Source: a bacterium
GTDB lineage: Bacteria; CLD3; SB21
Direction: 5' to 3'
Assembly: GCA_008933615.1 (NCBI GenBank)
Contig: WBUR01000031.1
Coordinates: forward strand, 1 to 52,739
Length of the DNA: 52,739 bases
Under the pieces are notes generated by a model. The model was not told the origin of the DNA. It ran no database searches and saw only the letters and a list, made by a program, of their open reading frames with translations. Position 1 is the stretch's first letter. Each line of letters starts with the position of its first letter. The position numbers were made by a program, and so were the translations under genes. Shown here piece after piece: positions 1-52,739 of the stretch.

Positions 1-387
1 CTGGGGCACTCCGATGCTGATGTTTTATTACACGCGATCTGCGATGCTATGCTTGGCGCTTTAGCATTGGGCGATATCGGGCAGCACTTTCCGGACACAG
101 ATCTTCGTTTCAAAGATATCTCAAGTATGTCCCTGTTATCAAAAACAAATATACTTATTCAATCAAGAGGATTCTCAGTGATTAATATTGATTCCACGAT
201 CATTTTACAAAAACCTAAAATCGCGCCGTATGTGGAGCAAATGAAAAAAAATGTCGCGGAAATTTTGGGCCTGAGTAATGATGCGGTTTCAATCAAAGCA
301 ACCACATCTGAAGGATTAGGTTTTGTAGGTGCGGGTGAGGGTATTGTAGCGTACGCAGTCGCCCTGCTAGGGCCGAAGAAGATTTAG
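1..387 (+). CDS. ispF: 2-C-methyl-D-erythritol 2,4-cyclodiphosphate synthase, 5' truncated
   Basis: IspF cyclises CDP-methylerythritol 2-phosphate to MEcPP in the MEP isoprenoid pathway, as a cytoplasmic trimer with an active-site metal. The frame is open from base 1, so the N-terminus (including the DxH metal ligands) lies outside the window and about 128 residues remain. Visible signatures are GHSDADVLLHA (its second His is the remaining metal ligand), GDIGQHFPDTD, KATTSEGLGF and the C-terminal GEGIVAYAVALL. dxs of the same pathway follows on the same strand after the opposing glgC. Its TAG stop overlaps the glgC stop by 4 nt, tail to tail. Confidence 0.95.
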   Translation: MGHSDADVLLHAICDAMLGALALGDIGQHFPDTDLRFKDISSMSLLSKTNILIQSRGFSVINIDSTIILQKPKIAPYVEQMKKNVAEILGLSNDAVSIKATTSEGLGFVGAGEGIVAYAVALLGPKKI

Positions 388-1628
388 AGGAGTTGCGTGT
401 TCTTAGATACCACGACGATTCCGGACGGTGTGACAAAGAATTTCTTCTTATCTTCCTCGATATTGTAGCCAATCTCAAAGTTTTCAGGAATCCTAACGTT
501 TTTATCAATGATCGCCTTGCGGATCTTTGCATGGCGCCCCACGCTCACATTATTGAACAAAATAGATTCTTCCACATGAGAATAGCTGTGAATGCGGACG
601 TTCGGCGATAAGAGGCATCGTTCTACTTTACCGCCCGAGATAATACAGCCGCCGGATACCAGTGAATCAATTGCCGTTCCCATACGGCCCCCTTCAAAGC
701 TTTCAGAGAACACATTCTTAGCCGGTGGATACTGCCCCTGATAAGTTCGAATAGGCCAGTCAGAGTCATACAAATTAAATACAGGTGAAACGGAGACCAA
801 ATCCATGCTGGATTCATAGTAACTGTCAATAGTTCCAATATCACGCCAATAGGGGCGCGCCGTTTTATTCTCATCTTCAAAATTGTATGCCTGAACTTTG
901 TAATTTCCAAGCATGGATGGGATTATGTTCTTTCCGAAATCATGTTGTGAATCTTTTTTCTTGGCATCGTCGATGAGTACACGGGCAATGGCCTCTGCGT
1001 TAAAAATGTAGATGCCCATATTTACATAACAAGTGTCCTCCTTGTGCGGAAGTGGTTTAGGTTCCTGAGGTTTTTCCTGATATTCGATGATCTCATTGGA
1101 GTCATTGACCACCATGACACCAAATTGATGCGCAAGGTTTTTTTCGACTTCTATTCCTGCGATGGTCAGATCGGCTTTTTTAGCGATATGGTACTGTAGC
1201 ATTTTCAGGTAATCCATTTTATAAATATGATCCCCTGAAAGGATGACGATATGTTCCGGCCTTTCATCCTGCAAAATATGTAAATTCTGAAATATCGCAT
1301 CAGCCGTGCCTTGGTACCAGTGGTTTGCGGTCCGAAATTGCGGGGGAATCGAGTAAATAAATTCACCCAACTCGCCGTTTAAGAAACTCCAGCCTTCTCG
1401 TATGTGGGTGTCCAACGACTGAGATTTGTATTGGGTAACAAGATAAACCTTGCGAAAGCCTGAATTTATTACATTCGAAAGAGTGAAGTCGATAACGCGG
1501 TATTTGCCGCCGAATGGAACTGCCGGTTTAGAACGATCTTTTGTCAACGGGTATAAGCGTTCGCCCTGCCCGCCGGCAAGGATGATCGAAATAGTTTTTC
1601 TGAAAAGAGTTGAGGAGATCGGCGTCAT
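384..1628 (-). CDS. glgC: glucose-1-phosphate adenylyltransferase
   Basis: GlgC makes ADP-glucose from glucose-1-phosphate and ATP, the committed step of bacterial glycogen synthesis. The 414-aa product has the nucleotidyltransferase start IILAGGQGERL (about residues 15-25), the RSKPAVPFGGKYRVIDF stretch, the GTADAIFQN segment and a C-terminal left-handed beta-helix with spaced hydrophobic turns. The frame stays open to 1691, but a candidate promoter (-10 TATAAT at 1658-1653) would start transcription near 1646, inside that extension. A GGAG sits 6 nt before the ATG at 1628 (3 nt before the adjacent ATG at 1631), so the shorter form was chosen. No other glycogen gene is in the window. Confidence 0.93.
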   Translation of the reverse strand: MTPISSTLFRKTISIILAGGQGERLYPLTKDRSKPAVPFGGKYRVIDFTLSNVINSGFRKVYLVTQYKSQSLDTHIREGWSFLNGELGEFIYSIPPQFRTANHWYQGTADAIFQNLHILQDERPEHIVILSGDHIYKMDYLKMLQYHIAKKADLTIAGIEVEKNLAHQFGVMVVNDSNEIIEYQEKPQEPKPLPHKEDTCYVNMGIYIFNAEAIARVLIDDAKKKDSQHDFGKNIIPSMLGNYKVQAYNFEDENKTARPYWRDIGTIDSYYESSMDLVSVSPVFNLYDSDWPIRTYQGQYPPAKNVFSESFEGGRMGTAIDSLVSGGCIISGGKVERCLLSPNVRIHSYSHVEESILFNNVSVGRHAKIRKAIIDKNVRIPENFEIGYNIEEDKKKFFVTPSGIVVVSKNTQLL

Positions 1629-1652
1629 CATGGACTCCAATTTATTTGACAG

Positions 1653-1680
1653 ATTATACAAAAATGCAGACGGGCTTGAA
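1653..1680 (-). promoter_or_regulatory. candidate glgC promoter
   Basis: On the minus strand the hexamer TTCAAG (1680-1675) is followed after 16 nt by a perfect TATAAT (1658-1653). The predicted start, near 1646, is just upstream of the GGAG and the paired ATG codons, which supports the shorter glgC reading frame. Confidence 0.45.
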
Positions 1681-1783
1681 GAATCTAACAATTATTACTT
1701 TACGAGGCAATATAAATAAACAAAGAAACACCATAAATCGCCGTCCATTGTAGGTTTTTGAATAATCGGAGCTAAATTTTCCA

Positions 1784-1812
1784 TTGACTACGTACTGTTA
1801 AATGCTTACTTT
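1784..1812 (+). promoter_or_regulatory. candidate dxs promoter
   Basis: TTGACT (1784-1789), a 17-nt spacer and TACTTT (1807-1812), continuing as TACTTTTG. The -10 region resembles the TAnnTTTG box of Bacteroidota, while the -35 is sigma70-like. Transcription would start near 1820, about 38 nt before the chosen dxs ATG. Confidence 0.55.
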
Positions 1813-1857
1813 TGCTACGATTTAAAACATTATGTGAATATTTTAAAAGGGGAATAT

Positions 1858-3858
1858 ATGGGAAAAGTTTTCGATCGGGTCAATGTTCCAAACGACCTGA
1901 AAAAACTTTCTACCGAAGAATTGGTACAATTATCTCATGAACTGCGTCAACATGTTATTGATGAAATCACACGCATCGGCGGACACTTAGCGCCCAGCCT
2001 CGGCGTGGTAGAAATCTCCGTTGCATTGCATTATATCTTTGATGCGCCTACCGACAAGATCATTTGGGACGTGGGCCACCAGGCGTATGTGCATAAATTG
2101 CTTACGGGCCGCAAAGATCGATTTCATACCATTCGACAGTTGGATGGCTTAAGCGGATTTTGTAAAATTCACGAAAGCGAATACGACGCGTTCGGTGCTG
2201 GACATGCCAGTACGTCTATTTCTGCGGCGGTGGGTATGGCTATAGCGCGAGACCGGCTGCAACAGGATCATAAAGTGGTTTCCGTTATAGGCGACGGATC
2301 GCTCACCGGCGGTATGGCTTTTGAAGCAATGAATAATGCAGGAATGCTCAAAACCGACATGCTTGTCATTCTTAATGATAACATGATGTCCATTTCAACC
2401 AACGTAGGCGCGCTGTCCAATTATCTCACCGATTTGATCTCCACGCCGATGTATAACAAAGTTAAAGACGAAATATGGAATGCGCTCGGCAAGTTTCATG
2501 ATCTTGGCGACAAGGTAAGACAGGGGCTTGCCAAACTCGATGAAGGCGTAAAATCGATTTTGGTTCCAGGGCATTTTTTTGAAAGCTTAGGATTTCGTTA
2601 CTTTGGCCCGATTGACGGCCACGACCTGCCGCGAATGATCAAATTACTCCACGATGTAAAAAACCTGAAGGGGCCTATCTTAATTCATGCTCTGACCAAA
2701 AAAGGCAAGGGCATGCCACTAGAGGAACAAGACGTTGAAAAGTATAAAGTGAATGCGAATAAGTTTCATGCCGTAACCCCACCTAAGAAAGCTGAACCGA
2801 GCGCGGTTGAAATTAAATCGGCGCCAAGTTATACGGATGTTTTCGGAAAGACCGTTGTCAAGATGTGCCGGATGAATCCAAATGTGGTTGGAATTACGGC
2901 TGCGATGGCTGATGGAACAGGGCTAAAATATTTAGCTAAGGAAATGCCCGAACGTTTTTTTGACGTTGGCATTGCGGAGCAACATGCTGTAACGATGTCT
3001 GCCGGCATGGCATTGAGCGGATTAAAGCCGGTCGTGGCGATTTATTCCTCTTTCCTGCAAAGAGCATATGATCAAATCGTTCATGACGTTGCGATCCAGA
3101 ATATTCCGGTATTCTTCTGTTTAGACCGCGCGGGATTGGTTGGTGCAGACGGACCGACGCATCACGGCTCGCTGGACCTTTCTTATCTGCGATGTATTCA
3201 AGGTATGGTGATCATGTCCCCAAAAGACGAGAACGAGTTAAAGGATATGGTTTATACAGGGATTCACTATAATGAAGGGCCCATTGCCATGCGTTTTCCT
3301 CGCGGTAATGGACTTGGGGTGACTATAAAAGACGAATTTGAGCGAATTAAAATCGGAAGATCTGAAACGATTCAGGAAGGGAACGATATTGCAATTATTG
3401 CAGTAGGACCCATGGTAGATCACGCAGTTCAAGCATCCAAGATTCTTCTGCGGGACGGATATACCATGCAGGTAGTTAATGCGCGTTTTATTAAACCGCT
3501 GGATGAGGATATGCTTACGGAAATATGCAGAAAATTCGAAGATGTTATTACGGTAGAGGATAGCGTCATGATCGGAGGATTTGGCAGCGGCGTTTTGGAG
3601 ACGATATATTCTGTGTCGTTCATTGAAAAAGGATCAAAAAAGGATAAAAAATTCGCCGACAAAATCGCAGCGCTGCAAATCGAGCGAATGGGTCTTCCGG
3701 ATCAGTTTGTCGAACATGGCGAATGCAATATACTTTACCAACGCGTTGGGATTGATCCGGTCAGCATTGCAGCCAAGGCCAAAATGATGATAGAACGGCG
3801 ACGAACCGGCGGGATGCAAATGTTGAATAAAAATAATTTTAAAGCCAGCGCCAGCTAG
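1858..3858 (+). CDS. dxs: 1-deoxy-D-xylulose-5-phosphate synthase
   Basis: Dxs condenses pyruvate and glyceraldehyde-3-phosphate to DXP, the thiamine diphosphate-dependent first step of the MEP pathway. The 666-aa product carries GHASTS (around residue 115), the ThDP/metal motif GDGSLTGG with downstream NDN (around 145-175), the catalytic-Glu segment GIAEQHAV (around 370) and a C-terminal transketolase domain. The frame extends upstream to a GTG at 1834, but only the ATG at 1858 has a Shine-Dalgarno-like AGGGG about 5 nt upstream. A promoter at 1784-1812 precedes it. Its TAG overlaps the convergent pta stop within a CTAG tetranucleotide, with no room for a terminator. Confidence 0.96.
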   Translation: MGKVFDRVNVPNDLKKLSTEELVQLSHELRQHVIDEITRIGGHLAPSLGVVEISVALHYIFDAPTDKIIWDVGHQAYVHKLLTGRKDRFHTIRQLDGLSGFCKIHESEYDAFGAGHASTSISAAVGMAIARDRLQQDHKVVSVIGDGSLTGGMAFEAMNNAGMLKTDMLVILNDNMMSISTNVGALSNYLTDLISTPMYNKVKDEIWNALGKFHDLGDKVRQGLAKLDEGVKSILVPGHFFESLGFRYFGPIDGHDLPRMIKLLHDVKNLKGPILIHALTKKGKGMPLEEQDVEKYKVNANKFHAVTPPKKAEPSAVEIKSAPSYTDVFGKTVVKMCRMNPNVVGITAAMADGTGLKYLAKEMPERFFDVGIAEQHAVTMSAGMALSGLKPVVAIYSSFLQRAYDQIVHDVAIQNIPVFFCLDRAGLVGADGPTHHGSLDLSYLRCIQGMVIMSPKDENELKDMVYTGIHYNEGPIAMRFPRGNGLGVTIKDEFERIKIGRSETIQEGNDIAIIAVGPMVDHAVQASKILLRDGYTMQVVNARFIKPLDEDMLTEICRKFEDVITVEDSVMIGGFGSGVLETIYSVSFIEKGSKKDKKFADKIAALQIERMGLPDQFVEHGECNILYQRVGIDPVSIAAKAKMMIERRRTGGMQMLNKNNFKASAS

Positions 3859-4832
3859 ACTTTCACGCAGCAAATGGCGACTACATCCGCAATGTCCTGC
3901 GCGCTACATCCTCTAGAAAGATCGTTAATCGGTTTTGCCAAACCCTGAATTACCGGCCCTACCGCCTGTGCCTTCCCAATTCGCTCAGTAACTTTATAAC
4001 AAATATTGCCTGCGTCTAAATTCGGAAAAATATAGACATTTGCTTTTCCAGCAACCGGGCTGCCCGGCGACTTCCGCTGTCCTATGGATTCTACAAAAGC
4101 TGCATCAAATTGCATCTCTCCATCGATCTTGAGATCGGGGCGTTTCTTTTTTGCAATTCCTAAAGCCTGAGTTACTTTATCAACTGCCTCGTGATTTGCG
4201 CTTCCTTTTGTTGAAAAAGACAGGAGCGCAACGATCGGTTCTTCGCCGGTGAGTTGCAGGTGACTGTCAGCGGACGCGATAGCAATATCCGCCAGCTGAT
4301 TAGGATCAGGATAAGGCATCACTGCGCAGTCGCCGTATGTCAAAACGCGCCCCTCCGGTAGAATCATCATGAATATACTGGAGACGGTACTGATTCCGGG
4401 CGCAGTTCCCACGCAGTGTATTGCGGAACGCAAGACGTCGGCTGTCGTGTGAACAGCTCCTCCGACCATGCCGTCAACTTCGCCTCGTTTAACCATCATA
4501 GATCCGTAGTAAAGAACGCTCTGCATAGCTGTTTTGGACTGTTCATAAGTCATCCCCTTGGCCTTGCGCATGGTAAAAAGTTCGCTCGACATGTCCGATG
4601 TTTTTTCAGATTTTTTCGGATCAATTATCGAAACTGAAGAGGGGATATCAACGCTAAGTTCATAAGCCCTTTGCCGGATCTTGTCGGCATCGCCTAATAG
4701 TAATGGTTTTGCTGTTTGTGATTCGAGAATTATTTTCAGGGCCTGAATGGTCCTGTCTTCTTCGCCTTCGGGTAAAACGATGCGGCATTTTTTCTTCCGC
4801 GCCTTTTCCCGTATCATGTCCATTATTTTCAT
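3855..4832 (-). CDS. pta: phosphate acetyltransferase, short form
   Basis: This enzyme interconverts acetyl-CoA and acetyl phosphate. The 325-aa length matches the single-domain PTA_PTB/EutD-like form, without the N-terminal DRTGG region of long enterobacterial Pta. Seen motifs are RIVLPEGEEDRT near the N-terminus, GAVHTTADVLRSA, GTAPGISTVSS and the C-terminal AQAVGPVIQGL. Its start is 32 nt after the stop of the upstream lipoprotein gene on the same strand, so it may be the last gene of the porU run. No acetate kinase is visible. No clear ribosome-binding site precedes the ATG. The phosphate butyryltransferase subfamily is the main alternative. Confidence 0.88.
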   Translation of the reverse strand: MKIMDMIREKARKKKCRIVLPEGEEDRTIQALKIILESQTAKPLLLGDADKIRQRAYELSVDIPSSVSIIDPKKSEKTSDMSSELFTMRKAKGMTYEQSKTAMQSVLYYGSMMVKRGEVDGMVGGAVHTTADVLRSAIHCVGTAPGISTVSSIFMMILPEGRVLTYGDCAVMPYPDPNQLADIAIASADSHLQLTGEEPIVALLSFSTKGSANHEAVDKVTQALGIAKKKRPDLKIDGEMQFDAAFVESIGQRKSPGSPVAGKANVYIFPNLDAGNICYKVTERIGKAQAVGPVIQGLAKPINDLSRGCSAQDIADVVAICCVKV

Positions 4833-4864
4833 AGTGTGTATATGATTGGAATTATAGGAACTAG

Positions 4865-5761
4865 TTAGTTTGGATTTATGTAATCTTTAGTAACGGAAAA
4901 TGTCGTCCAACGCGATTTGGATTCTGCGCCGTCGTAAATGCAGTCCACTCGCCATGAATAGGCGTTACCTTTTCGAAGACGGCCCGCATCAAAAAAAGAC
5001 TGATTCACAAAATGTACGGTAACAAACGGAGTTACCTTAATCTCTAAACTATCGTCTGCAGCATAAGAAGCGTTGTGAAATGTAAGATACTCATGATTAT
5101 ATTGATCAAAACAATCGCCGTCAAATATTCCCGGCTGCTTTTCAGCAATCCAAATTATCTGGCCGGTTAATGTTGCTAATTTAACAATATATTTTATGGG
5201 CACCAGTCCAATTCCTAAACACCAAGTGAATTTAGGTTTCGTATTAGCCGTATCCGCCGGCGGAGGACCTAAATTTTCCACCTTATGCCCAAGTTTTATT
5301 GATTTTATATAATCACTATTTCCAAAATAGGCCGATGTGTCGGTTATTTTATCTTTGGAATTTCGTGCGAAGATAAAATAACTGTAAGTCACGTCTTCAA
5401 ATACATTTTCATCTATAAAAAAACTGTCCTCTTCTGCAAAATCGACCAGCCGATTTCCGATCTGAACGTAGGGGCTGTCAATGCCGTTCGAACGATAAAT
5501 AAAATATTCTTCAATGATATTATTTTCGTTGCCGGTCAATGGCGACCACTCAATTCGAATTCTTTCTTCGATTCCCTCGAGAGGACGGAGTCCGGTTTCG
5601 GCTTGAAATGTGGTACCGTTGTGCCCCTTTATCCTCACGCCTTCAGGACGCGGTTCCGGCGGATTTACCTCATCCGGACAGGAAATAAGTACCATCGAAA
5701 AAGAAATTGCCAGAAAAACTGAAATGAAAATGTATTTGTGCTTAGTCAAAACGGGCTCCAT
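4865..5761 (-). CDS. putative lipoprotein with fibronectin type III-like region
   Basis: The 298-aa product has a signal sequence ending in a lipobox-like VLISC, which predicts a diacylated Cys and membrane anchoring. Residues of about 65-150 have the pattern of an FnIII domain (IRIEWSP, EYFIYRS, VTYSYFIFARNS). A second beta-rich region follows (LGPPPADTANTKPKFTW to the C-terminal YSWRV). No enzymatic motif is seen. Its ATG overlaps the stop of the porV-like gene (TAATG), so translation is probably coupled. With porU-like and porV-like genes immediately upstream, a role at the cell surface in the same secretion system is an inference from position only. Confidence 0.7.
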   Translation of the reverse strand: MEPVLTKHKYIFISVFLAISFSMVLISCPDEVNPPEPRPEGVRIKGHNGTTFQAETGLRPLEGIEERIRIEWSPLTGNENNIIEEYFIYRSNGIDSPYVQIGNRLVDFAEEDSFFIDENVFEDVTYSYFIFARNSKDKITDTSAYFGNSDYIKSIKLGHKVENLGPPPADTANTKPKFTWCLGIGLVPIKYIVKLATLTGQIIWIAEKQPGIFDGDCFDQYNHEYLTFHNASYAADDSLEIKVTPFVTVHFVNQSFFDAGRLRKGNAYSWRVDCIYDGAESKSRWTTFSVTKDYINPN

Positions 5762-6816
5762 TAAAATTTATAGGCGGCGCTGATGCGGTGAACATTTCCC
5801 AAAGCATGATTGGAAAGAGCATAATCGAGGCGGACCTGCCACAGCGATATCCCGGCTCCGTAAGTAATGAGTTTATCATCCTTACCCAATCGTAATGCAA
5901 CCGTTTTCATGTAATCCCATTCTAAGCCGTAGTGTTTATCTCCGCCGTAACGCGTATTACTTTCGTAAGAAAACAAAATATTGCTCTTTAAGGCGCCTAA
6001 CGGGTGAAGGTATGACATGCCGAATTTTAAGTTTGGCTTAACAATATCACGCGCCCGTGTAGACGAGGAAACGGCATTGTAGCGAACGCCCGTCACAGTA
6101 ACATCCTGAATATGGAGGCCCATGGCAAAATCGCCCAGATTCGGTGATTCGGCAAGGTCGCTTATACCGAACATGATCATGGTTCCAATATCTACGCCGA
6201 TGCCTGATTTGCTGACATCTTTTGTTATCACGCCATTGTTACCTGAAATGCCGTTAGTGCCGCCCTGAATTACTTTGAAATTTATCCCAACAGGTATCTG
6301 CATTGGAAATTCACTGTATAACCAGCCCAAATTTAACTTAATTTGATTCATTTTTGCAAAAGAAAAGAACAGCGCATTGTCGGCGTAACTAAAGCGTCCG
6401 TGAAAATATTGACTGAAATCATAATTGGGGTTGCCATGATCGTTATATGAGCCCTCTAATGCACTTGTTTCAGGAATATCACCGACGTTATAACGAATCC
6501 ATCCGATCGAGAAGGCGTATGTTGATGTTAATTGATGAGTATATCCAACAAAATTGTACTGGCCAAGACCGTCAAATTGGTTGGCATACATCATCGTTAC
6601 TTCACGCTTGTGCATGAGGGCTACGCCCGCCGGATTCCAGAAGAATGCAGTTCCGTCATCAGCCACTGCCACGTAAGCATTGCCGATCCCGGCTGCGCGG
6701 GCTCCGAGAGGTATTTCCAGAAAAGCATTGGCATAACGCCGGGTGCCATCACCTGCAAAAACAACGGCCTGAAAGATGACTATTAACAATACGGTATATA
6801 GAATTCGGTATTTCAT
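5761..6816 (-). CDS. PorV/PorQ-family outer membrane beta-barrel protein
   Basis: PorV-family proteins are FadL-like outer membrane barrels that shuttle type IX substrates to the sortase PorU. This 351-aa product has a signal peptide ending VVFA, then the family N-terminal signature LGARAAGIGNAYVA..DDGTAFFWNPAG, and alternating aromatic beta strands to a C-terminal AAYKF, typical of an outer membrane barrel. The frame is open to 6864, but the ATG at 6816 starts one base after the porU-like stop and begins the signal peptide exactly, so it was chosen. It lies between porU-like and lipoprotein genes. PorQ or a generic UPF0164 member is possible, although adjacency to porU favours PorV. Confidence 0.8.
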   Translation of the reverse strand: MKYRILYTVLLIVIFQAVVFAGDGTRRYANAFLEIPLGARAAGIGNAYVAVADDGTAFFWNPAGVALMHKREVTMMYANQFDGLGQYNFVGYTHQLTSTYAFSIGWIRYNVGDIPETSALEGSYNDHGNPNYDFSQYFHGRFSYADNALFFSFAKMNQIKLNLGWLYSEFPMQIPVGINFKVIQGGTNGISGNNGVITKDVSKSGIGVDIGTMIMFGISDLAESPNLGDFAMGLHIQDVTVTGVRYNAVSSSTRARDIVKPNLKFGMSYLHPLGALKSNILFSYESNTRYGGDKHYGLEWDYMKTVALRLGKDDKLITYGAGISLWQVRLDYALSNHALGNVHRISAAYKF

Positions 6817-6817
6817 A

Positions 6818-9800
6818 TTATCTAAAATAAGCCAGTTTACCTTTCTTTTCGACAATTTTACCATTCAGCTTTCCTTTGATCCGATAAAAATAAATTCCGT
6901 TGGCAATGTCACGTCCGTTATCGTCCGTAGCGTCCCATTGAACTTCGTGGTACCCCACGGAATTCAGTATCTGGCTTGTGATATCATCGGGCGTAATTTT
7001 CTTAATACGTCTTCCAGACACTGTGTATATACCGATCTCGAGATTATCCAATTGTTCCGATGCTTCGATACGAAACGCAAAGGTAGTCACGTTGGTGAAT
7101 GGATTCGGGAAATTTCCTAAAACCTTAATGTCAAAACCACTTACGACTTTGAAGTGAAGCGTGTCCGGCGCGCTCACATTTCCGTTTACATCTGAAACCT
7201 GAAAAGTAATGTTGTTAGAGCCGACATCGAAGTTTTGATCATTGATAAGCGTAAGAGTAACGACGTTTGAATTAGCCAAAGAATCCGGAAGAATTATTTT
7301 TGTTGAATCAAGCCGCTGCCCGTTTAACTCAATGTTATAATGTTTGCGGTTGAGGCTAACTCCGTTTCGGTCATAGATAATTGCGGAAATCTTCGGATTT
7401 TTCGGGGCGATCGAGCCTTGTGAAAAATACTGACCTTCGACGGTCGGCTCAATAACAGGCGATAAACGGTCGCGATTGATCATAAGAGTAAAAATGCCGA
7501 TTTCAACTTGCTCCGAAACTTCGACGGAAATAGTTCCGTTTTGAATCAGCTTTTCTGAATTTACGATATTCCATTTTCGGTTGCCGGAATTCCATATATA
7601 GATATTCAGCGAGTCATGATAGAGCATGGAAGCAGGGTAGAGCGTCGTGTCATACTCAAATTGAACGAGGATTGATTTTGAATTCACAAGCGGATGCGAT
7701 AACGATACATCGTAAGCTTGAGGAGTTGCATAGCCTTTCGGATATGCAAAACCGAGATCGGGTTGGTCATTTATCAGGATGTTCGTTTTTCTATTGATGG
7801 ACAAGGTTGAGTTTTGGGTCACTGCGTTGGCGGGCGCATTTACAAAAAAACTATTGTCGACTGAAACGGTATCGTTCTGTATTCCATCGTATGTGGTGCC
7901 TGTGGAGGGCGTAACGTTAAATGTACTCAACGTCAGCGCCCGGAATCCGAGATTATTATATCGATTAACATCGGATGTAATTGAATCGGGATCAATCCAT
8001 ACATAGACATTATGTGAACCGTTATTCAGCGTCGAAGCAATGGCAACCGTGTCTACTGCAATCTTTCCGGCGTTTGGAACAGAGCCGTCAATCGTTAACT
8101 CAGCTTCGCCAATAAAAATCCCTGCAGCGCGAGGGTCGCCGTTATAGAAACGAATTTTAACATTCGAAGCAGGCCTAAATCCGACATTTTGAATGACGGC
8201 GTTAATGTTTGTTTGGTTTATTCCTCCCAAAAAAATTGAGGCGGTTTGATCGCCCGGACTGTTCACCTGATCCATTTTAAGATCGAGACCGGCAAGAATT
8301 CGAACTTCCTGTAAGTCTGAAATCGTCGAGTCGCCTAAACTGTCTTTGACTTTTATCCGATAGCTAATCAGATCATTTTCGGTGAATGGCCCGCTGCCGC
8401 GGCTGATGTAAATATTGTCTTGTGATAAAAAAAGCGTATCGGTTACATTTTCCGTAACGGAGCCCGTGCGATCATATGTAACCGTTACGCATTCCACTAA
8501 ATCCGGATCGCTTGCTACGGCTGAAAATCTTACGGTGTCGGAACTTGTAGGGGTAGATGGAAGCACTTGAATCTGTGAAATATAAGCGCCATTGATAGTA
8601 AAATTATCCTGTCCATTAAAGGAATAACGGCCATCGGACGATTCGGCAAATATTCTGATTCCCGTAATGCCGTTTTCTAAAGTAGAGGATGCGATATTGC
8701 CCAGGTTAATATTAAATGAATAATTTCCATTTGAAATTAAGAAATCGACTGTATCCAGATCGACGAATGAAGGCTTGTTTGCGCCGTTGGCAACTGAATC
8801 GATAACCTGACGCATTTGATACATTTGCGCCGTTCCTGTTCCGCTTGAAAATCCCGCCGCGCCTGAAACCGTTATGACCGATGTTTTTGACGGACTGTAA
8901 TTTGAAAGAGAAAAGGTTCTTTTCAACGGAGTTTTTAATCGTAATGCAGGGTCGCCCAAATAATTAAACTGAAAAACCATGCTTTGTGGTATGGCCCCGG
9001 TAGTCAATGTATTGCCGGCTCCGCTTACTTCATAATCGGTAATACCTTGCTGCAAAAGATAGTTTATTTTGCCCTGCGTCACCGCTTCACCGACCGAATT
9101 GCCCGGCTTCAAAAAAGCATTTATAGATTGATCGAGCAGTTGAAAGTCGCCGATGATCCAGCCGGTTCCGCTGGATGCTATGACGCCGACAGCGCCACCA
9201 TAAGGTTTGGTTAGTAACAATTCACCCAGTGAATTAGGGTTGTCAAAGGCGCCAACAAAACAGGTCATGCTGAGTACAAGAGGGTATCGCCCCGGATTAG
9301 TTTTTAGCTCATTTACTTGGGTCAGATTCAAAAGCGGTTTTCCTGAAACAGAATCCAGATCGCCCCAGATACCGCCTCCGCCATGGCCAAGATAAGCAGT
9401 AAGTAAATTACCCTCTTCAAATCCTTTGACGACCTGAGCAAAGTTTCCGTAGAATTGATCTCGGATGGGAAAAACGTAAACCCTATCCGGTGAAAAACTC
9501 TGCGGCATGCGGGAGTTGATAATGCTGGTGGCTTGGAAACGAAAGACATCTACAGGTATACTGCTGATGTTTTGTACCACACCGCGGTTATCGCTTTGCC
9601 CGCCTATATAAAGTACTTTGTTTCTCCATGAACCCGATAAATTTGATTGTTCGTATGTAATAATCTTATCGATAACCGCATCGAGTTGCGTAACGGTTGA
9701 TACTGGAAAACGGCCGATAAAAAAATCGGGCAAAATATCCTGATCATCGGCCAGACTGTACCAATAATCGCTTGCGGCCGGACCATAGGTCTTAGTTTGG

Positions 9801-12013
9801 ATAAACTGAACAGGGATGAAATCGTTATTATTACTAATGGCTTTTGGAGAGGCGGACGCATCGCCGATTAACATGATGTAGAGTGGAGAACCCTGACTGC
9901 CATGCCAATTAGGGCTGAGGTAAGTAAAACGGAGGAAATCACGTATCGCATACGGACTTTTTATTCCGAAATTGAATTCATCATAAATATCTTCTATATC
10001 AACGGATTCAACCGATAAGCCCCTGGATCGCCGATAATTTTCCAACCTTAATGCTGCATCTTTCAACAGTTTCGGCGCAATAATCAGATAACGTGCGTTA
10101 TGATATCCTGTGGTCAAAACGGATGGTTTGTCAAGAAGTACATCCTTTGGTAAAAGTTTTGCGGATTCACTCACTGCGATATATTCAATTCCGCTTATGC
10201 TCACTTCATCCTGAAAAACCAGAAAATAGGACGTGTCCTTCTGGAAGCCGCTGTTGGTTTTTAAGTCCCAATTCACAATCCGGCTTACGCCTTTTTTGTA
10301 AAGGCTGATATCCGGGTCTGTAAATTTCTCGATCTTAAATTCTTTTAGAGTAGTGAAGCTCTCGTCTCCAACCCGAAACTCAACGTAGTCTTTTTCCGCT
10401 TGGTATTTTCTTTTATAGGTGATTTCAAACCAATTTAATGCAAACTTATCCAGTAATGCAGGATTAGATGTCACGGGCGTACTGATGGTGAGCGTATTGA
10501 TACCCTCTCTGAGCGGATTAGAAGAAATATTGGCTATCGGAATATCTACCTGAAATTTGACCGGGCCGGTCCATACTAAACTTGTTGTAAGTCCAATACC
10601 GTTGATTTTAATATCGACAGTATGGTTGTTGGTGCTGATGCCCTGCAAATTAATGCGTAGCACCTGATTGAGAGAAGATGAAGACAGTTTTTCGATAGTA
10701 AATTCATAATCTTTTTGAGACTGACTCGAAATCAGATTTGCAATCCCTCCGTCGAAAGCCCAAATATCCTCGACTACAGCCGGTTGAATCAGGTTAATAT
10801 TTTTGATATCAAGACGAATATTGTCTTCTTCGAAATGTTTAGTGACAGTAAATTGATTTGAACTAAGTGAATCGGATTTCCGCGGAAGAATTACCCCTCC
10901 GTTTTCCTCAATGAGCCGAATTCCTGGCTTTTCTCCCCAGCTTAGGAAATAAACGTTGTCGTCGCTCCACGGGTCCAGATAATGTCCGATACTTGGCGGA
11001 ATATCGCGGAGATTCTTGTTAAACTTTGCCAGGTATTTTTCTCCGTAAAATTCAAAGTAATCGCCGGAACTAAATTTATCTTTTTCCTGACTACGATAAT
11101 ATATCGGCACTTCCAGCCCGAGATTAAACAAACGAAAGTTTCTTGGATCGATTCCGGAAAAATCCAGCCCTGTTTTTTCTTTCAAGTAATCATAGGTAAC
11201 TTTGTAAATACCATTCTTGTTAACGATAATTTTGATCGACTGACCCGGAGATTGTGTAACATTTGAAAGTGTTGCCTCAGCAGAGCTTTTTAGCATAGCT
11301 TTGTTTTTCAAATACCGTGATTTTTTGGCCTGTTTTTCGTTAATCAGTTCGGAATCAAGTATTTCATTGATCTCAGAGGTGTTGCTCTCATAAACCTGCA
11401 CTTTTTTAGATGTTGAGTAGGTAATCCTGACGGTTATATTTTTATTGAACTCAACCTGATGTTTTTTTGCATTGTATCGGTATGGATATACGGTTAATCG
11501 GTACAACGGAATTTCTCGCATTTTTCCGAGATAACTTAACTCAACTAAATTTCTTGGATACCAGCCTCCGGCAGCGTTGAATTTCGAAGTGATTTGCTTT
11601 GGCGATTCTTGTACTGAACCGTCCGTGGGTAAGTTTGCGCCGGTTAAGATGATAGATTGCATCGGTATATACTCGCGCTCATTCTGCGTCACCAAGGCCT
11701 GCGGTGATCCTTCAGGTAATTCAATGAGGTAACTAATCTTGGGTAATTGCGGAGCCCCTTCCTCTTGTATATATTCAAAAAGAGGGGATGTAAGACGTTG
11801 ATATGTTTCACCATTTAATTCTACCCGATCGATATCCGGTTTGACAAAATTGAATGTGTAGACTAATTCGCCTTCCTTTTCTGAGACGGACTTAACGTAA
11901 TCTTGCTTTGATTGAATTTGTGCGTGAACTGCTTTGGCTCCACAAAGGATGGCAAAGGCAATCATCCCAATCGCAATAAGGGTAGATCTATTTCTGAAAT
12001 GTATTTTATGCAT
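6818..12013 (-). CDS. porU: PorU-like C25 (gingipain-fold) peptidase of type IX secretion
   Basis: PorU is the cell-surface sortase of type IX secretion, cleaving C-terminal signals and attaching cargo to lipid. The 1731-aa product has a signal peptide ending VHA with Gln32 next, a gingipain-type propeptide (about 40-230), and a C25 catalytic domain starting near residue 639. That domain contains YLGHGGGG (His877) and LSMTCFVG (Cys918), the expected His/Cys pair. Beta-sandwich regions follow, including a CARDB-like module (about 1243-1361), and then a FlgD/sorting-type C-terminal domain (from about 1627) with NFPNPF, YTVSGRRI, WDATDDNGRD and ANGIYFYR. P. gingivalis PorU is about 1158 aa, so this one has roughly 570 extra residues. 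A large C25 substrate rather than the sortase itself cannot be excluded, but adjacency to a porV gene supports PorU. Confidence 0.8.
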   Translation of the reverse strand: MHKIHFRNRSTLIAIGMIAFAILCGAKAVHAQIQSKQDYVKSVSEKEGELVYTFNFVKPDIDRVELNGETYQRLTSPLFEYIQEEGAPQLPKISYLIELPEGSPQALVTQNEREYIPMQSIILTGANLPTDGSVQESPKQITSKFNAAGGWYPRNLVELSYLGKMREIPLYRLTVYPYRYNAKKHQVEFNKNITVRITYSTSKKVQVYESNTSEINEILDSELINEKQAKKSRYLKNKAMLKSSAEATLSNVTQSPGQSIKIIVNKNGIYKVTYDYLKEKTGLDFSGIDPRNFRLFNLGLEVPIYYRSQEKDKFSSGDYFEFYGEKYLAKFNKNLRDIPPSIGHYLDPWSDDNVYFLSWGEKPGIRLIEENGGVILPRKSDSLSSNQFTVTKHFEEDNIRLDIKNINLIQPAVVEDIWAFDGGIANLISSQSQKDYEFTIEKLSSSSLNQVLRINLQGISTNNHTVDIKINGIGLTTSLVWTGPVKFQVDIPIANISSNPLREGINTLTISTPVTSNPALLDKFALNWFEITYKRKYQAEKDYVEFRVGDESFTTLKEFKIEKFTDPDISLYKKGVSRIVNWDLKTNSGFQKDTSYFLVFQDEVSISGIEYIAVSESAKLLPKDVLLDKPSVLTTGYHNARYLIIAPKLLKDAALRLENYRRSRGLSVESVDIEDIYDEFNFGIKSPYAIRDFLRFTYLSPNWHGSQGSPLYIMLIGDASASPKAISNNNDFIPVQFIQTKTYGPAASDYWYSLADDQDILPDFFIGRFPVSTVTQLDAVIDKIITYEQSNLSGSWRNKVLYIGGQSDNRGVVQNISSIPVDVFRFQATSIINSRMPQSFSPDRVYVFPIRDQFYGNFAQVVKGFEEGNLLTAYLGHGGGGIWGDLDSVSGKPLLNLTQVNELKTNPGRYPLVLSMTCFVGAFDNPNSLGELLLTKPYGGAVGVIASSGTGWIIGDFQLLDQSINAFLKPGNSVGEAVTQGKINYLLQQGITDYEVSGAGNTLTTGAIPQSMVFQFNYLGDPALRLKTPLKRTFSLSNYSPSKTSVITVSGAAGFSSGTGTAQMYQMRQVIDSVANGANKPSFVDLDTVDFLISNGNYSFNINLGNIASSTLENGITGIRIFAESSDGRYSFNGQDNFTINGAYISQIQVLPSTPTSSDTVRFSAVASDPDLVECVTVTYDRTGSVTENVTDTLFLSQDNIYISRGSGPFTENDLISYRIKVKDSLGDSTISDLQEVRILAGLDLKMDQVNSPGDQTASIFLGGINQTNINAVIQNVGFRPASNVKIRFYNGDPRAAGIFIGEAELTIDGSVPNAGKIAVDTVAIASTLNNGSHNVYVWIDPDSITSDVNRYNNLGFRALTLSTFNVTPSTGTTYDGIQNDTVSVDNSFFVNAPANAVTQNSTLSINRKTNILINDQPDLGFAYPKGYATPQAYDVSLSHPLVNSKSILVQFEYDTTLYPASMLYHDSLNIYIWNSGNRKWNIVNSEKLIQNGTISVEVSEQVEIGIFTLMINRDRLSPVIEPTVEGQYFSQGSIAPKNPKISAIIYDRNGVSLNRKHYNIELNGQRLDSTKIILPDSLANSNVVTLTLINDQNFDVGSNNITFQVSDVNGNVSAPDTLHFKVVSGFDIKVLGNFPNPFTNVTTFAFRIEASEQLDNLEIGIYTVSGRRIKKITPDDITSQILNSVGYHEVQWDATDDNGRDIANGIYFYRIKGKLNGKIVEKKGKLAYFR

Positions 12014-12026
12014 GGTGTCTGGTCAC

Positions 12027-12056
12027 AAAAAACCCTACAAGAAGCAACTTGCAGGG
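12027..12056 (-). terminator. Rho-independent terminator-like hairpin in the porU leader
   Basis: On the minus strand CCCTGCAAG (12056-12048), a 6-nt loop and CTTGTAGGG (12041-12033) form a 9-bp stem with one G-U pair, followed by six U. It may end the cdaA operon, but it lies between the porU-like promoter and its ATG at 12013. Confidence 0.7.
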
Positions 12057-12119
12057 CGTTACAAATAATTCTGTCATCATTCGATAGAAACTAATTCTAA
12101 AGCCGGTTTTCTGTCTGTT

Positions 12120-12148
12120 ATTATACAAAATTTAGGAGTTTTAGTCTA
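12120..12148 (-). promoter_or_regulatory. candidate promoter of the porU-like operon
   Basis: On the minus strand TAGACT (12148-12143), a 17-nt spacer and TATAAT (12125-12120). Transcription would begin near 12113, leaving a leader of about 100 nt that contains the hairpin at 12027-12056. Confidence 0.5.
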
Positions 12149-12155
12149 CTTTTTC

Positions 12156-12998
12156 CTATTTAATTGCTACGTTTGTAAGCGGCTGTCTCTTACCCGAGTT
12201 TACCGATTTGCGCCACAATCCACGTGTTCTTCCTGACTTGAGGACTTCCTCAATAAAACCTTGGAGTTCAGCCACCGATATGTTTCGATTCAAGGTTCCC
12301 TTATAGGCTATGGATATCTTTCCCGTCTCTTCCGAAATGACGATCACAATTGCATCCGATTGTTCTGATAACCCCAAGGCGGCGCGGTGCCTGGTTCCGA
12401 GTGATGACTCGATGTACGGATTCTGACTCAGAGGTAAAAGGCATTTGGCGGCAGATACCTGGTCATTTTCGATGACGACAGCTCCGTCGTGAAGAGGCGA
12501 TCTAGGATTAAATATGGATAATAATAATTGCTGAGAAATTTTTGCATCCAAAGATACGCCGGTCTCAATGATATTTTTTAGGCCCGTCGATCTCTCCATT
12601 GCAATAATCGCACCTGAACGGCGTTTGGACAGGTGTTCACAAGTTTTTATGACTTCATGTACATATGTGGGTATGCCTAGTTTTATAATATTACGAAGGA
12701 ATCCGCTTTGGCCGAAAAACGTAAGCATACGCCGCAATTCTGGCTGGAATATGATAACAAATGCGATGACCCAGACGGTTCTGATTTGGTCGACGAGCCA
12801 TATCATACCGCTCATATTCAGAGCTTGTACGGCAATGGATACGATCAAAATCAGGATCAAACCCATTAACATACGCGAAGCAGTCGTGCCTTGTATGACA
12901 AGATAAGCGCGATAAAAAATAATGGTAACAACGGCGATATCAAGTATATCAATCCATGTTACAGGCACGATCCAGAATTTAAATAATTCTTGCTGCAT
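12156..12998 (-). CDS. cdaA: diadenylate cyclase, CdaA type
   Basis: CdaA makes c-di-AMP from two ATP at the membrane. The 280-aa product has about three N-terminal hydrophobic segments (roughly residues 12-32, 40-62, 68-86), then the DAC domain. The catalytic DGA motif appears in LHDGAVVI and the ATP-binding RHR motif in LGTRHRAALG. Length and topology match CdaA (DacA) rather than DisA or CdaS. The ATG is 2 nt after the folP stop, so it is the last gene of the long bat-to-cdaA run. The usual Firmicutes partners cdaR and glmM are absent downstream, where a hairpin and the porU-like gene follow. Confidence 0.93.
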   Translation of the reverse strand: MQQELFKFWIVPVTWIDILDIAVVTIIFYRAYLVIQGTTASRMLMGLILILIVSIAVQALNMSGMIWLVDQIRTVWVIAFVIIFQPELRRMLTFFGQSGFLRNIIKLGIPTYVHEVIKTCEHLSKRRSGAIIAMERSTGLKNIIETGVSLDAKISQQLLLSIFNPRSPLHDGAVVIENDQVSAAKCLLPLSQNPYIESSLGTRHRAALGLSEQSDAIVIVISEETGKISIAYKGTLNRNISVAELQGFIEEVLKSGRTRGLWRKSVNSGKRQPLTNVAIK

Positions 12999-13000
12999 AG

Positions 13001-13849
13001 TTACGGGTTCATGATTTTTTCTGCAATAGTTACGGCTCGCCGAATGGATTTTACATCGTGTACCCTCAAAATATTTGCGCCTTTTTGCATAGCAATAATA
13101 TTAGACACTATCGTGCCCTCCAGGCGGTCCAAGGGCGCAGCATCAAACGGTTTGCCGAGATATGATTTTCTTGAAGAACCGATCAATAGGGGATAGCCGA
13201 GCGATTTAAGTTGTTCAAGTTTATTTAAAATCAGAAAATTATCTTCAAATCTCTTTCCAAACCCCAACCCGGGATCAATTATAATTTTTTTAATCCCGCT
13301 TTTTTTTGCCTTTTCGCATGCATGGAACAGAAAGGTTTTTATTTCACTGACAGCGTCACCATATTGCGGGTTTGTCTGCATATCTTTTGGGGTGCCTTTT
13401 ATATGCATGATTACCAACGCGGCGTCGTGTTGTACTGCGGTGGCAATCATATCATGGTCAAAAGTCAACCCGCTGATATCGTTAATAATGTGAGCACCTG
13501 ATCGCATAGCCTCATCCGCTACTTTCGATTTATATGTGTCAATTGAAATTAGTACGTCGAGAGATTTTGTTATTTTTTCAATAATCGGAATTGTCCGGTC
13601 TAATTCCTCCTGTAGTGATACCGGATCCGCTCCAGGCCGAGTCGATTCGCCCCCGACGTCCACAATGTCAGCGCCGTCTTCTTTTAATTGTATGGCATGC
13701 GCCATAGCTGCTTCGGGAGAGTAAAACTTACCGCCATCTGAAAATGAATTCGGCGTAACGTTCAAAACGCCCATAATATAAACACGGGTTAGACAATCCG
13801 TGTAAAAATCTTCTGTGCGGCTATCCTTCGACATCTGGAAAAAATTCAT
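13001..13849 (-). CDS. folP: dihydropteroate synthase
   Basis: FolP joins p-aminobenzoate to the pterin diphosphate in folate synthesis. The 282-aa TIM barrel shows the two family signatures: MGVLNVTPNSFSDGG near residue 26 and DVGGESTRPGAD near 62. It also has IDTYKS, NDISG, the IDPGLGFGK segment and the C-terminal RVHDV of the pABA/sulfonamide-binding side. Its start lies 29 nt inside the upstream TPR gene, so translation is probably coupled; a later ATG at 13834 is also possible. Two GTP cyclohydrolases for the first step of the pathway (folE2 and folE) are elsewhere in the window. Confidence 0.95.
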   Translation of the reverse strand: MNFFQMSKDSRTEDFYTDCLTRVYIMGVLNVTPNSFSDGGKFYSPEAAMAHAIQLKEDGADIVDVGGESTRPGADPVSLQEELDRTIPIIEKITKSLDVLISIDTYKSKVADEAMRSGAHIINDISGLTFDHDMIATAVQHDAALVIMHIKGTPKDMQTNPQYGDAVSEIKTFLFHACEKAKKSGIKKIIIDPGLGFGKRFEDNFLILNKLEQLKSLGYPLLIGSSRKSYLGKPFDAAPLDRLEGTIVSNIIAMQKGANILRVHDVKSIRRAVTIAEKIMNP

Positions 13850-15527
13850 TTAATTTTCGTCTGGCCTCTTCACGGTATTTGTCGTCCCTGTCAAGTATTT
13901 TCATCACCATTCGAAGAGCCTCTATTGCATCGTGGTCGTTTTTGAATTCCGCATAAATTTTAGCCAAGTACATATAAGCATAACCGTGATTGGGTTTCAT
14001 TTGAACTGCTTTTTTGAAATAGGCCTCGGCTATCAAGTATTGGGCTCGTTCTTCATTCTTTTTTCGTTTGGGCTTGAAGCTCACTCCGATATGGTAATTA
14101 ATAATCCCCAGATTATAGTATACATCCGCCTTTTCCGGATGAATTTTTTCAGCGAATTCCAACAGTTTGAGCGCGCGGTCATACATGCCGACGTAATCGC
14201 ACGCCAACACCATGCCGGTTATCGCCTCAAAGTCAATTGGGCGAAGCTGGTGGGCGACGCTGTAATTATCCATAGCTAATTTCGCGCGGCTATCATGCGG
14301 TTTGCTGAGCTCGATATACGATTTGCCTAGATTGATGTAACTGTCAAAACCGCCGGGATTAAGCCGGATGGCCTTTTGAAGAACTTCCTCCTTAGAAGAT
14401 AATCCGAACGACTCCCATCGCAGTTTCTGCATATAGCTCAAGACGTAGTATACGTTATAATCTCTGTTGTATAATTCGTTGGCTCCGATCAAAGCGATTT
14501 CGGCGTCAAGATAGCGAGGTTCCGGTTTGAAAAACATGTAATACTTTGCAAGGGCGGAAATGGACGGTTGAAAAGTTTCGTCGATTTGGCCTGCTTTTTT
14601 CAAATAATATTCAGTTCGGTACTGATGAAACTGATGAGTTTTGTTGTCTTTTGTCCTCAGCATTAATTCACCGTGAGCGACGCCCATCCCATACCAATTC
14701 AACGAGCCGGCGCTGTCATTTTTTAATGCCAATTGAAAAGCGTATAACGACGAATCAATTAATTTGTTCGCAAGAAGATATTTTCCACGGGAGTAATTTA
14801 ATAAGCCCGGCGTCAAAAATATTTTTTGATCTATTTTTGATTCATCAAATTGCTCATCAACATATTGATACAATATTTTCGAAAGTTCAATGGATGCGGA
14901 TGATAGACGTTCAGCCCATTCTTTTTCCGATGTTAGCGGAATTGAAATTGGAATTTGCCGTATGGATTTTCGTGTGGCAATTTCATAGAGCAATATGTTT
15001 AACTGCAGTATATTGCCGGTGACCTTGAAAGTGCCGGCTGCGAGGAATTTTAACTTAATTAACGTCGCCCAATCCAAAAGATGCGCGTCGTCAAAAACGG
15101 ATACTTTACCTAAACTGTCATTGTCATGCGAACTAACGAGCCATTCCGGCCTTAGAAAATTAATATGTTGGGGAGAGGATAATTCGGAGTATCGGGAAGA
15201 TGCTTCGGCCAGTGCCCAGCCGGTACCGGAATATTTATCGATCATGTTGCGAAGTGAAGAATCGGCTGGGGTATTTTCATTCTCCAGGGGCAGTATGCCT
15301 ACATAGATAACGTCAGGCTGGGGTGGCCGGGCAATTCGCAGAATGGTGAATGTCAGAGTGACAAAGCCTAGTGCCGTAAACATAAAAATAGAAAATTTTC
15401 GTTTGTTTACCACCGGTGAATGCCGAACGATATACCAGAAAAAAAAGGAAAGAATAAAAATGATACAGAAATATAGAAAGAAGCCTCCGGGAACTTCACC
15501 CGACAAAAAACGAATTATATTCTCCAT
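13821..15527 (-). CDS. membrane-anchored TolB-N-like/TPR protein
   Basis: The 568-aa product begins with two transmembrane segments (about residues 13-33 and 44-64). A region opening with VIYVGILPLENE follows and resembles the TolB-N/CsgG-type nucleating fold found beside TPRs in adenylate-cyclase-like proteins. From about residue 220 to the end there are tandem TPR-like helices (LNYSRGKYLLANKLIDSS, SYINLGKSYIELSK, VYYNLGIINYHIG, YMYLAKIYAE). It is likely a scaffold for protein interactions at the membrane. No catalytic motif is seen. It lies between ftsH and folP and overlaps folP by 29 nt. Exact function is not recognisable. Confidence 0.75.
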   Translation of the reverse strand: MENIIRFLSGEVPGGFFLYFCIIFILSFFFWYIVRHSPVVNKRKFSIFMFTALGFVTLTFTILRIARPPQPDVIYVGILPLENENTPADSSLRNMIDKYSGTGWALAEASSRYSELSSPQHINFLRPEWLVSSHDNDSLGKVSVFDDAHLLDWATLIKLKFLAAGTFKVTGNILQLNILLYEIATRKSIRQIPISIPLTSEKEWAERLSSASIELSKILYQYVDEQFDESKIDQKIFLTPGLLNYSRGKYLLANKLIDSSLYAFQLALKNDSAGSLNWYGMGVAHGELMLRTKDNKTHQFHQYRTEYYLKKAGQIDETFQPSISALAKYYMFFKPEPRYLDAEIALIGANELYNRDYNVYYVLSYMQKLRWESFGLSSKEEVLQKAIRLNPGGFDSYINLGKSYIELSKPHDSRAKLAMDNYSVAHQLRPIDFEAITGMVLACDYVGMYDRALKLLEFAEKIHPEKADVYYNLGIINYHIGVSFKPKRKKNEERAQYLIAEAYFKKAVQMKPNHGYAYMYLAKIYAEFKNDHDAIEALRMVMKILDRDDKYREEARRKLNEFFPDVEG

Positions 15528-15588
15528 GTTCTAATAAAGACCTTTTTAAACTGTATATAGCGCACCAACCTTAACAATAATAGCCTGA

Positions 15589-17604
15589 TTATAAATTGAC
15601 ATGCGGCTGATCTTCAGCGATTTCACCATTGGATTTATTAATGGTCTCCTGTGGTTTTAGGCTTTGTCCGCTCATGATCAGATCCAGATCTTCCGCATCA
15701 AGCGTCTCACGTTCAATAAGTGCGGCGGCTATATTGTGTAAATTTTGGACGTTTTCGTTGATCAGTTGAATGGCTTTTTGCTCCGCCTCAAGAATAATTG
15801 CTTTGATTTCAGTGTCGATGAGACGGGACGTTTCTTCACTATAATTTTTGGCGGTGGAAATTTCTCTTCCGAGGAATACTTCTTCTTCTTTTTTGCCGAA
15901 AGCAACCGGGCCTAATTTATCGCTCATGCCCCATTCGCAGACCATTTTACGCGCTAACATCGTTGCGCGTTCAATATCGTTGCTCGCGCCGGTTGTGTAG
16001 TGGTTAAATATGATCTTTTCCGCGCCGCGTCCTCCCAGCATGTAAGTCAGCATGGTCTGAATATACGACCGGGAATAGGAATGCCGGTCATCCGTCGGGA
16101 GATAATGCGTGAGTCCGAGCGCGCGACCGCGTGGAATAATGGTTACCTTATGAACCGGGTCCGAATCCGGCAGAAGACGCGCAACAAGCGCATGGCCTGC
16201 CTCATGGTAAGCGGTTGTTTTCTTCTCACTTTCGGAAATGACCATACTTTTACGTTCAACGCCCATCATGACTTTATCTTTGGCGTTTTCAAAATCGATG
16301 TTGTCCACGGCATCGGAATTACGCCGCGCCGCCAGTAATGCCGCTTCGTTAACCAAATTCTCGAGATCAGCTCCGGACAAACCGGGGGTGCCCTTTGCGA
16401 TTTTCTTTAGAGTAACGCCTTCATGAAGATGAATCTTTCGCGTGTGAATTTTCAATATCTCCTCGCGTCCGTTGACATCCGGTTGGTCGACAACAATTTG
16501 GCGATCAAAACGGCCGGGGCGCATCAGCGCGGAGTCAAGTATGTCCGGGCGGTTTGTCGCCGCAACCAAAATAATACCGGCGTTTGAATCAAAGCCGTCC
16601 ATTTCAACAAGTAATTGATTCAGTGTCTGTTCACGTTCGTCGTGGCCGCCTCCGAGTCCTGCGCCCCGAGATCGCCCTACCGCATCGATTTCATCTATAA
16701 AAATAATACACGGATGATTCTTCTTAGCTTGTTCAAAAAGGTCGCGCACACGGGCTGCCCCGACGCCAACGAACATCTCGACAAAATCGGCGCCGCTGAT
16801 GGAGAAGAAGGGCACTTCGGCTTCGCCGGCCACCGCTCTGGCAAGCAATGTCTTTCCGGTTCCCTGTGGGCCCAGGAGCAATGCACCCTTGGGTATACGT
16901 CCGCCAAGTCGCGTAAATTTATCAGGATCTTTTAGAAAATCCACGATCTCCTGCAATTCTTGTTTCGCTTCATCGCATCCGGCAACATCGGAAAAAGTGA
17001 CGTGAGGATCTTTATCCGACGACATCTTTGCCCGGCTTTTGCCGAATGAAAAAATATTCTTTGCGCCGCCGCCGCCCTGCATGCGTCTCAAGATAAAAAT
17101 AAATATTCCAATGGCGATAATCCACGGAAGCATTTGAATGAATATGGTTGAGAAATCGGTCCCTTTTTTTGAAAATTCAACATTAATGTTTTTTGCATTC
17201 CATTCTTCGATCATTTTGCTGTCAATAAATGGCAGGTAGATCTTGAATTGGCTGAACTTCACAGGCACTCCGTCGACCGGAAAGCTGATTTCTTCTTTTA
17301 ATATTCCACGTAATTCATTTTCCGTAACGTGGATACTGGCGATTTTGTCTTGAGATAACAGAGCTTGGTAATTCGAATAAGATACCTCCATGTGACGGTC
17401 ACCGGTGGCAGTAAATATCTGGTATAAAAAGAAAAAAGCAGCAAAAATGGCAAGCCAAAGAAAAAAAGTGGACAGCGAATTCTTAAAATTCGGATTCCCG
17501 TCCGGCGACGGACGTTTTTTTCCTGAATTTGATTTTTCAGGTTTCAGTTTTTTGTTGGACGAGCCTTCCGATGTCATAAGCGCTAAATGTTTATCTATCA
17601 ACAA
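15589..17604 (-). CDS. ftsH: ATP-dependent zinc metalloprotease FtsH
   Basis: FtsH is the membrane-bound AAA+ protease that removes misassembled membrane proteins and regulatory substrates. The 671-aa product has two membrane segments flanking a periplasmic domain (about residues 47-65 and 150-170), Walker A GPQGTGKT (about 243-250), Walker [13 protein letters not shown], the SRH region [19 protein letters not shown] and the M41 zinc motif HEAGH (about 466). Walker A has Gln where GPPGTGKT is usual. The start is TTG at 17604, which has GGAG 6 nt upstream; the first ATG (17577) has no such site. The SD overlaps the hpt stop, giving the familiar tilS-hpt-ftsH order. Confidence 0.96.
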
Positions 17605-17615
17605 TATTTTCTCCT

Positions 17616-18158
17616 TTAGTCATGGGTAACGTAAATATCTTTCAGATGCCGGAATCGCTGTGCATAATCCAAACCGTAGCCGATGACAAAATCGTTTCCG
17701 ATATCAAAACCGACATAATGAACCGGAAAATCTGTCTTTGCCTTTTCTTTTTTTAACAAAAGCGTGACAAAACGAATGGAAGCAGGCTTCATTTTTTCAA
17801 TATGTTTTTTTATAAACGTGATGGATAGCCCGGAGTCAACGATATCTTCAACCACGATCACGTGGCGCCCGGCTAACTTAGCGCTCACATCTTTGTCCAA
17901 TCGAATGGATCCGCTTGAATGCATATGATCGCCGTAACTTCCGATTTTGAGAAAATCGATCTCACATTCGGTATTAATTTCCCTGACAAGATCGGCAACA
18001 AACAAAAATGAACCGTTAAGAATGCCGACGAGAATGGGGTTTTTATTTTTGTAATCCTTGGTAATTTTTTTTCCGAGCCGACGCACTGCTTTACCAATAT
18101 CCTCTTTCGAGATCATGATCTTAAATCGATGGTGGTCTGTTGTTATGGTTTTATTCAT
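17616..18158 (-). CDS. hpt: hypoxanthine phosphoribosyltransferase
   Basis: This purine-salvage enzyme transfers phosphoribose from PRPP to hypoxanthine or guanine. The 180-aa product has the family PPi loop region LVGILNGSFLFVADLVR, the PRPP-binding loop VVEDIVDSGLSI and the base-contacting VGFDIGNDFVIGYGLDY near the C-terminus. It overlaps the tilS stop by 8 nt, and its own stop runs into the ftsH ribosome-binding site. The tilS-hpt-ftsH arrangement is conserved across many bacterial phyla and supports the call. Confidence 0.94.
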   Translation of the reverse strand: MNKTITTDHHRFKIMISKEDIGKAVRRLGKKITKDYKNKNPILVGILNGSFLFVADLVREINTECEIDFLKIGSYGDHMHSSGSIRLDKDVSAKLAGRHVIVVEDIVDSGLSITFIKKHIEKMKPASIRFVTLLLKKEKAKTDFPVHYVGFDIGNDFVIGYGLDYAQRFRHLKDIYVTHD

Positions 18159-19566
18159 TCAGGTTATATTCCAGTTTAAGTAAGTGGCGTGTTCTGTTAT
18201 CGACTTTGTAGCGGTCGTCTAGTCTGAGGCCGCAAACCCAGATAATATTCTCCTTGGTTCCGATCTTTTCACAGAGAAGTGGAATTTTCTTTTTTTTAAG
18301 AACCGGTATTTTGTTATCAACAAAAAAATCACTGAGCTTCTTAAAGCCGTTCATACCAATGGGCTTAAACTTATCACCGATTTTCCAATTCCGAAGCCTT
18401 AGATGTCCTGTAATCTTCTCCTTGTCAATGTATTCAACATTTAGGATGCGGCCAAAACTGCTTTTGAGTTCAGACGAATAGGGTAAAAACGAGCTCCGAA
18501 AAGAAAAACCCGGGTCTTTCCAGGAATAATTTCGGCCGGTTTCAATTCTAAAACAAAAATCGGGGCTTGCTAGCCGGTTCTTCGTCAGGAAAATAATTTG
18601 ATCAGCAGTTTTCAGGCAAATGACATTGCCGAATATGACTTTCTTTCCGCTTTGTTTTTTTTCAATGAGATCGGAAAGCCTTTCGTAATCGGAAAATTGT
18701 AATTTCTGATCGAATTCATTCCAAAACAAAAATTCAATTAGCGCATGCCGTTGAGCCCGAAGATACCGGTTAAACGCTTTAATTTCAAGGACTATTTTGC
18801 CATCGGAGGCCTTGCAGACTTGCAAATACTGCTTTTTAGCATTCCGGTTGAAGTGCGATTTCGTTTCCTCGGCGATAAGACCCAGTTGAATCAAATGTTT
18901 TTCGATTTGCAGATCGAATTTTTTTCTAAGGAGCGGTATTAAATCATGACGAATTCTATTTCTCAAAATAGCGGTATCGCGGTTTGATGCGTCATTCACA
19001 TACTTGATTTTCTCTGCCTGAACATATTTTTTAATGTCCTCCTTTGAAAAGACCAGCAACGGCCTAACAAACAAACCGCGTTTTTCACGAATACCTGACA
19101 ATCCGGACATGCCGGAACCCTTGATTATGCGCATTAAAATCGTTTCAGCCTGGTCGCTTCTATGATGCGCAGTGCAAATTTTGTTATAACCAAACTGTTT
19201 TGCTGTTTTTTCAAAAAAAGTATAACGTAAATTATGCGCTTCTTCCTCTATGGATTTCTTTGATAACTTAGCCTGTTTGCGAACATCCAATCTTTTGCAA
19301 TGAAAAGGATATTCATGCGACAAGGCAAATGTTTTAACAAACGCTTCATCCCGATCACTGGCGGCGCCGCGTAAACGGTGGTTTAGATGAGCTATGCCTA
19401 TTGTAATTTTAGATTCAAGCTGTAAAATTCCGATGAGGTGTGACAGCGCCATAGAATCCATACCGCCTGAAACAGCAAGCAATACACGGTCGTTACTTGA
19501 AAAGAAGTTTTTTTTACGGCAGTGTTCCAGGAATTGTTTTTGAAAGGATTTTGTAGTTTGTCTCAT
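18151..19566 (-). CDS. tilS: tRNA(Ile)-lysidine synthetase
   Basis: TilS modifies C34 of the tRNA-Ile(CAU) anticodon to lysidine so that it reads AUA. The 471-aa product has the PP-loop SGGMDS at residues 33-38, AHLNHRLRG and the HHRSDQAETILMRI helix of the N-terminal ATP-pyrophosphatase domain. A middle helical domain follows, and a C-terminal TilS substrate-binding domain with GHLRLRNWKIGDKFKPIGM. Its ATG abuts the stop of the upstream vWA gene with no gap. Length is normal for the two-extra-domain form of TilS. Confidence 0.93.
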   Translation of the reverse strand: MRQTTKSFQKQFLEHCRKKNFFSSNDRVLLAVSGGMDSMALSHLIGILQLESKITIGIAHLNHRLRGAASDRDEAFVKTFALSHEYPFHCKRLDVRKQAKLSKKSIEEEAHNLRYTFFEKTAKQFGYNKICTAHHRSDQAETILMRIIKGSGMSGLSGIREKRGLFVRPLLVFSKEDIKKYVQAEKIKYVNDASNRDTAILRNRIRHDLIPLLRKKFDLQIEKHLIQLGLIAEETKSHFNRNAKKQYLQVCKASDGKIVLEIKAFNRYLRAQRHALIEFLFWNEFDQKLQFSDYERLSDLIEKKQSGKKVIFGNVICLKTADQIIFLTKNRLASPDFCFRIETGRNYSWKDPGFSFRSSFLPYSSELKSSFGRILNVEYIDKEKITGHLRLRNWKIGDKFKPIGMNGFKKLSDFFVDNKIPVLKKKKIPLLCEKIGTKENIIWVCGLRLDDRYKVDNRTRHLLKLEYNLNE

Positions 19567-20562
19567 TTATGGCAATTCGAGAAAAATGGATCTGATTAGA
19601 ACAAAGTGTAGAAAAAGTAGAAGTAGAGCAGGGATAAGAACCCACGGGTACAAATCCTCGTATCGAAAATAGGTTTTAACGTCAATTTTTGTTTTTTCCA
19701 GTTGTCCGATCTGTTCATAGATTTCTTCCAGCGCTTTGAGATGGGTAGCGCGAAAATACTGTCCGCCGGTTATTTCCGCTATCCCTCTCAATGTTTCTTC
19801 ATCAATTTTTACTTCAGCGGTCACATATTGTTTTCCGAAGAAAGGATCGTCCACCGGAATTCGCGCAAGCCCATCTTTGCCGGCGCCAATGGTATATACA
19901 CGTATATTCAGCGCCTGCGCTATTTGTGCCGCAGTCATGGGGTCAATTTCTCCCCGGTTATTTTGGCCGTCCGTCAATAAAATAATCACTTTACTTTTGG
20001 ATGTGCTTTCACGGAGGCGATTGATGGAATTGATCAAACCCATACCGATCGCGGTTCCGTCTTCCACAACGCCGATAGAAACCTGTCGAATGAGGGACGT
20101 TAATATTTGGTAATCTACGGTCAAAGGGCATTGGGTGAAACTTTTTCCAGCGAATACGACTAGTCCGACACGGTCGGATTGACGTCCGCGAACGAATTTT
20201 TCTGCTACATCTTTAGCTGCGTCCATGCGGTTCAAATTTCCCATATCTTCGATCAGCATACTCCGGGATACATCCAGGGCCATCATGATGTCAATTCCCT
20301 CCGTTGTAATACTGGACTGTGAGTTTCTCGTTCGCGGCCTTGCTATGGCTATGATCAGTAAAAATAATACGAGAATTTGAAGCCATTCTAACACAGGCTT
20401 TACTCGTTGTCGCAAAGAAGGCTTTGCAGCCTTAATAGTCTGAACGTTTGAATATACTACAGCCGATTTGGCAAATTTCCTTTTCCGCCAAAACAAAATG
20501 ACCGGAATCAGAATCAGCAAGATTAGAAAATAAGGATCGGCAAATTCAAGTGAATTGAGCAT
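19567..20562 (-). CDS. BatA-like von Willebrand factor A membrane protein
   Basis: The 331-aa product has N-terminal (about 10-24 and 60-74) and C-terminal (about 308-328) membrane segments enclosing a vWA domain. The MIDAS motif DVSRS is at residues 97-101, with the later TDGQNNRG segment supplying the third metal-binding loop. This matches BatA of Bacteroidota Bat operons, linked to envelope integrity and stress tolerance. It is 2 nt from the second vWA gene upstream and directly abuts tilS. The usual moxR ATPase and DUF58 partners are not present in the window. Confidence 0.85.
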   Translation of the reverse strand: MLNSLEFADPYFLILLILIPVILFWRKRKFAKSAVVYSNVQTIKAAKPSLRQRVKPVLEWLQILVLFLLIIAIARPRTRNSQSSITTEGIDIMMALDVSRSMLIEDMGNLNRMDAAKDVAEKFVRGRQSDRVGLVVFAGKSFTQCPLTVDYQILTSLIRQVSIGVVEDGTAIGMGLINSINRLRESTSKSKVIILLTDGQNNRGEIDPMTAAQIAQALNIRVYTIGAGKDGLARIPVDDPFFGKQYVTAEVKIDEETLRGIAEITGGQYFRATHLKALEEIYEQIGQLEKTKIDVKTYFRYEDLYPWVLIPALLLLFLHFVLIRSIFLELP

Positions 20563-20564
20563 AA

Positions 20565-21590
20565 TTAGTCTTTAATTATTTTTCGGCGATGTATCACGAG
20601 GTCCATACACAAAGAGACAACGGCAAGAAGCAGGAACCATTGATATCTGTTTTCAAACTCAGTAAACTGATAGTCGGAATTTTCAGATTTTTCCAGTTTG
20701 GAAATCTCCTGATATATTTTTTTGACTTCAAGCTCGTTGGTTGATGCGGCATAGTATGCGCCGCCGGACTCACTTGCCAACTGACTTACGAAACCCTCTT
20801 CAAGTTTAGTTGTAATAACCGAACCGTTACTTTTCTTAAAATCTTTGACGGTTCCTGTTTCATCATAGATCGGTATGGGAGCGGCATTAGTCGTTCCGAC
20901 ACCGACAACAAAAATTTTGATGTTTTGTTTCTTCAAGTTCTCAAGCAGGCTGTAGGATTCAGGGTTATGGTCTTCGCCGTCAGAAAAAATGACCGCCGCT
21001 TTTCCGGCTGTAGACGTTGATTCATCGCCTGATTTACGCGGGAATGCTTGTGCGATCACGTCGAGGGCCTCAGCAAAATCTGTTCCGGCGGATGTCGTGG
21101 TATTGACGGTAACGGCATCAAGAAACATCCTCACGGCGCTGTAGTCGGTGGTCATTGGGCATTGGATAAATGCCTGTCCTGCAAAAATAACCAGAGCGAC
21201 TCGATCACCTCGCAGTTGGTCAAGGAATGTAGCAATTTCATGCTTGGCCTTTTCGAGGCGGCTGGGCTTGATATCTTCTGCATTCATAGAGGTGGATACA
21301 TCTAAAGCAAATACGATATCCACTCCGCTGATTTTCACTTGTTCATATTTCGTGCCGACTTCAAATCCTATCATCGCAAGCGTTATCATGATAAAACAGG
21401 TGAGCATGAGATAGGACTTAAAGTAATCTTTGACAGAACTGAAAGAAGAAAGCAGCTTTTCGATAAGGTTACTATCTGCAATTTGCAGAAGAAGTTTTTT
21501 TCTTTTCCGTGCCTGATAAAGCATCATAAATACCAGCAGCGGAATGAGTAACAATAGAAAAGCAAAATAGGGATAGGCTGATCTGATCAT
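20565..21590 (-). CDS. BatB-like von Willebrand factor A membrane protein
   Basis: The 341-aa product has the same layout as its neighbour: two N-terminal membrane segments (about 8-25 and 59-76), a vWA domain with MIDAS DVSTS at 97-101 and SDGEDH, and a C-terminal membrane segment (about 318-336). It is paralogous to the next gene and together they form a Bat-type pair. It is the first gene of the minus-strand run ending in cdaA. No ribosome-binding site precedes the ATG, and a good promoter ends only 5 nt before it, suggesting a leaderless message. Confidence 0.83.
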   Translation of the reverse strand: MIRSAYPYFAFLLLLIPLLVFMMLYQARKRKKLLLQIADSNLIEKLLSSFSSVKDYFKSYLMLTCFIMITLAMIGFEVGTKYEQVKISGVDIVFALDVSTSMNAEDIKPSRLEKAKHEIATFLDQLRGDRVALVIFAGQAFIQCPMTTDYSAVRMFLDAVTVNTTTSAGTDFAEALDVIAQAFPRKSGDESTSTAGKAAVIFSDGEDHNPESYSLLENLKKQNIKIFVVGVGTTNAAPIPIYDETGTVKDFKKSNGSVITTKLEEGFVSQLASESGGAYYAASTNELEVKKIYQEISKLEKSENSDYQFTEFENRYQWFLLLAVVSLCMDLVIHRRKIIKD

Positions 21591-21595
21591 GAGTT

Positions 21596-21624
21596 AATAT
21601 ACTCAGAAGTTAGAAAATTTGCAA
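21596..21624 (-). promoter_or_regulatory. candidate promoter of the bat-tilS-cdaA operon (leaderless)
   Basis: On the minus strand TTGCAA (21624-21619), a 17-nt spacer and TATATT (21601-21596). Only 5 nt separate the -10 box from the ATG at 21590, so transcription would begin at or next to the start codon. Confidence 0.45.
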
Positions 21625-21783
21625 AATGAAACTAACCCATAACCGGGGCATTTGAAAGAATAATCGGCTAGCGAAATATCTAAAAAATCGGGTACTATTC
21701 TAAGTTATTGCGCTGCGGATTTGCTGCAAGAGAGAAATTTTAGCATCTTTTGTGCATTAAATCACATTTTGGAAAAAAAACAC

Positions 21784-21812
21784 TTGTATATTTATCCGTT
21801 GGAATTTATTAT
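21784..21812 (+). promoter_or_regulatory. candidate promoter of the 34-aa peptide gene
   Basis: TTGTAT (21784-21789), a 17-nt spacer and TATTAT (21807-21812). The predicted start near 21819 is about 60 nt upstream of the small ORF and nothing else lies in between. Confidence 0.4.
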
Positions 21813-21878
21813 TAAATATAATTCTTTAGTTCATTTTGGTAGTAGAAAACCTTAATAAAAAGGTAGGGGGCATTCTAA

Positions 21879-21983
21879 ATGGCTGACTCTAAACCAAAAG
21901 AAAATAGGGGCGATCTTGGAGCACTCGTCTTGATGTTTGTTATATCCTGCGTGATTCTCGGGCTTCTTTTTTATTTCCTCTAA
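21879..21983 (+). CDS. 34-aa single-pass membrane peptide
   Basis: A 34-codon ORF begins with a charged, lysine-containing N-terminus (MADSKPKENRGD) and ends in one hydrophobic helix (GALVLMFVISCVILGLLF), predicting an N-in single-pass membrane peptide. A purine-rich AGGTAGGGGG about 8 nt upstream can serve as ribosome-binding site. It sits alone between two minus-strand operons, with its own candidate promoter at 21784 and a strong terminator at 22034-22080, which argues for a real transcript. It resembles small accessory subunits of membrane complexes in shape only; no family was recognised. The transcript could instead act as a small RNA. Confidence 0.55.
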   Translation: MADSKPKENRGDLGALVLMFVISCVILGLLFYFL

Positions 21984-22033
21984 GACACCTGTTTCATATA
22001 CCGAATTATATACCTGTTTACATTAGAGTAACA

Positions 22034-22080
22034 CGAACGTGCCGGATGATGACAATCGGATGTTCGAATGTTTTTTTTTT
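22034..22080 (+). terminator. terminator of the 34-aa peptide gene
   Basis: CGAACGT (22034-22040) pairs with ATGTTCG (22060-22066), with an inner CCG/CGG pairing, and a run of ten T begins at 22071. It reads on plus and closes the small transcription unit. Confidence 0.6.
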
Positions 22081-22097
22081 GCTGATTTACGGAGATA

Positions 22098-23027
22098 CTA
22101 CTCGCTGTATAGCACTTCAACAAGTACGTCGCCGATCTGCTGCAGGCTTTCCGCGCTGCATTTATCAGGAGTATCGGATAGGGTATGATGATAACGGTTG
22201 CCGGCATCGGGATAATTGAAATCGATAATGTTAATACATGGTATGCCGATGCGCAAAAGGGGAATGTGGTCGTCAAACACGTCCGCTTCTATCGATGTAC
22301 GAAATGCCGGTTTTTTTAATTTCTTAGCCTTATCCCACACCTTGTTTACAACATCTTTTGCTTGGTTATATGAATTTTTTTCAATCGGGATATCCAAATT
22401 CTTATCGCCGACCATATCCAACAAAATTCCATAGGCCGGCCAGTAGGTCTTGTTGTTTTTTGCAAAATACTCGGAACCGATACAATAGGGATTCAAACTA
22501 TCGGGAAAAAGTTCTCCATTATGTTCTCCATAATCCTCAAGATCCCACAAAATAATATCAACTCCGATATCCAACGGGTTTTCTTTCAGAATTTTTGCCA
22601 TTTCAAGTAGAACGGCTACACCGGAAGCGCCGTCATTAGCGCCCAGAATCGGTTTATCGTGGTTAGATGAATCGGGATCTTTATCAGCCCATGGGCGCGT
22701 GTCCCAATGTGCGCATAAGAGAACGCGTTTTTTACTTTTGGGTTGTAAATTGATCGACGCGATAATATTCGTTCCGTTGAGCTTCACCGAAGTATCCTTT
22801 TTGTCGACGTAAACGAAATTCTGGTGATCAACGCGTTCACAATACTTCTTAAGTTCTTCCGTTAAAAACTGCAGGCATTGTTTGTGACCTTCGGAATTGG
22901 GATTGCGCGGTCCGAACGAACACTGTTTTTCGATGTACCGCATCGCGGACTCGCCGTCAAAAGGTGGTTTTGAGCACGACGTAAGCATGGACAAAAGCGC
23001 AATTAAGATTACTAAATAGAAAGGCAT
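22098..23027 (-). CDS. glutaminyl-peptide cyclotransferase-like M28 lipoprotein
   Basis: Family members convert N-terminal Gln to pyroglutamate, using an M28-aminopeptidase fold with one zinc. The 309-aa product has a signal ending LTSC (lipobox, Cys18). The glutaminyl cyclase-type motifs CAHWDTRPWADKD (His107), GANDGASG (Asp132), WDLEDYG (Glu164) and YHHTLSDT (His280/281) follow in the family order. The HWDTRP/LEDYG combination separates it from ordinary M28 peptidases, although peptidase activity cannot be excluded. It probably acts in the periplasm on exported proteins, and four exported proteins in this window have Gln at the predicted mature N-terminus. The gene follows folE2 after a 13-nt gap on the same strand. 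Confidence 0.82.
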   Translation of the reverse strand: MPFYLVILIALLSMLTSCSKPPFDGESAMRYIEKQCSFGPRNPNSEGHKQCLQFLTEELKKYCERVDHQNFVYVDKKDTSVKLNGTNIIASINLQPKSKKRVLLCAHWDTRPWADKDPDSSNHDKPILGANDGASGVAVLLEMAKILKENPLDIGVDIILWDLEDYGEHNGELFPDSLNPYCIGSEYFAKNNKTYWPAYGILLDMVGDKNLDIPIEKNSYNQAKDVVNKVWDKAKKLKKPAFRTSIEADVFDDHIPLLRIGIPCINIIDFNYPDAGNRYHHTLSDTPDKCSAESLQQIGDVLVEVLYSE

Positions 23028-23040
23028 TTTAACTCCTGAG

Positions 23041-23871
23041 TTACGAAACGGATTCGGCTAAAACAGCGTGTACGTGCCGGCTGCTCTTCACAGATTTCTT
23101 ATCCACCTCAATAAACGCATAGGCGTCATGATTATGAATACTCTCGAAATTGGTTACTTCGACGCTAAACCATGTGATTGGATCCACTTCAGATAAAGAA
23201 AGAGCAATGTCCCTGACAAGATCTTCAACAAAAACCGGATTCTCATATGCCCGCTCAGTTACAAATTTTTCATCTTCGCGTTTGAGTAATGCAAAGATTT
23301 CACAACTGGAAGTTTTTTCAATGCGGTTGATTATATCTTCAAAATCCATAGACATGTTATTTGCAAAACGTGTATGCACCCGAACCAGGCCCCGTTGATT
23401 ATGCGCGCCATATTCACTGATGGACTTGGAACACGGGCACAACGTTGTAACAGGAACGTCAACGGTTAAAGTCATCTGATCCGATTCGGCAGACTCACAG
23501 AGAATTGAAATCGCATAATTCATAAAGCTTTTTGTTCGTGTTACCGGCGCCTCTTTTTCAACGAAATAGGGGAATGTTATTTTTAAATAGGCCGTTTCGG
23601 ATTCCAGTTCTTTTTTCATACCGGCGATTATTTGAAATACTGTTTCAAGCGAAATACAATCTTTGTTCTCGTTCATTATTTCGACAAAACGGCTCATGTG
23701 CGTGCCTTTTTGGTCGTGAGGCAGATTCACATACATCTCGAAAGTGCCAACGGTTCGCTGCAGATTACCCGAATAATTGGACACGGTGATTGGATATTGA
23801 ATATTTTTAATACCGACTCTGTTTATAGGTAATTGCCTGAAATCGCTTTTGCTTTGTGTATCTTCAATCAT
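23041..23871 (-). CDS. folE2: GTP cyclohydrolase FolE2 (type IB)
   Basis: FolE2 catalyses the same reaction as FolE (GTP to dihydroneopterin triphosphate) with a different, tunnelling-fold protein that can use metals other than zinc. The 276-aa product has the family segments GTHMSRF (residues 56-62), VPVTTLCPCSKSIS (Cys145 and Cys147, the conserved active-site region) and YGAHNQRG, with a C-terminal VTNFESIHNHDAYA. In many bacteria folE2 is induced by zinc limitation through Zur; no Zur box was recognised here. A type IA enzyme is also encoded at 41496, so the genome has both. The glutaminyl cyclase-like gene follows 13 nt downstream. Confidence 0.95.
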   Translation of the reverse strand: MIEDTQSKSDFRQLPINRVGIKNIQYPITVSNYSGNLQRTVGTFEMYVNLPHDQKGTHMSRFVEIMNENKDCISLETVFQIIAGMKKELESETAYLKITFPYFVEKEAPVTRTKSFMNYAISILCESAESDQMTLTVDVPVTTLCPCSKSISEYGAHNQRGLVRVHTRFANNMSMDFEDIINRIEKTSSCEIFALLKREDEKFVTERAYENPVFVEDLVRDIALSLSEVDPITWFSVEVTNFESIHNHDAYAFIEVDKKSVKSSRHVHAVLAESVS

Positions 23872-23977
23872 AATATAACTTTCTTCAGTGATTATTCATG
23901 CGTGGGATTCGGAAAATATCCCATTCTGCCTTAATTTATCAACCATGCTTTCCAGTTGTGGAGGCCTCAACTAATGC

Positions 23978-25534
23978 TTAAACGGCGTAATTGTCCGTAA
24001 CATCTTCGTCTTTAAAGGTCAAAACACGAAATTCGTCCATACGCATTTCTTCTTCACCGATGAGGTCGGCGAAAATAAAATACTTCCATTTCATTTTCTT
24101 TATTTTGATTTCGAGTTGATCGACGACGTCAGGATGAACCATGAACTGCAATCTGGAAATAAATTTATGGTCTTTTTTGTAGCGTCGAACCCATCGATCG
24201 ATCTTGTTGTGCAATGTCGTACGATTCCCGACGCGGCCTGATCCGGCGCAGGCGGGACAGGGTTCGCTCAAAGAAAACAATATACTCGGGCGTATACGTT
24301 CGCGCGTCAATTCGATCAGACCGTACTCATCCATCGGCAGAATACTGAATTTGGCCCGGTCCTTCCGCAGTTCGCGTTTGATTTCCTCAAAAAGCTTTTT
24401 CTTATTTCGCTCGTCGCGTAAATCAATAAAATCGATGACGATCAATCCGCCGATATCCCGCAAACGAAGTTGCCGAACGGTTTCTCGCGCAGCGATCATG
24501 TTTACGGCCATGGAGTTGTCTTCATAGGATCCGCGACCCATAAATTTTCCACTATTTACATCGACCGAAACAAGCGCTTCCGTATGCTCGATAATGATAT
24601 ACCCGCCATTCTTGGTCATCACTTTTTTCTCAATGCTTTGCTGTATATCCTGCTCGATATTATAATGGTCGAAAATCGGTTTCCTGTCTCCGTAATACTC
24701 GATGCGGTCCTGCAACTGAGGGGTTGTGACAGAAATATAATTGCTGATAGAGCGGAATAGCTTTTTGTCGTCAACAAGCACGCGGGTCACGTCGTTTGAA
24801 AACAGATCCCGGATGATGCTCGACACCATCTCCATATCTTTATAGACCAGCGAGGGCGCAGCCATGGACTTGGCCTTTTTATCAACGTCATACCAAGTGT
24901 CGAGAGAATTCTGAATGTCGTTGCGCAGAATTTCTTCTTCCTTATTTTCAGAATTCGTACGTATGATTAATCCAAATCCGGCCGGTTTTACGTCACGGGC
25001 TAATTTCTTTAATCTCTTTCTTTCGTGTACATTTTGAATCTTCCGCGAAATGCCGATCATTTGAGACGGTTCATTGGGAATCAGAACGGTAAAACGGCCG
25101 GGAATTGAAATTTCCGAAGTAACACGCGCGCCTTTATTGTAGATAGGCTCTTTGATGATCTGTACGAGAATCTCCTGACCCGTTTTCAGAAAACGGCCGC
25201 CGCTGTCGTGATTATGTATGACTTTGATCTGATGGATCTCGCTTCCCGGGGCCACTTCGACATCGTCCGATTCATCGTCGTCAGCCATCGCGGCGTATTC
25301 GTGGGTATTGTCGCCGATGTCGGAGAAGTGCAGGAAAGCATCCTGCTTCATGCCGATATGAACAAAAGCCGCTTTCATGCCCGGCAGGACTTTGGCTACA
25401 CGTCCTTTGTAAATGTCGCCGACCATGCGTTCTTTTTCGGGTCGCTCGACAAAAATTTCTACTAAACGTCCTTCTTCGACAATGGCGATGCGTGATTCCG
25501 CCGCAGTAGAATTGATGAGAATCTCTTTTTTCAT
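23978..25534 (-). CDS. rng: ribonuclease G
   Basis: RNase G/E-family endonucleases process rRNA ends and start mRNA decay at single-stranded AU-rich sites. The 518-aa product begins with MKKEILINST, has an S1-like domain (about 38-130) enlarged by an acidic insert, the RNase H-like/5'-sensor region, the catalytic segment VDVNSGKFMG with IDFIDLRDERNK, and the zinc-link motif CPACAGSG near residue 427. The short C-terminus indicates RNase G rather than RNase E. The start has AGGA 6 nt upstream, but that site is partly paired in a hairpin, the last of six in the leader (25541-25743). Confidence 0.93.
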   Translation of the reverse strand: MKKEILINSTAAESRIAIVEEGRLVEIFVERPEKERMVGDIYKGRVAKVLPGMKAAFVHIGMKQDAFLHFSDIGDNTHEYAAMADDDESDDVEVAPGSEIHQIKVIHNHDSGGRFLKTGQEILVQIIKEPIYNKGARVTSEISIPGRFTVLIPNEPSQMIGISRKIQNVHERKRLKKLARDVKPAGFGLIIRTNSENKEEEILRNDIQNSLDTWYDVDKKAKSMAAPSLVYKDMEMVSSIIRDLFSNDVTRVLVDDKKLFRSISNYISVTTPQLQDRIEYYGDRKPIFDHYNIEQDIQQSIEKKVMTKNGGYIIIEHTEALVSVDVNSGKFMGRGSYEDNSMAVNMIAARETVRQLRLRDIGGLIVIDFIDLRDERNKKKLFEEIKRELRKDRAKFSILPMDEYGLIELTRERIRPSILFSLSEPCPACAGSGRVGNRTTLHNKIDRWVRRYKKDHKFISRLQFMVHPDVVDQLEIKIKKMKWKYFIFADLIGEEEMRMDEFRVLTFKDEDVTDNYAV

Positions 25535-25540
25535 GAATTT

Positions 25541-25743
25541 CCTATTCTGTACGAATAGGCAGAAAGGCTGGGTTTGTATTTAAATACAAAATTGTATTTA
25601 TAAAACCCGCATTCCGCAGTGGGCGCGGAATGGATACAAAGAGCAATTTATATAGTATTATGGCGTTTGCCATTGATAAAATTGTGTCAGCCTCAGGCTG
25701 ACGGCTTTGTAATTTAAAAAATTTCTGCCTAATTCGAAATTAG
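25541..25743 (-). promoter_or_regulatory. multi-hairpin leader of rng
   Basis: Six perfect or near-perfect inverted repeats lie head to tail in about 200 nt. They are 25541-25559 (7-bp arms, just before the rng ATG), GGGTTT/AAACCC at 25570-25608 enclosing a 16-bp palindrome (25574-25589), 25611-25631 (7-bp arms), 25660-25673 (5-bp arms), 25686-25702 (8-bp arms around one base) and 25729-25743 (6-bp arms). The first overlaps the ribosome-binding site of rng. This fits a structured 5' untranslated region. Confidence 0.55.
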
Positions 25744-25748
25744 TTGAC

Positions 25749-25777
25749 AATTTATTCTAATGAATCATTCAAACCAA
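25749..25777 (-). promoter_or_regulatory. candidate rng promoter
   Basis: On the minus strand TTGGTT (25777-25772), a 17-nt spacer and TAAATT (25754-25749). Transcription would start near 25742, giving a leader that spans exactly the hairpin series. The hexamers match the consensus only moderately. Confidence 0.35.
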
Positions 25778-25833
25778 AAGTTGATCAGCGTAGTAACCTC
25801 TTAAGGCGAAAATAAAGGAATACGCATTGAAAA

Positions 25834-27369
25834 TCAAGGCTTTTGTTGATGTTCAGGCCGTAAAAGGTCATTGACTGTCTTTACCGGGTTAAATGTGATA
25901 AGCGGAACCTCCACAAAAATCGTGTTCCAATAAGCCATCGCGCCATTCCATAAGCCGGGTAGTTCCATCGCTTTAATCGGCTTTCCGTCTTTTGATTTTA
26001 TAGAAATGAAGCCGGTTTCAGGGTCAGCAAATTGTCTCAGATCAAAGTTTTCACCCTTATAATCGCGAACACCACATACCAGATCCACCGGATTGAAATG
26101 CGTAGATGATTCCATAATGCGTTTTTGTTCGTCTGACTTAACATCAATCTGCGTTTTTTCAACTATCTGTAATGAGACGGCTCCGTTTTTTTCACGTATC
26201 CAGAAAGGCCCGCCTCCGGGTTCTCCCTGGTTTTTCACCATACCGCAAATGCGGATAGGCCGATCCAATTTATCGAACAGAATTTCAGTCTGTTTAATGG
26301 CCGGCAATTTGTCAAAATTCGTAGGAAATGCAATGGACAACTTTTTTTTAGAGAAAATAAAAGCGTCGTTGATTTCAGTTTCAGATAGATTGTCTTCGGA
26401 AATTTTCTGAAGATAATGGAACACCTGATTTTGCAATTGGATGAGGTAACCGCCCAGAAGTTTTTTATACAGATAGGTTGTCTCCTTGAGACGGTCAGGT
26501 ACCACATTATCGATATTTTTGATGAAGACAATGTCGCCGTTAAGATCGTTCAGATTTTCCAACAGCGCGCCGTGTCCCGCCGGCCGGAAATAGAGATTAC
26601 CGTCCTCACTGCGAACGGGTTTATCCTGCATATCAACTGCGATAGTATCCGTAGATTTTTTTTGTTCCGAAAACGTAATCTCCAATTTGCCGTTTGTTTT
26701 TTCATAACGGGGTAATACGGATTGGATCAGCGCGTTGCATAAATCGCGATGCTCAGAGGATATGGTAAAGTGTATACGAGCGGTCTGCTGTGCATCCCTC
26801 GCATAGGAAAGCGCTTCTACTAAATGTTCCTCCAAAGCGGTTCGTGAATGATCCGGATAACGATGAAATTTGATCAGGGCTTTGGGCAACGCGCTATAAT
26901 TCGGGCCGCTTTCGGTGAGAGTTAATCGCATAATCTCGTCATAGCGTTTCTCATTGACGAGTTGTTTTAAGTTTCGAATATCTTCGTGAAAAGCAAACTT
27001 ATCGATATTCTGTATAAAATCAAGACAAGCATTGACATCCGGATCGTCCGTTGTTTCGCTTATAAGGAACTCCCGGAATTGTTCGTATTGATTGCAGACC
27101 GTGGTGAGCGAATGGAACATGCGGGTTGCGGCGCCGGAGGCAGGAACAAATTTCATGACACGGCCGCGGGATGCGGCTTGATTGAAAAGCACGATCAGCG
27201 AATCGAATTGTTGCGGATCAATCGTTAACAGCCCGTCACCCATGGTGCAAGGACGAACGAGCGTGATAAATGGAAATCCGGTCTTGAAGAATTCGATTTG
27301 GGCGAGAACTTTTTCTTTTGAAATTCCCGAGTCGGATAATTGCCGCAGATCCTGAGCAGAGAAAGTCAT
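25834..27369 (-). CDS. DUF4301 family protein
   Basis: The 511-aa product matches the DUF4301 family as remembered from Bacteroidota, with the N-terminal FVPASGAATRMFHSL segment around residue 75 and a conserved C-terminal half (FRPAGHGALLENLNDL, CGMVKNQGEPGGGPFW, NPVDLVCGVRDYKGE). The glycine/Arg-rich motifs recall nucleotidyltransferases that bind a sugar nucleotide, but this is an impression, not an assignment. No signal peptide or membrane segment is visible, so it should be cytoplasmic. It starts 4 nt after pepA and is probably co-transcribed with pepA, nrnA and the FAD oxidoreductase. Confidence 0.75.
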   Translation of the reverse strand: MTFSAQDLRQLSDSGISKEKVLAQIEFFKTGFPFITLVRPCTMGDGLLTIDPQQFDSLIVLFNQAASRGRVMKFVPASGAATRMFHSLTTVCNQYEQFREFLISETTDDPDVNACLDFIQNIDKFAFHEDIRNLKQLVNEKRYDEIMRLTLTESGPNYSALPKALIKFHRYPDHSRTALEEHLVEALSYARDAQQTARIHFTISSEHRDLCNALIQSVLPRYEKTNGKLEITFSEQKKSTDTIAVDMQDKPVRSEDGNLYFRPAGHGALLENLNDLNGDIVFIKNIDNVVPDRLKETTYLYKKLLGGYLIQLQNQVFHYLQKISEDNLSETEINDAFIFSKKKLSIAFPTNFDKLPAIKQTEILFDKLDRPIRICGMVKNQGEPGGGPFWIREKNGAVSLQIVEKTQIDVKSDEQKRIMESSTHFNPVDLVCGVRDYKGENFDLRQFADPETGFISIKSKDGKPIKAMELPGLWNGAMAYWNTIFVEVPLITFNPVKTVNDLLRPEHQQKP

Positions 27370-27373
27370 GGAG

Positions 27374-28876
27374 TTACCATTTTCGTAAAGCTTCGACCAA
27401 AAGCCTTACACCAAATCCTGTCGAAGAGACGCGCGCCGTGTAGGGAAGTTCTTCTTCGCTGTTGGCTGTCCCGGCAATATCCAGATGCACCCATGGATAA
27501 TCGCCGACAAAGTGCTTCAAAAAAGCCGCCGCGGTGATGGCGCCTGCAGGGCGGCCGCCAACATTTTTTATGTCTGCTATATGGCTTTTGACCTGTTTGT
27601 CAAATTCTTTCCACATCGGAAGTTCCCAGACCTTTTCAGACGTAAATTTGGAGGCATCCATAAGCCGGCTCTTTATATTGGCGTCGTTCCCCATCATGCC
27701 CGCACCTGCATAGCCGAGTGCAATCACGCAGTGTCCGGTTAATGTCGCAAGGTCTATGATCGCTTCCGGTTTGTATTTTTGTGCATAGGCAAGCGCGTCG
27801 GCCAGGATCAGGCGCCCTTCGGCATCGGTGTTTAAAACTTCAACCGTCTTGCCCGAATACATCGTCAACACATCGCCCGGTTTGAATGCTTTACTGCCGA
27901 GAAGATTTTCCGATGAAGGAACGATGCCAACGACGTGCAGAGGCAGTTTCAGATGCGCAATGGCCTGTATGGCGCCAATCACCGCTGCACCGCCGCACAT
28001 ATCAAATTTCATTCGGTCCATATCTGCAGCGGGTTTGATGGATATGCCGCCCGCGTCAAAAGTTAGCCCTTTTCCAACCAGTACGATCGGTTTTTTATTT
28101 TTAGCTTTAGTGCCGGCGTATTCCATGATAATCATACGTGGCGGCTCGCTGCTTCCCTGCGCCACGCCGAGTATTCCGCCCATCTTAAGCAAGGCTAATT
28201 TCTTTTCATCAAAGATCTGAATCTTAATTTTATTTTTTCTGCACATTTGCGCGGTACGAATTGCCAGCTCCCTTGGCGTTAGTTCATTACCCGGAGCATT
28301 CGCCAGATCGCGGGTGAAACTCACCGCATCGCAGATAACCGTTGCAGCGCGAACGCCCTGATGAACTCGTTCGCTTGGCGATACGTAGGTAATAAGTGTT
28401 AATTCCTCCAGCCGGCTTAATTTTGCTTTTTTGTCAGTCTGGTGTTTATCATAACGGTAATCGGCAAGCAGAGCGCCTTCTACCACCGCCTGTGCGAGAC
28501 CCGATTCGTCAAACTGTTCAGAAACCAGATGCGACGGGAATATCAATGATATCTTTTCAATCCCGATGGCATTTGCCGTCTTCACCGCTTTGGCTGCGGA
28601 TTTTCTGAAAGTATCCCATTCAAGGTCTTTGGTTTCGCCTAATCCGACCAAGGCGATTCTCTTGCTTTTAGTTTTGTTATTGCCGTGTAAGACGTAGATC
28701 GATTCCTCTTCGGCGCCGAATTCCTTACTTTTCATTAGGTCTTTAAATAACGTACCGAAGATCTCATCGAGTTCATTTAACCAAGGGTTTGTTTCATCAT
28801 TTTTTGTTAAGAAGACGCACGTCAGTTCCGATTTCCAAAGCTTGAGTTTGGAGTGTTTAGCATGAATAACCATCAT
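27374..28876 (-). CDS. pepA: leucyl aminopeptidase (M17)
   Basis: Cytosolic M17 enzymes release N-terminal amino acids from peptides using two metal ions in a hexamer. The 500-aa product has an N-terminal macro-like domain (to about residue 170) and the catalytic domain with VGKGLTFDAGGISIKPA (metal-binding Lys and Asp), MKFDMCGGAAV and the family signature NTDAEGRLILADAL. AAGG-type ribosome-binding site AAAGGA is 5-6 nt upstream of the paired ATG at 28876. It follows nrnA after 55 nt and precedes the DUF4301 gene by 4 nt. Length is normal. Confidence 0.94.
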   Translation of the reverse strand: MMVIHAKHSKLKLWKSELTCVFLTKNDETNPWLNELDEIFGTLFKDLMKSKEFGAEEESIYVLHGNNKTKSKRIALVGLGETKDLEWDTFRKSAAKAVKTANAIGIEKISLIFPSHLVSEQFDESGLAQAVVEGALLADYRYDKHQTDKKAKLSRLEELTLITYVSPSERVHQGVRAATVICDAVSFTRDLANAPGNELTPRELAIRTAQMCRKNKIKIQIFDEKKLALLKMGGILGVAQGSSEPPRMIIMEYAGTKAKNKKPIVLVGKGLTFDAGGISIKPAADMDRMKFDMCGGAAVIGAIQAIAHLKLPLHVVGIVPSSENLLGSKAFKPGDVLTMYSGKTVEVLNTDAEGRLILADALAYAQKYKPEAIIDLATLTGHCVIALGYAGAGMMGNDANIKSRLMDASKFTSEKVWELPMWKEFDKQVKSHIADIKNVGGRPAGAITAAAFLKHFVGDYPWVHLDIAGTANSEEELPYTARVSSTGFGVRLLVEALRKW

Positions 28877-28931
28877 TCAATTCCTTTAAGGTGAATTTCG
28901 GTGGGCAAATAGACAGCAGAGAATATATGAA

Positions 28932-29921
28932 CTACTTGGCGTACTTAGCCGAGTAATATTTTTTTACTTTGTCTACCATATCGGCCATGGTCGGTTCAAA
29001 CGGGGTCTTCAGCGTAATGCCGGACGCATTCTTGTGTCCGCCTCCGCCGAATTGTTTAGCGAATGACTGAACATCTACATTTCCTTTGGATCGTAGACTA
29101 ACCTTTGTGAAACCTTCCGGGGTTTCGTAGAACAGGATTCCAAGGTTGGATTTTTCGATTTTAAGTGTATAGTCGACAAATCCTTCGGTGTCACTGCGCT
29201 GGGCGGTGGTTTCGCTAAAATCCGAAGATTTCAGGTAGGTCCAATTAATGCCGCCGTCGCATTCCGGCTTGATATGGGCTAACGCCCGGCCTAATAATTT
29301 CATAACGCCGCTGTTGCCTTGCTCGAAAACTTCCGCGTAGATGTCATTCGGTTTAACGCCTAATTTCATCAGTTCCGCCGCAATGAGATGCGTGGCGGGC
29401 CGGGTGGCGTTAAAACGGAAATTGCCCGTATCGGTGATGAGCGCTGTGTAGAGGGCTTGTGCGATTTTCAAATTAGGTTTGCCCTTGAAATGTTTGATGA
29501 AATTGTATATCAACTCAGCAGTTGCCGGTGATTTTTCGTCAACGCAATTAAGGTGTCCCAAGCCGTCATTATCTAAATGATGATCGATGCAAATGCGTTT
29601 AGCCGGCGAGGCCATAACGGCCTGCTGCATGCGGTCGAGGCGTTTAGAAACGCTAATGTCCAGGACCATGATCACGTCTGCCTTTTTGATCACGGAATCA
29701 TGTTTTTTGGGATCGTAGGTTTCGATTTCGTTTTTTGTATTCAGAAAACGATATTGTTTTGGAACCGGGCTTGTATTGATAATGCGTGGTTTCTTCTTCA
29801 TCATCTTCAAAAATGTATACATCGCAACTTCACTGCCAAGACCGTCCCCGTCGGGATTGAGGTGTGTGGTCAAAACAAAACTCTTAGATGTTTTTACCAA
29901 TCGCTCGATCTTTTTGAACAT
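28932..29921 (-). CDS. nrnA: DHH/DHHA1 phosphoesterase, NrnA-like
   Basis: NrnA-type enzymes degrade short oligoribonucleotides and 3'-phosphoadenosine 5'-phosphate, and relatives hydrolyse c-di-AMP or pApA. The 329-aa product has the DHH motifs LTTHLNPDGDGLGSE, DHHLDNDG and the later NPDGDGLG-like metal sites, ending with the DHHA1 signature GGGGHKNASG near residue 300. The frame opens with TTG at 29930, but AAGGA is only 1 nt from that codon and 10 nt from the ATG at 29921, so the ATG was taken. It sits between the FAD oxidoreductase and pepA. Because cdaA is in the same window, a role in c-di-AMP turnover is plausible but not shown. Confidence 0.87.
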   Translation of the reverse strand: MFKKIERLVKTSKSFVLTTHLNPDGDGLGSEVAMYTFLKMMKKKPRIINTSPVPKQYRFLNTKNEIETYDPKKHDSVIKKADVIMVLDISVSKRLDRMQQAVMASPAKRICIDHHLDNDGLGHLNCVDEKSPATAELIYNFIKHFKGKPNLKIAQALYTALITDTGNFRFNATRPATHLIAAELMKLGVKPNDIYAEVFEQGNSGVMKLLGRALAHIKPECDGGINWTYLKSSDFSETTAQRSDTEGFVDYTLKIEKSNLGILFYETPEGFTKVSLRSKGNVDVQSFAKQFGGGGHKNASGITLKTPFEPTMADMVDKVKKYYSAKYAK

Positions 29922-29951
29922 ATGACTCAAGTCCTTCTGTTTGTTCAGAAT

Positions 29952-31109
29952 TTAAATTACATTTTTTTCCACGGTCAGATCGCCTTCGGCAAATCGGGAA
30001 AAACGCACAGGGTGGAGATCAAATGTCTCTGATTTGCCTTTGACAATGAGTTCTGCGGCAGCCTGACCGGCTGCGGGAGCGTGCATAAGGCCATGGCCGC
30101 TGAATCCGCCAGCAATGATAAAATTGTTATAATTGGGGACACGGTCTAAAATACTGTGATGATCGGGCGTGGTCTCGTATAATCCCGCCCACGTACCCGG
30201 ATATTTAGTTTTGATCTCGGCGTTTTCCAAGTAGGGCATGACTTCGAGCGCGGTCATGAGCATAGTATCGAGAAATTCATTATCAATCGTTTCATCGTAT
30301 CCCGGCTTTTCATTGTTATTAGCTAAACCGATCAAAAGACCGTTGCCTTCCTTATGCATATACATTCCTGTCGTGACGTCCACTACCATTGGGAATGCAT
30401 CGGACATAAAATCCAACGCGCCCGTCGTGGTAATCATGCGCCGCAACGGCTCAATTGGAATTTCTACGTCGACGAAAGCGCCGATTTCTTTTGCAAAGGG
30501 CCCTGCCGCATTTACAACATAGTCGCAGGCAATTGCGCCTTGCGGGGTAACGACGTGTGTGATCTTTCCGTCTGATCCTTTGAGTCCTGTGCACGGCATG
30601 TCGGTCTCAAATTCAATATTCATTTTCCGTGATTTTTTGAAATAAGCGTCTACCATCATGTACGGGTCAACCAGGCCGTCTTTCGCCCCAAAAGTTCCGC
30701 CTAAGACTTTTTCCAATCCGTAATTCGGAGCCAATTTTGAAATTTCGTCTTTGCTCACAAAACGAACGTCAACACCGTATTTTTTCTGTATTTCCATATT
30801 TCTCAAATACTGTGCCTTTTGCTCCTCTGTTTTTACAACAAAAAGGTAGCCGCATTGGACGAATTGTATACCGTATTCTGCGTCCAGTTTTTCAAACTCA
30901 TGGATGCTATAATGACTCATGTGAATATTGATCGGAGTGGAAAATTGAGCACGCACTCCACCCGCGCATTTTGCAGTGGCGCCCGTTCCGATCATTTTTT
31001 CTTTTTCAATGACCAATACATTAGTGCAACCCATGTCGCCTAAGTGACTCGCCACGCTGACCCCGATGCATCCTGCGCCTATGACAACCACATCATATTT
31101 CGACTTCAT
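29952..31109 (-). CDS. FAD-dependent oxidoreductase, DAO family
   Basis: The 385-aa product belongs to the D-amino acid oxidase/sarcosine oxidase-beta group, which oxidises amine substrates. It starts with the Rossmann dinucleotide-binding motif VVVIGAGCIGVSVASHLG, followed by GTGATAKCAGGVR, a central substrate domain and a C-terminal FAD contact IAGGFSGHGLMHAPAAG. The frame is open for another 56 codons upstream, but AGGAT lies 6 nt before the ATG at 31109 and the Rossmann strand starts right after it. Substrate is unknown; sarcosine, proline or glycine oxidases are the closest in pattern. It heads the run nrnA-pepA-DUF4301. Confidence 0.85.
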   Translation of the reverse strand: MKSKYDVVVIGAGCIGVSVASHLGDMGCTNVLVIEKEKMIGTGATAKCAGGVRAQFSTPINIHMSHYSIHEFEKLDAEYGIQFVQCGYLFVVKTEEQKAQYLRNMEIQKKYGVDVRFVSKDEISKLAPNYGLEKVLGGTFGAKDGLVDPYMMVDAYFKKSRKMNIEFETDMPCTGLKGSDGKITHVVTPQGAIACDYVVNAAGPFAKEIGAFVDVEIPIEPLRRMITTTGALDFMSDAFPMVVDVTTGMYMHKEGNGLLIGLANNNEKPGYDETIDNEFLDTMLMTALEVMPYLENAEIKTKYPGTWAGLYETTPDHHSILDRVPNYNNFIIAGGFSGHGLMHAPAAGQAAAELIVKGKSETFDLHPVRFSRFAEGDLTVEKNVI

Positions 31110-31515
31110 TTCAAATCCTGTAAGTAGTTTAAATTGAACAGTTAAAGTTGTGAGTTGCTCGATTTGGCCTATTCTAAGTTTGAGACAGCAGCGGCGCCGT
31201 TGTGTGCTGTAGAACTCTAAACGAGCGCTTGTCATAGAATAGGTTAAAATAAAGCCTACTCGTGAAACCAATAGCAATAAAATTTAGTTAACAACGGGGT
31301 GAAATGCAACCCTTTTATATTATTAGCTTACGAAGGAAATTTCGGGTGAACCGGGTCGGATTGAGTAACAAATGTTTGTGATTTTGTCGAAATTATGTTA
31401 CTTTAGCAACAATTGATGTCGAATCCGGTGCGAAAATGGGTAAGTGCAAAACGACCATGATTAGTTATCAAAGATATTTATAAATCACTTTATCAATCTT
31501 ATTAAGAGGTATTCG
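31110..31515. other. divergent intergenic region, FAD oxidoreductase / csgG-like
   Basis: About 400 nt without a supported gene. It holds the csgG-like promoter at 31375-31403 and, on minus, a possible TTGCAT-N17-TAAATT pair for the oxidoreductase. A small GGGT/ACCC hairpin near 31298-31316 is the only other structure noticed. An open frame upstream of the oxidoreductase lacks a ribosome-binding site and was not accepted. Confidence 0.5.
31375..31403 (+). promoter_or_regulatory. candidate promoter of the csgG-like gene
   Basis: TTGTGA (31375-31380), a 17-nt spacer and TACTTT (31398-31403). The -10 hexamer is identical to that of dxs. The leader to the ATG is about 105 nt and ends with AAGAGG 6 nt before the start. 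Confidence 0.5.
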
Positions 31516-32571
31516 ATGAAAAAGTTCAGTATTCTTATTTTGCTTTTTTGCAGTGTGGGTGTTTTTGCACAATCGAAGAATGAAAATAGCGCCGTCGCAG
31601 TCCTGGAATTCCAAAAAACAGGAGCGATTACCAGTGACGATGTTCAAACATTGACTAATCGTTTTCGCGCCATGCTGTTTCAGACAAAGACATTCAATGT
31701 CGTAGAACGCCAGAAAATGAAGGAAATTCTTAAAGAGCAGGAATTTATTCTGTCGGACGAGTGCAGTACGAATGAATGCGCAGTTCAGGTTGGCCAATTG
31801 CTCGGCGTGGAATACATGATTGCCGGCGACATCGGCCTGATAGGCGACACGTATACGATCGACCTGAGGATGATCGAAGTAAGAACGGGTCAGCTTGTGC
31901 AAACTCATAGCAAAGATTATGACGGTAAAATAGCCGGATTGCTGGAGATCATGAAACAAATTGCCAACTCCTTTTCTCAGTTTAAAAAAGACGCAGCTAA
32001 AATGAAATCAGATGAACAAAAATCGGCCGTATCATCCGTTACAACCGAAAAGGATAAACAAGAGGTCAAAACGGAAATAAAAACAGAATCCGGTTCGAAT
32101 GCATCAAAAAGTACATCGAAAAATTTTGCTTTCAGACTTTTGTTCGGCAGTGCGAATCCAACCGGCAAATTTAAAAGTGATTGGGAAGAAAAGGCCGGAT
32201 CTAATTTCATGATCAGCTGCAGTTATTATTTTACACCTAAAGTTCAATTAGGAATTGATTTTGGAGCTCAATCTTTTAAGAACGGTGTTAAAACGGTTCC
32301 GCTCATGATCACAGGCCGGTATTACACTATATCCCGAAAATTTACGAATTACGTGTCTCTGGGTTTAGGTACCGCAAAATTTACAGAAGACGGTTACGGC
32401 AAAAATTTTATTTCAGGTAAAATAGGAACGGGTATTGGTTATAAAATCACTAAAAAACTCAGCGCGGAGATGTCGTTGGATTTTATGAGCCTTGGCTCAA
32501 AAGATGAATTTGGATACAACACTACTTCCACGCAATTTGGTTTAGGACTCAATTACAATCTGGCATTCTAA
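31516..32571 (+). CDS. CsgG/LpoB-like domain fused to an outer-membrane beta-barrel
   Basis: The 351-aa product has a signal peptide ending VFA with Gln19 next. Residues of about 25-155 match the CsgG/curli-assembly or LpoB-type fold (AVLEFQ, VVERQKMKEILKEQE, LLGVEYMIAGDIG, VRTGQLV). A Lys/Glu/Ser-rich linker follows (about 158-203), then a C-terminal region of alternating beta strands with aromatic ends and a final NYNLAF, typical of a small OmpW/OprF-sized barrel. Unlike CsgG it has no lipobox. It may link a periplasmic assembly domain to the outer membrane. An M28-PDZ lipoprotein gene follows after 24 nt. Confidence 0.72.
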   Translation: MKKFSILILLFCSVGVFAQSKNENSAVAVLEFQKTGAITSDDVQTLTNRFRAMLFQTKTFNVVERQKMKEILKEQEFILSDECSTNECAVQVGQLLGVEYMIAGDIGLIGDTYTIDLRMIEVRTGQLVQTHSKDYDGKIAGLLEIMKQIANSFSQFKKDAAKMKSDEQKSAVSSVTTEKDKQEVKTEIKTESGSNASKSTSKNFAFRLLFGSANPTGKFKSDWEEKAGSNFMISCSYYFTPKVQLGIDFGAQSFKNGVKTVPLMITGRYYTISRKFTNYVSLGLGTAKFTEDGYGKNFISGKIGTGIGYKITKKLSAEMSLDFMSLGSKDEFGYNTTSTQFGLGLNYNLAF

Positions 32572-32595
32572 TTTAAAAAACTAACCGGAGTTATC

Positions 32596-34380
32596 ATGTT
32601 ACAAAGTCGTTTTCTGATTCTGGCGGCTGTTTTAGCGCTTTCGTGTAATACGAAACGAAACGAGTTTTCAAATCCGGAAATCACGCAGGCGGAAATCAAA
32701 TATCATGTGGAGTTTCTTGCTTCGGATTCGCTTAGGGGAAGGGCCTCGGGAGCAGAAGGCAACAATATTGCCGCAAAACATTTAGCCGACGAATTCAAAA
32801 ACTACGGTTTAAAACCCGCAGGCGATGATAACAAATATTTTCAATCGTTTGAAATTGTAACCGGGTTAAAAGCCGGTGAAAAGAATGAAGTGTCGTTTGG
32901 AAACAAGAAATTTGAATTAGAAAAGCATTTCCGTCCTCTGGCGTTTTCTGCAGATACCGGTTCGGAAGGCCAACTTGTTTTTGCAGGCTATGGTATTTCA
33001 TCTTCGGATACGAAGTATGATGACTTTGAAAAAGTTACGGTAAAAGATAAAATTGTTTTGATTTTTCGGTATACGCCCGAAGGCGATAATCCGCACAGTC
33101 ATTTTAACAATCATGCGCCCCTTAGGAAAAAAGTAGGTCTGGCTGCGGAAAAAGGAGCCAAGGGCGTTTTGGTCGTCACCGGTTTCGAAGACGGTGAGGA
33201 CGATTTGATCAGACTTCAATACGAAATCGGCCATGGAAATTATGGAATTCCTGCAATGAGTATTAGCCGTGAGGCGGCTATGGAAATTTTGGGCTATTCA
33301 GAGCCGCAATTTCGCGATCTACAAAGGAATATTAACAATTCAAAGAAACCGAATTCATTTGAAACCGCATCAACCGTCAAATTGAGTTCGGAAGTGCTAG
33401 TAGAGCGTTCACAAACTCAAAATGTGGCAGGCTGGCTTGAAGGAACGGATCCGGAATTGAAAAAGGAATACGTAATTATCGGAGCTCATTTTGATCATCT
33501 GGGGATGGGCGGAAGCAATTCGATGTATCGGGGTGAGCCTGCAATTCATAACGGAGCCGATGATAATGCGTCTGGAACTACAGCCTTATTGGAATTAGCG
33601 CAAAAATTGTCTACTCAAAAATTGAGGCGCAGTTTGCTTTTTATAGGTTTTACAGGCGAGGAAATGGGACTGATCGGATCAAAATATTTTGCCGAACATC
33701 CGACGACTGATTTGACGCAAGCGGTGACGATGTTTAATTTTGACATGGTCGGCCGTCTTAAGGAAAATCAATTGATCATTCACGGAATGGGAACGTCACC
33801 CCATTTTACGCAAATGATAAACGATCAAAACAAGACATATAATTTTGCTTTAACATTGAAACAGGACGGAAACGGACCAAGCGATTTTGCTACGTTCTAT
33901 CAGAAAGACATGCCTGTCATTGCTTATTTTACAAATCTGCATGCGGATTATCATAAACCGTCGGATGATGCAGATAAAATTAATCTTGAGGGCGAAGAGC
34001 GCATTATAAAAATGGCTTTCGAGACCATTGTTGCGATCGCCAATGCCGACAAGCGCCCGGAGTTTACGAAAGTTAAAGGTGAATCTGAAAGACCCATGAC
34101 GGGTTTTCGCGCTACGCTTGGCATCGTACCGAATTATGCGGACGATACAGAAGGGCTGAAGATAGATGATGTGAACCCCGGACAGGCCGGGGACCATGCC
34201 GGAATCAAGAAAGGCGATATTTTGGTCAAATTTGGACCGAAAACTATCAAAAATGTTTACGATTATACGTATGCTCTTGGGGAACACAAAGCCGGCGACA
34301 AAGTTGATATTATCGTACAACGTGGCGGTAAGGAAATCAAATTGCAGGCCGTTTTGCAGAAATCCAAGAGACAAAACTGA
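32596..34380 (+). CDS. M28 peptidase lipoprotein with PA and PDZ domains
   Basis: The 594-aa product has a lipobox signal (LALSC, Cys17). A PA-type insert comes next (about 110-230, GQLVFAGYGIS to GNYGIPAMSIS). The M28 metallopeptidase domain contains IIGAHFDHLG, HNGADDNASGT, GFTGEEMGLIGS and HADYHKPSDDADKI, supplying the expected zinc ligands. The C-terminal 90 residues are a PDZ domain (DDVNPGQAGDHAGIKKGDILVKFG). It is likely an envelope-anchored aminopeptidase acting on peptides outside the cytoplasm. It lies 24 nt downstream of the csgG-like gene. The strict HFDH/GADDNASG motifs distinguish it from the glutaminyl cyclase-like M28 protein at 22098. Confidence 0.88.
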   Translation: MLQSRFLILAAVLALSCNTKRNEFSNPEITQAEIKYHVEFLASDSLRGRASGAEGNNIAAKHLADEFKNYGLKPAGDDNKYFQSFEIVTGLKAGEKNEVSFGNKKFELEKHFRPLAFSADTGSEGQLVFAGYGISSSDTKYDDFEKVTVKDKIVLIFRYTPEGDNPHSHFNNHAPLRKKVGLAAEKGAKGVLVVTGFEDGEDDLIRLQYEIGHGNYGIPAMSISREAAMEILGYSEPQFRDLQRNINNSKKPNSFETASTVKLSSEVLVERSQTQNVAGWLEGTDPELKKEYVIIGAHFDHLGMGGSNSMYRGEPAIHNGADDNASGTTALLELAQKLSTQKLRRSLLFIGFTGEEMGLIGSKYFAEHPTTDLTQAVTMFNFDMVGRLKENQLIIHGMGTSPHFTQMINDQNKTYNFALTLKQDGNGPSDFATFYQKDMPVIAYFTNLHADYHKPSDDADKINLEGEERIIKMAFETIVAIANADKRPEFTKVKGESERPMTGFRATLGIVPNYADDTEGLKIDDVNPGQAGDHAGIKKGDILVKFGPKTIKNVYDYTYALGEHKAGDKVDIIVQRGGKEIKLQAVLQKSKRQN

Positions 34381-34465
34381 AGCATACGCGCCTTCAAAAA
34401 GGCATAAAGAAGATACAAAGTATCATTCTAGTTTCATTATTTGAAGATATTTGTTCTTTGAAAAA

Positions 34466-34916
34466 GCAGACAGATAATCGTCTTGTTCCGACTAGTCGGA
34501 GCAAGAAGGAAAGTCCGAACTCCGCAAGGCAAGGCGCCGTCAGAGTTCCGACCGATCGGGGCAATGACGGGTATTTATCCTGTAAGGGGTAGATAACGGA
34601 AAGTGGAACAGAAAAGATACCGTCCCGCATTCTGCGGGATAAGGGTGAAATCGTGCGGTAAGAGCGCACGCGCTGCGGCAGTAATGCTGCTTTATGCTAA
34701 ACCCCGCCTGGAGCAAGATCAAATAAGAAGGTGTGTGCGCCTGGAGCGCATATAGAGCCGCCTGCTCGATTCGAAAGAGCATCTTCGGGTAGATCGCATG
34801 CGTTTCGGAATTAGATCTTCGGATTTAATTTCAGATCGGCATCCGCTTTTGGCGGAAGATAAATGATTATCACCGGCCTCCGGTCGGAACAGAATTCGGC
34901 TTACCGTCTGCTTTTT
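34466..34916 (+). ncRNA. rnpB: RNase P RNA, bacterial type A
   Basis: This is the catalytic RNA that trims tRNA 5' ends. Conserved blocks occur in order: AGGAAAGTCCGAACTCC near 34506, GATAACGGAAAGTGGAACAG near 34590, GGTAAGAGCGCACG near 34657 (P-specificity region), AACCCCGCCTGGAGCAAG near 34700 and AGAATTCGGCTTACCG near 34891. The P1 stem is closed by GCAGAC (34466-34471) and GTCTGC (34906-34911), followed by six T that can act as terminator. No protein frame is convincing across the region. It lies between the M28-PDZ gene and recJ. Confidence 0.93.
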
Positions 34917-35095
34917 TATTTTATATAAAATAAGTCTTTATAAATATTTGCGGAATGTTTTTGCTTTTAACATAACAATAATATATATTCTGCCCGTTCG
35001 TAAGCGGTCACGAATTAAAACCCTTAGGATAATTTATTCACACCATACTATGAATTTTAAAGAACTAAATATTAATATAAACTCCAAGCTACCTT

Positions 35096-36823
35096 ATGTT
35101 AGAACAACAATGGGTACTCAATAACCATCATGATAAGGAGCGTTTAAAAAAACTAGCAGAAGAAATCAATGTCCCGGAACTCATAGCCAGCATCTTATTT
35201 AATCGTGGTATCACCACATTTGATGAGGCTAAAAATTTTTTTCGTGCTGAAAATGCTCCGCTTATTGACCCTTTCTTAATGTACAACATGGACGTTGCCG
35301 TTAAGCGCGTGATCGAAGCGATGGATAATCGTGATTCGATCATGATCTACGGCGATTACGACGTGGACGGAACCACCAGTACTTCCATGTTATACCTATT
35401 CCTTCGTGAGATCCACAAAGGACTTATTACCTATTACATTCCGGACCGAGTCAAAGAGGGTTACGGATTGTCGCGAAGCGGCATTACCGCGGCTCATGCG
35501 CAAGGCGTCAAGCTGGTGATCGCGGTTGACTGCGGAATTACTGCCGTCGACCAGATAAATCTGGCCAATGAATTCGGCCTTGACGTTATTATCTGCGATC
35601 ATCACCATCCCGGCGATGTGCTGCCCAACGCGCTGGCGATATTAAATCCCAAACAGGAAAAGTGTTCTTATCCGTTCAAAGAACTGTGCGGCGTTGGCGT
35701 TGCGTTCAAACTGGCGCAGGCCCTGACGGAAACGTTGAAAATCGATCGCGGAATTTTATTACAGCACCTTGACCTTGTTGCGATCGGAAGCGCGGCGGAC
35801 ATAGTTCCGCTGATAGGAGAAAACCGCACATTAGTAAAGAACGGCCTGAAACTGGTGAGCGAAGCAAATAAAGTCGGCATCCGCCAGTTGGTCAAAAACG
35901 CCAACGTATACGGCAAAGCAATTTCAACCGCCCAGATTGTTTTTTCCCTTGCGCCGCGCATTAATGCAGTCGGCAGGCTGGGCGACGCGAACAGGGCAGT
36001 TAAACTTCTTATTACTAACAGCGAAACGGATGCCGTAGAATTTGCAAGTGTACTGGAGTCGGAGAACCGGAACCGGCGTGACTTGAATGAAGTAATGTTT
36101 CTGGAGGCCTGTGAAATTGTTGAAGAAGAATTTGATTTTGAAAAAGATAAAGTGATCGTTGTTTTCAAAGAAGGCTGGCATCAGGGTGTGATTGGCATCG
36201 TTGCGAGCAAGCTGGTCGAGCGGTATTACAGGCCTGCGATCGTTATTGCAGAAGCCGACAACCGAGGCAAAGGATCAGCCAGAAGCGTCGAAAATTTTGA
36301 CGTATTTCAGGCGCTAAAGGCTTGTGAAGACATGATGGTCGGGTATGGCGGACATAAGTATGCGGCAGGATTAACTATCGAATTGGATAAGATCGTGGAA
36401 TTCAGACGCCGTGTGAACGCGTATGCTGAAATAAATTTACCGCCTGCGGATCTCATTCCGAAGATCCAAATTGATGCAGAAATAACGCTCGACTCGATCA
36501 ATGAACGCCTGATGAATTTGTTAAACTTATTCAAACCGCACGGACCGGGAAATATGCGTCCGATATTTTTGTCGACCAGCCTGCAAATCGTCGGGTATCC
36601 CCAATTAATGAATGAACGCCATATTCGCCTGAAGGTGCGACAAAACGGAGCTACGTTTGATGCCGTGGGCTTCAATCTGGCGCATCACTATAACAAGATC
36701 GGCGTGGGCGATAAACCTATTGATTTAGTTTATCAAATAGACGAAAATACATGGCAGGGCCGCACGACCACGCAACTGAAGATCAAGGACCTGAAAGTGC
36801 AAACCAACGGCAAGCTGAATTAA
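35096..36823 (+). CDS. recJ: single-stranded-DNA-specific exonuclease RecJ
   Basis: RecJ is the 5'-3' single-strand exonuclease of recombination and mismatch repair. The 575-aa product has DHH-family motifs IYGDYDVDGTTST (about 83-95), VDCGITA, ICDHHHPGD (DHH motif), GSAADIVPLIGENR, the DHHA1 signature GGHKYAAG near residue 420 and the C-terminal RecJ OB domain. Length is standard. No ribosome-binding site precedes the ATG. A 24-codon ORF (35050-35124) overlaps the start in another frame. It is followed after 16 nt by the gmhB-like gene. Confidence 0.94.
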   Translation: MLEQQWVLNNHHDKERLKKLAEEINVPELIASILFNRGITTFDEAKNFFRAENAPLIDPFLMYNMDVAVKRVIEAMDNRDSIMIYGDYDVDGTTSTSMLYLFLREIHKGLITYYIPDRVKEGYGLSRSGITAAHAQGVKLVIAVDCGITAVDQINLANEFGLDVIICDHHHPGDVLPNALAILNPKQEKCSYPFKELCGVGVAFKLAQALTETLKIDRGILLQHLDLVAIGSAADIVPLIGENRTLVKNGLKLVSEANKVGIRQLVKNANVYGKAISTAQIVFSLAPRINAVGRLGDANRAVKLLITNSETDAVEFASVLESENRNRRDLNEVMFLEACEIVEEEFDFEKDKVIVVFKEGWHQGVIGIVASKLVERYYRPAIVIAEADNRGKGSARSVENFDVFQALKACEDMMVGYGGHKYAAGLTIELDKIVEFRRRVNAYAEINLPPADLIPKIQIDAEITLDSINERLMNLLNLFKPHGPGNMRPIFLSTSLQIVGYPQLMNERHIRLKVRQNGATFDAVGFNLAHHYNKIGVGDKPIDLVYQIDENTWQGRTTTQLKIKDLKVQTNGKLN

Positions 36824-36839
36824 TATCGGAATCGGATTA

Positions 36840-37427
36840 TTGGAACAGTCAAAACACAGGGCGGTATTCATTGACCGGGACGGGACTTTAAATGTTGAAA
36901 AAGATTATGTGTACAAGATCGAAGACTTTGAATTTATTCACGGAGCCAAGGAAGCCGTTCGTCTCCTAAACGAGCATCATATTAAGGCCATCGTGATAAG
37001 TAATCAATCCGGTATAGCGAGAGGTTATTACACACCCAATGATGTACACCTTCTTCACGATTACATCCAAAGGGAATTGAGAAAAGAAAAGGCACAAATT
37101 GATGCCTTTTTTTATTGCCCGCATCATCCGGACGGAACCATCGATGAATTTCGTAAAGTATGCGATTGCAGAAAACCCAGCCCAGGCATGATTTTACAGG
37201 CAGAGCAAAAGCTAAATATCGATTTGCAGAGTTCCTACGTGATCGGAGATCATTTATCGGATATTAAATTACAGGAAAAAGTTCCGGTAAAAACTATTCT
37301 GGTAAGGACAGGTCATGGAAACAAAGCATTAGAGGAGCTGCAGAAAGAGAAGATAAAGCCGGAGAGAATTGAAGAGAACTTGCTTGATGCGGTGAATTAT
37401 ATTATACGAACGACGAATCCTTTCTAA
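36840..37427 (+). CDS. gmhB: HAD-family heptose-1,7-bisphosphate phosphatase, GmhB-like
   Basis: GmhB removes the 1-phosphate or 7-phosphate during ADP-heptose synthesis for lipopolysaccharide. The 195-aa product has the HAD nucleophile motif FIDRDGTLN near residue 11, ISNQSGIARGYY, the Cys/His zinc site CPHHPDG...CDCRKPSPG (about 98-122) and the GDHLSDI acid motif. The frame begins at TTG 36840; no ATG exists before the nucleophile, so TTG is the likely start. Histidinol-phosphate phosphatases have a similar core, so substrate is inferred from the zinc-loop pattern. Genes on both sides are within 25 nt. Confidence 0.85.
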   Translation: MEQSKHRAVFIDRDGTLNVEKDYVYKIEDFEFIHGAKEAVRLLNEHHIKAIVISNQSGIARGYYTPNDVHLLHDYIQRELRKEKAQIDAFFYCPHHPDGTIDEFRKVCDCRKPSPGMILQAEQKLNIDLQSSYVIGDHLSDIKLQEKVPVKTILVRTGHGNKALEELQKEKIKPERIEENLLDAVNYIIRTTNPF

Positions 37428-37449
37428 TATTAAGACTTAGGAAAACGCA

Positions 37450-38610
37450 ATGGATTACACTTTTGCAGACCGATTAAAGAACATTACATCGTCGGCGACG
37501 GTTAGTCTGGCGGAAAAAGCCAAAAGTTTACGCGATGCCGGACAAGACATCATCGATTTGACCATCGGTGAGCCGGATTTTCCAACGCCGCCGCATATTA
37601 TTCGCGCGGGTTACAGGGCGATGATAAAGGGGCATACGAAATACACCAACAGCCGCGGCATAATTGAATTGCGAAAAGCAATCGCGCAAAAACTGGAAAA
37701 CGAAAATGAGCTGCTGTATTCCGCAGATACTGAGATCATCGTGACTCCCGGAGGAAAGCAAGCCATCTTGTATGCGGTGTTAGCGCTTATTAATCCCGGC
37801 GATGAAGTATTGTGCATCGAGCCGTGTTGGTTAGGTTACGAGAGCTGCATCGCTTTGGCGGGCGGCGTCTATGTCGGAGTAGAAACTCACGAAGAAGACG
37901 GATTTTCAATAACTGAAAAACAGATCCTGGAAAAAGTTACGCCGAGAACTAAACTCATGCTGATAAATAGCCCGTGTAATCCGACCGGCAAGGTGTTGAC
38001 CAAAGAAGAACTGGAGATCATTTCAAAAATCTGCATTGAAAAGAACATGATGTGTGTGTCGGATGATATTTATGAAAAAATTATTTTTGATAATCATCGA
38101 TTTCATTCTATAGCTTCTTTGCCTTCGATGCGCGAACGGACTCTTGTATTAAACGGTTTCTCCAAAGCGTATTCCATGACGGGCTGGAGGCTTGCGTATC
38201 TTGCCGGTGATCGAAAAATAATAGGACAGATCAATAAACTTCAGCAGCTGTCTGCGACTTGTCCTTCGGCCGTTAGCCAGTGGGCGGGCGTGGAAGCTTT
38301 GACGGGCCTTCAACTGCACTTAAAAAAAATGACTCAGGCTTATGAGGTTAGACGGAATATAGTTCACAAGGGATTTAACAACAAAAAACTGGCATGTTTT
38401 AAGGCTCAAGGAGCCTTTTACGGATTTGTTAATGTCAAAAGACTGGGGATGAGTTCGGATCAGGCGTGCGAATTTCTATTAGAAAAAGCTAAGATGGTCA
38501 CGGTTCCCGGCAGCGCATTTGGCAAAGCCGGAGAAGGATATGTGCGGATTTCGTTTGGTACGTCCGAAAAGAATCTAAAGAAAGCAATAAAAAATCTTGA
38601 GTATTTGTAG
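37450..38610 (+). CDS. class I/II pyridoxal-phosphate aminotransferase (aspartate type)
   Basis: The 386-aa product transfers an amino group between an amino acid and a 2-oxo acid. It has the family landmarks TIGEPDFPTPPHI near the N-terminus, TPGGKQA, the SPCNPTGKVL loop, VSDDIYEKI (Asp contacting the PLP pyridine) and the PLP lysine in NGFSKAYSMTGWRLAY near residue 236. The pattern is that of the AspB-like Igamma group; aspartate or prephenate substrates are both possible. It ends the recJ-gmhB run and is followed by tRNA-Pro. Confidence 0.88.
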   Translation: MDYTFADRLKNITSSATVSLAEKAKSLRDAGQDIIDLTIGEPDFPTPPHIIRAGYRAMIKGHTKYTNSRGIIELRKAIAQKLENENELLYSADTEIIVTPGGKQAILYAVLALINPGDEVLCIEPCWLGYESCIALAGGVYVGVETHEEDGFSITEKQILEKVTPRTKLMLINSPCNPTGKVLTKEELEIISKICIEKNMMCVSDDIYEKIIFDNHRFHSIASLPSMRERTLVLNGFSKAYSMTGWRLAYLAGDRKIIGQINKLQQLSATCPSAVSQWAGVEALTGLQLHLKKMTQAYEVRRNIVHKGFNNKKLACFKAQGAFYGFVNVKRLGMSSDQACEFLLEKAKMVTVPGSAFGKAGEGYVRISFGTSEKNLKKAIKNLEYL

Positions 38611-38643
38611 ACGCCATAGTATATTGGCGCATAATTGATGATT

Positions 38644-38718
38644 CGGAATGTGGCGCAGCCCGGATAGCGCACTCCCTTGGGGTGGGAGGGGTCGGAGGTT
38701 CAAATCCTCTCATTCCGA
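38644..38718 (+). tRNA. tRNA-Pro (anticodon GGG)
   Basis: A full cloverleaf can be drawn. The acceptor arms are CGGAATG and CATTCCG with discriminator A. The D-arm region is GCGCAGCCCGGATAGCGC, the anticodon stem CTCCC/GGGAG encloses TTGGGGT (anticodon GGG), and the T-arm GGAGG/CCTCT has loop TTCAAAT. The 3' CCA is not encoded; the next bases are CAA and a T-rich stretch. Confidence 0.95.
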
Positions 38719-38875
38719 CAAATTTTTTCTTCGTTTCTTTCCTTCCTTTTTTCATCTTCCTTAGTTAAATTATATTCAACGGTTTGGTTACCGGCACGGA
38801 AAGGTACTTTCTCGCACGGTGATGGTACCAAACGAACCTTATTTATTTTTTCAGTAGTTTTTATAATCATTGCAA

Positions 38876-40420
38876 ATGAAAAAAATCGTAACGCCGCAAG
38901 ACATGCAGGAGATCGACCGTAGAACCATTCAGGATTATAAGATCAGCGGCGAGGTATTGATGGAATGTGCGGGTGCGGCAGTATTTGGGCGTATCAGGGT
39001 TTTGTTTGCAGAATATACTTCCAAGAACATTTTTGTTTTTTGCGGTAAGGGCAACAACGGCGGTGACGGGTTTGTAATTGCACGTTATCTGAAGGAAAAC
39101 GGCGCTGCACCTAAAGTATTTGTTACCGGCAGTATGGAAGACGTTAAAATGGATGCGCGCATTCATTTCAATAAACTCATAGCCGGCGGCGTACAGCCAA
39201 TTTTTATTTCCAACGGACATGATCTTGGGAACGAGAAGCCGGATATTATTGTTGATGCGCTACTAGGAACCGGCGCGCGCGGCTCTCTTGATGGAGAACT
39301 TCTGAATCTTGTCGAGAAAATTAACGCGTGGCGAAATCAGCAAGGGTGTTATGTGCTTTCGGTTGATATTCCGTCCGGGATGAACGGTGAAACTGGCCGC
39401 GTAGAGAATGCCGCCGTCAAAGCGGATGCAACGGTCACCATGGGTTTGCCGAAATCGGGACTACTTTTCGGGGATGGAAAACACTATACCGGAAAACTGT
39501 ATGTTGCGGATATCGGGTTTCCCGATGAACTGACACGCGGCGATAAATTTGTACTGATCGAAAAAGAAGACGTCAGGAAGTTATTAAAACCCCGCAGGCA
39601 CAATGCATACAAATATGATTTCGGCAAAGTTTTGATTATAGCCGGTTCGCGCGGCATGAGCGGCGCGGCTTTCTTAGCGGCGAAATCAGCGCTGAGAATT
39701 GGGGCCGGTTTGGTTAAAGTTGCTATTCCGGAGGGAGTCGCGCATGTGATCGAGCATGCACTGCCGGAAGCCATGACGCTGCGTTTGGAAGAAACTAAAG
39801 AGGGCTCACCTGCATATCGAAATCGTGAACGGTTAATAGACTATATGAATTGGGCAGACGTAACGGCCATCGGCCCGGGATTGTCCCAACACGATGAAAC
39901 CATACAACTCATTCAGGAAATAGTGCAACAATTAAAAAAGCCTGCTGTAATAGATGCCGATGCGGTAACGGCCCTTGCGGGAAAGTCGGAATTGATTTCA
40001 TCGGTTGCATCCGGCATGGTTTTCACTCCGCACATTGGTGAATTTGCCGTTTTGTCAAATGTTGTAAAAGAGAAAATAGTTTTGGATCGTATAGATCACC
40101 TTCGGCACACCTCGCGAAAATTAAATAAAACGATTTTACTCAAAGGTTCACCGACCCTTATTGCCGCGGCTGACGGGCGTATTCATGTTTGCAACACCGG
40201 TAATCCGGGCATGGCGACCGCAGGAAGCGGGGACGTCCTGACCGGGATCATAGCCGGCTTGCTGGCGCAACAATTGCCATCCGAACAAGCGGCCTTTGCC
40301 GGAGCTTATATCCACGGACTTGCCGGCGACGTAGCGAAAAATAAAAAAACAGAAATGGGGTTGATCGCTTCCGATATTGTCGATTATCTTCCCGAAGCGC
40401 TCATGGACATCGGAGCTTGA
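38876..40420 (+). CDS. nnrD: bifunctional NAD(P)H-hydrate epimerase / ADP-dependent NAD(P)HX dehydratase
   Basis: This repair enzyme restores hydrated NADH and NADPH. The 514-aa fusion has an N-terminal YjeF_N epimerase domain (about 1-215, with CGKGNNGGDGFVIARYL and ALLGTGARG). The ribokinase-like C-terminal dehydratase domain has GSRGMSGAAFLAAKSALRIGAG, DADAVTAL, TPHIGEF and NTGNPGMATAGSGDVLTG. A TTG at 38870 is in frame, but the ATG at 38876 fits better. No ribosome-binding site is seen, and a TATAAT at 38862-38867 ends 8 nt before the ATG, so the message could be leaderless. It is a single complete gene, both activities present. Confidence 0.93.
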   Translation: MKKIVTPQDMQEIDRRTIQDYKISGEVLMECAGAAVFGRIRVLFAEYTSKNIFVFCGKGNNGGDGFVIARYLKENGAAPKVFVTGSMEDVKMDARIHFNKLIAGGVQPIFISNGHDLGNEKPDIIVDALLGTGARGSLDGELLNLVEKINAWRNQQGCYVLSVDIPSGMNGETGRVENAAVKADATVTMGLPKSGLLFGDGKHYTGKLYVADIGFPDELTRGDKFVLIEKEDVRKLLKPRRHNAYKYDFGKVLIIAGSRGMSGAAFLAAKSALRIGAGLVKVAIPEGVAHVIEHALPEAMTLRLEETKEGSPAYRNRERLIDYMNWADVTAIGPGLSQHDETIQLIQEIVQQLKKPAVIDADAVTALAGKSELISSVASGMVFTPHIGEFAVLSNVVKEKIVLDRIDHLRHTSRKLNKTILLKGSPTLIAAADGRIHVCNTGNPGMATAGSGDVLTGIIAGLLAQQLPSEQAAFAGAYIHGLAGDVAKNKKTEMGLIASDIVDYLPEALMDIGA

Positions 40421-40478
40421 TTCTGTAAAATTAAATTATATTTTAACTTATCATTTAATCAGAGTAAAAAACTCAAAG

Positions 40479-41261
40479 ATGAATAAACGAAAACTCTTAA
40501 TGGGCTCTTTGCTTTTAGTTGCCGTATCCTCGGGCTTTTTGGTATACCCGCGCGCCGAACAATATTTTTATCGTCAACAAATGGAAAAAGAAAACATTGA
40601 AACGCTGCAAAAAATCACGTCGAAAGATGTTGTGACCAAGTCGGCGTTGGAATCAATTCAGGCGTCGGTATTAAAGCCCGTTATTCCGGAAAAAGCGTAC
40701 CTGGAAGTACCGTTTTTCTGCCAGGCGCCTATGACAAATGATGCGAGTTGGGATATACACCACGCCAGTTGCGAAGAGGCGGCTGTATTACAGGCCGTTT
40801 ACTATGACACGGGAATCAAAGAAGCTGATCTTGCAAAAGTAGACAAGACGCTTCAGGATATGATCGCGTGGCAGGAAAAGCATTTCGGCGTTCACAAGGA
40901 TATTCATGCCGACAGTATTAAAATGCTGATGGTGGGATTTTTCGGGTACGATGCGGATGAGATCGCCATCATGCGTAAGGCAAGCATCTATGACATAAAA
41001 CAGCAAGTTGCGCTGGGCTTTCCGGTGGTAGCGCCTACGTACGGGCGTATGCTGAAAAACCCGTTCTATAAACAACCGGGGCCTGAGTATCATATGGTTA
41101 CCGTTATCGGTTATACCGAAGACCGTATTATTACAAATGATGTTGGAACCAAAAGGGGAAAGGACTTTTCGTACCCTTTGGAAATATTTAAAATGTCTAT
41201 GGACAAAGAAGGAGCCGATGCGCTCGTCATCCGGTCCAAACGTACTATTCAAAAACAATAA
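40479..41261 (+). CDS. membrane-anchored C39-like peptidase family protein
   Basis: The 260-aa product starts with a hydrophobic segment (LLMGSLLLVAVSSGFLVY), acting as signal anchor. After a linker comes a Peptidase_C39_2-like papain fold with VPFFCQAP, SCEEAA (candidate catalytic Cys), YHMVTVIGY (candidate His) and IITNDVGTKRG (candidate Asp). It probably acts outside the cytoplasm, as a peptidase or a non-catalytic relative. The frame opens at 40377 inside the nnr gene, but the ATG at 40479 begins right at the membrane segment. TTGATT-N16-TATTTT at 40417-40444 is a weak promoter candidate. Confidence 0.7.
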   Translation: MNKRKLLMGSLLLVAVSSGFLVYPRAEQYFYRQQMEKENIETLQKITSKDVVTKSALESIQASVLKPVIPEKAYLEVPFFCQAPMTNDASWDIHHASCEEAAVLQAVYYDTGIKEADLAKVDKTLQDMIAWQEKHFGVHKDIHADSIKMLMVGFFGYDADEIAIMRKASIYDIKQQVALGFPVVAPTYGRMLKNPFYKQPGPEYHMVTVIGYTEDRIITNDVGTKRGKDFSYPLEIFKMSMDKEGADALVIRSKRTIQKQ

Positions 41262-41287
41262 ATTTAATGAATTAGTGAAAATTTTTC

Positions 41288-41316
41288 TTGCATTCGTGAA
41301 CCTGATTCTATATCTT
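41288..41316 (+). promoter_or_regulatory. candidate folE promoter
   Basis: TTGCAT (41288-41293), a 17-nt spacer and TATCTT (41311-41316). The leader to the folE ATG would be about 170 nt and includes the hairpin at 41451-41487. Confidence 0.4.
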
Positions 41317-41450
41317 GCCGTTGCATTTTTGTTATTTGAGAATCCACCTTTTAAACTTAGTCAATGCAATCTATTTTGTTTTTCACATTGAAAGTTCAAT
41401 TAGACACTAAGAACCATTTTATAAATTTTTTTACATCGTACAATTAACTC

Positions 41451-41487
41451 GAACCCTGAACGACAGCCGCTTCAGGGTTCTTTTTTT
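41451..41487 (+). terminator. Rho-independent terminator-like hairpin just before folE
   Basis: GAACCCTGAA (41451-41460) pairs perfectly with TTCAGGGTTC (41471-41480) across a 10-nt loop, followed by seven T. Only 8 nt remain before the folE ATG at 41496. It ends transcription of the C39 gene or acts as an attenuator of folE. Confidence 0.8.
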
Positions 41488-41495
41488 ATACCGGT

Positions 41496-42059
41496 ATGAA
41501 TACCAAAGAACTGATCAAAAACTTGCTTAAGAACTACGGGGAAAATCCCGACCGTGAGGGGCTTTTGGAGACTCCGGAACGCGTGGAGAAGAGTTATGAT
41601 TTTCTCATGGGCGGTTATAAGATGAGCCCGGAAGAAATCATCAATTCCGCCGTTTTTGAGGAAGACATTAACGAAATGGTGCTGGTCAAAGACATTGAAC
41701 TATACAGTCTTTGCGAGCATCACATGCTTCCGTTTTTCGGGAAATGCCATATCGCGTACATTCCCAACGGTAAGATTATCGGATTAAGTAAGTTGCCGCG
41801 TGTGGTAGATATTTTCAGCAGGCGTTTGCAAGTACAAGAAAGGCTCACACAGCAGATAGCGCATGCCATTCATGACGCGCTCAATCCGCAAGGCGTAGGC
41901 GTAATTATCGAAGCGCAGCATCTCTGTATGATGATGCGCGGCGTTGAGAAACAGAAAAGTTTAACGACGACCAGTTGCATGCGCGGCGTATTCAAAGAGG
42001 ATAGCCGGACGCGCAGCGAATTTCTGACATTACTCAGGACCGGCACTCAAATTTTATAA
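41496..42059 (+). CDS. folE: GTP cyclohydrolase I (type IA)
   Basis: FolE opens GTP to dihydroneopterin triphosphate for folate and related pterins, using zinc. The 187-aa product has all landmarks: [14 protein letters not shown] near the N-terminus, the zinc ligands in [11 protein letters not shown] and [32 protein letters not shown] and the C-terminal [11 protein letters not shown]. No ribosome-binding site is visible, since a terminator hairpin ends 8 nt upstream of the ATG. The alignment of the N-terminus with the family nevertheless supports this start. A second, unrelated GTP cyclohydrolase (folE2) is at 23041. Confidence 0.96.
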
Positions 42060-42099
42060 TTCAATTCATACTAATAAAAAAACCAACAGGAGTTGTACC

Positions 42100-42897
42100 A
42101 TGGCCGACAAAGTTTTAGTTCAATATGAGGTTAAAGACCGTATTGCGGTTCTCACATTGGCTGATCCGCCTGCAAATACTTACACGCATGAGATGATGCG
42201 CCAATTGGATGAAGCCATATTGAAAGCGCGTTTTGACGAAAACGTCAATGTGATACTGCTGACCGGCCTTGGTGAAAAATTTTTCTGCGCCGGTGCTAAC
42301 ATTGACATGCTCAGCAAGGCCGATCCTGTTTGGAAATATTATTTCTGCCTTCATGCCAACGAAACCTTGCTTCGGCTGGAACAGACGCCGAAGTTGGTCA
42401 TTGCCGCACTAAACGGGCACTGCGTCGGCGGCGGATTGGAAATTGCTATGGCAGCCGATATACGCATCGCACGTAAGGACGGCGGGATGATCGGCTTACC
42501 GGAAGTATCATTAGGCGTCTTGCCCGGCACCGGCGGGACACAGAGGTTTGGCCGCGCCGTCGGACGAAGCAAAGCGATCGAACTCATGGCTACCGGCAGA
42601 AAATTTTCGTACGAAGAAGCATTGGATATGGGGCTGATCAATTATATTTATGAAGGGAATAGCCAGCAATTCATGGAACAGGTGATGGCCTACTCTAAGC
42701 AATTCACCATACCCAACAAAGCGGCGATGGCCGTGGGCCATATTAAACGGTCGGTACAAACCGGTTTGGAAATAGGCCTTGAGCAAGGGCTGGCTGTTGA
42801 ACGCGAATTACAGTCTCTCCTTTTCAAAAGCAGCGATGCGAAAGAAGGTCTCATGGCGTTTGTAGAAAAGAGAACGCCTAAATTCAGCGGAAAATAA
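42100..42897 (+). CDS. enoyl-CoA hydratase/isomerase family protein
   Basis: Crotonase-fold enzymes hydrate or isomerise enoyl-CoA in beta-oxidation and related routes. The 265-aa product has the oxyanion-hole segments GEKFFCAGANIDML and GHCVGGGLEIAMAADIRIA and the signature LPEVSLGVLPGTGGTQR. Both acidic residues used by hydratases (Glu after GGGL, and Glu in LPE) are present, so hydratase activity is likely. AGGAG lies 8 nt before the ATG. It begins 40 nt after folE and is followed by a strong terminator, and the next operon contains a dienoyl-CoA reductase-like protein. Confidence 0.9.
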   Translation: MADKVLVQYEVKDRIAVLTLADPPANTYTHEMMRQLDEAILKARFDENVNVILLTGLGEKFFCAGANIDMLSKADPVWKYYFCLHANETLLRLEQTPKLVIAALNGHCVGGGLEIAMAADIRIARKDGGMIGLPEVSLGVLPGTGGTQRFGRAVGRSKAIELMATGRKFSYEEALDMGLINYIYEGNSQQFMEQVMAYSKQFTIPNKAAMAVGHIKRSVQTGLEIGLEQGLAVERELQSLLFKSSDAKEGLMAFVEKRTPKFSGK

Positions 42898-43005
42898 AAA
42901 GCGGGGAAAAGTGCGCAACGACTCACGTATTTTTAATACGATGATACATATTATGAATTCTCAAATATGGTACCCGTCCATCGGATACCGAACGATGTAA
43001 AACAC

Positions 43006-43042
43006 AAATGCACTAAATGAAATCATTTAGTGCATTTTTTTT
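43006..43042 (+). terminator. terminator between the crotonase and zinc-ribbon genes
   Basis: ATGCACTAAATG (43008-43019) and CATTTAGTGCAT (43024-43035) form a perfect 12-bp stem with a 4-nt loop, followed by eight T. The next gene's ribosome-binding site begins 15 nt later, and no promoter is apparent between them. Confidence 0.85.
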
Positions 43043-43070
43043 TAATTTATTTTTCTAAGGAGGCACGACA

Positions 43071-43823
43071 TTGCAGGCGACGATACAAAATTTAGTAACA
43101 TTGCAGGGCATTGACACCAAGCTCGCAGAAATTGAAATGCTGCGGGGCGATCTACCGAAACAGGTTGAGAGCCTTAAAGCGGAGTTATCTGAATTGAAGG
43201 AAGAGATCCAATCCGATCAGAATTCCATCGAAGCTTTTAACAAGGAGAAGAGCGACATTTCCAACGAGCAGGCGCTTAACAAAGAGAAACTGACGAAATT
43301 CCAGGATCAACTTTACAAAGCGACGTCGAACAAAGAATATGAGGCAACCTCATCCCAGATTGAGCATTGCGAACAGGAGAACAACCGCATTAAGTTGCGC
43401 ATTATCGAAATTGATTCGAAGGTGATGGAAATGGAAGAAGGCCTGAAGCCAAAAGTGGAAAAGCTGTCAACGCTGGAGGCGGATTATCAGGAAAGAGAAA
43501 ACGAACTGAATATCAAGATCAGCGAGACTTCAAAAGAAGAAGACGGATTGAAAGAACGCAGAAATGCAATTACTCCGAAGATCCGGAAAGATCTGGTCAG
43601 CAAATATGAACGCATTCGTAAGGCCAAGAACGGTTTAGCAGTAGCCGCGATAGTAAAGTCGTCGTGCGGCGGTTGTTTTAATCAGATCCCACAACAGATC
43701 ATCATTGAGCTGAAGAAAAAAGATATGATTCGCACGTGCGAATACTGCGGCAGGATCATATATTTGAACGATGCAGACTTAGCGAGCCTTGAAATGGGCG
43801 CCATGTCTAAAATGAGTTCATGA
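43071..43823 (+). CDS. zinc-ribbon coiled-coil protein (DUF164/CdsZ type)
   Basis: The 250-aa product is mostly a long antiparallel coiled coil (about residues 5-185, rich in Glu and Lys heptads). A C-terminal four-cysteine zinc ribbon follows (CGGCFNQ ... CEYCGRI). This layout is that of the C4-type zinc ribbon family (zf-RING_7), present in most bacteria, often with a chaperone-like or nucleic-acid-related role that is poorly defined. The start is TTG, supported by a strong AAGGAGG 7 nt upstream. It heads the five-gene run to 47884. Confidence 0.85.
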   Translation: MQATIQNLVTLQGIDTKLAEIEMLRGDLPKQVESLKAELSELKEEIQSDQNSIEAFNKEKSDISNEQALNKEKLTKFQDQLYKATSNKEYEATSSQIEHCEQENNRIKLRIIEIDSKVMEMEEGLKPKVEKLSTLEADYQERENELNIKISETSKEEDGLKERRNAITPKIRKDLVSKYERIRKAKNGLAVAAIVKSSCGGCFNQIPQQIIIELKKKDMIRTCEYCGRIIYLNDADLASLEMGAMSKMSS

Positions 43824-43839
43824 CCAATTATAACATACC

Positions 43840-44640
43840 ATGTTAGATAATACATTTTTAAAAGACCGTCTGGTGGTCATAACCGGCGGTGGAACCGGAC
43901 TGGGTAAGTCCATGGCAGAGGCTTGTGCCGTTCGCGGGGCCCACATTGCTATTGCCGGGCGCCGGAAAGACGTTTTGGAAACCGCCGCGCATGACCTTTC
44001 AAAACACGGCACGACGGTAACGCCCATTACATGCGACGTTCGTGTTCCGGAACAAGTTCAAAACATGACGGATATGTTGATTAAAAAATTTGGAAGGATC
44101 GATGCGCTGATCAATAATGCTGCGGGAAATTTTATATGTCCTGCGGAGAATTTGTCCATCAACGGGTGGAATTCCGTTGTCAATATAGTTTTAAATGGAA
44201 CTTTCTACTGTTCCAGTTCGATCGGTAAAACTATGATCAAAAATGGAGGCGGCACGATCATCAATATCGTTGCAACTTACGCATGGGCATCGGAACCCGG
44301 CGTGGTGCATTCTGCCAGCGCGAAGGCGGGCGTTCTGGCTATGACGCGCACACTCGCAGCAGAGTGGGCTAAGTATCATATCAGGGTCAACGCTATTGCG
44401 CCGGGCGCAATTCGCACCGAAGGGACGGATAAAAACTTGTGGAGTGATGAGGATCAGCGCGAGCGTATGAATCGGAGGATCCCCATGCGCCGGTTCGGCC
44501 AACCGGACGACGTGTCCAACAGTTTACTTTTTCTATTGTCTGATTATTCACACTATATTACGGGTGAAGTCATAACGGTGGACGGCGGGGGGTGGCTCGG
44601 CAAAGGTACCTATGAAATGATAGACGTGACAAAAGACTGA
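43840..44640 (+). CDS. short-chain dehydrogenase, 2,4-dienoyl-CoA reductase-like
   Basis: The 266-aa product has the NADP-binding TGGGTGLGKSMA, the NNAAGNF segment and the C-terminal DGGGWLGKG. The canonical YxxxK is replaced by SASAK (HSASAKAGVLAM), as in the 2,4-dienoyl-CoA reductase branch where this position is Ser. It probably reduces dienoyl-CoA during breakdown of unsaturated fatty acids, and the crotonase upstream fits such a role. It starts 16 nt after the zinc-ribbon gene and ends 7 nt before the PorD-like gene. Confidence 0.85.
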   Translation: MLDNTFLKDRLVVITGGGTGLGKSMAEACAVRGAHIAIAGRRKDVLETAAHDLSKHGTTVTPITCDVRVPEQVQNMTDMLIKKFGRIDALINNAAGNFICPAENLSINGWNSVVNIVLNGTFYCSSSIGKTMIKNGGGTIINIVATYAWASEPGVVHSASAKAGVLAMTRTLAAEWAKYHIRVNAIAPGAIRTEGTDKNLWSDEDQRERMNRRIPMRRFGQPDDVSNSLLFLLSDYSHYITGEVITVDGGGWLGKGTYEMIDVTKD

Positions 44641-44647
44641 AAGAAAA

Positions 44648-45514
44648 ATGAAACTCACATTTTACAAATTCTTCGTTTTGATATTGATGCTGTCTTTCGG
44701 CAGTAATGCTTACAGCCAGAAGATCGTTGCCAAGGTCAAAGTGATTCATGACAAACTGCAAGGACGTAATCTCGATCTTTTTGAGGGATTTGAACAAAAG
44801 TTAACGAGTTATCTGAACGACTATAATTGGTCTAAAACCGATGATCAGACGCCTCTGAATCTCGAGGTGCAAGTATTTCTGGAAAAAGTGATAGATGAAG
44901 GCGGCGCCAAAACCGTTTCAGCCACGATCTATTTTTCAAATTCTAAAGAATTACAATACTTGGATAATGGATGTATATTCGTTTTGAAGAAAGGGTACAC
45001 TTTCTATCATAATGACAATGTAATCGATCCATTATTGAGCATTATTGATTTTTACGTGAATATCATGCTGGGCGATGAAATGGATACGCTTGGAAAATTT
45101 TTGGGGACAAACTATTTTCAGAGAGCCAAGAGCATTGCACTGCAATCCAAGGCGTTGATCGCTTATAATGCGAGAGGATGGGAAGACCGGCTTCTTAAAG
45201 CGGAACTGTTTTTGGATCCTCGTTATCTTGATTACCGCATCATGAAAGATTTTTTCTATGAAGGCCGGTTCAACTATGAGGACGGGGATATTACATTGGC
45301 GCGAAAGAACGTGTCGAAAGCGGTTGATCTTTTTCAAAGCCTCAAGGGAAAAACCGAAACCGCATATCACACCGAGCGTTTCATTCAAGTACATTACATT
45401 ACTATCTGTAAGATATTCGAAAAATCAGGCGATACCCGCCTTTTCGACCTCATGATCGAGCTTGATCCGAAAAATAAAGATACTTATGTAAAATACCGAG
45501 ACGGTAAATTGTAA
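44648..45514 (+). CDS. PorD-like protein (DUF4835), type IX secretion
   Basis: The 288-aa product has a signal peptide ending AYS with Gln24 next, then the DUF4835 pattern: KVIHDKLQGRNLDLFEGFEQKLTSYLNDYNW at the N-terminus, GTNYFQRAKSIALQSKA and GWEDRLL in the centre, and LDPRY plus IELDPKNKDTY at the C-terminus. DUF4835 is the family named PorD, genetically tied to type IX secretion in Bacteroidota. It should be periplasmic or outer-membrane associated. It sits in an operon with an NtrC-type regulator 7 nt downstream and an SDR 7 nt upstream. The call rests on remembered family pattern, not a search. Confidence 0.75.
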   Translation: MKLTFYKFFVLILMLSFGSNAYSQKIVAKVKVIHDKLQGRNLDLFEGFEQKLTSYLNDYNWSKTDDQTPLNLEVQVFLEKVIDEGGAKTVSATIYFSNSKELQYLDNGCIFVLKKGYTFYHNDNVIDPLLSIIDFYVNIMLGDEMDTLGKFLGTNYFQRAKSIALQSKALIAYNARGWEDRLLKAELFLDPRYLDYRIMKDFFYEGRFNYEDGDITLARKNVSKAVDLFQSLKGKTETAYHTERFIQVHYITICKIFEKSGDTRLFDLMIELDPKNKDTYVKYRDGKL

Positions 45515-45521
45515 TCCTCCC

Positions 45522-46910
45522 ATGCCGAATTCCAATCAATTCAAAATACTAGTCATTGAAGACAATGCCACTATGCGTGAAGGTATTGTTGAAGTGCTTA
45601 AGCCGCAATATACAGTGGAGTGCTCATCAAACGGACAAGACGGACTAACCCTGATCCGGAAGCAGTATTTTGACGTCGTTATCACAGATTATAAAATGAG
45701 CGCTTTGGACGGTATAAAAGTTTTGAAAAATGTGAAAGAGATTTCTCCTGAAACGGAAGTGATATTGATCACTGCCTTTGGCACAGTGGATATTGCCGTG
45801 GAGGCAATGAAATTGGGCGCGTCCGACTTTATTACAAAACCGTTTTCACCGGATGAGTTGTTACTCAAACTTAATAAGATCTTAAAAGTTTATCAGGAAC
45901 GAAGGCTGTTTGTTAAAACAGACGAGGAGAATAAATATCTAAGAGAAGTAATCCGTGACAAATATAATTTTGGTGAGATCGTCGGCAGTTCACCGCGAAT
46001 GAAAGACATTTATGAACTGGTCAGGAAGAGCTCGGAAACGGACAGTTCGGTTGTGATATTTGGGGAAAGCGGCACTGGAAAGGAACTCATCGCGCGCGCG
46101 ATCCATTATAACAGTTCGCGCAAAGATAAACCGTTTATCAAAGTGAACTGCGCTGCGCTGACGGAAACGCTGCTGGAAAGCGAACTTTTTGGGCACGAAA
46201 AAGGTTCTTTTACCGGCGCGATCAAAACAAAAAAAGGCAGATTCGAATTGGCGGATACGGGAACGTTATTTCTTGACGAAATTGGTGACATCACACCGAA
46301 TGTCCAGGTGAAATTACTGCGCGTGATACAGGAGCAGGAGTTTGAACGCGTCGGCGGGGAAGTAACGCTGCGTGTAAATACACGCATCATAGCGGCTACC
46401 AACCGTAATCTTCTTGACGGGGTCAAGAAGGGCGTTTTCAGGGAAGATTTGTATTACAGGCTTCATGTTATACCTATTCTGCTTCCGCCGCTGCGCGACA
46501 GGAAAGAAGATATTATACTGCTCACAGAGTTTTTTATTCATAAAATAGAAAAAGATACCGGAAAAAAAATAAAAGTAGAGCAGGGGATTCACGAAATACT
46601 CCAAAAGTATCATTGGCCGGGGAATGTTCGTGAACTCGAAAATATTATTGAACGTGCGGTGGCTCTTGCCGATCATAATACCCTGACTCCGGCCGATTTT
46701 TCAATGATACAAAATGCGGAACGGGAATTCTTGTTAAACCTTGAGGATGTCGAGTCGGCCGGGCTTGATGCTATGCTTGAACAAATCGAAAAATCCATGA
46801 TTGAAAAAGCGCTGGACAAAAGCGGCGGCACTCGAACAGAAGCCGCACGTATACTGGGTATAAAGACAAGCGCGTTTTATTATAAACTGGAAAAATACGG
46901 CCTGCTTTAA
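45522..46910 (+). CDS. sigma54-dependent NtrC-family response regulator
   Basis: The 462-aa product has a receiver domain (about 1-125) with the phosphoacceptor Asp56 (ITDYKMS) and Lys107-type residue (FITKPFS). The AAA+ sigma54-activation domain has GESGTGKE (Walker A, about 182), ELFGHEKGSFTGA, GTLFLDEIG and the arginine-finger region. The C-terminal Fis-type helix-turn-helix ends in GGTRTEAARILGIKTSAFYYKLEKYGLL. The loop reads GSFTGA instead of the usual GAFTGA. No partner histidine kinase is in the window. It lies 7 nt after the PorD-like gene. Confidence 0.94.
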   Translation: MPNSNQFKILVIEDNATMREGIVEVLKPQYTVECSSNGQDGLTLIRKQYFDVVITDYKMSALDGIKVLKNVKEISPETEVILITAFGTVDIAVEAMKLGASDFITKPFSPDELLLKLNKILKVYQERRLFVKTDEENKYLREVIRDKYNFGEIVGSSPRMKDIYELVRKSSETDSSVVIFGESGTGKELIARAIHYNSSRKDKPFIKVNCAALTETLLESELFGHEKGSFTGAIKTKKGRFELADTGTLFLDEIGDITPNVQVKLLRVIQEQEFERVGGEVTLRVNTRIIAATNRNLLDGVKKGVFREDLYYRLHVIPILLPPLRDRKEDIILLTEFFIHKIEKDTGKKIKVEQGIHEILQKYHWPGNVRELENIIERAVALADHNTLTPADFSMIQNAEREFLLNLEDVESAGLDAMLEQIEKSMIEKALDKSGGTRTEAARILGIKTSAFYYKLEKYGLL

Positions 46911-46936
46911 AGCGTTTTGATTTGAGGTTTGAGATT

Positions 46937-47884
46937 ATGAACCGGTGGTATTATCGTATTCGAAAGAGCGGCTTTTTTTTATTAGTACTGCTATTGCCTT
47001 ATTCTATTTACGGCCAGATCCAGTCTGAATTTTCATCCCCATCTGTCATTGAAATTTTGCGCTTTTTGGAAAAGTCGCATCACGACGTAACTACTTTTGA
47101 TCAGACAAAGAAAATGCTGACTGTACAATATGACACCCTCGTTCTTCATATCGACCGCATTAAACAGGCGGGTGACATCGGTTTCTTCGACCGAATAGAA
47201 TTAAAAGGCTTACTCAAAGAATCCGAAGATATTGCAAAAAAGATTGTAAAGATCGATAACCTGATCCGCGCCCACGGAGAAGCGAACGAACAACAGATCG
47301 CCAAACTTGTAGAGATCATGGACAAAGAGATAAGCGACACGATTCGGGTGTTGCTATCCCGGAAGAACGATGACGATATCTCTTACAACGAGATGTCTAA
47401 ACTGAACAAAATGTTTGCGGAAAAAGCTCCATTTCAGACTTACCGAATGAAAAAATTCGACATGCCGCTCGTTGACATAAGAATGCAGCGCAATGACGAG
47501 CCTGAAGAATTATACCAGAAAGCCGATTACCTGCTGGATCAGTCGGACCGTCTAACTGTGTATTGCAACGATCTCGATCGCATGATACTGTTTATTCGCG
47601 CAGAAAACGACTTGAAAGAGATCGTTACGCGATTTATGCGCTCGCGGGGGAATGAATTGAGCGCCGTTTCAGGAATTAAATTCTATTTCCCTGATTCCCT
47701 TGCCGCGCTTCAACGCCTGCCGCTTTCAAAAAACCTTGTTATGCCTTTTGACGATTACGGTACACTGATGGAACGGCTCACGGATGAAAGAGAAGCGGCC
47801 CAATCACGGATCAGGTTGTACACCGAAAAGTCCGAAGAAATCAGGGACATTGCGGATTACAAACATAAGATCTGGGAAAAGTAA
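46937..47884 (+). CDS. exported protein of unknown function
   Basis: The 315-aa product has a signal peptide ending IYG with Gln27 next, then helix-rich sequence with heptad-like patches (about 60-145, KESEDIAKKIVKIDNLIRA) and no cysteine pair, metal motif or known domain that I recognise. A charged C-terminal helix (EEIRDIADYKHKIWEK) ends it. The frame opens with TTG at 46922, but ATG 46937 is the likely start, since it begins the signal peptide. It is the last gene of the operon and follows the regulator by 26 nt, with a terminator at 47912-47945. It may be a periplasmic partner or target of that regulator; this is positional inference. Confidence 0.6.
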   Translation: MNRWYYRIRKSGFFLLVLLLPYSIYGQIQSEFSSPSVIEILRFLEKSHHDVTTFDQTKKMLTVQYDTLVLHIDRIKQAGDIGFFDRIELKGLLKESEDIAKKIVKIDNLIRAHGEANEQQIAKLVEIMDKEISDTIRVLLSRKNDDDISYNEMSKLNKMFAEKAPFQTYRMKKFDMPLVDIRMQRNDEPEELYQKADYLLDQSDRLTVYCNDLDRMILFIRAENDLKEIVTRFMRSRGNELSAVSGIKFYFPDSLAALQRLPLSKNLVMPFDDYGTLMERLTDEREAAQSRIRLYTEKSEEIRDIADYKHKIWEK

Positions 47885-47911
47885 ACGGCTGCCTGAAGAA
47901 CACGAAAGATT

Positions 47912-47945
47912 TTCAGCCTGAGCCGGCGGAGGGCTGAAGGTTTTT
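47912..47945 (+). terminator. terminator of the 43071-47884 operon
   Basis: TTCAGCC (47912-47918) pairs with GGCTGAA (47932-47938), with an inner CC/GG pairing, followed by GG and five T. It ends 59 nt before the TfoX-N gene. Confidence 0.6.
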
Positions 47946-48003
47946 CTTATTTAGGAGTTAACCGGATCAGCACATTAATTTATAAAGCGAAAGGCGCATT
48001 GTT

Positions 48004-48360
48004 ATGGCATACGATCAGGAATTAGCCGTCCGCATTCGCGGAATACTCGGTAACAAAAAAATTCGTTTCGAAGAAAAAGAAATGATGGGCGGCGCATGTT
48101 ATTTAGTAAAGAAGAAAATGTGCGTTGGCATTATCAAAGACGATCTTATGGTTCGTCTCGATCCCGATATGTACGCCGAAGCGCTGATGCGCAAAGGATG
48201 TAGGGAGATGAATTTTACCGGCAAACCGATGAAAGGGTATGTAATGGTGGAACCCGCAGGCATGAAGAACGACAAGGAACTCGGATCGTGGATACAACTT
48301 GCGCTGGATTTCAATCCGAAGGCCAAAGCGAGTAAGAAGAAAAAGAAAAAACCCAAGTAA
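48004..48360 (+). CDS. TfoX N-terminal domain protein
   Basis: The 118-aa product is a stand-alone TfoX-N domain, with the conserved EKEMMGGACYLVKKKMCVGI and the repeated Gly/Met pattern (GCREMNF, KGYVMVEP), and a lysine-rich tail (about 108-118). Full TfoX of gammaproteobacteria regulates competence, but single-domain forms are widespread with unknown role. The basic tail could bind nucleic acid. It is monocistronic by position, with a terminator before it. Confidence 0.75.
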   Translation: MAYDQELAVRIRGILGNKKIRFEEKEMMGGACYLVKKKMCVGIIKDDLMVRLDPDMYAEALMRKGCREMNFTGKPMKGYVMVEPAGMKNDKELGSWIQLALDFNPKAKASKKKKKKPK

Positions 48361-48421
48361 AGGAATCGGTAATTGGCGTTTCAGAAAGGATAGAACGAAC
48401 GCTAAACAGACTCTCGGCGGA

Positions 48422-48491
48422 TGTCATTCTGTAAGAATCTTTTTTGAATCGGTGATATTACTTTACTCAAAAAGATTCTTTCAGAATGACA
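48422..48491. repeat. 70-bp inverted repeat (arms TGTCATTCTG...)
   Basis: The arms TGTCATTCTG-T-AAGAATCTTTTT at 48422-48445 and AAAAAGATTCTT-T-CAGAATGACA at 48468-48491 are nearly perfect complements around a loop of about 22 nt. It follows the TfoX-N gene and is followed by a T-run, so it may double as a terminator. The same palindrome type is familiar as a dispersed repeat in other genomes of this kind, by memory only. Confidence 0.7.
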
Positions 48492-48528
48492 GTGTTTTTT
48501 GTTTTCATATTGTAACGTGAAGAAACCA

Positions 48529-48557
48529 TTGACAAATCGCATTTCAAGCCTTACCTT
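48529..48557 (+). promoter_or_regulatory. candidate promoter of the 48651 membrane protein
   Basis: A perfect TTGACA (48529-48534), a 17-nt spacer and TACCTT (48552-48557). It is about 95 nt upstream of the ATG, which has a GAGGAG-like site 7 nt upstream. Confidence 0.55.
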
Positions 48558-48650
48558 TTTCTAGTCTATTCATCTCAGTAAATCGTATTCTCAAAAAAAA
48601 TACCGCCGGATCCTCCGGCACATTATTCATCACTAAATGAGGAGAATGCC

Positions 48651-49208
48651 ATGGTTTCCATCTTATCGCTCTGGCTGCCGATCCTGCTGTCCGCAGTGGC
48701 CGTATTTATTGTCAGTTCGATCATCCATATGTTCCTTCACTGGCATAAAGGCGAATATCCGAAACTAGCGAATGAGGAGCAGGTGATGGACACGCTTCGT
48801 CCTATGAATCTGAAGCCCGGCGATTATATGGTGCCTAGAGCGGCGAGCATGGAAGATATGAAATCGGAGGCGTTTGCTGACAAGATGAAAAAAGGCCCGG
48901 TGCTGATCATGACGGTGCTTCCGAATGGGACTCCTTCGATGAGCGGAAATTTAATACAATGGTTTTTATACTCGTTGGTCATCGGAGTTTTTGCTGCATA
49001 CGTGGCCGGGCGCGCGCTGACTGCAGATGCAACGTATCTTCAGGTTTTCCGCTTTGCCGGTGTCACGGCATTTCTGGGTTATTCGGCAGCGCTTTGGCAG
49101 ATGTCTATTTGGTATAAACGGTCATGGACAACGACAATCATGGCCACCGTAGACGGTTTCATCTATGCGCTCGTGACAGCAGGCGTGTTCGGATGGCTTT
49201 GGCCGTAG
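48651..49208 (+). CDS. conserved membrane protein of unknown function
   Basis: The 185-aa product has an N-terminal membrane segment (about 5-25, [20 protein letters not shown]), a soluble loop (about 30-100) with [11 protein letters not shown] and MKPG-like stretches, and three more membrane segments (about 103-125, 130-150 and 160-183). This looks like a small integral membrane protein. No catalytic motif stands out and I do not recognise a family by name. GAGGAG upstream supports the start, and the promoter at 48529 is among the best in the window. It stands alone between repeats. Confidence 0.6.
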
Positions 49209-49254
49209 GGTGGAAATAACAAATGTTTCGGTCTTATGTATTTGAGATTTGATT

Positions 49255-49360
49255 GTGATTTGTGTTTTGGAATTTGGGATTTAAAATATTGGTGATTTGT
49301 GTTTTGGAATTTGGGATTTAAAATATTAGTAATTTGTGTTTTTGAAATTTGGAATTTAGT
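49255..49360. repeat. 37-bp tandem repeat, about 2.8 copies
   Basis: Units beginning GTGATTTGTGTTTTGGAATT start at 49255, 49292 and (diverged) 49329, a constant 37-nt period. The array ends 6 nt before the DinB gene and forms its entire upstream region. AT-rich, with repeated TTTG and TTAAAAT stretches that could influence promoter activity. Confidence 0.85.
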
Positions 49361-49365
49361 ACACT

Positions 49366-49890
49366 ATGAAATTCGATCTGAACCAAGCTATTGAAATACT
49401 CGAGCGAACGCCGAAGATCATGGAATCCATGCTCTCAGGCCTTTCGGACGAATGGATCATGAACAATGAAGGCGAAGGCACCTGGTGTCCGTTTGACATC
49501 ATCGGCCATCTCATTCACGGCGAAAAAACAGACTGGGTTCCACGAATGGAAATTATACTCTCCGATCAAACGGATAAGCGCTTCGAACCTTTTGACCGCT
49601 TCGCGCAATTCCAGTCCAGCGAAGGAAAGAACCTCTTACAGTTATTAGTGGAATTCAAAACGCTTCGGGCGGCAAATCTCGAGGACCTCCGGTCGAAGCG
49701 CTTGACCGCGAATGATCTCCAAAAAACAGGCGTTCATCCGGCATTCGGTGCGGTGACGCTCGGACAGCTGATTTCCACCTGGGCCGTGCACGACCTGACG
49801 CATATCACGCAGATCGCGCGGGTTATGGCGAAACAATATAAAGATGAGGTCGGCCCGTGGGTGGAATACCTGCGTGTGCTTCAGTCTTAG
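49366..49890 (+). CDS. DinB-like four-helix protein
   Basis: The 174-aa product fits the DinB/YfiT-like putative metalloenzyme superfamily. Four helices contain the metal-binding His residues in FDIIGHLIHGEKTD and WAVHDLTHITQIARV (HxxxH), which form the typical three-His site. Family members include thiol-dependent transferases, e.g. bacillithiol transferases, but substrate cannot be told. It is preceded directly by the 37-bp tandem repeat with no recognisable ribosome-binding site. Its 3' end is partly duplicated downstream (49899-49921). Confidence 0.8.
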   Translation: MKFDLNQAIEILERTPKIMESMLSGLSDEWIMNNEGEGTWCPFDIIGHLIHGEKTDWVPRMEIILSDQTDKRFEPFDRFAQFQSSEGKNLLQLLVEFKTLRAANLEDLRSKRLTANDLQKTGVHPAFGAVTLGQLISTWAVHDLTHITQIARVMAKQYKDEVGPWVEYLRVLQS

Positions 49891-49898
49891 GCCGAGTC

Positions 49899-49921
49899 GT
49901 GGAATACCTGTGTGTGCTGCA
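49899..49921. repeat. partial tandem copy of the DinB gene 3' end
   Basis: The 23 bases at 49861-49883 (GTGGAATACCTGcGTGTGCT...) recur at 49899-49921 with two mismatches, 38 nt downstream. This is a recent-looking short duplication after the stop codon. Confidence 0.75.
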
Positions 49922-49972
49922 ATACTGAGATCAGATGATCAGAAACCTTCAGTTTATTGCTCTTAATACCCG

Positions 49973-50044
49973 GCGCGGCAATTTTTATTTTCCCACTTGC
50001 GGATGATGCTAATTCCGGACACAAACCTTGAAGGTTTGCCGCGC
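49973..50044. repeat. 72-bp inverted-repeat element
   Basis: GCGCGGCAA (49973-49981) and TTGCCGCGC (50036-50044) are perfect inverted arms enclosing a second palindrome, CAAACCTTGAAGGTTTG (50022-50038). The structure is that of a small non-coding palindromic repeat; copies elsewhere could not be checked. Confidence 0.65.
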
Positions 50045-50062
50045 AGCCTTAGGAAATTTCAT

Positions 50063-50091
50063 TTGACAAATACCCCGCCTCAGAGTACATT
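50063..50091 (+). promoter_or_regulatory. strong candidate promoter before the accessory gene array
   Basis: A perfect TTGACA (50063-50068), a 17-nt spacer and TACATT (50086-50091). The first supported ORF begins 170 nt later. Its place ahead of the cassette-like genes, reading toward them, is that of an integron cassette promoter. Confidence 0.55.
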
Positions 50092-50267
50092 CCTCCGTCT
50101 ATCAACGTTCTTTCTATCGTAGGATTTCTCGTCATGATCAATTTTAATAAGAAAATATTGAATAAACGCGATTGTATATTGTCACAAATGATTGCGTGTG
50201 CACGCAGTTTCGGTTATAGAGAAAGATCTGTGCCATCAGCGCGTCATGAAAATGAACGGTGTAAAAT

Positions 50268-50696
50268 ATGGGTAACGGCAAGGAACCTCCTGATCGGCAG
50301 GAATATCTCACAGAACGAAAATTATTAATAGAATTAGAATCAACTGCGGCCTCGACTTTTGATAAGGCCATGTTGACGCTTTCTGCGGGCGCGATAGGAT
50401 TGTCTATCACATTTACAGAAAAAATTGCATCTAACCCTATCTGTAAGGAATTTTTATACACGTCTTGGTGCTTCTTACTTGTATCATTGTTGGCAATACT
50501 TTCATCATTCATAACCAGCCAACATGCACTGAGAGAGCAACGGGATAATTTAGATGGCAGGTATAATGAAATGGATTTTAAAGAAAAAACGACGTTTGCA
50601 ATGGTAACAAATATACTCAACTGGCTTTCCATCTCTACGTTTACTATCGGCATCATATTTCTGATTATTTTTGCTATAAAGAATTATAAGAATTAA
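50268..50696 (+). CDS. small three-helix membrane protein, accessory
   Basis: The 142-aa product has a charged N-terminus (about 1-28), then three membrane segments (about 36-53 with LTLSAGAIGLSITF, 63-86 with SWCFLLVSLLAILSSFI, and 117-138). A basic/acidic loop separates the second and third. It resembles, in shape, small membrane proteins common in genomic islands and cassettes, but no family name can be supported. It is followed after 9 nt by a 57-aa ORF with a good ribosome-binding site, so both likely form one unit. It ends upstream of the first attC-like repeat. Confidence 0.6.
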   Translation: MGNGKEPPDRQEYLTERKLLIELESTAASTFDKAMLTLSAGAIGLSITFTEKIASNPICKEFLYTSWCFLLVSLLAILSSFITSQHALREQRDNLDGRYNEMDFKEKTTFAMVTNILNWLSISTFTIGIIFLIIFAIKNYKN

Positions 50697-50705
50697 GGAG
50701 GCATC

Positions 50706-50879
50706 ATGGCATCTGAGGAGAAAAAAGAAAATAATAAACTAAATGTTATGTCTGACGACCCAAACCTGAAAATGGGATTGGTTCCACCTAAGCAGCCTGC
50801 AAATAACATAGTGGAGAAGCCAGTTGAAAATAAACCAGTGGAAAACCAGCCAACACAGGAAAAACAGTCGGAAGAATAG
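50706..50879 (+). CDS. 57-aa hydrophilic, likely disordered protein
   Basis: A 57-codon ORF with AAGGAGG 4-5 nt before its ATG. The product is almost free of hydrophobic residues, rich in Glu, Lys, Asn and Pro, and has a repeated VEKPVENKPVENQP. It should be unstructured. It lies 9 nt after the membrane protein gene, suggesting a co-translated partner, and its stop is 15 nt before the first attC-like site. No homologue is recognised. The strong ribosome-binding site and tight spacing support a real gene. Confidence 0.55.
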   Translation: MASEEKKENNKLNVMSDDPNLKMGLVPPKQPANNIVEKPVENKPVENQPTQEKQSEE

Positions 50880-50894
50880 AAGATATACTCTGAG

Positions 50895-51059
50895 GTATAA
50901 CAAGCGGCTTCCTTGTACGCTGTGCGACACTTTTTGATTTTACGAAAGAGATTGTGGGGCGTCGCTCGCCAGTAGCTCGCTCACGGTTTGAGTATGTTCT
51001 TAATTAATTGTATTTTTCCCCGCGTGCGAGCTACTGCGTGTAGCCGCCGGGCGCTATGT
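50895..51059 (+). mobile_element. attC-like site, copy 1
   Basis: Starts GTATAAC (50895-50901) with AAGCGGC and ends GCCGCCGGGCGCTATGT, giving the outer paired boxes of an integron attC. The core contains perfect 11-bp arms CAGTAGCTCGC and GCGAGCTACTG. The stretch from 50932 to about 51050 is nearly identical to copy 2. At 165 bp it is somewhat longer than usual attC sites. No integrase gene is in the window. Confidence 0.55.
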
Positions 51060-51089
51060 GCCATGTCGCCTAACCAAGAAGACCTTTAT

Positions 51090-51722
51090 ATGAATATCGA
51101 TAATCTTATAATCACTTTAAATCAAGACGCTGATCAAATTGCTTCATATTGCAAAACTTTAACCTCTCCTGAAATAAAAGTTATAACATTAGACATTTTT
51201 GTAATCGGTTCTGGTCAACGAACGATATATTTAATTGATGGTTTTCTTGATTCAATATTGAAAGGTAACTTTGTTTGTACTGCTCCCATTATTAGAATGA
51301 ACCTCGATACTCTTCTCAGAATAATATTCATCATGAAGCATGGGACGGAAGAAATACTTTCACAATTTGTTGAAGGTAAGGCTTTTCGAAATATTAAAGA
51401 TCAAGACGGTCGCAAATTGACCGATCAGAGACTACGAGAGTACGCGCGACCCCATTACAAGTGGATAGATCCAGTTTACGAACAAACTTCTGATTTTGTT
51501 CATTTGTCGAGCCGCCACTTCTATTCACACGTTACAATTGTAAATAGCGACATTAGCAATATACACTTTCGATATGGAAGACCAGCAATTGAGTGGATGA
51601 AAAAAGAAGATGTGTTTGAACATTGTGCGGCGATGCAAACAATTTCTAGTAACGTAAAAATAATGATTGAGAAGTATATTAAACATCGCCCGAACATTCA
51701 CTTAGGGCGACCCATCGCATAA
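51090..51722 (+). CDS. hypothetical protein between two attC-like repeats
   Basis: The 210-aa product has a mixed alpha/beta composition without a signal peptide or clear membrane helix. It has a conserved-looking ASYCKTL and RTIYLIDGFLDSILK region and a His-rich HLSSRHFYSHV around residue 150. I recognise no family. ATG codons at 51063 and 51090 are possible starts, since the frame is open into the repeat; 51090 is taken because the earlier one lies 3 nt after the attC-like end. Its TAA at 51720-51722 is inside the first box of copy 2, exactly as in integron cassettes. Confidence 0.65.
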   Translation: MNIDNLIITLNQDADQIASYCKTLTSPEIKVITLDIFVIGSGQRTIYLIDGFLDSILKGNFVCTAPIIRMNLDTLLRIIFIMKHGTEEILSQFVEGKAFRNIKDQDGRKLTDQRLREYARPHYKWIDPVYEQTSDFVHLSSRHFYSHVTIVNSDISNIHFRYGRPAIEWMKKEDVFEHCAAMQTISSNVKIMIEKYIKHRPNIHLGRPIA

Positions 51723-51902
51723 CATCTTTAAAAAGTACTTTGTCTTGCGGCTTACACGTGCCGCTTCGCGACGCCTTTTGATTTTACGAAAGAGATTGTG
51801 GGGCGTCGCTCGCCAGTAGCTCGCTCACGATTTGAGTATGTTCTTAATAAATGTTATTTTTCTCGCGTGCGAGCTACTGCGTGTAGCCGCCCAGCGTTAT
51901 AC
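51717..51902 (+). mobile_element. attC-like site, copy 2
   Basis: Begins GCATAAC (51717-51723), overlapping the stop codon of the upstream gene, and ends GTTATAC (51896-51902). GCGGCTTACACG near 51748 pairs with CGTGTAGCCGC near 51880 with a single unpaired T, as in the extrahelical bases of attC. The core (51776-51890) repeats copy 1. Length 186 bp. Confidence 0.6.
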
Positions 51903-51971
51903 GCAATTGCAGCCCCGGTTAGATGTTTATTGAAATTAGCGAGTGTCTAATTATTCTTTCCAAAAGCATGC
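51723..51971. other. inter-cassette region
   Basis: Holds attC-like copy 2 and, after it, CGCAATTGCAGCCCCGG (51903-51919), which has an imperfect inverted partner at 52535-52552 on the other side of the PAS gene. No gene of its own is supported. Confidence 0.5.
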
Positions 51972-52529
51972 GTGGTGAGCGTGAGCGATAATTACAACAT
52001 CCTGTATCATATTGATGATCAAGATCAAATCGTACTTGTGAGCGAGACATGGGATGCTTTCGCGTTAGCAAATGAAGGACACAATATTCTATCATCGCAT
52101 GTATTCCGCCGCTCAATATGGGATTTCATTAGTGATCCTGCAACTGAGCAAATATACCGGCAGGTGTTGAAAACCATACGTAGTGGTCGGTCATTGCGAT
52201 TTAACTTTCGATGTGATTCGCCCGCTCGTCGAAGGCTGTTGGAAATGAATATTGTTTCGGGACAACGGTCAACGGTTATTTTTAACACACGCACCTTGTC
52301 TGAAGAGATGCGGCATCCGCCCGCGATCCTCGGCCCTCGTAAACCTAGTTCCGATAAGTTTGTGCGTATGTGTGGCTGGTGCAAGAAAATCGATATGGGG
52401 AATCAGTGGGTCGAAGTTGAAGTTGCCATGGAACAACTGCGTTTGTTTGAGGAAGAGAAGGTTCCTTCAATAACTCATGGTATTTGTGGCGAATGCTACG
52501 GCAAGATGAAATTACTAATTGAATCTTGA
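51972..52529 (+). CDS. stand-alone PAS domain protein with C-terminal Cys cluster
   Basis: The 185-aa product has a PAS-like fold (about 1-115: ILYHIDDQDQIVLVSETWDAF, IWDFISDPATEQIY, LRFNFRCDSPARRRLLEM). A C-terminal CGWCKKI ... THGICGECYGKM pair of cysteine motifs follows (about 137-178), a module I associate with PAS-containing sensor proteins. No kinase or output domain is present, so it may be a small sensor or a partner protein. The start is GTG (51972; also 51975 and 51981). It follows copy 2 of the attC-like repeat, but no attC-like site follows it. Confidence 0.65.
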   Translation: MVSVSDNYNILYHIDDQDQIVLVSETWDAFALANEGHNILSSHVFRRSIWDFISDPATEQIYRQVLKTIRSGRSLRFNFRCDSPARRRLLEMNIVSGQRSTVIFNTRTLSEEMRHPPAILGPRKPSSDKFVRMCGWCKKIDMGNQWVEVEVAMEQLRLFEEEKVPSITHGICGECYGKMKLLIES

Positions 52530-52639
52530 GCCAAAGCCGGACTGCAATTGCGGTTGTCATTAAATGTGACGAAAAAGGATTTTTATTACTTACCAATGGA
52601 ATTGATTAAAGAATGTGCTTATCGGGTTTACTCACATAC

Positions 52640-52690
52640 GTCATGGTGAGCCCTTCGGCAGGGCTCAGGACAGGCTTGTCGAACCATGAC
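52640..52690. repeat. palindromic repeat with nested hairpins
   Basis: GTCATGGT (52640-52647) and ACCATGAC (52683-52690) bracket two inner stems, GAGCCCT/AGGGCTC and GACA/TGTC. The composition (cctTCGaca-type) is familiar from dispersed palindromes of many bacterial genomes; copy number here is unknown. The remaining bases to the window end hold no supported gene. Confidence 0.65.
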
Positions 52691-52739
52691 CAAGTTTAGT
52701 AAAATCAGTCTTCGACTTCGCTGGTATGTAAAGAGTCAA

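Follow-up and report, generated by a model that had tools for sequence, protein, structure and literature searches.

The window, i.e., the whole stretch of 52,739 bp analyzed here, is one entire contig (C31) of its genome (G000) and carries a cluster of cassettes at its end. Genomes of the same genus (G001 and G002) and of the same family (G001-G006) were used for comparison. The cluster consists of the following features:

50063-50091, + strand: promoter-like leader TTGACA-N17-TACATT, conserved and directed into the cassettes.
50167-50219, + strand: putative attI-like remnant (..GATTGCGTGTGCACGCAGTTTCGG..), from an alignment of the window, C18, and C62; the match in the C18 platform is AATTGCGTATA..TACACGCAATT.
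50268-50696, + strand: ORF of 142 aa in the first, poorly delimited cassette or cassettes, resembling a small membrane protein.
50706-50879, + strand: ORF of 57 aa without Pfam match.
50895-51059, + strand: attC-like site 1, with R'' GTATAAC (50895-50901), hairpin arms, and R' GCTATGT (51053-51059).
51053-51723, + strand: cassette 1, decayed.
51090-51722, + strand: ORF of cassette 1 (210 aa), with weak DUF5677 similarity (3.6e-5, below the cut-off).
51717-51902, + strand: attC-like site 2, with R'' GCATAAC (51717-51723) and R' GTTATAC (51896-51902).
51724-51744, + strand: 21-nt insert (ATCTTTAAAAAGTACTTTGTC) between the first box and the hairpin of site 2.
51896-52558, + strand: cassette 2, without an attC of its own; its ends form an imperfect inverted repeat (51902-51920 and 52534-52552).
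51972-52529, + strand: ORF of cassette 2 (185 aa), without a confident family.

The sequence-only reading of this region, namely two nearly identical repeats in the same orientation around one ORF, was borne out by a direct repeat of 101 nt (92%; 50918-51018 and 51762-51862) that is continuous with one of 60 nt (82%; 51005-51064 and 51848-51907). The outer boxes that it had named were located at sites 1 and 2, and the stop codon said to overlap the first box of the next repeat is indeed the TAA inside GCATAAC. The first box of copy 2 had been taken to match the last box of copy 1 with one change, but the two differ at two bases (GTTATGC versus GCTATGT); in R' of site 1, GTTAT is mutated at its second base. 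The repeats represent real sites; the register assigned to site 2 was displaced because of the 21-nt insert, and the array does not hold a single cassette, as further cassette remnants flank it on either side. Bottom-strand folding, the lack of which had been named as part of a refutation, was seen for both sites (z = -3.7 for site 2 and z = -2.3 for site 1). Rfam matches in the whole window were limited to RNase P and a tRNA, none being to attC. A 12/13 match between the extension of the first R'' and positions 50080-50095 resembled a cassette end and was discarded, as it falls within the spacer of the promoter.

A 21-mer identical to positions 51724-51744 also follows CATAAC at G000:C62:98-118 and G000:C68:99-119, both at contig ends. 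It probably represents an insertion-element end; the element possibly targets attC and left a footprint in the window. Further downstream, a dispersed repeat of about 110 bp (..GTCATGGTGAGCCCTTCGGCAGGGCTCAGGACAGG..) is present at 52613-52722, more than 25 copies of which occur in G001; the contig probably ends here because of this repeat.

The most plausible reading of the cluster is that of a decayed satellite platform, consisting of a promoter, an attI-like remnant, and cassettes, with the recombinase not alongside. This reading follows from the leader, which elsewhere also precedes attI-like sites and cassettes. Indeed, the promoter that had been proposed to read into the array recurs ahead of cassettes at three other loci (C18:34005, G001:C118, and G002:C121), and a related version is found at G002:C263. 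The decay concerns R' of site 1 (GCTAT), the insert in site 2, and the lost attC of cassette 2; moreover, the ends of cassette 1 pair at just 12/20 nt versus about 15/16 in intact cassettes, which therefore marks it as decayed. The attI-like remnant does not possess an intact G|TTAT junction and is thus decayed or uncertain. Comparison with related genomes, as had been advised, showed ordinary, unrelated chromosomal genes without cassettes at the syntenic position in G002. Other platforms distant from a recombinase, with a promoter, an attI-like site, and a cassette or leader, were seen at G000:C18:34005-35340, G000:C62, G002:C121:44520, and G002:C263:4077. For the C18 cassette, G001 and G002 keep the right flank and differ in the left one, so that this comparison yielded no empty site.

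The array had been described as lacking an integrase. This holds for the contig, but the genome contains a tyrosine recombinase gene on C71, accompanied by an attI and a first cassette; the absence of intI from the window says little, because the window is one whole contig. A search with the integron-integrase model TIGR02249 (cut-off 265) retrieved no gene above the cut-off in G000, a 99% complete MAG in which an IntI may conceivably have been missed, nor in the same-family genomes G001-G006. Hence, the recommended search for intI gave no IntI but did lead to a recombinase of another kind beside an attI. This protein of 296 aa is the best TIGR02249 match in the genome (221 bits), and such domain-less recombinases score 221-244 bits. 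As judged from its sequence, the C71 recombinase lacks the additional domain with the I2 helix and hence is not an IntI. Boxes I and II are 91-96 aa apart in 75 homologues versus 131-133 aa in 23 IntI, and residues 180-252 of IntI4 align against about 30 residues of the domain-less recombinase. The catalytic residues R130, K155, H219, R222, and H245 are invariant and Y254 is nearly so. The best match of an AlphaFold model of the recombinase (pLDDT 79) is IntI4 (2a3v), followed by XerA.

In G000, G001, and G002, the 3' flank of the recombinase gene agrees as far as ...GTATAGACRGTCG|TTAT, after which it diverges into three different first cassettes. Because the three flanks part precisely at G|TTAT, this flank was identified as attI; it lies 3' of the recombinase stop codon, and recombinase and array are co-directional. 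In G002, four or more arrayed sites directly follow the gene, and in G001 one site does. In G000, contig C71 ends once the first cassette has begun, and the attI sequence and the sister genomes point to a link between this recombinase and the arrays. A second domain-less recombinase, of the Bacteroidota subclade, is encoded at G000:C33:8119-8937, with a different array downstream (13.8-18.6 kb); G000 thus appears to contain two systems, one of the C71 type and one of this subclade type.

These data bear on whether the cluster is an ordinary CALIN, the cassettes of which would stem from a canonical IntI, additional domain included, that has since disappeared or that the assembly failed to capture. 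CALINs are common, draft assemblies split integrons (PMC9024848), and the cluster itself is devoid of an integrase. Also, two attC-like sites on a contig without integrase correspond to the IntegronFinder definition of a CALIN. The sequence-only reading was right as far as an integron-like cassette array is concerned. However, no IntI exceeds the cut-off in G000-G006, and in the genus it is a domain-less gene that directly adjoins attI and arrays; in sister species, the orthologue of the C71 recombinase is connected to arrays whose attC sites belong to the family seen in the window. Unlike a CALIN, the window has a cognate non-IntI recombinase elsewhere in its genome, as well as a promoter and attI-like leader ahead of its cassettes.

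In a careful tree, the domain-less proteins (94/96) are sister to IntI (100/99), with XerC/D-like proteins outside. A quick tree had placed IntI inside the domain-less clade; the careful tree did not uphold this nesting and therefore no ancestry is claimed. Given an outgroup of three long branches, the domain-less clade may be sister or basal to IntI. Whichever topology applies, cassette arrays with G|TT junctions are common to enzymes with and without I2, a point relevant to the idea that cassette capture was enabled by acquiring I2 (PMC7790495).

The site family of the window has about 40 matches in the 3.77-Mb genome of G000 (E from 3e-82 to 3e-7) and was also found in the two same-genus genomes. 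Most copies form dense arrays of one orientation on short contigs (C68, C72, C73, C76, C77, C80, C81, and C84), consistent with assembly breaking at repeats; isolated copies occur on C18, C33, and C62. The R boxes of the genus are NNATAAC and GTTATNN, and those of other lineages GTTAnnnGnAAT. For 94 intervals in the three genomes, the 20 nt after G|TT of one site were scored against the reverse-complemented 20 nt that precede AAC in the following site. Within cassettes, matching amounted to 0.94-1.00 at positions 1-10 and 0.85-0.95 at positions 12-16, and was 0.00 at position 11; for non-adjacent ends, the variable positions matched at background level (0.25-0.55). At position 11, the R' side almost invariably carries A and the R'' side C, giving an A-C mismatch on the top strand and a G-T pair on the bottom strand. 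When cassettes were circularized in silico, the bottom strand folded more stably in 80/80 cases (mean -58.1 versus -53.2 kcal/mol). Compensatory changes were found in 4/29 pairs of the inner stems, with a small covariation energy term (-0.91).

Closer delimitation of 88 cassettes gave a median body of 524 bp, with 69 sense ORFs, three antisense ORFs, and 16 cassettes without an ORF of 50 aa. Sampled products include ThsB-TIR, putative AbiC, and Schlafen-AlbA proteins, the type of cargo reported in integron cassettes. Recurrent tiny cassettes starting with ATGGCCAGAATATACGAGG (bodies of about 179-188 bp, with ORFs not exceeding about 40 aa) were present on C68, C72, C76, C80, C84, and G2C39; they appear to be non-coding or decayed.

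An alternative would be a dispersed palindromic (REP/MITE-like) element, with incidental ORFs between its copies; in its favor, the genus harbors other dispersed repeats, such as the element of about 110 bp at the end of the window. This alternative is already contradicted by the end pairing within cassettes: complementarity is specific to adjacent ends and missing between non-adjacent ones. Furthermore, the repeats are mostly clustered in a single orientation with one sense ORF per interval, and junctions fall exactly at G|TT, making this explanation extremely unlikely.

To assess occurrence outside the genus, the recombinase family was searched across genome contigs and 80 loci were kept. 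A blind detector that required GTT...AAC end pairing and ignored position 11 found 76 pairs downstream of the recombinases, 68 of them with A/G at position 11, in 32 loci. In the upstream regions, which comprised double the amount of DNA, a single one of 36 pairs showed A/G at this position; the control of Markov-resampled downstream sequence gave 0.7. Among pairs with a single mismatch at positions 4-15, the mismatch was A/G at position 11 in 25/28. Most often, attI was located 60-125 bp downstream of the recombinase gene, and the first cassette began 63-121 bp past the stop codon in 20/31 loci. A contig break within 2 kb was encountered downstream of the gene in 40 of the 80 loci and upstream in eight. 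Loci with the signature belong to Bacteroidota, Nitrospirota, Nitrospinota, Bacillota, Altarchaeota, and others. In cassette-end pairs of L112 (downstream) and L108 (upstream), the position-11 discordance is reversed (G/A), the arrays being opposite to the orientation of the recombinase. Group II intron maturase genes (ltrA) were found within domain-less arrays on Chryseobacterium and Adhaeribacter plasmids (L239, 15534-16850; L249, 1647-2963); by analogy with canonical integrons, these introns possibly target attC.

Beside the IntI genes of the class of G033, a strict canonical attC consensus (RYYYAAC/GTTRRRY plus hairpin) retrieved no arrays, and these genes were therefore used for protein comparison only, the Gemmatirosa superintegron (L221) being taken as control. 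This control amounts in essence to a single superintegron, of which 19 cassettes were scored; pairing of its cassette ends covers 10-11 bp and returns to background beyond that, without an obligatory discordance at position 11. The outer stem of the domain-less system, in contrast, extends over 15-16 bp with an obligatory discordance at position 11. This architecture, unlike that of a canonical array, further argues against the ordinary CALIN described above, which is very unlikely on the whole.

In common with IntI integrons, the domain-less system has a tyrosine recombinase, an attI with G|TT insertion next to the recombinase gene, and arrays of one-gene cassettes consisting of an ORF and a hairpin attC with complementary R' and R''. 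Computed folding also indicates that attC folds from the bottom strand, with conserved structure and variable sequence. It differs in the absence of the additional domain with I2, in the genus boxes NNATAAC and GTTATNN versus RYYYAAC and GTTRRRY, and in a recombinase gene that reads toward the array, with attI past its stop codon, instead of diverging from it. The latter difference is not decisive, because reversed IntI are known in Spirochaetota (PMC9668308).

A further explanation is that the cassettes are modules of the pdif type, moved as dif-flanked units by host XerC/XerD enzymes, next to which the neighboring recombinase would be incidental. The recombinase is similar to both XerA and IntI, and the folded site, with two arms about a short spacer, recalls dif. 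Against this, the sites measure 85-200 bp with long internal hairpins versus 28 bp for dif, the short spacing between attI and the domain-less recombinase is constant across many phyla, and genomes hold separate XerC/D-like genes (spacing of 98-99 aa) that fall outside the domain-less clade. This explanation is consequently considered very unlikely.

Finished plasmids extend these findings to antibiotic resistance. Two Chryseobacterium plasmids have attI in common and diverge exactly at ACAAG|TT. On plasmids of Empedobacter, Myroides, Bacteroides, and Sphingobacterium, the tet(X2) unit ends in GTTATGTGCCATTTT and GTTATGTGCCGTTTT, with perfect pairing and A/G at position 11; the B. fragilis unit has one extra end mismatch. 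Its neighbors switch exactly at G|TT, both on the left (CTTG|, CCCG|, ATTG|, and ACCG|) and on the right (|TTAAGC, |TTATGCGG, |TTATGTGT, |TTATATGC, and |TTGTACGC). Hence, the tetracycline-resistance gene tet(X) appears to be carried as a cassette by a domain-less system. Acinetobacter plasmids encode TpnF, a 5'-truncated family member, 172 bp ahead of the tet(X3) unit. Positions 5-7 of this unit are mismatched and its attC is truncated, which therefore makes it a hybrid or decayed cassette. The genes ere(D) and catB lie antisense inside cassettes with the position-11 signature (L246, 659-2112; L244, 2418-3259; L248, 1269-2110), and the order of the catB and tet(X) cassettes is opposite between plasmids L244 and L248.

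Taken together, the window most probably (probability of about 0.85) contains a partly decayed, integrase-less satellite cluster of an integron-like system without I2, an array of which is located elsewhere in the genome. The broader interpretation, which is considered likely with less assurance, is that a second lineage of integrons, either sister or basal to IntI, is widespread, occurring in many bacterial phyla as well as in some archaea. Its recombinase would never have had, or would have lost, I2 and would capture single-stranded hairpin cassettes through an extended outer stem with a strand-marking G-T pair; the mobile tetracycline-inactivation gene tet(X) would originate from this lineage.

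The domain-less system comprises three components, namely a tyrosine recombinase of 270-300 aa (Phage_int_SAM_4 plus Phage_integrase, without additional domain or I2 helix), an attI just 3' of its gene in the same direction, and one-gene cassettes, each terminated by an attC. In a circular cassette, the bottom strand of attC would be exposed and fold into a hairpin, the outer stem of which (15-16 bp, R''/R' plus extension) would carry the conserved G-T at position 11; the top strand, with A-C, could not form it. Strand choice would thus follow from the extended asymmetric stem and not from docking of I2. The recombinase would catalyze cleavage at G|TT and joining of the cassette to attI, the newest cassette being attI-proximal. 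Secondary platforms with a promoter and attI, such as the window, may also receive cassettes, the recombinase presumably acting there in trans.

In Smyshlyaev et al. (2021; PMC8138268), the passages on an 'integron-like' subgroup of tyrosine recombinases call the insertion essential for integron function and do not mention arrays or attI beside insertion-less members; the domain-less recombinases probably fall in this subgroup or near XerA (NF040815). Similarly, the passages of PMC11194056 on TpnF/XerD by tet(X3) in Acinetobacter and on a tetX-catB11-IS91-XerD cluster in Chryseobacterium describe resistance genes near mobile elements. The Acinetobacter TpnF/XerD recombinase belongs to the same family as the domain-less recombinases (52.7% to the Flavobacterium protein) and the tet(X) gene family is the same; compared with those passages, tet(X) is now recognized as a cassette whose limits are set by attC and G|TT junctions. 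In the open-access PMC literature, to which the search extended, no report of cassette arrays run by domain-lacking integrases was found, and priority is uncertain.

According to the accepted account, acquisition of I2, which is found in no other protein, gave integron integrases the capture of hairpin cassettes, with intermediates lacking (eLife 2020, PMC7790495). A cassette-associated clade without I2 makes this account directly testable and supplies natural comparison enzymes. Surveys requiring the additional domain found almost no complete integrons in Bacteroidota (PMC9024848); the domain-less system may account for this gap and for the origin of some CALINs, since standard tools with the same requirement would label its arrays as such. 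The motif GTTAnnnGnAAT with position-11 discordance provides a simple signature to locate further cassettes. Finally, tet(X) occurs near 'XerD/TpnF' recombinases, and the system offers a concrete mechanism by which this gene could move.
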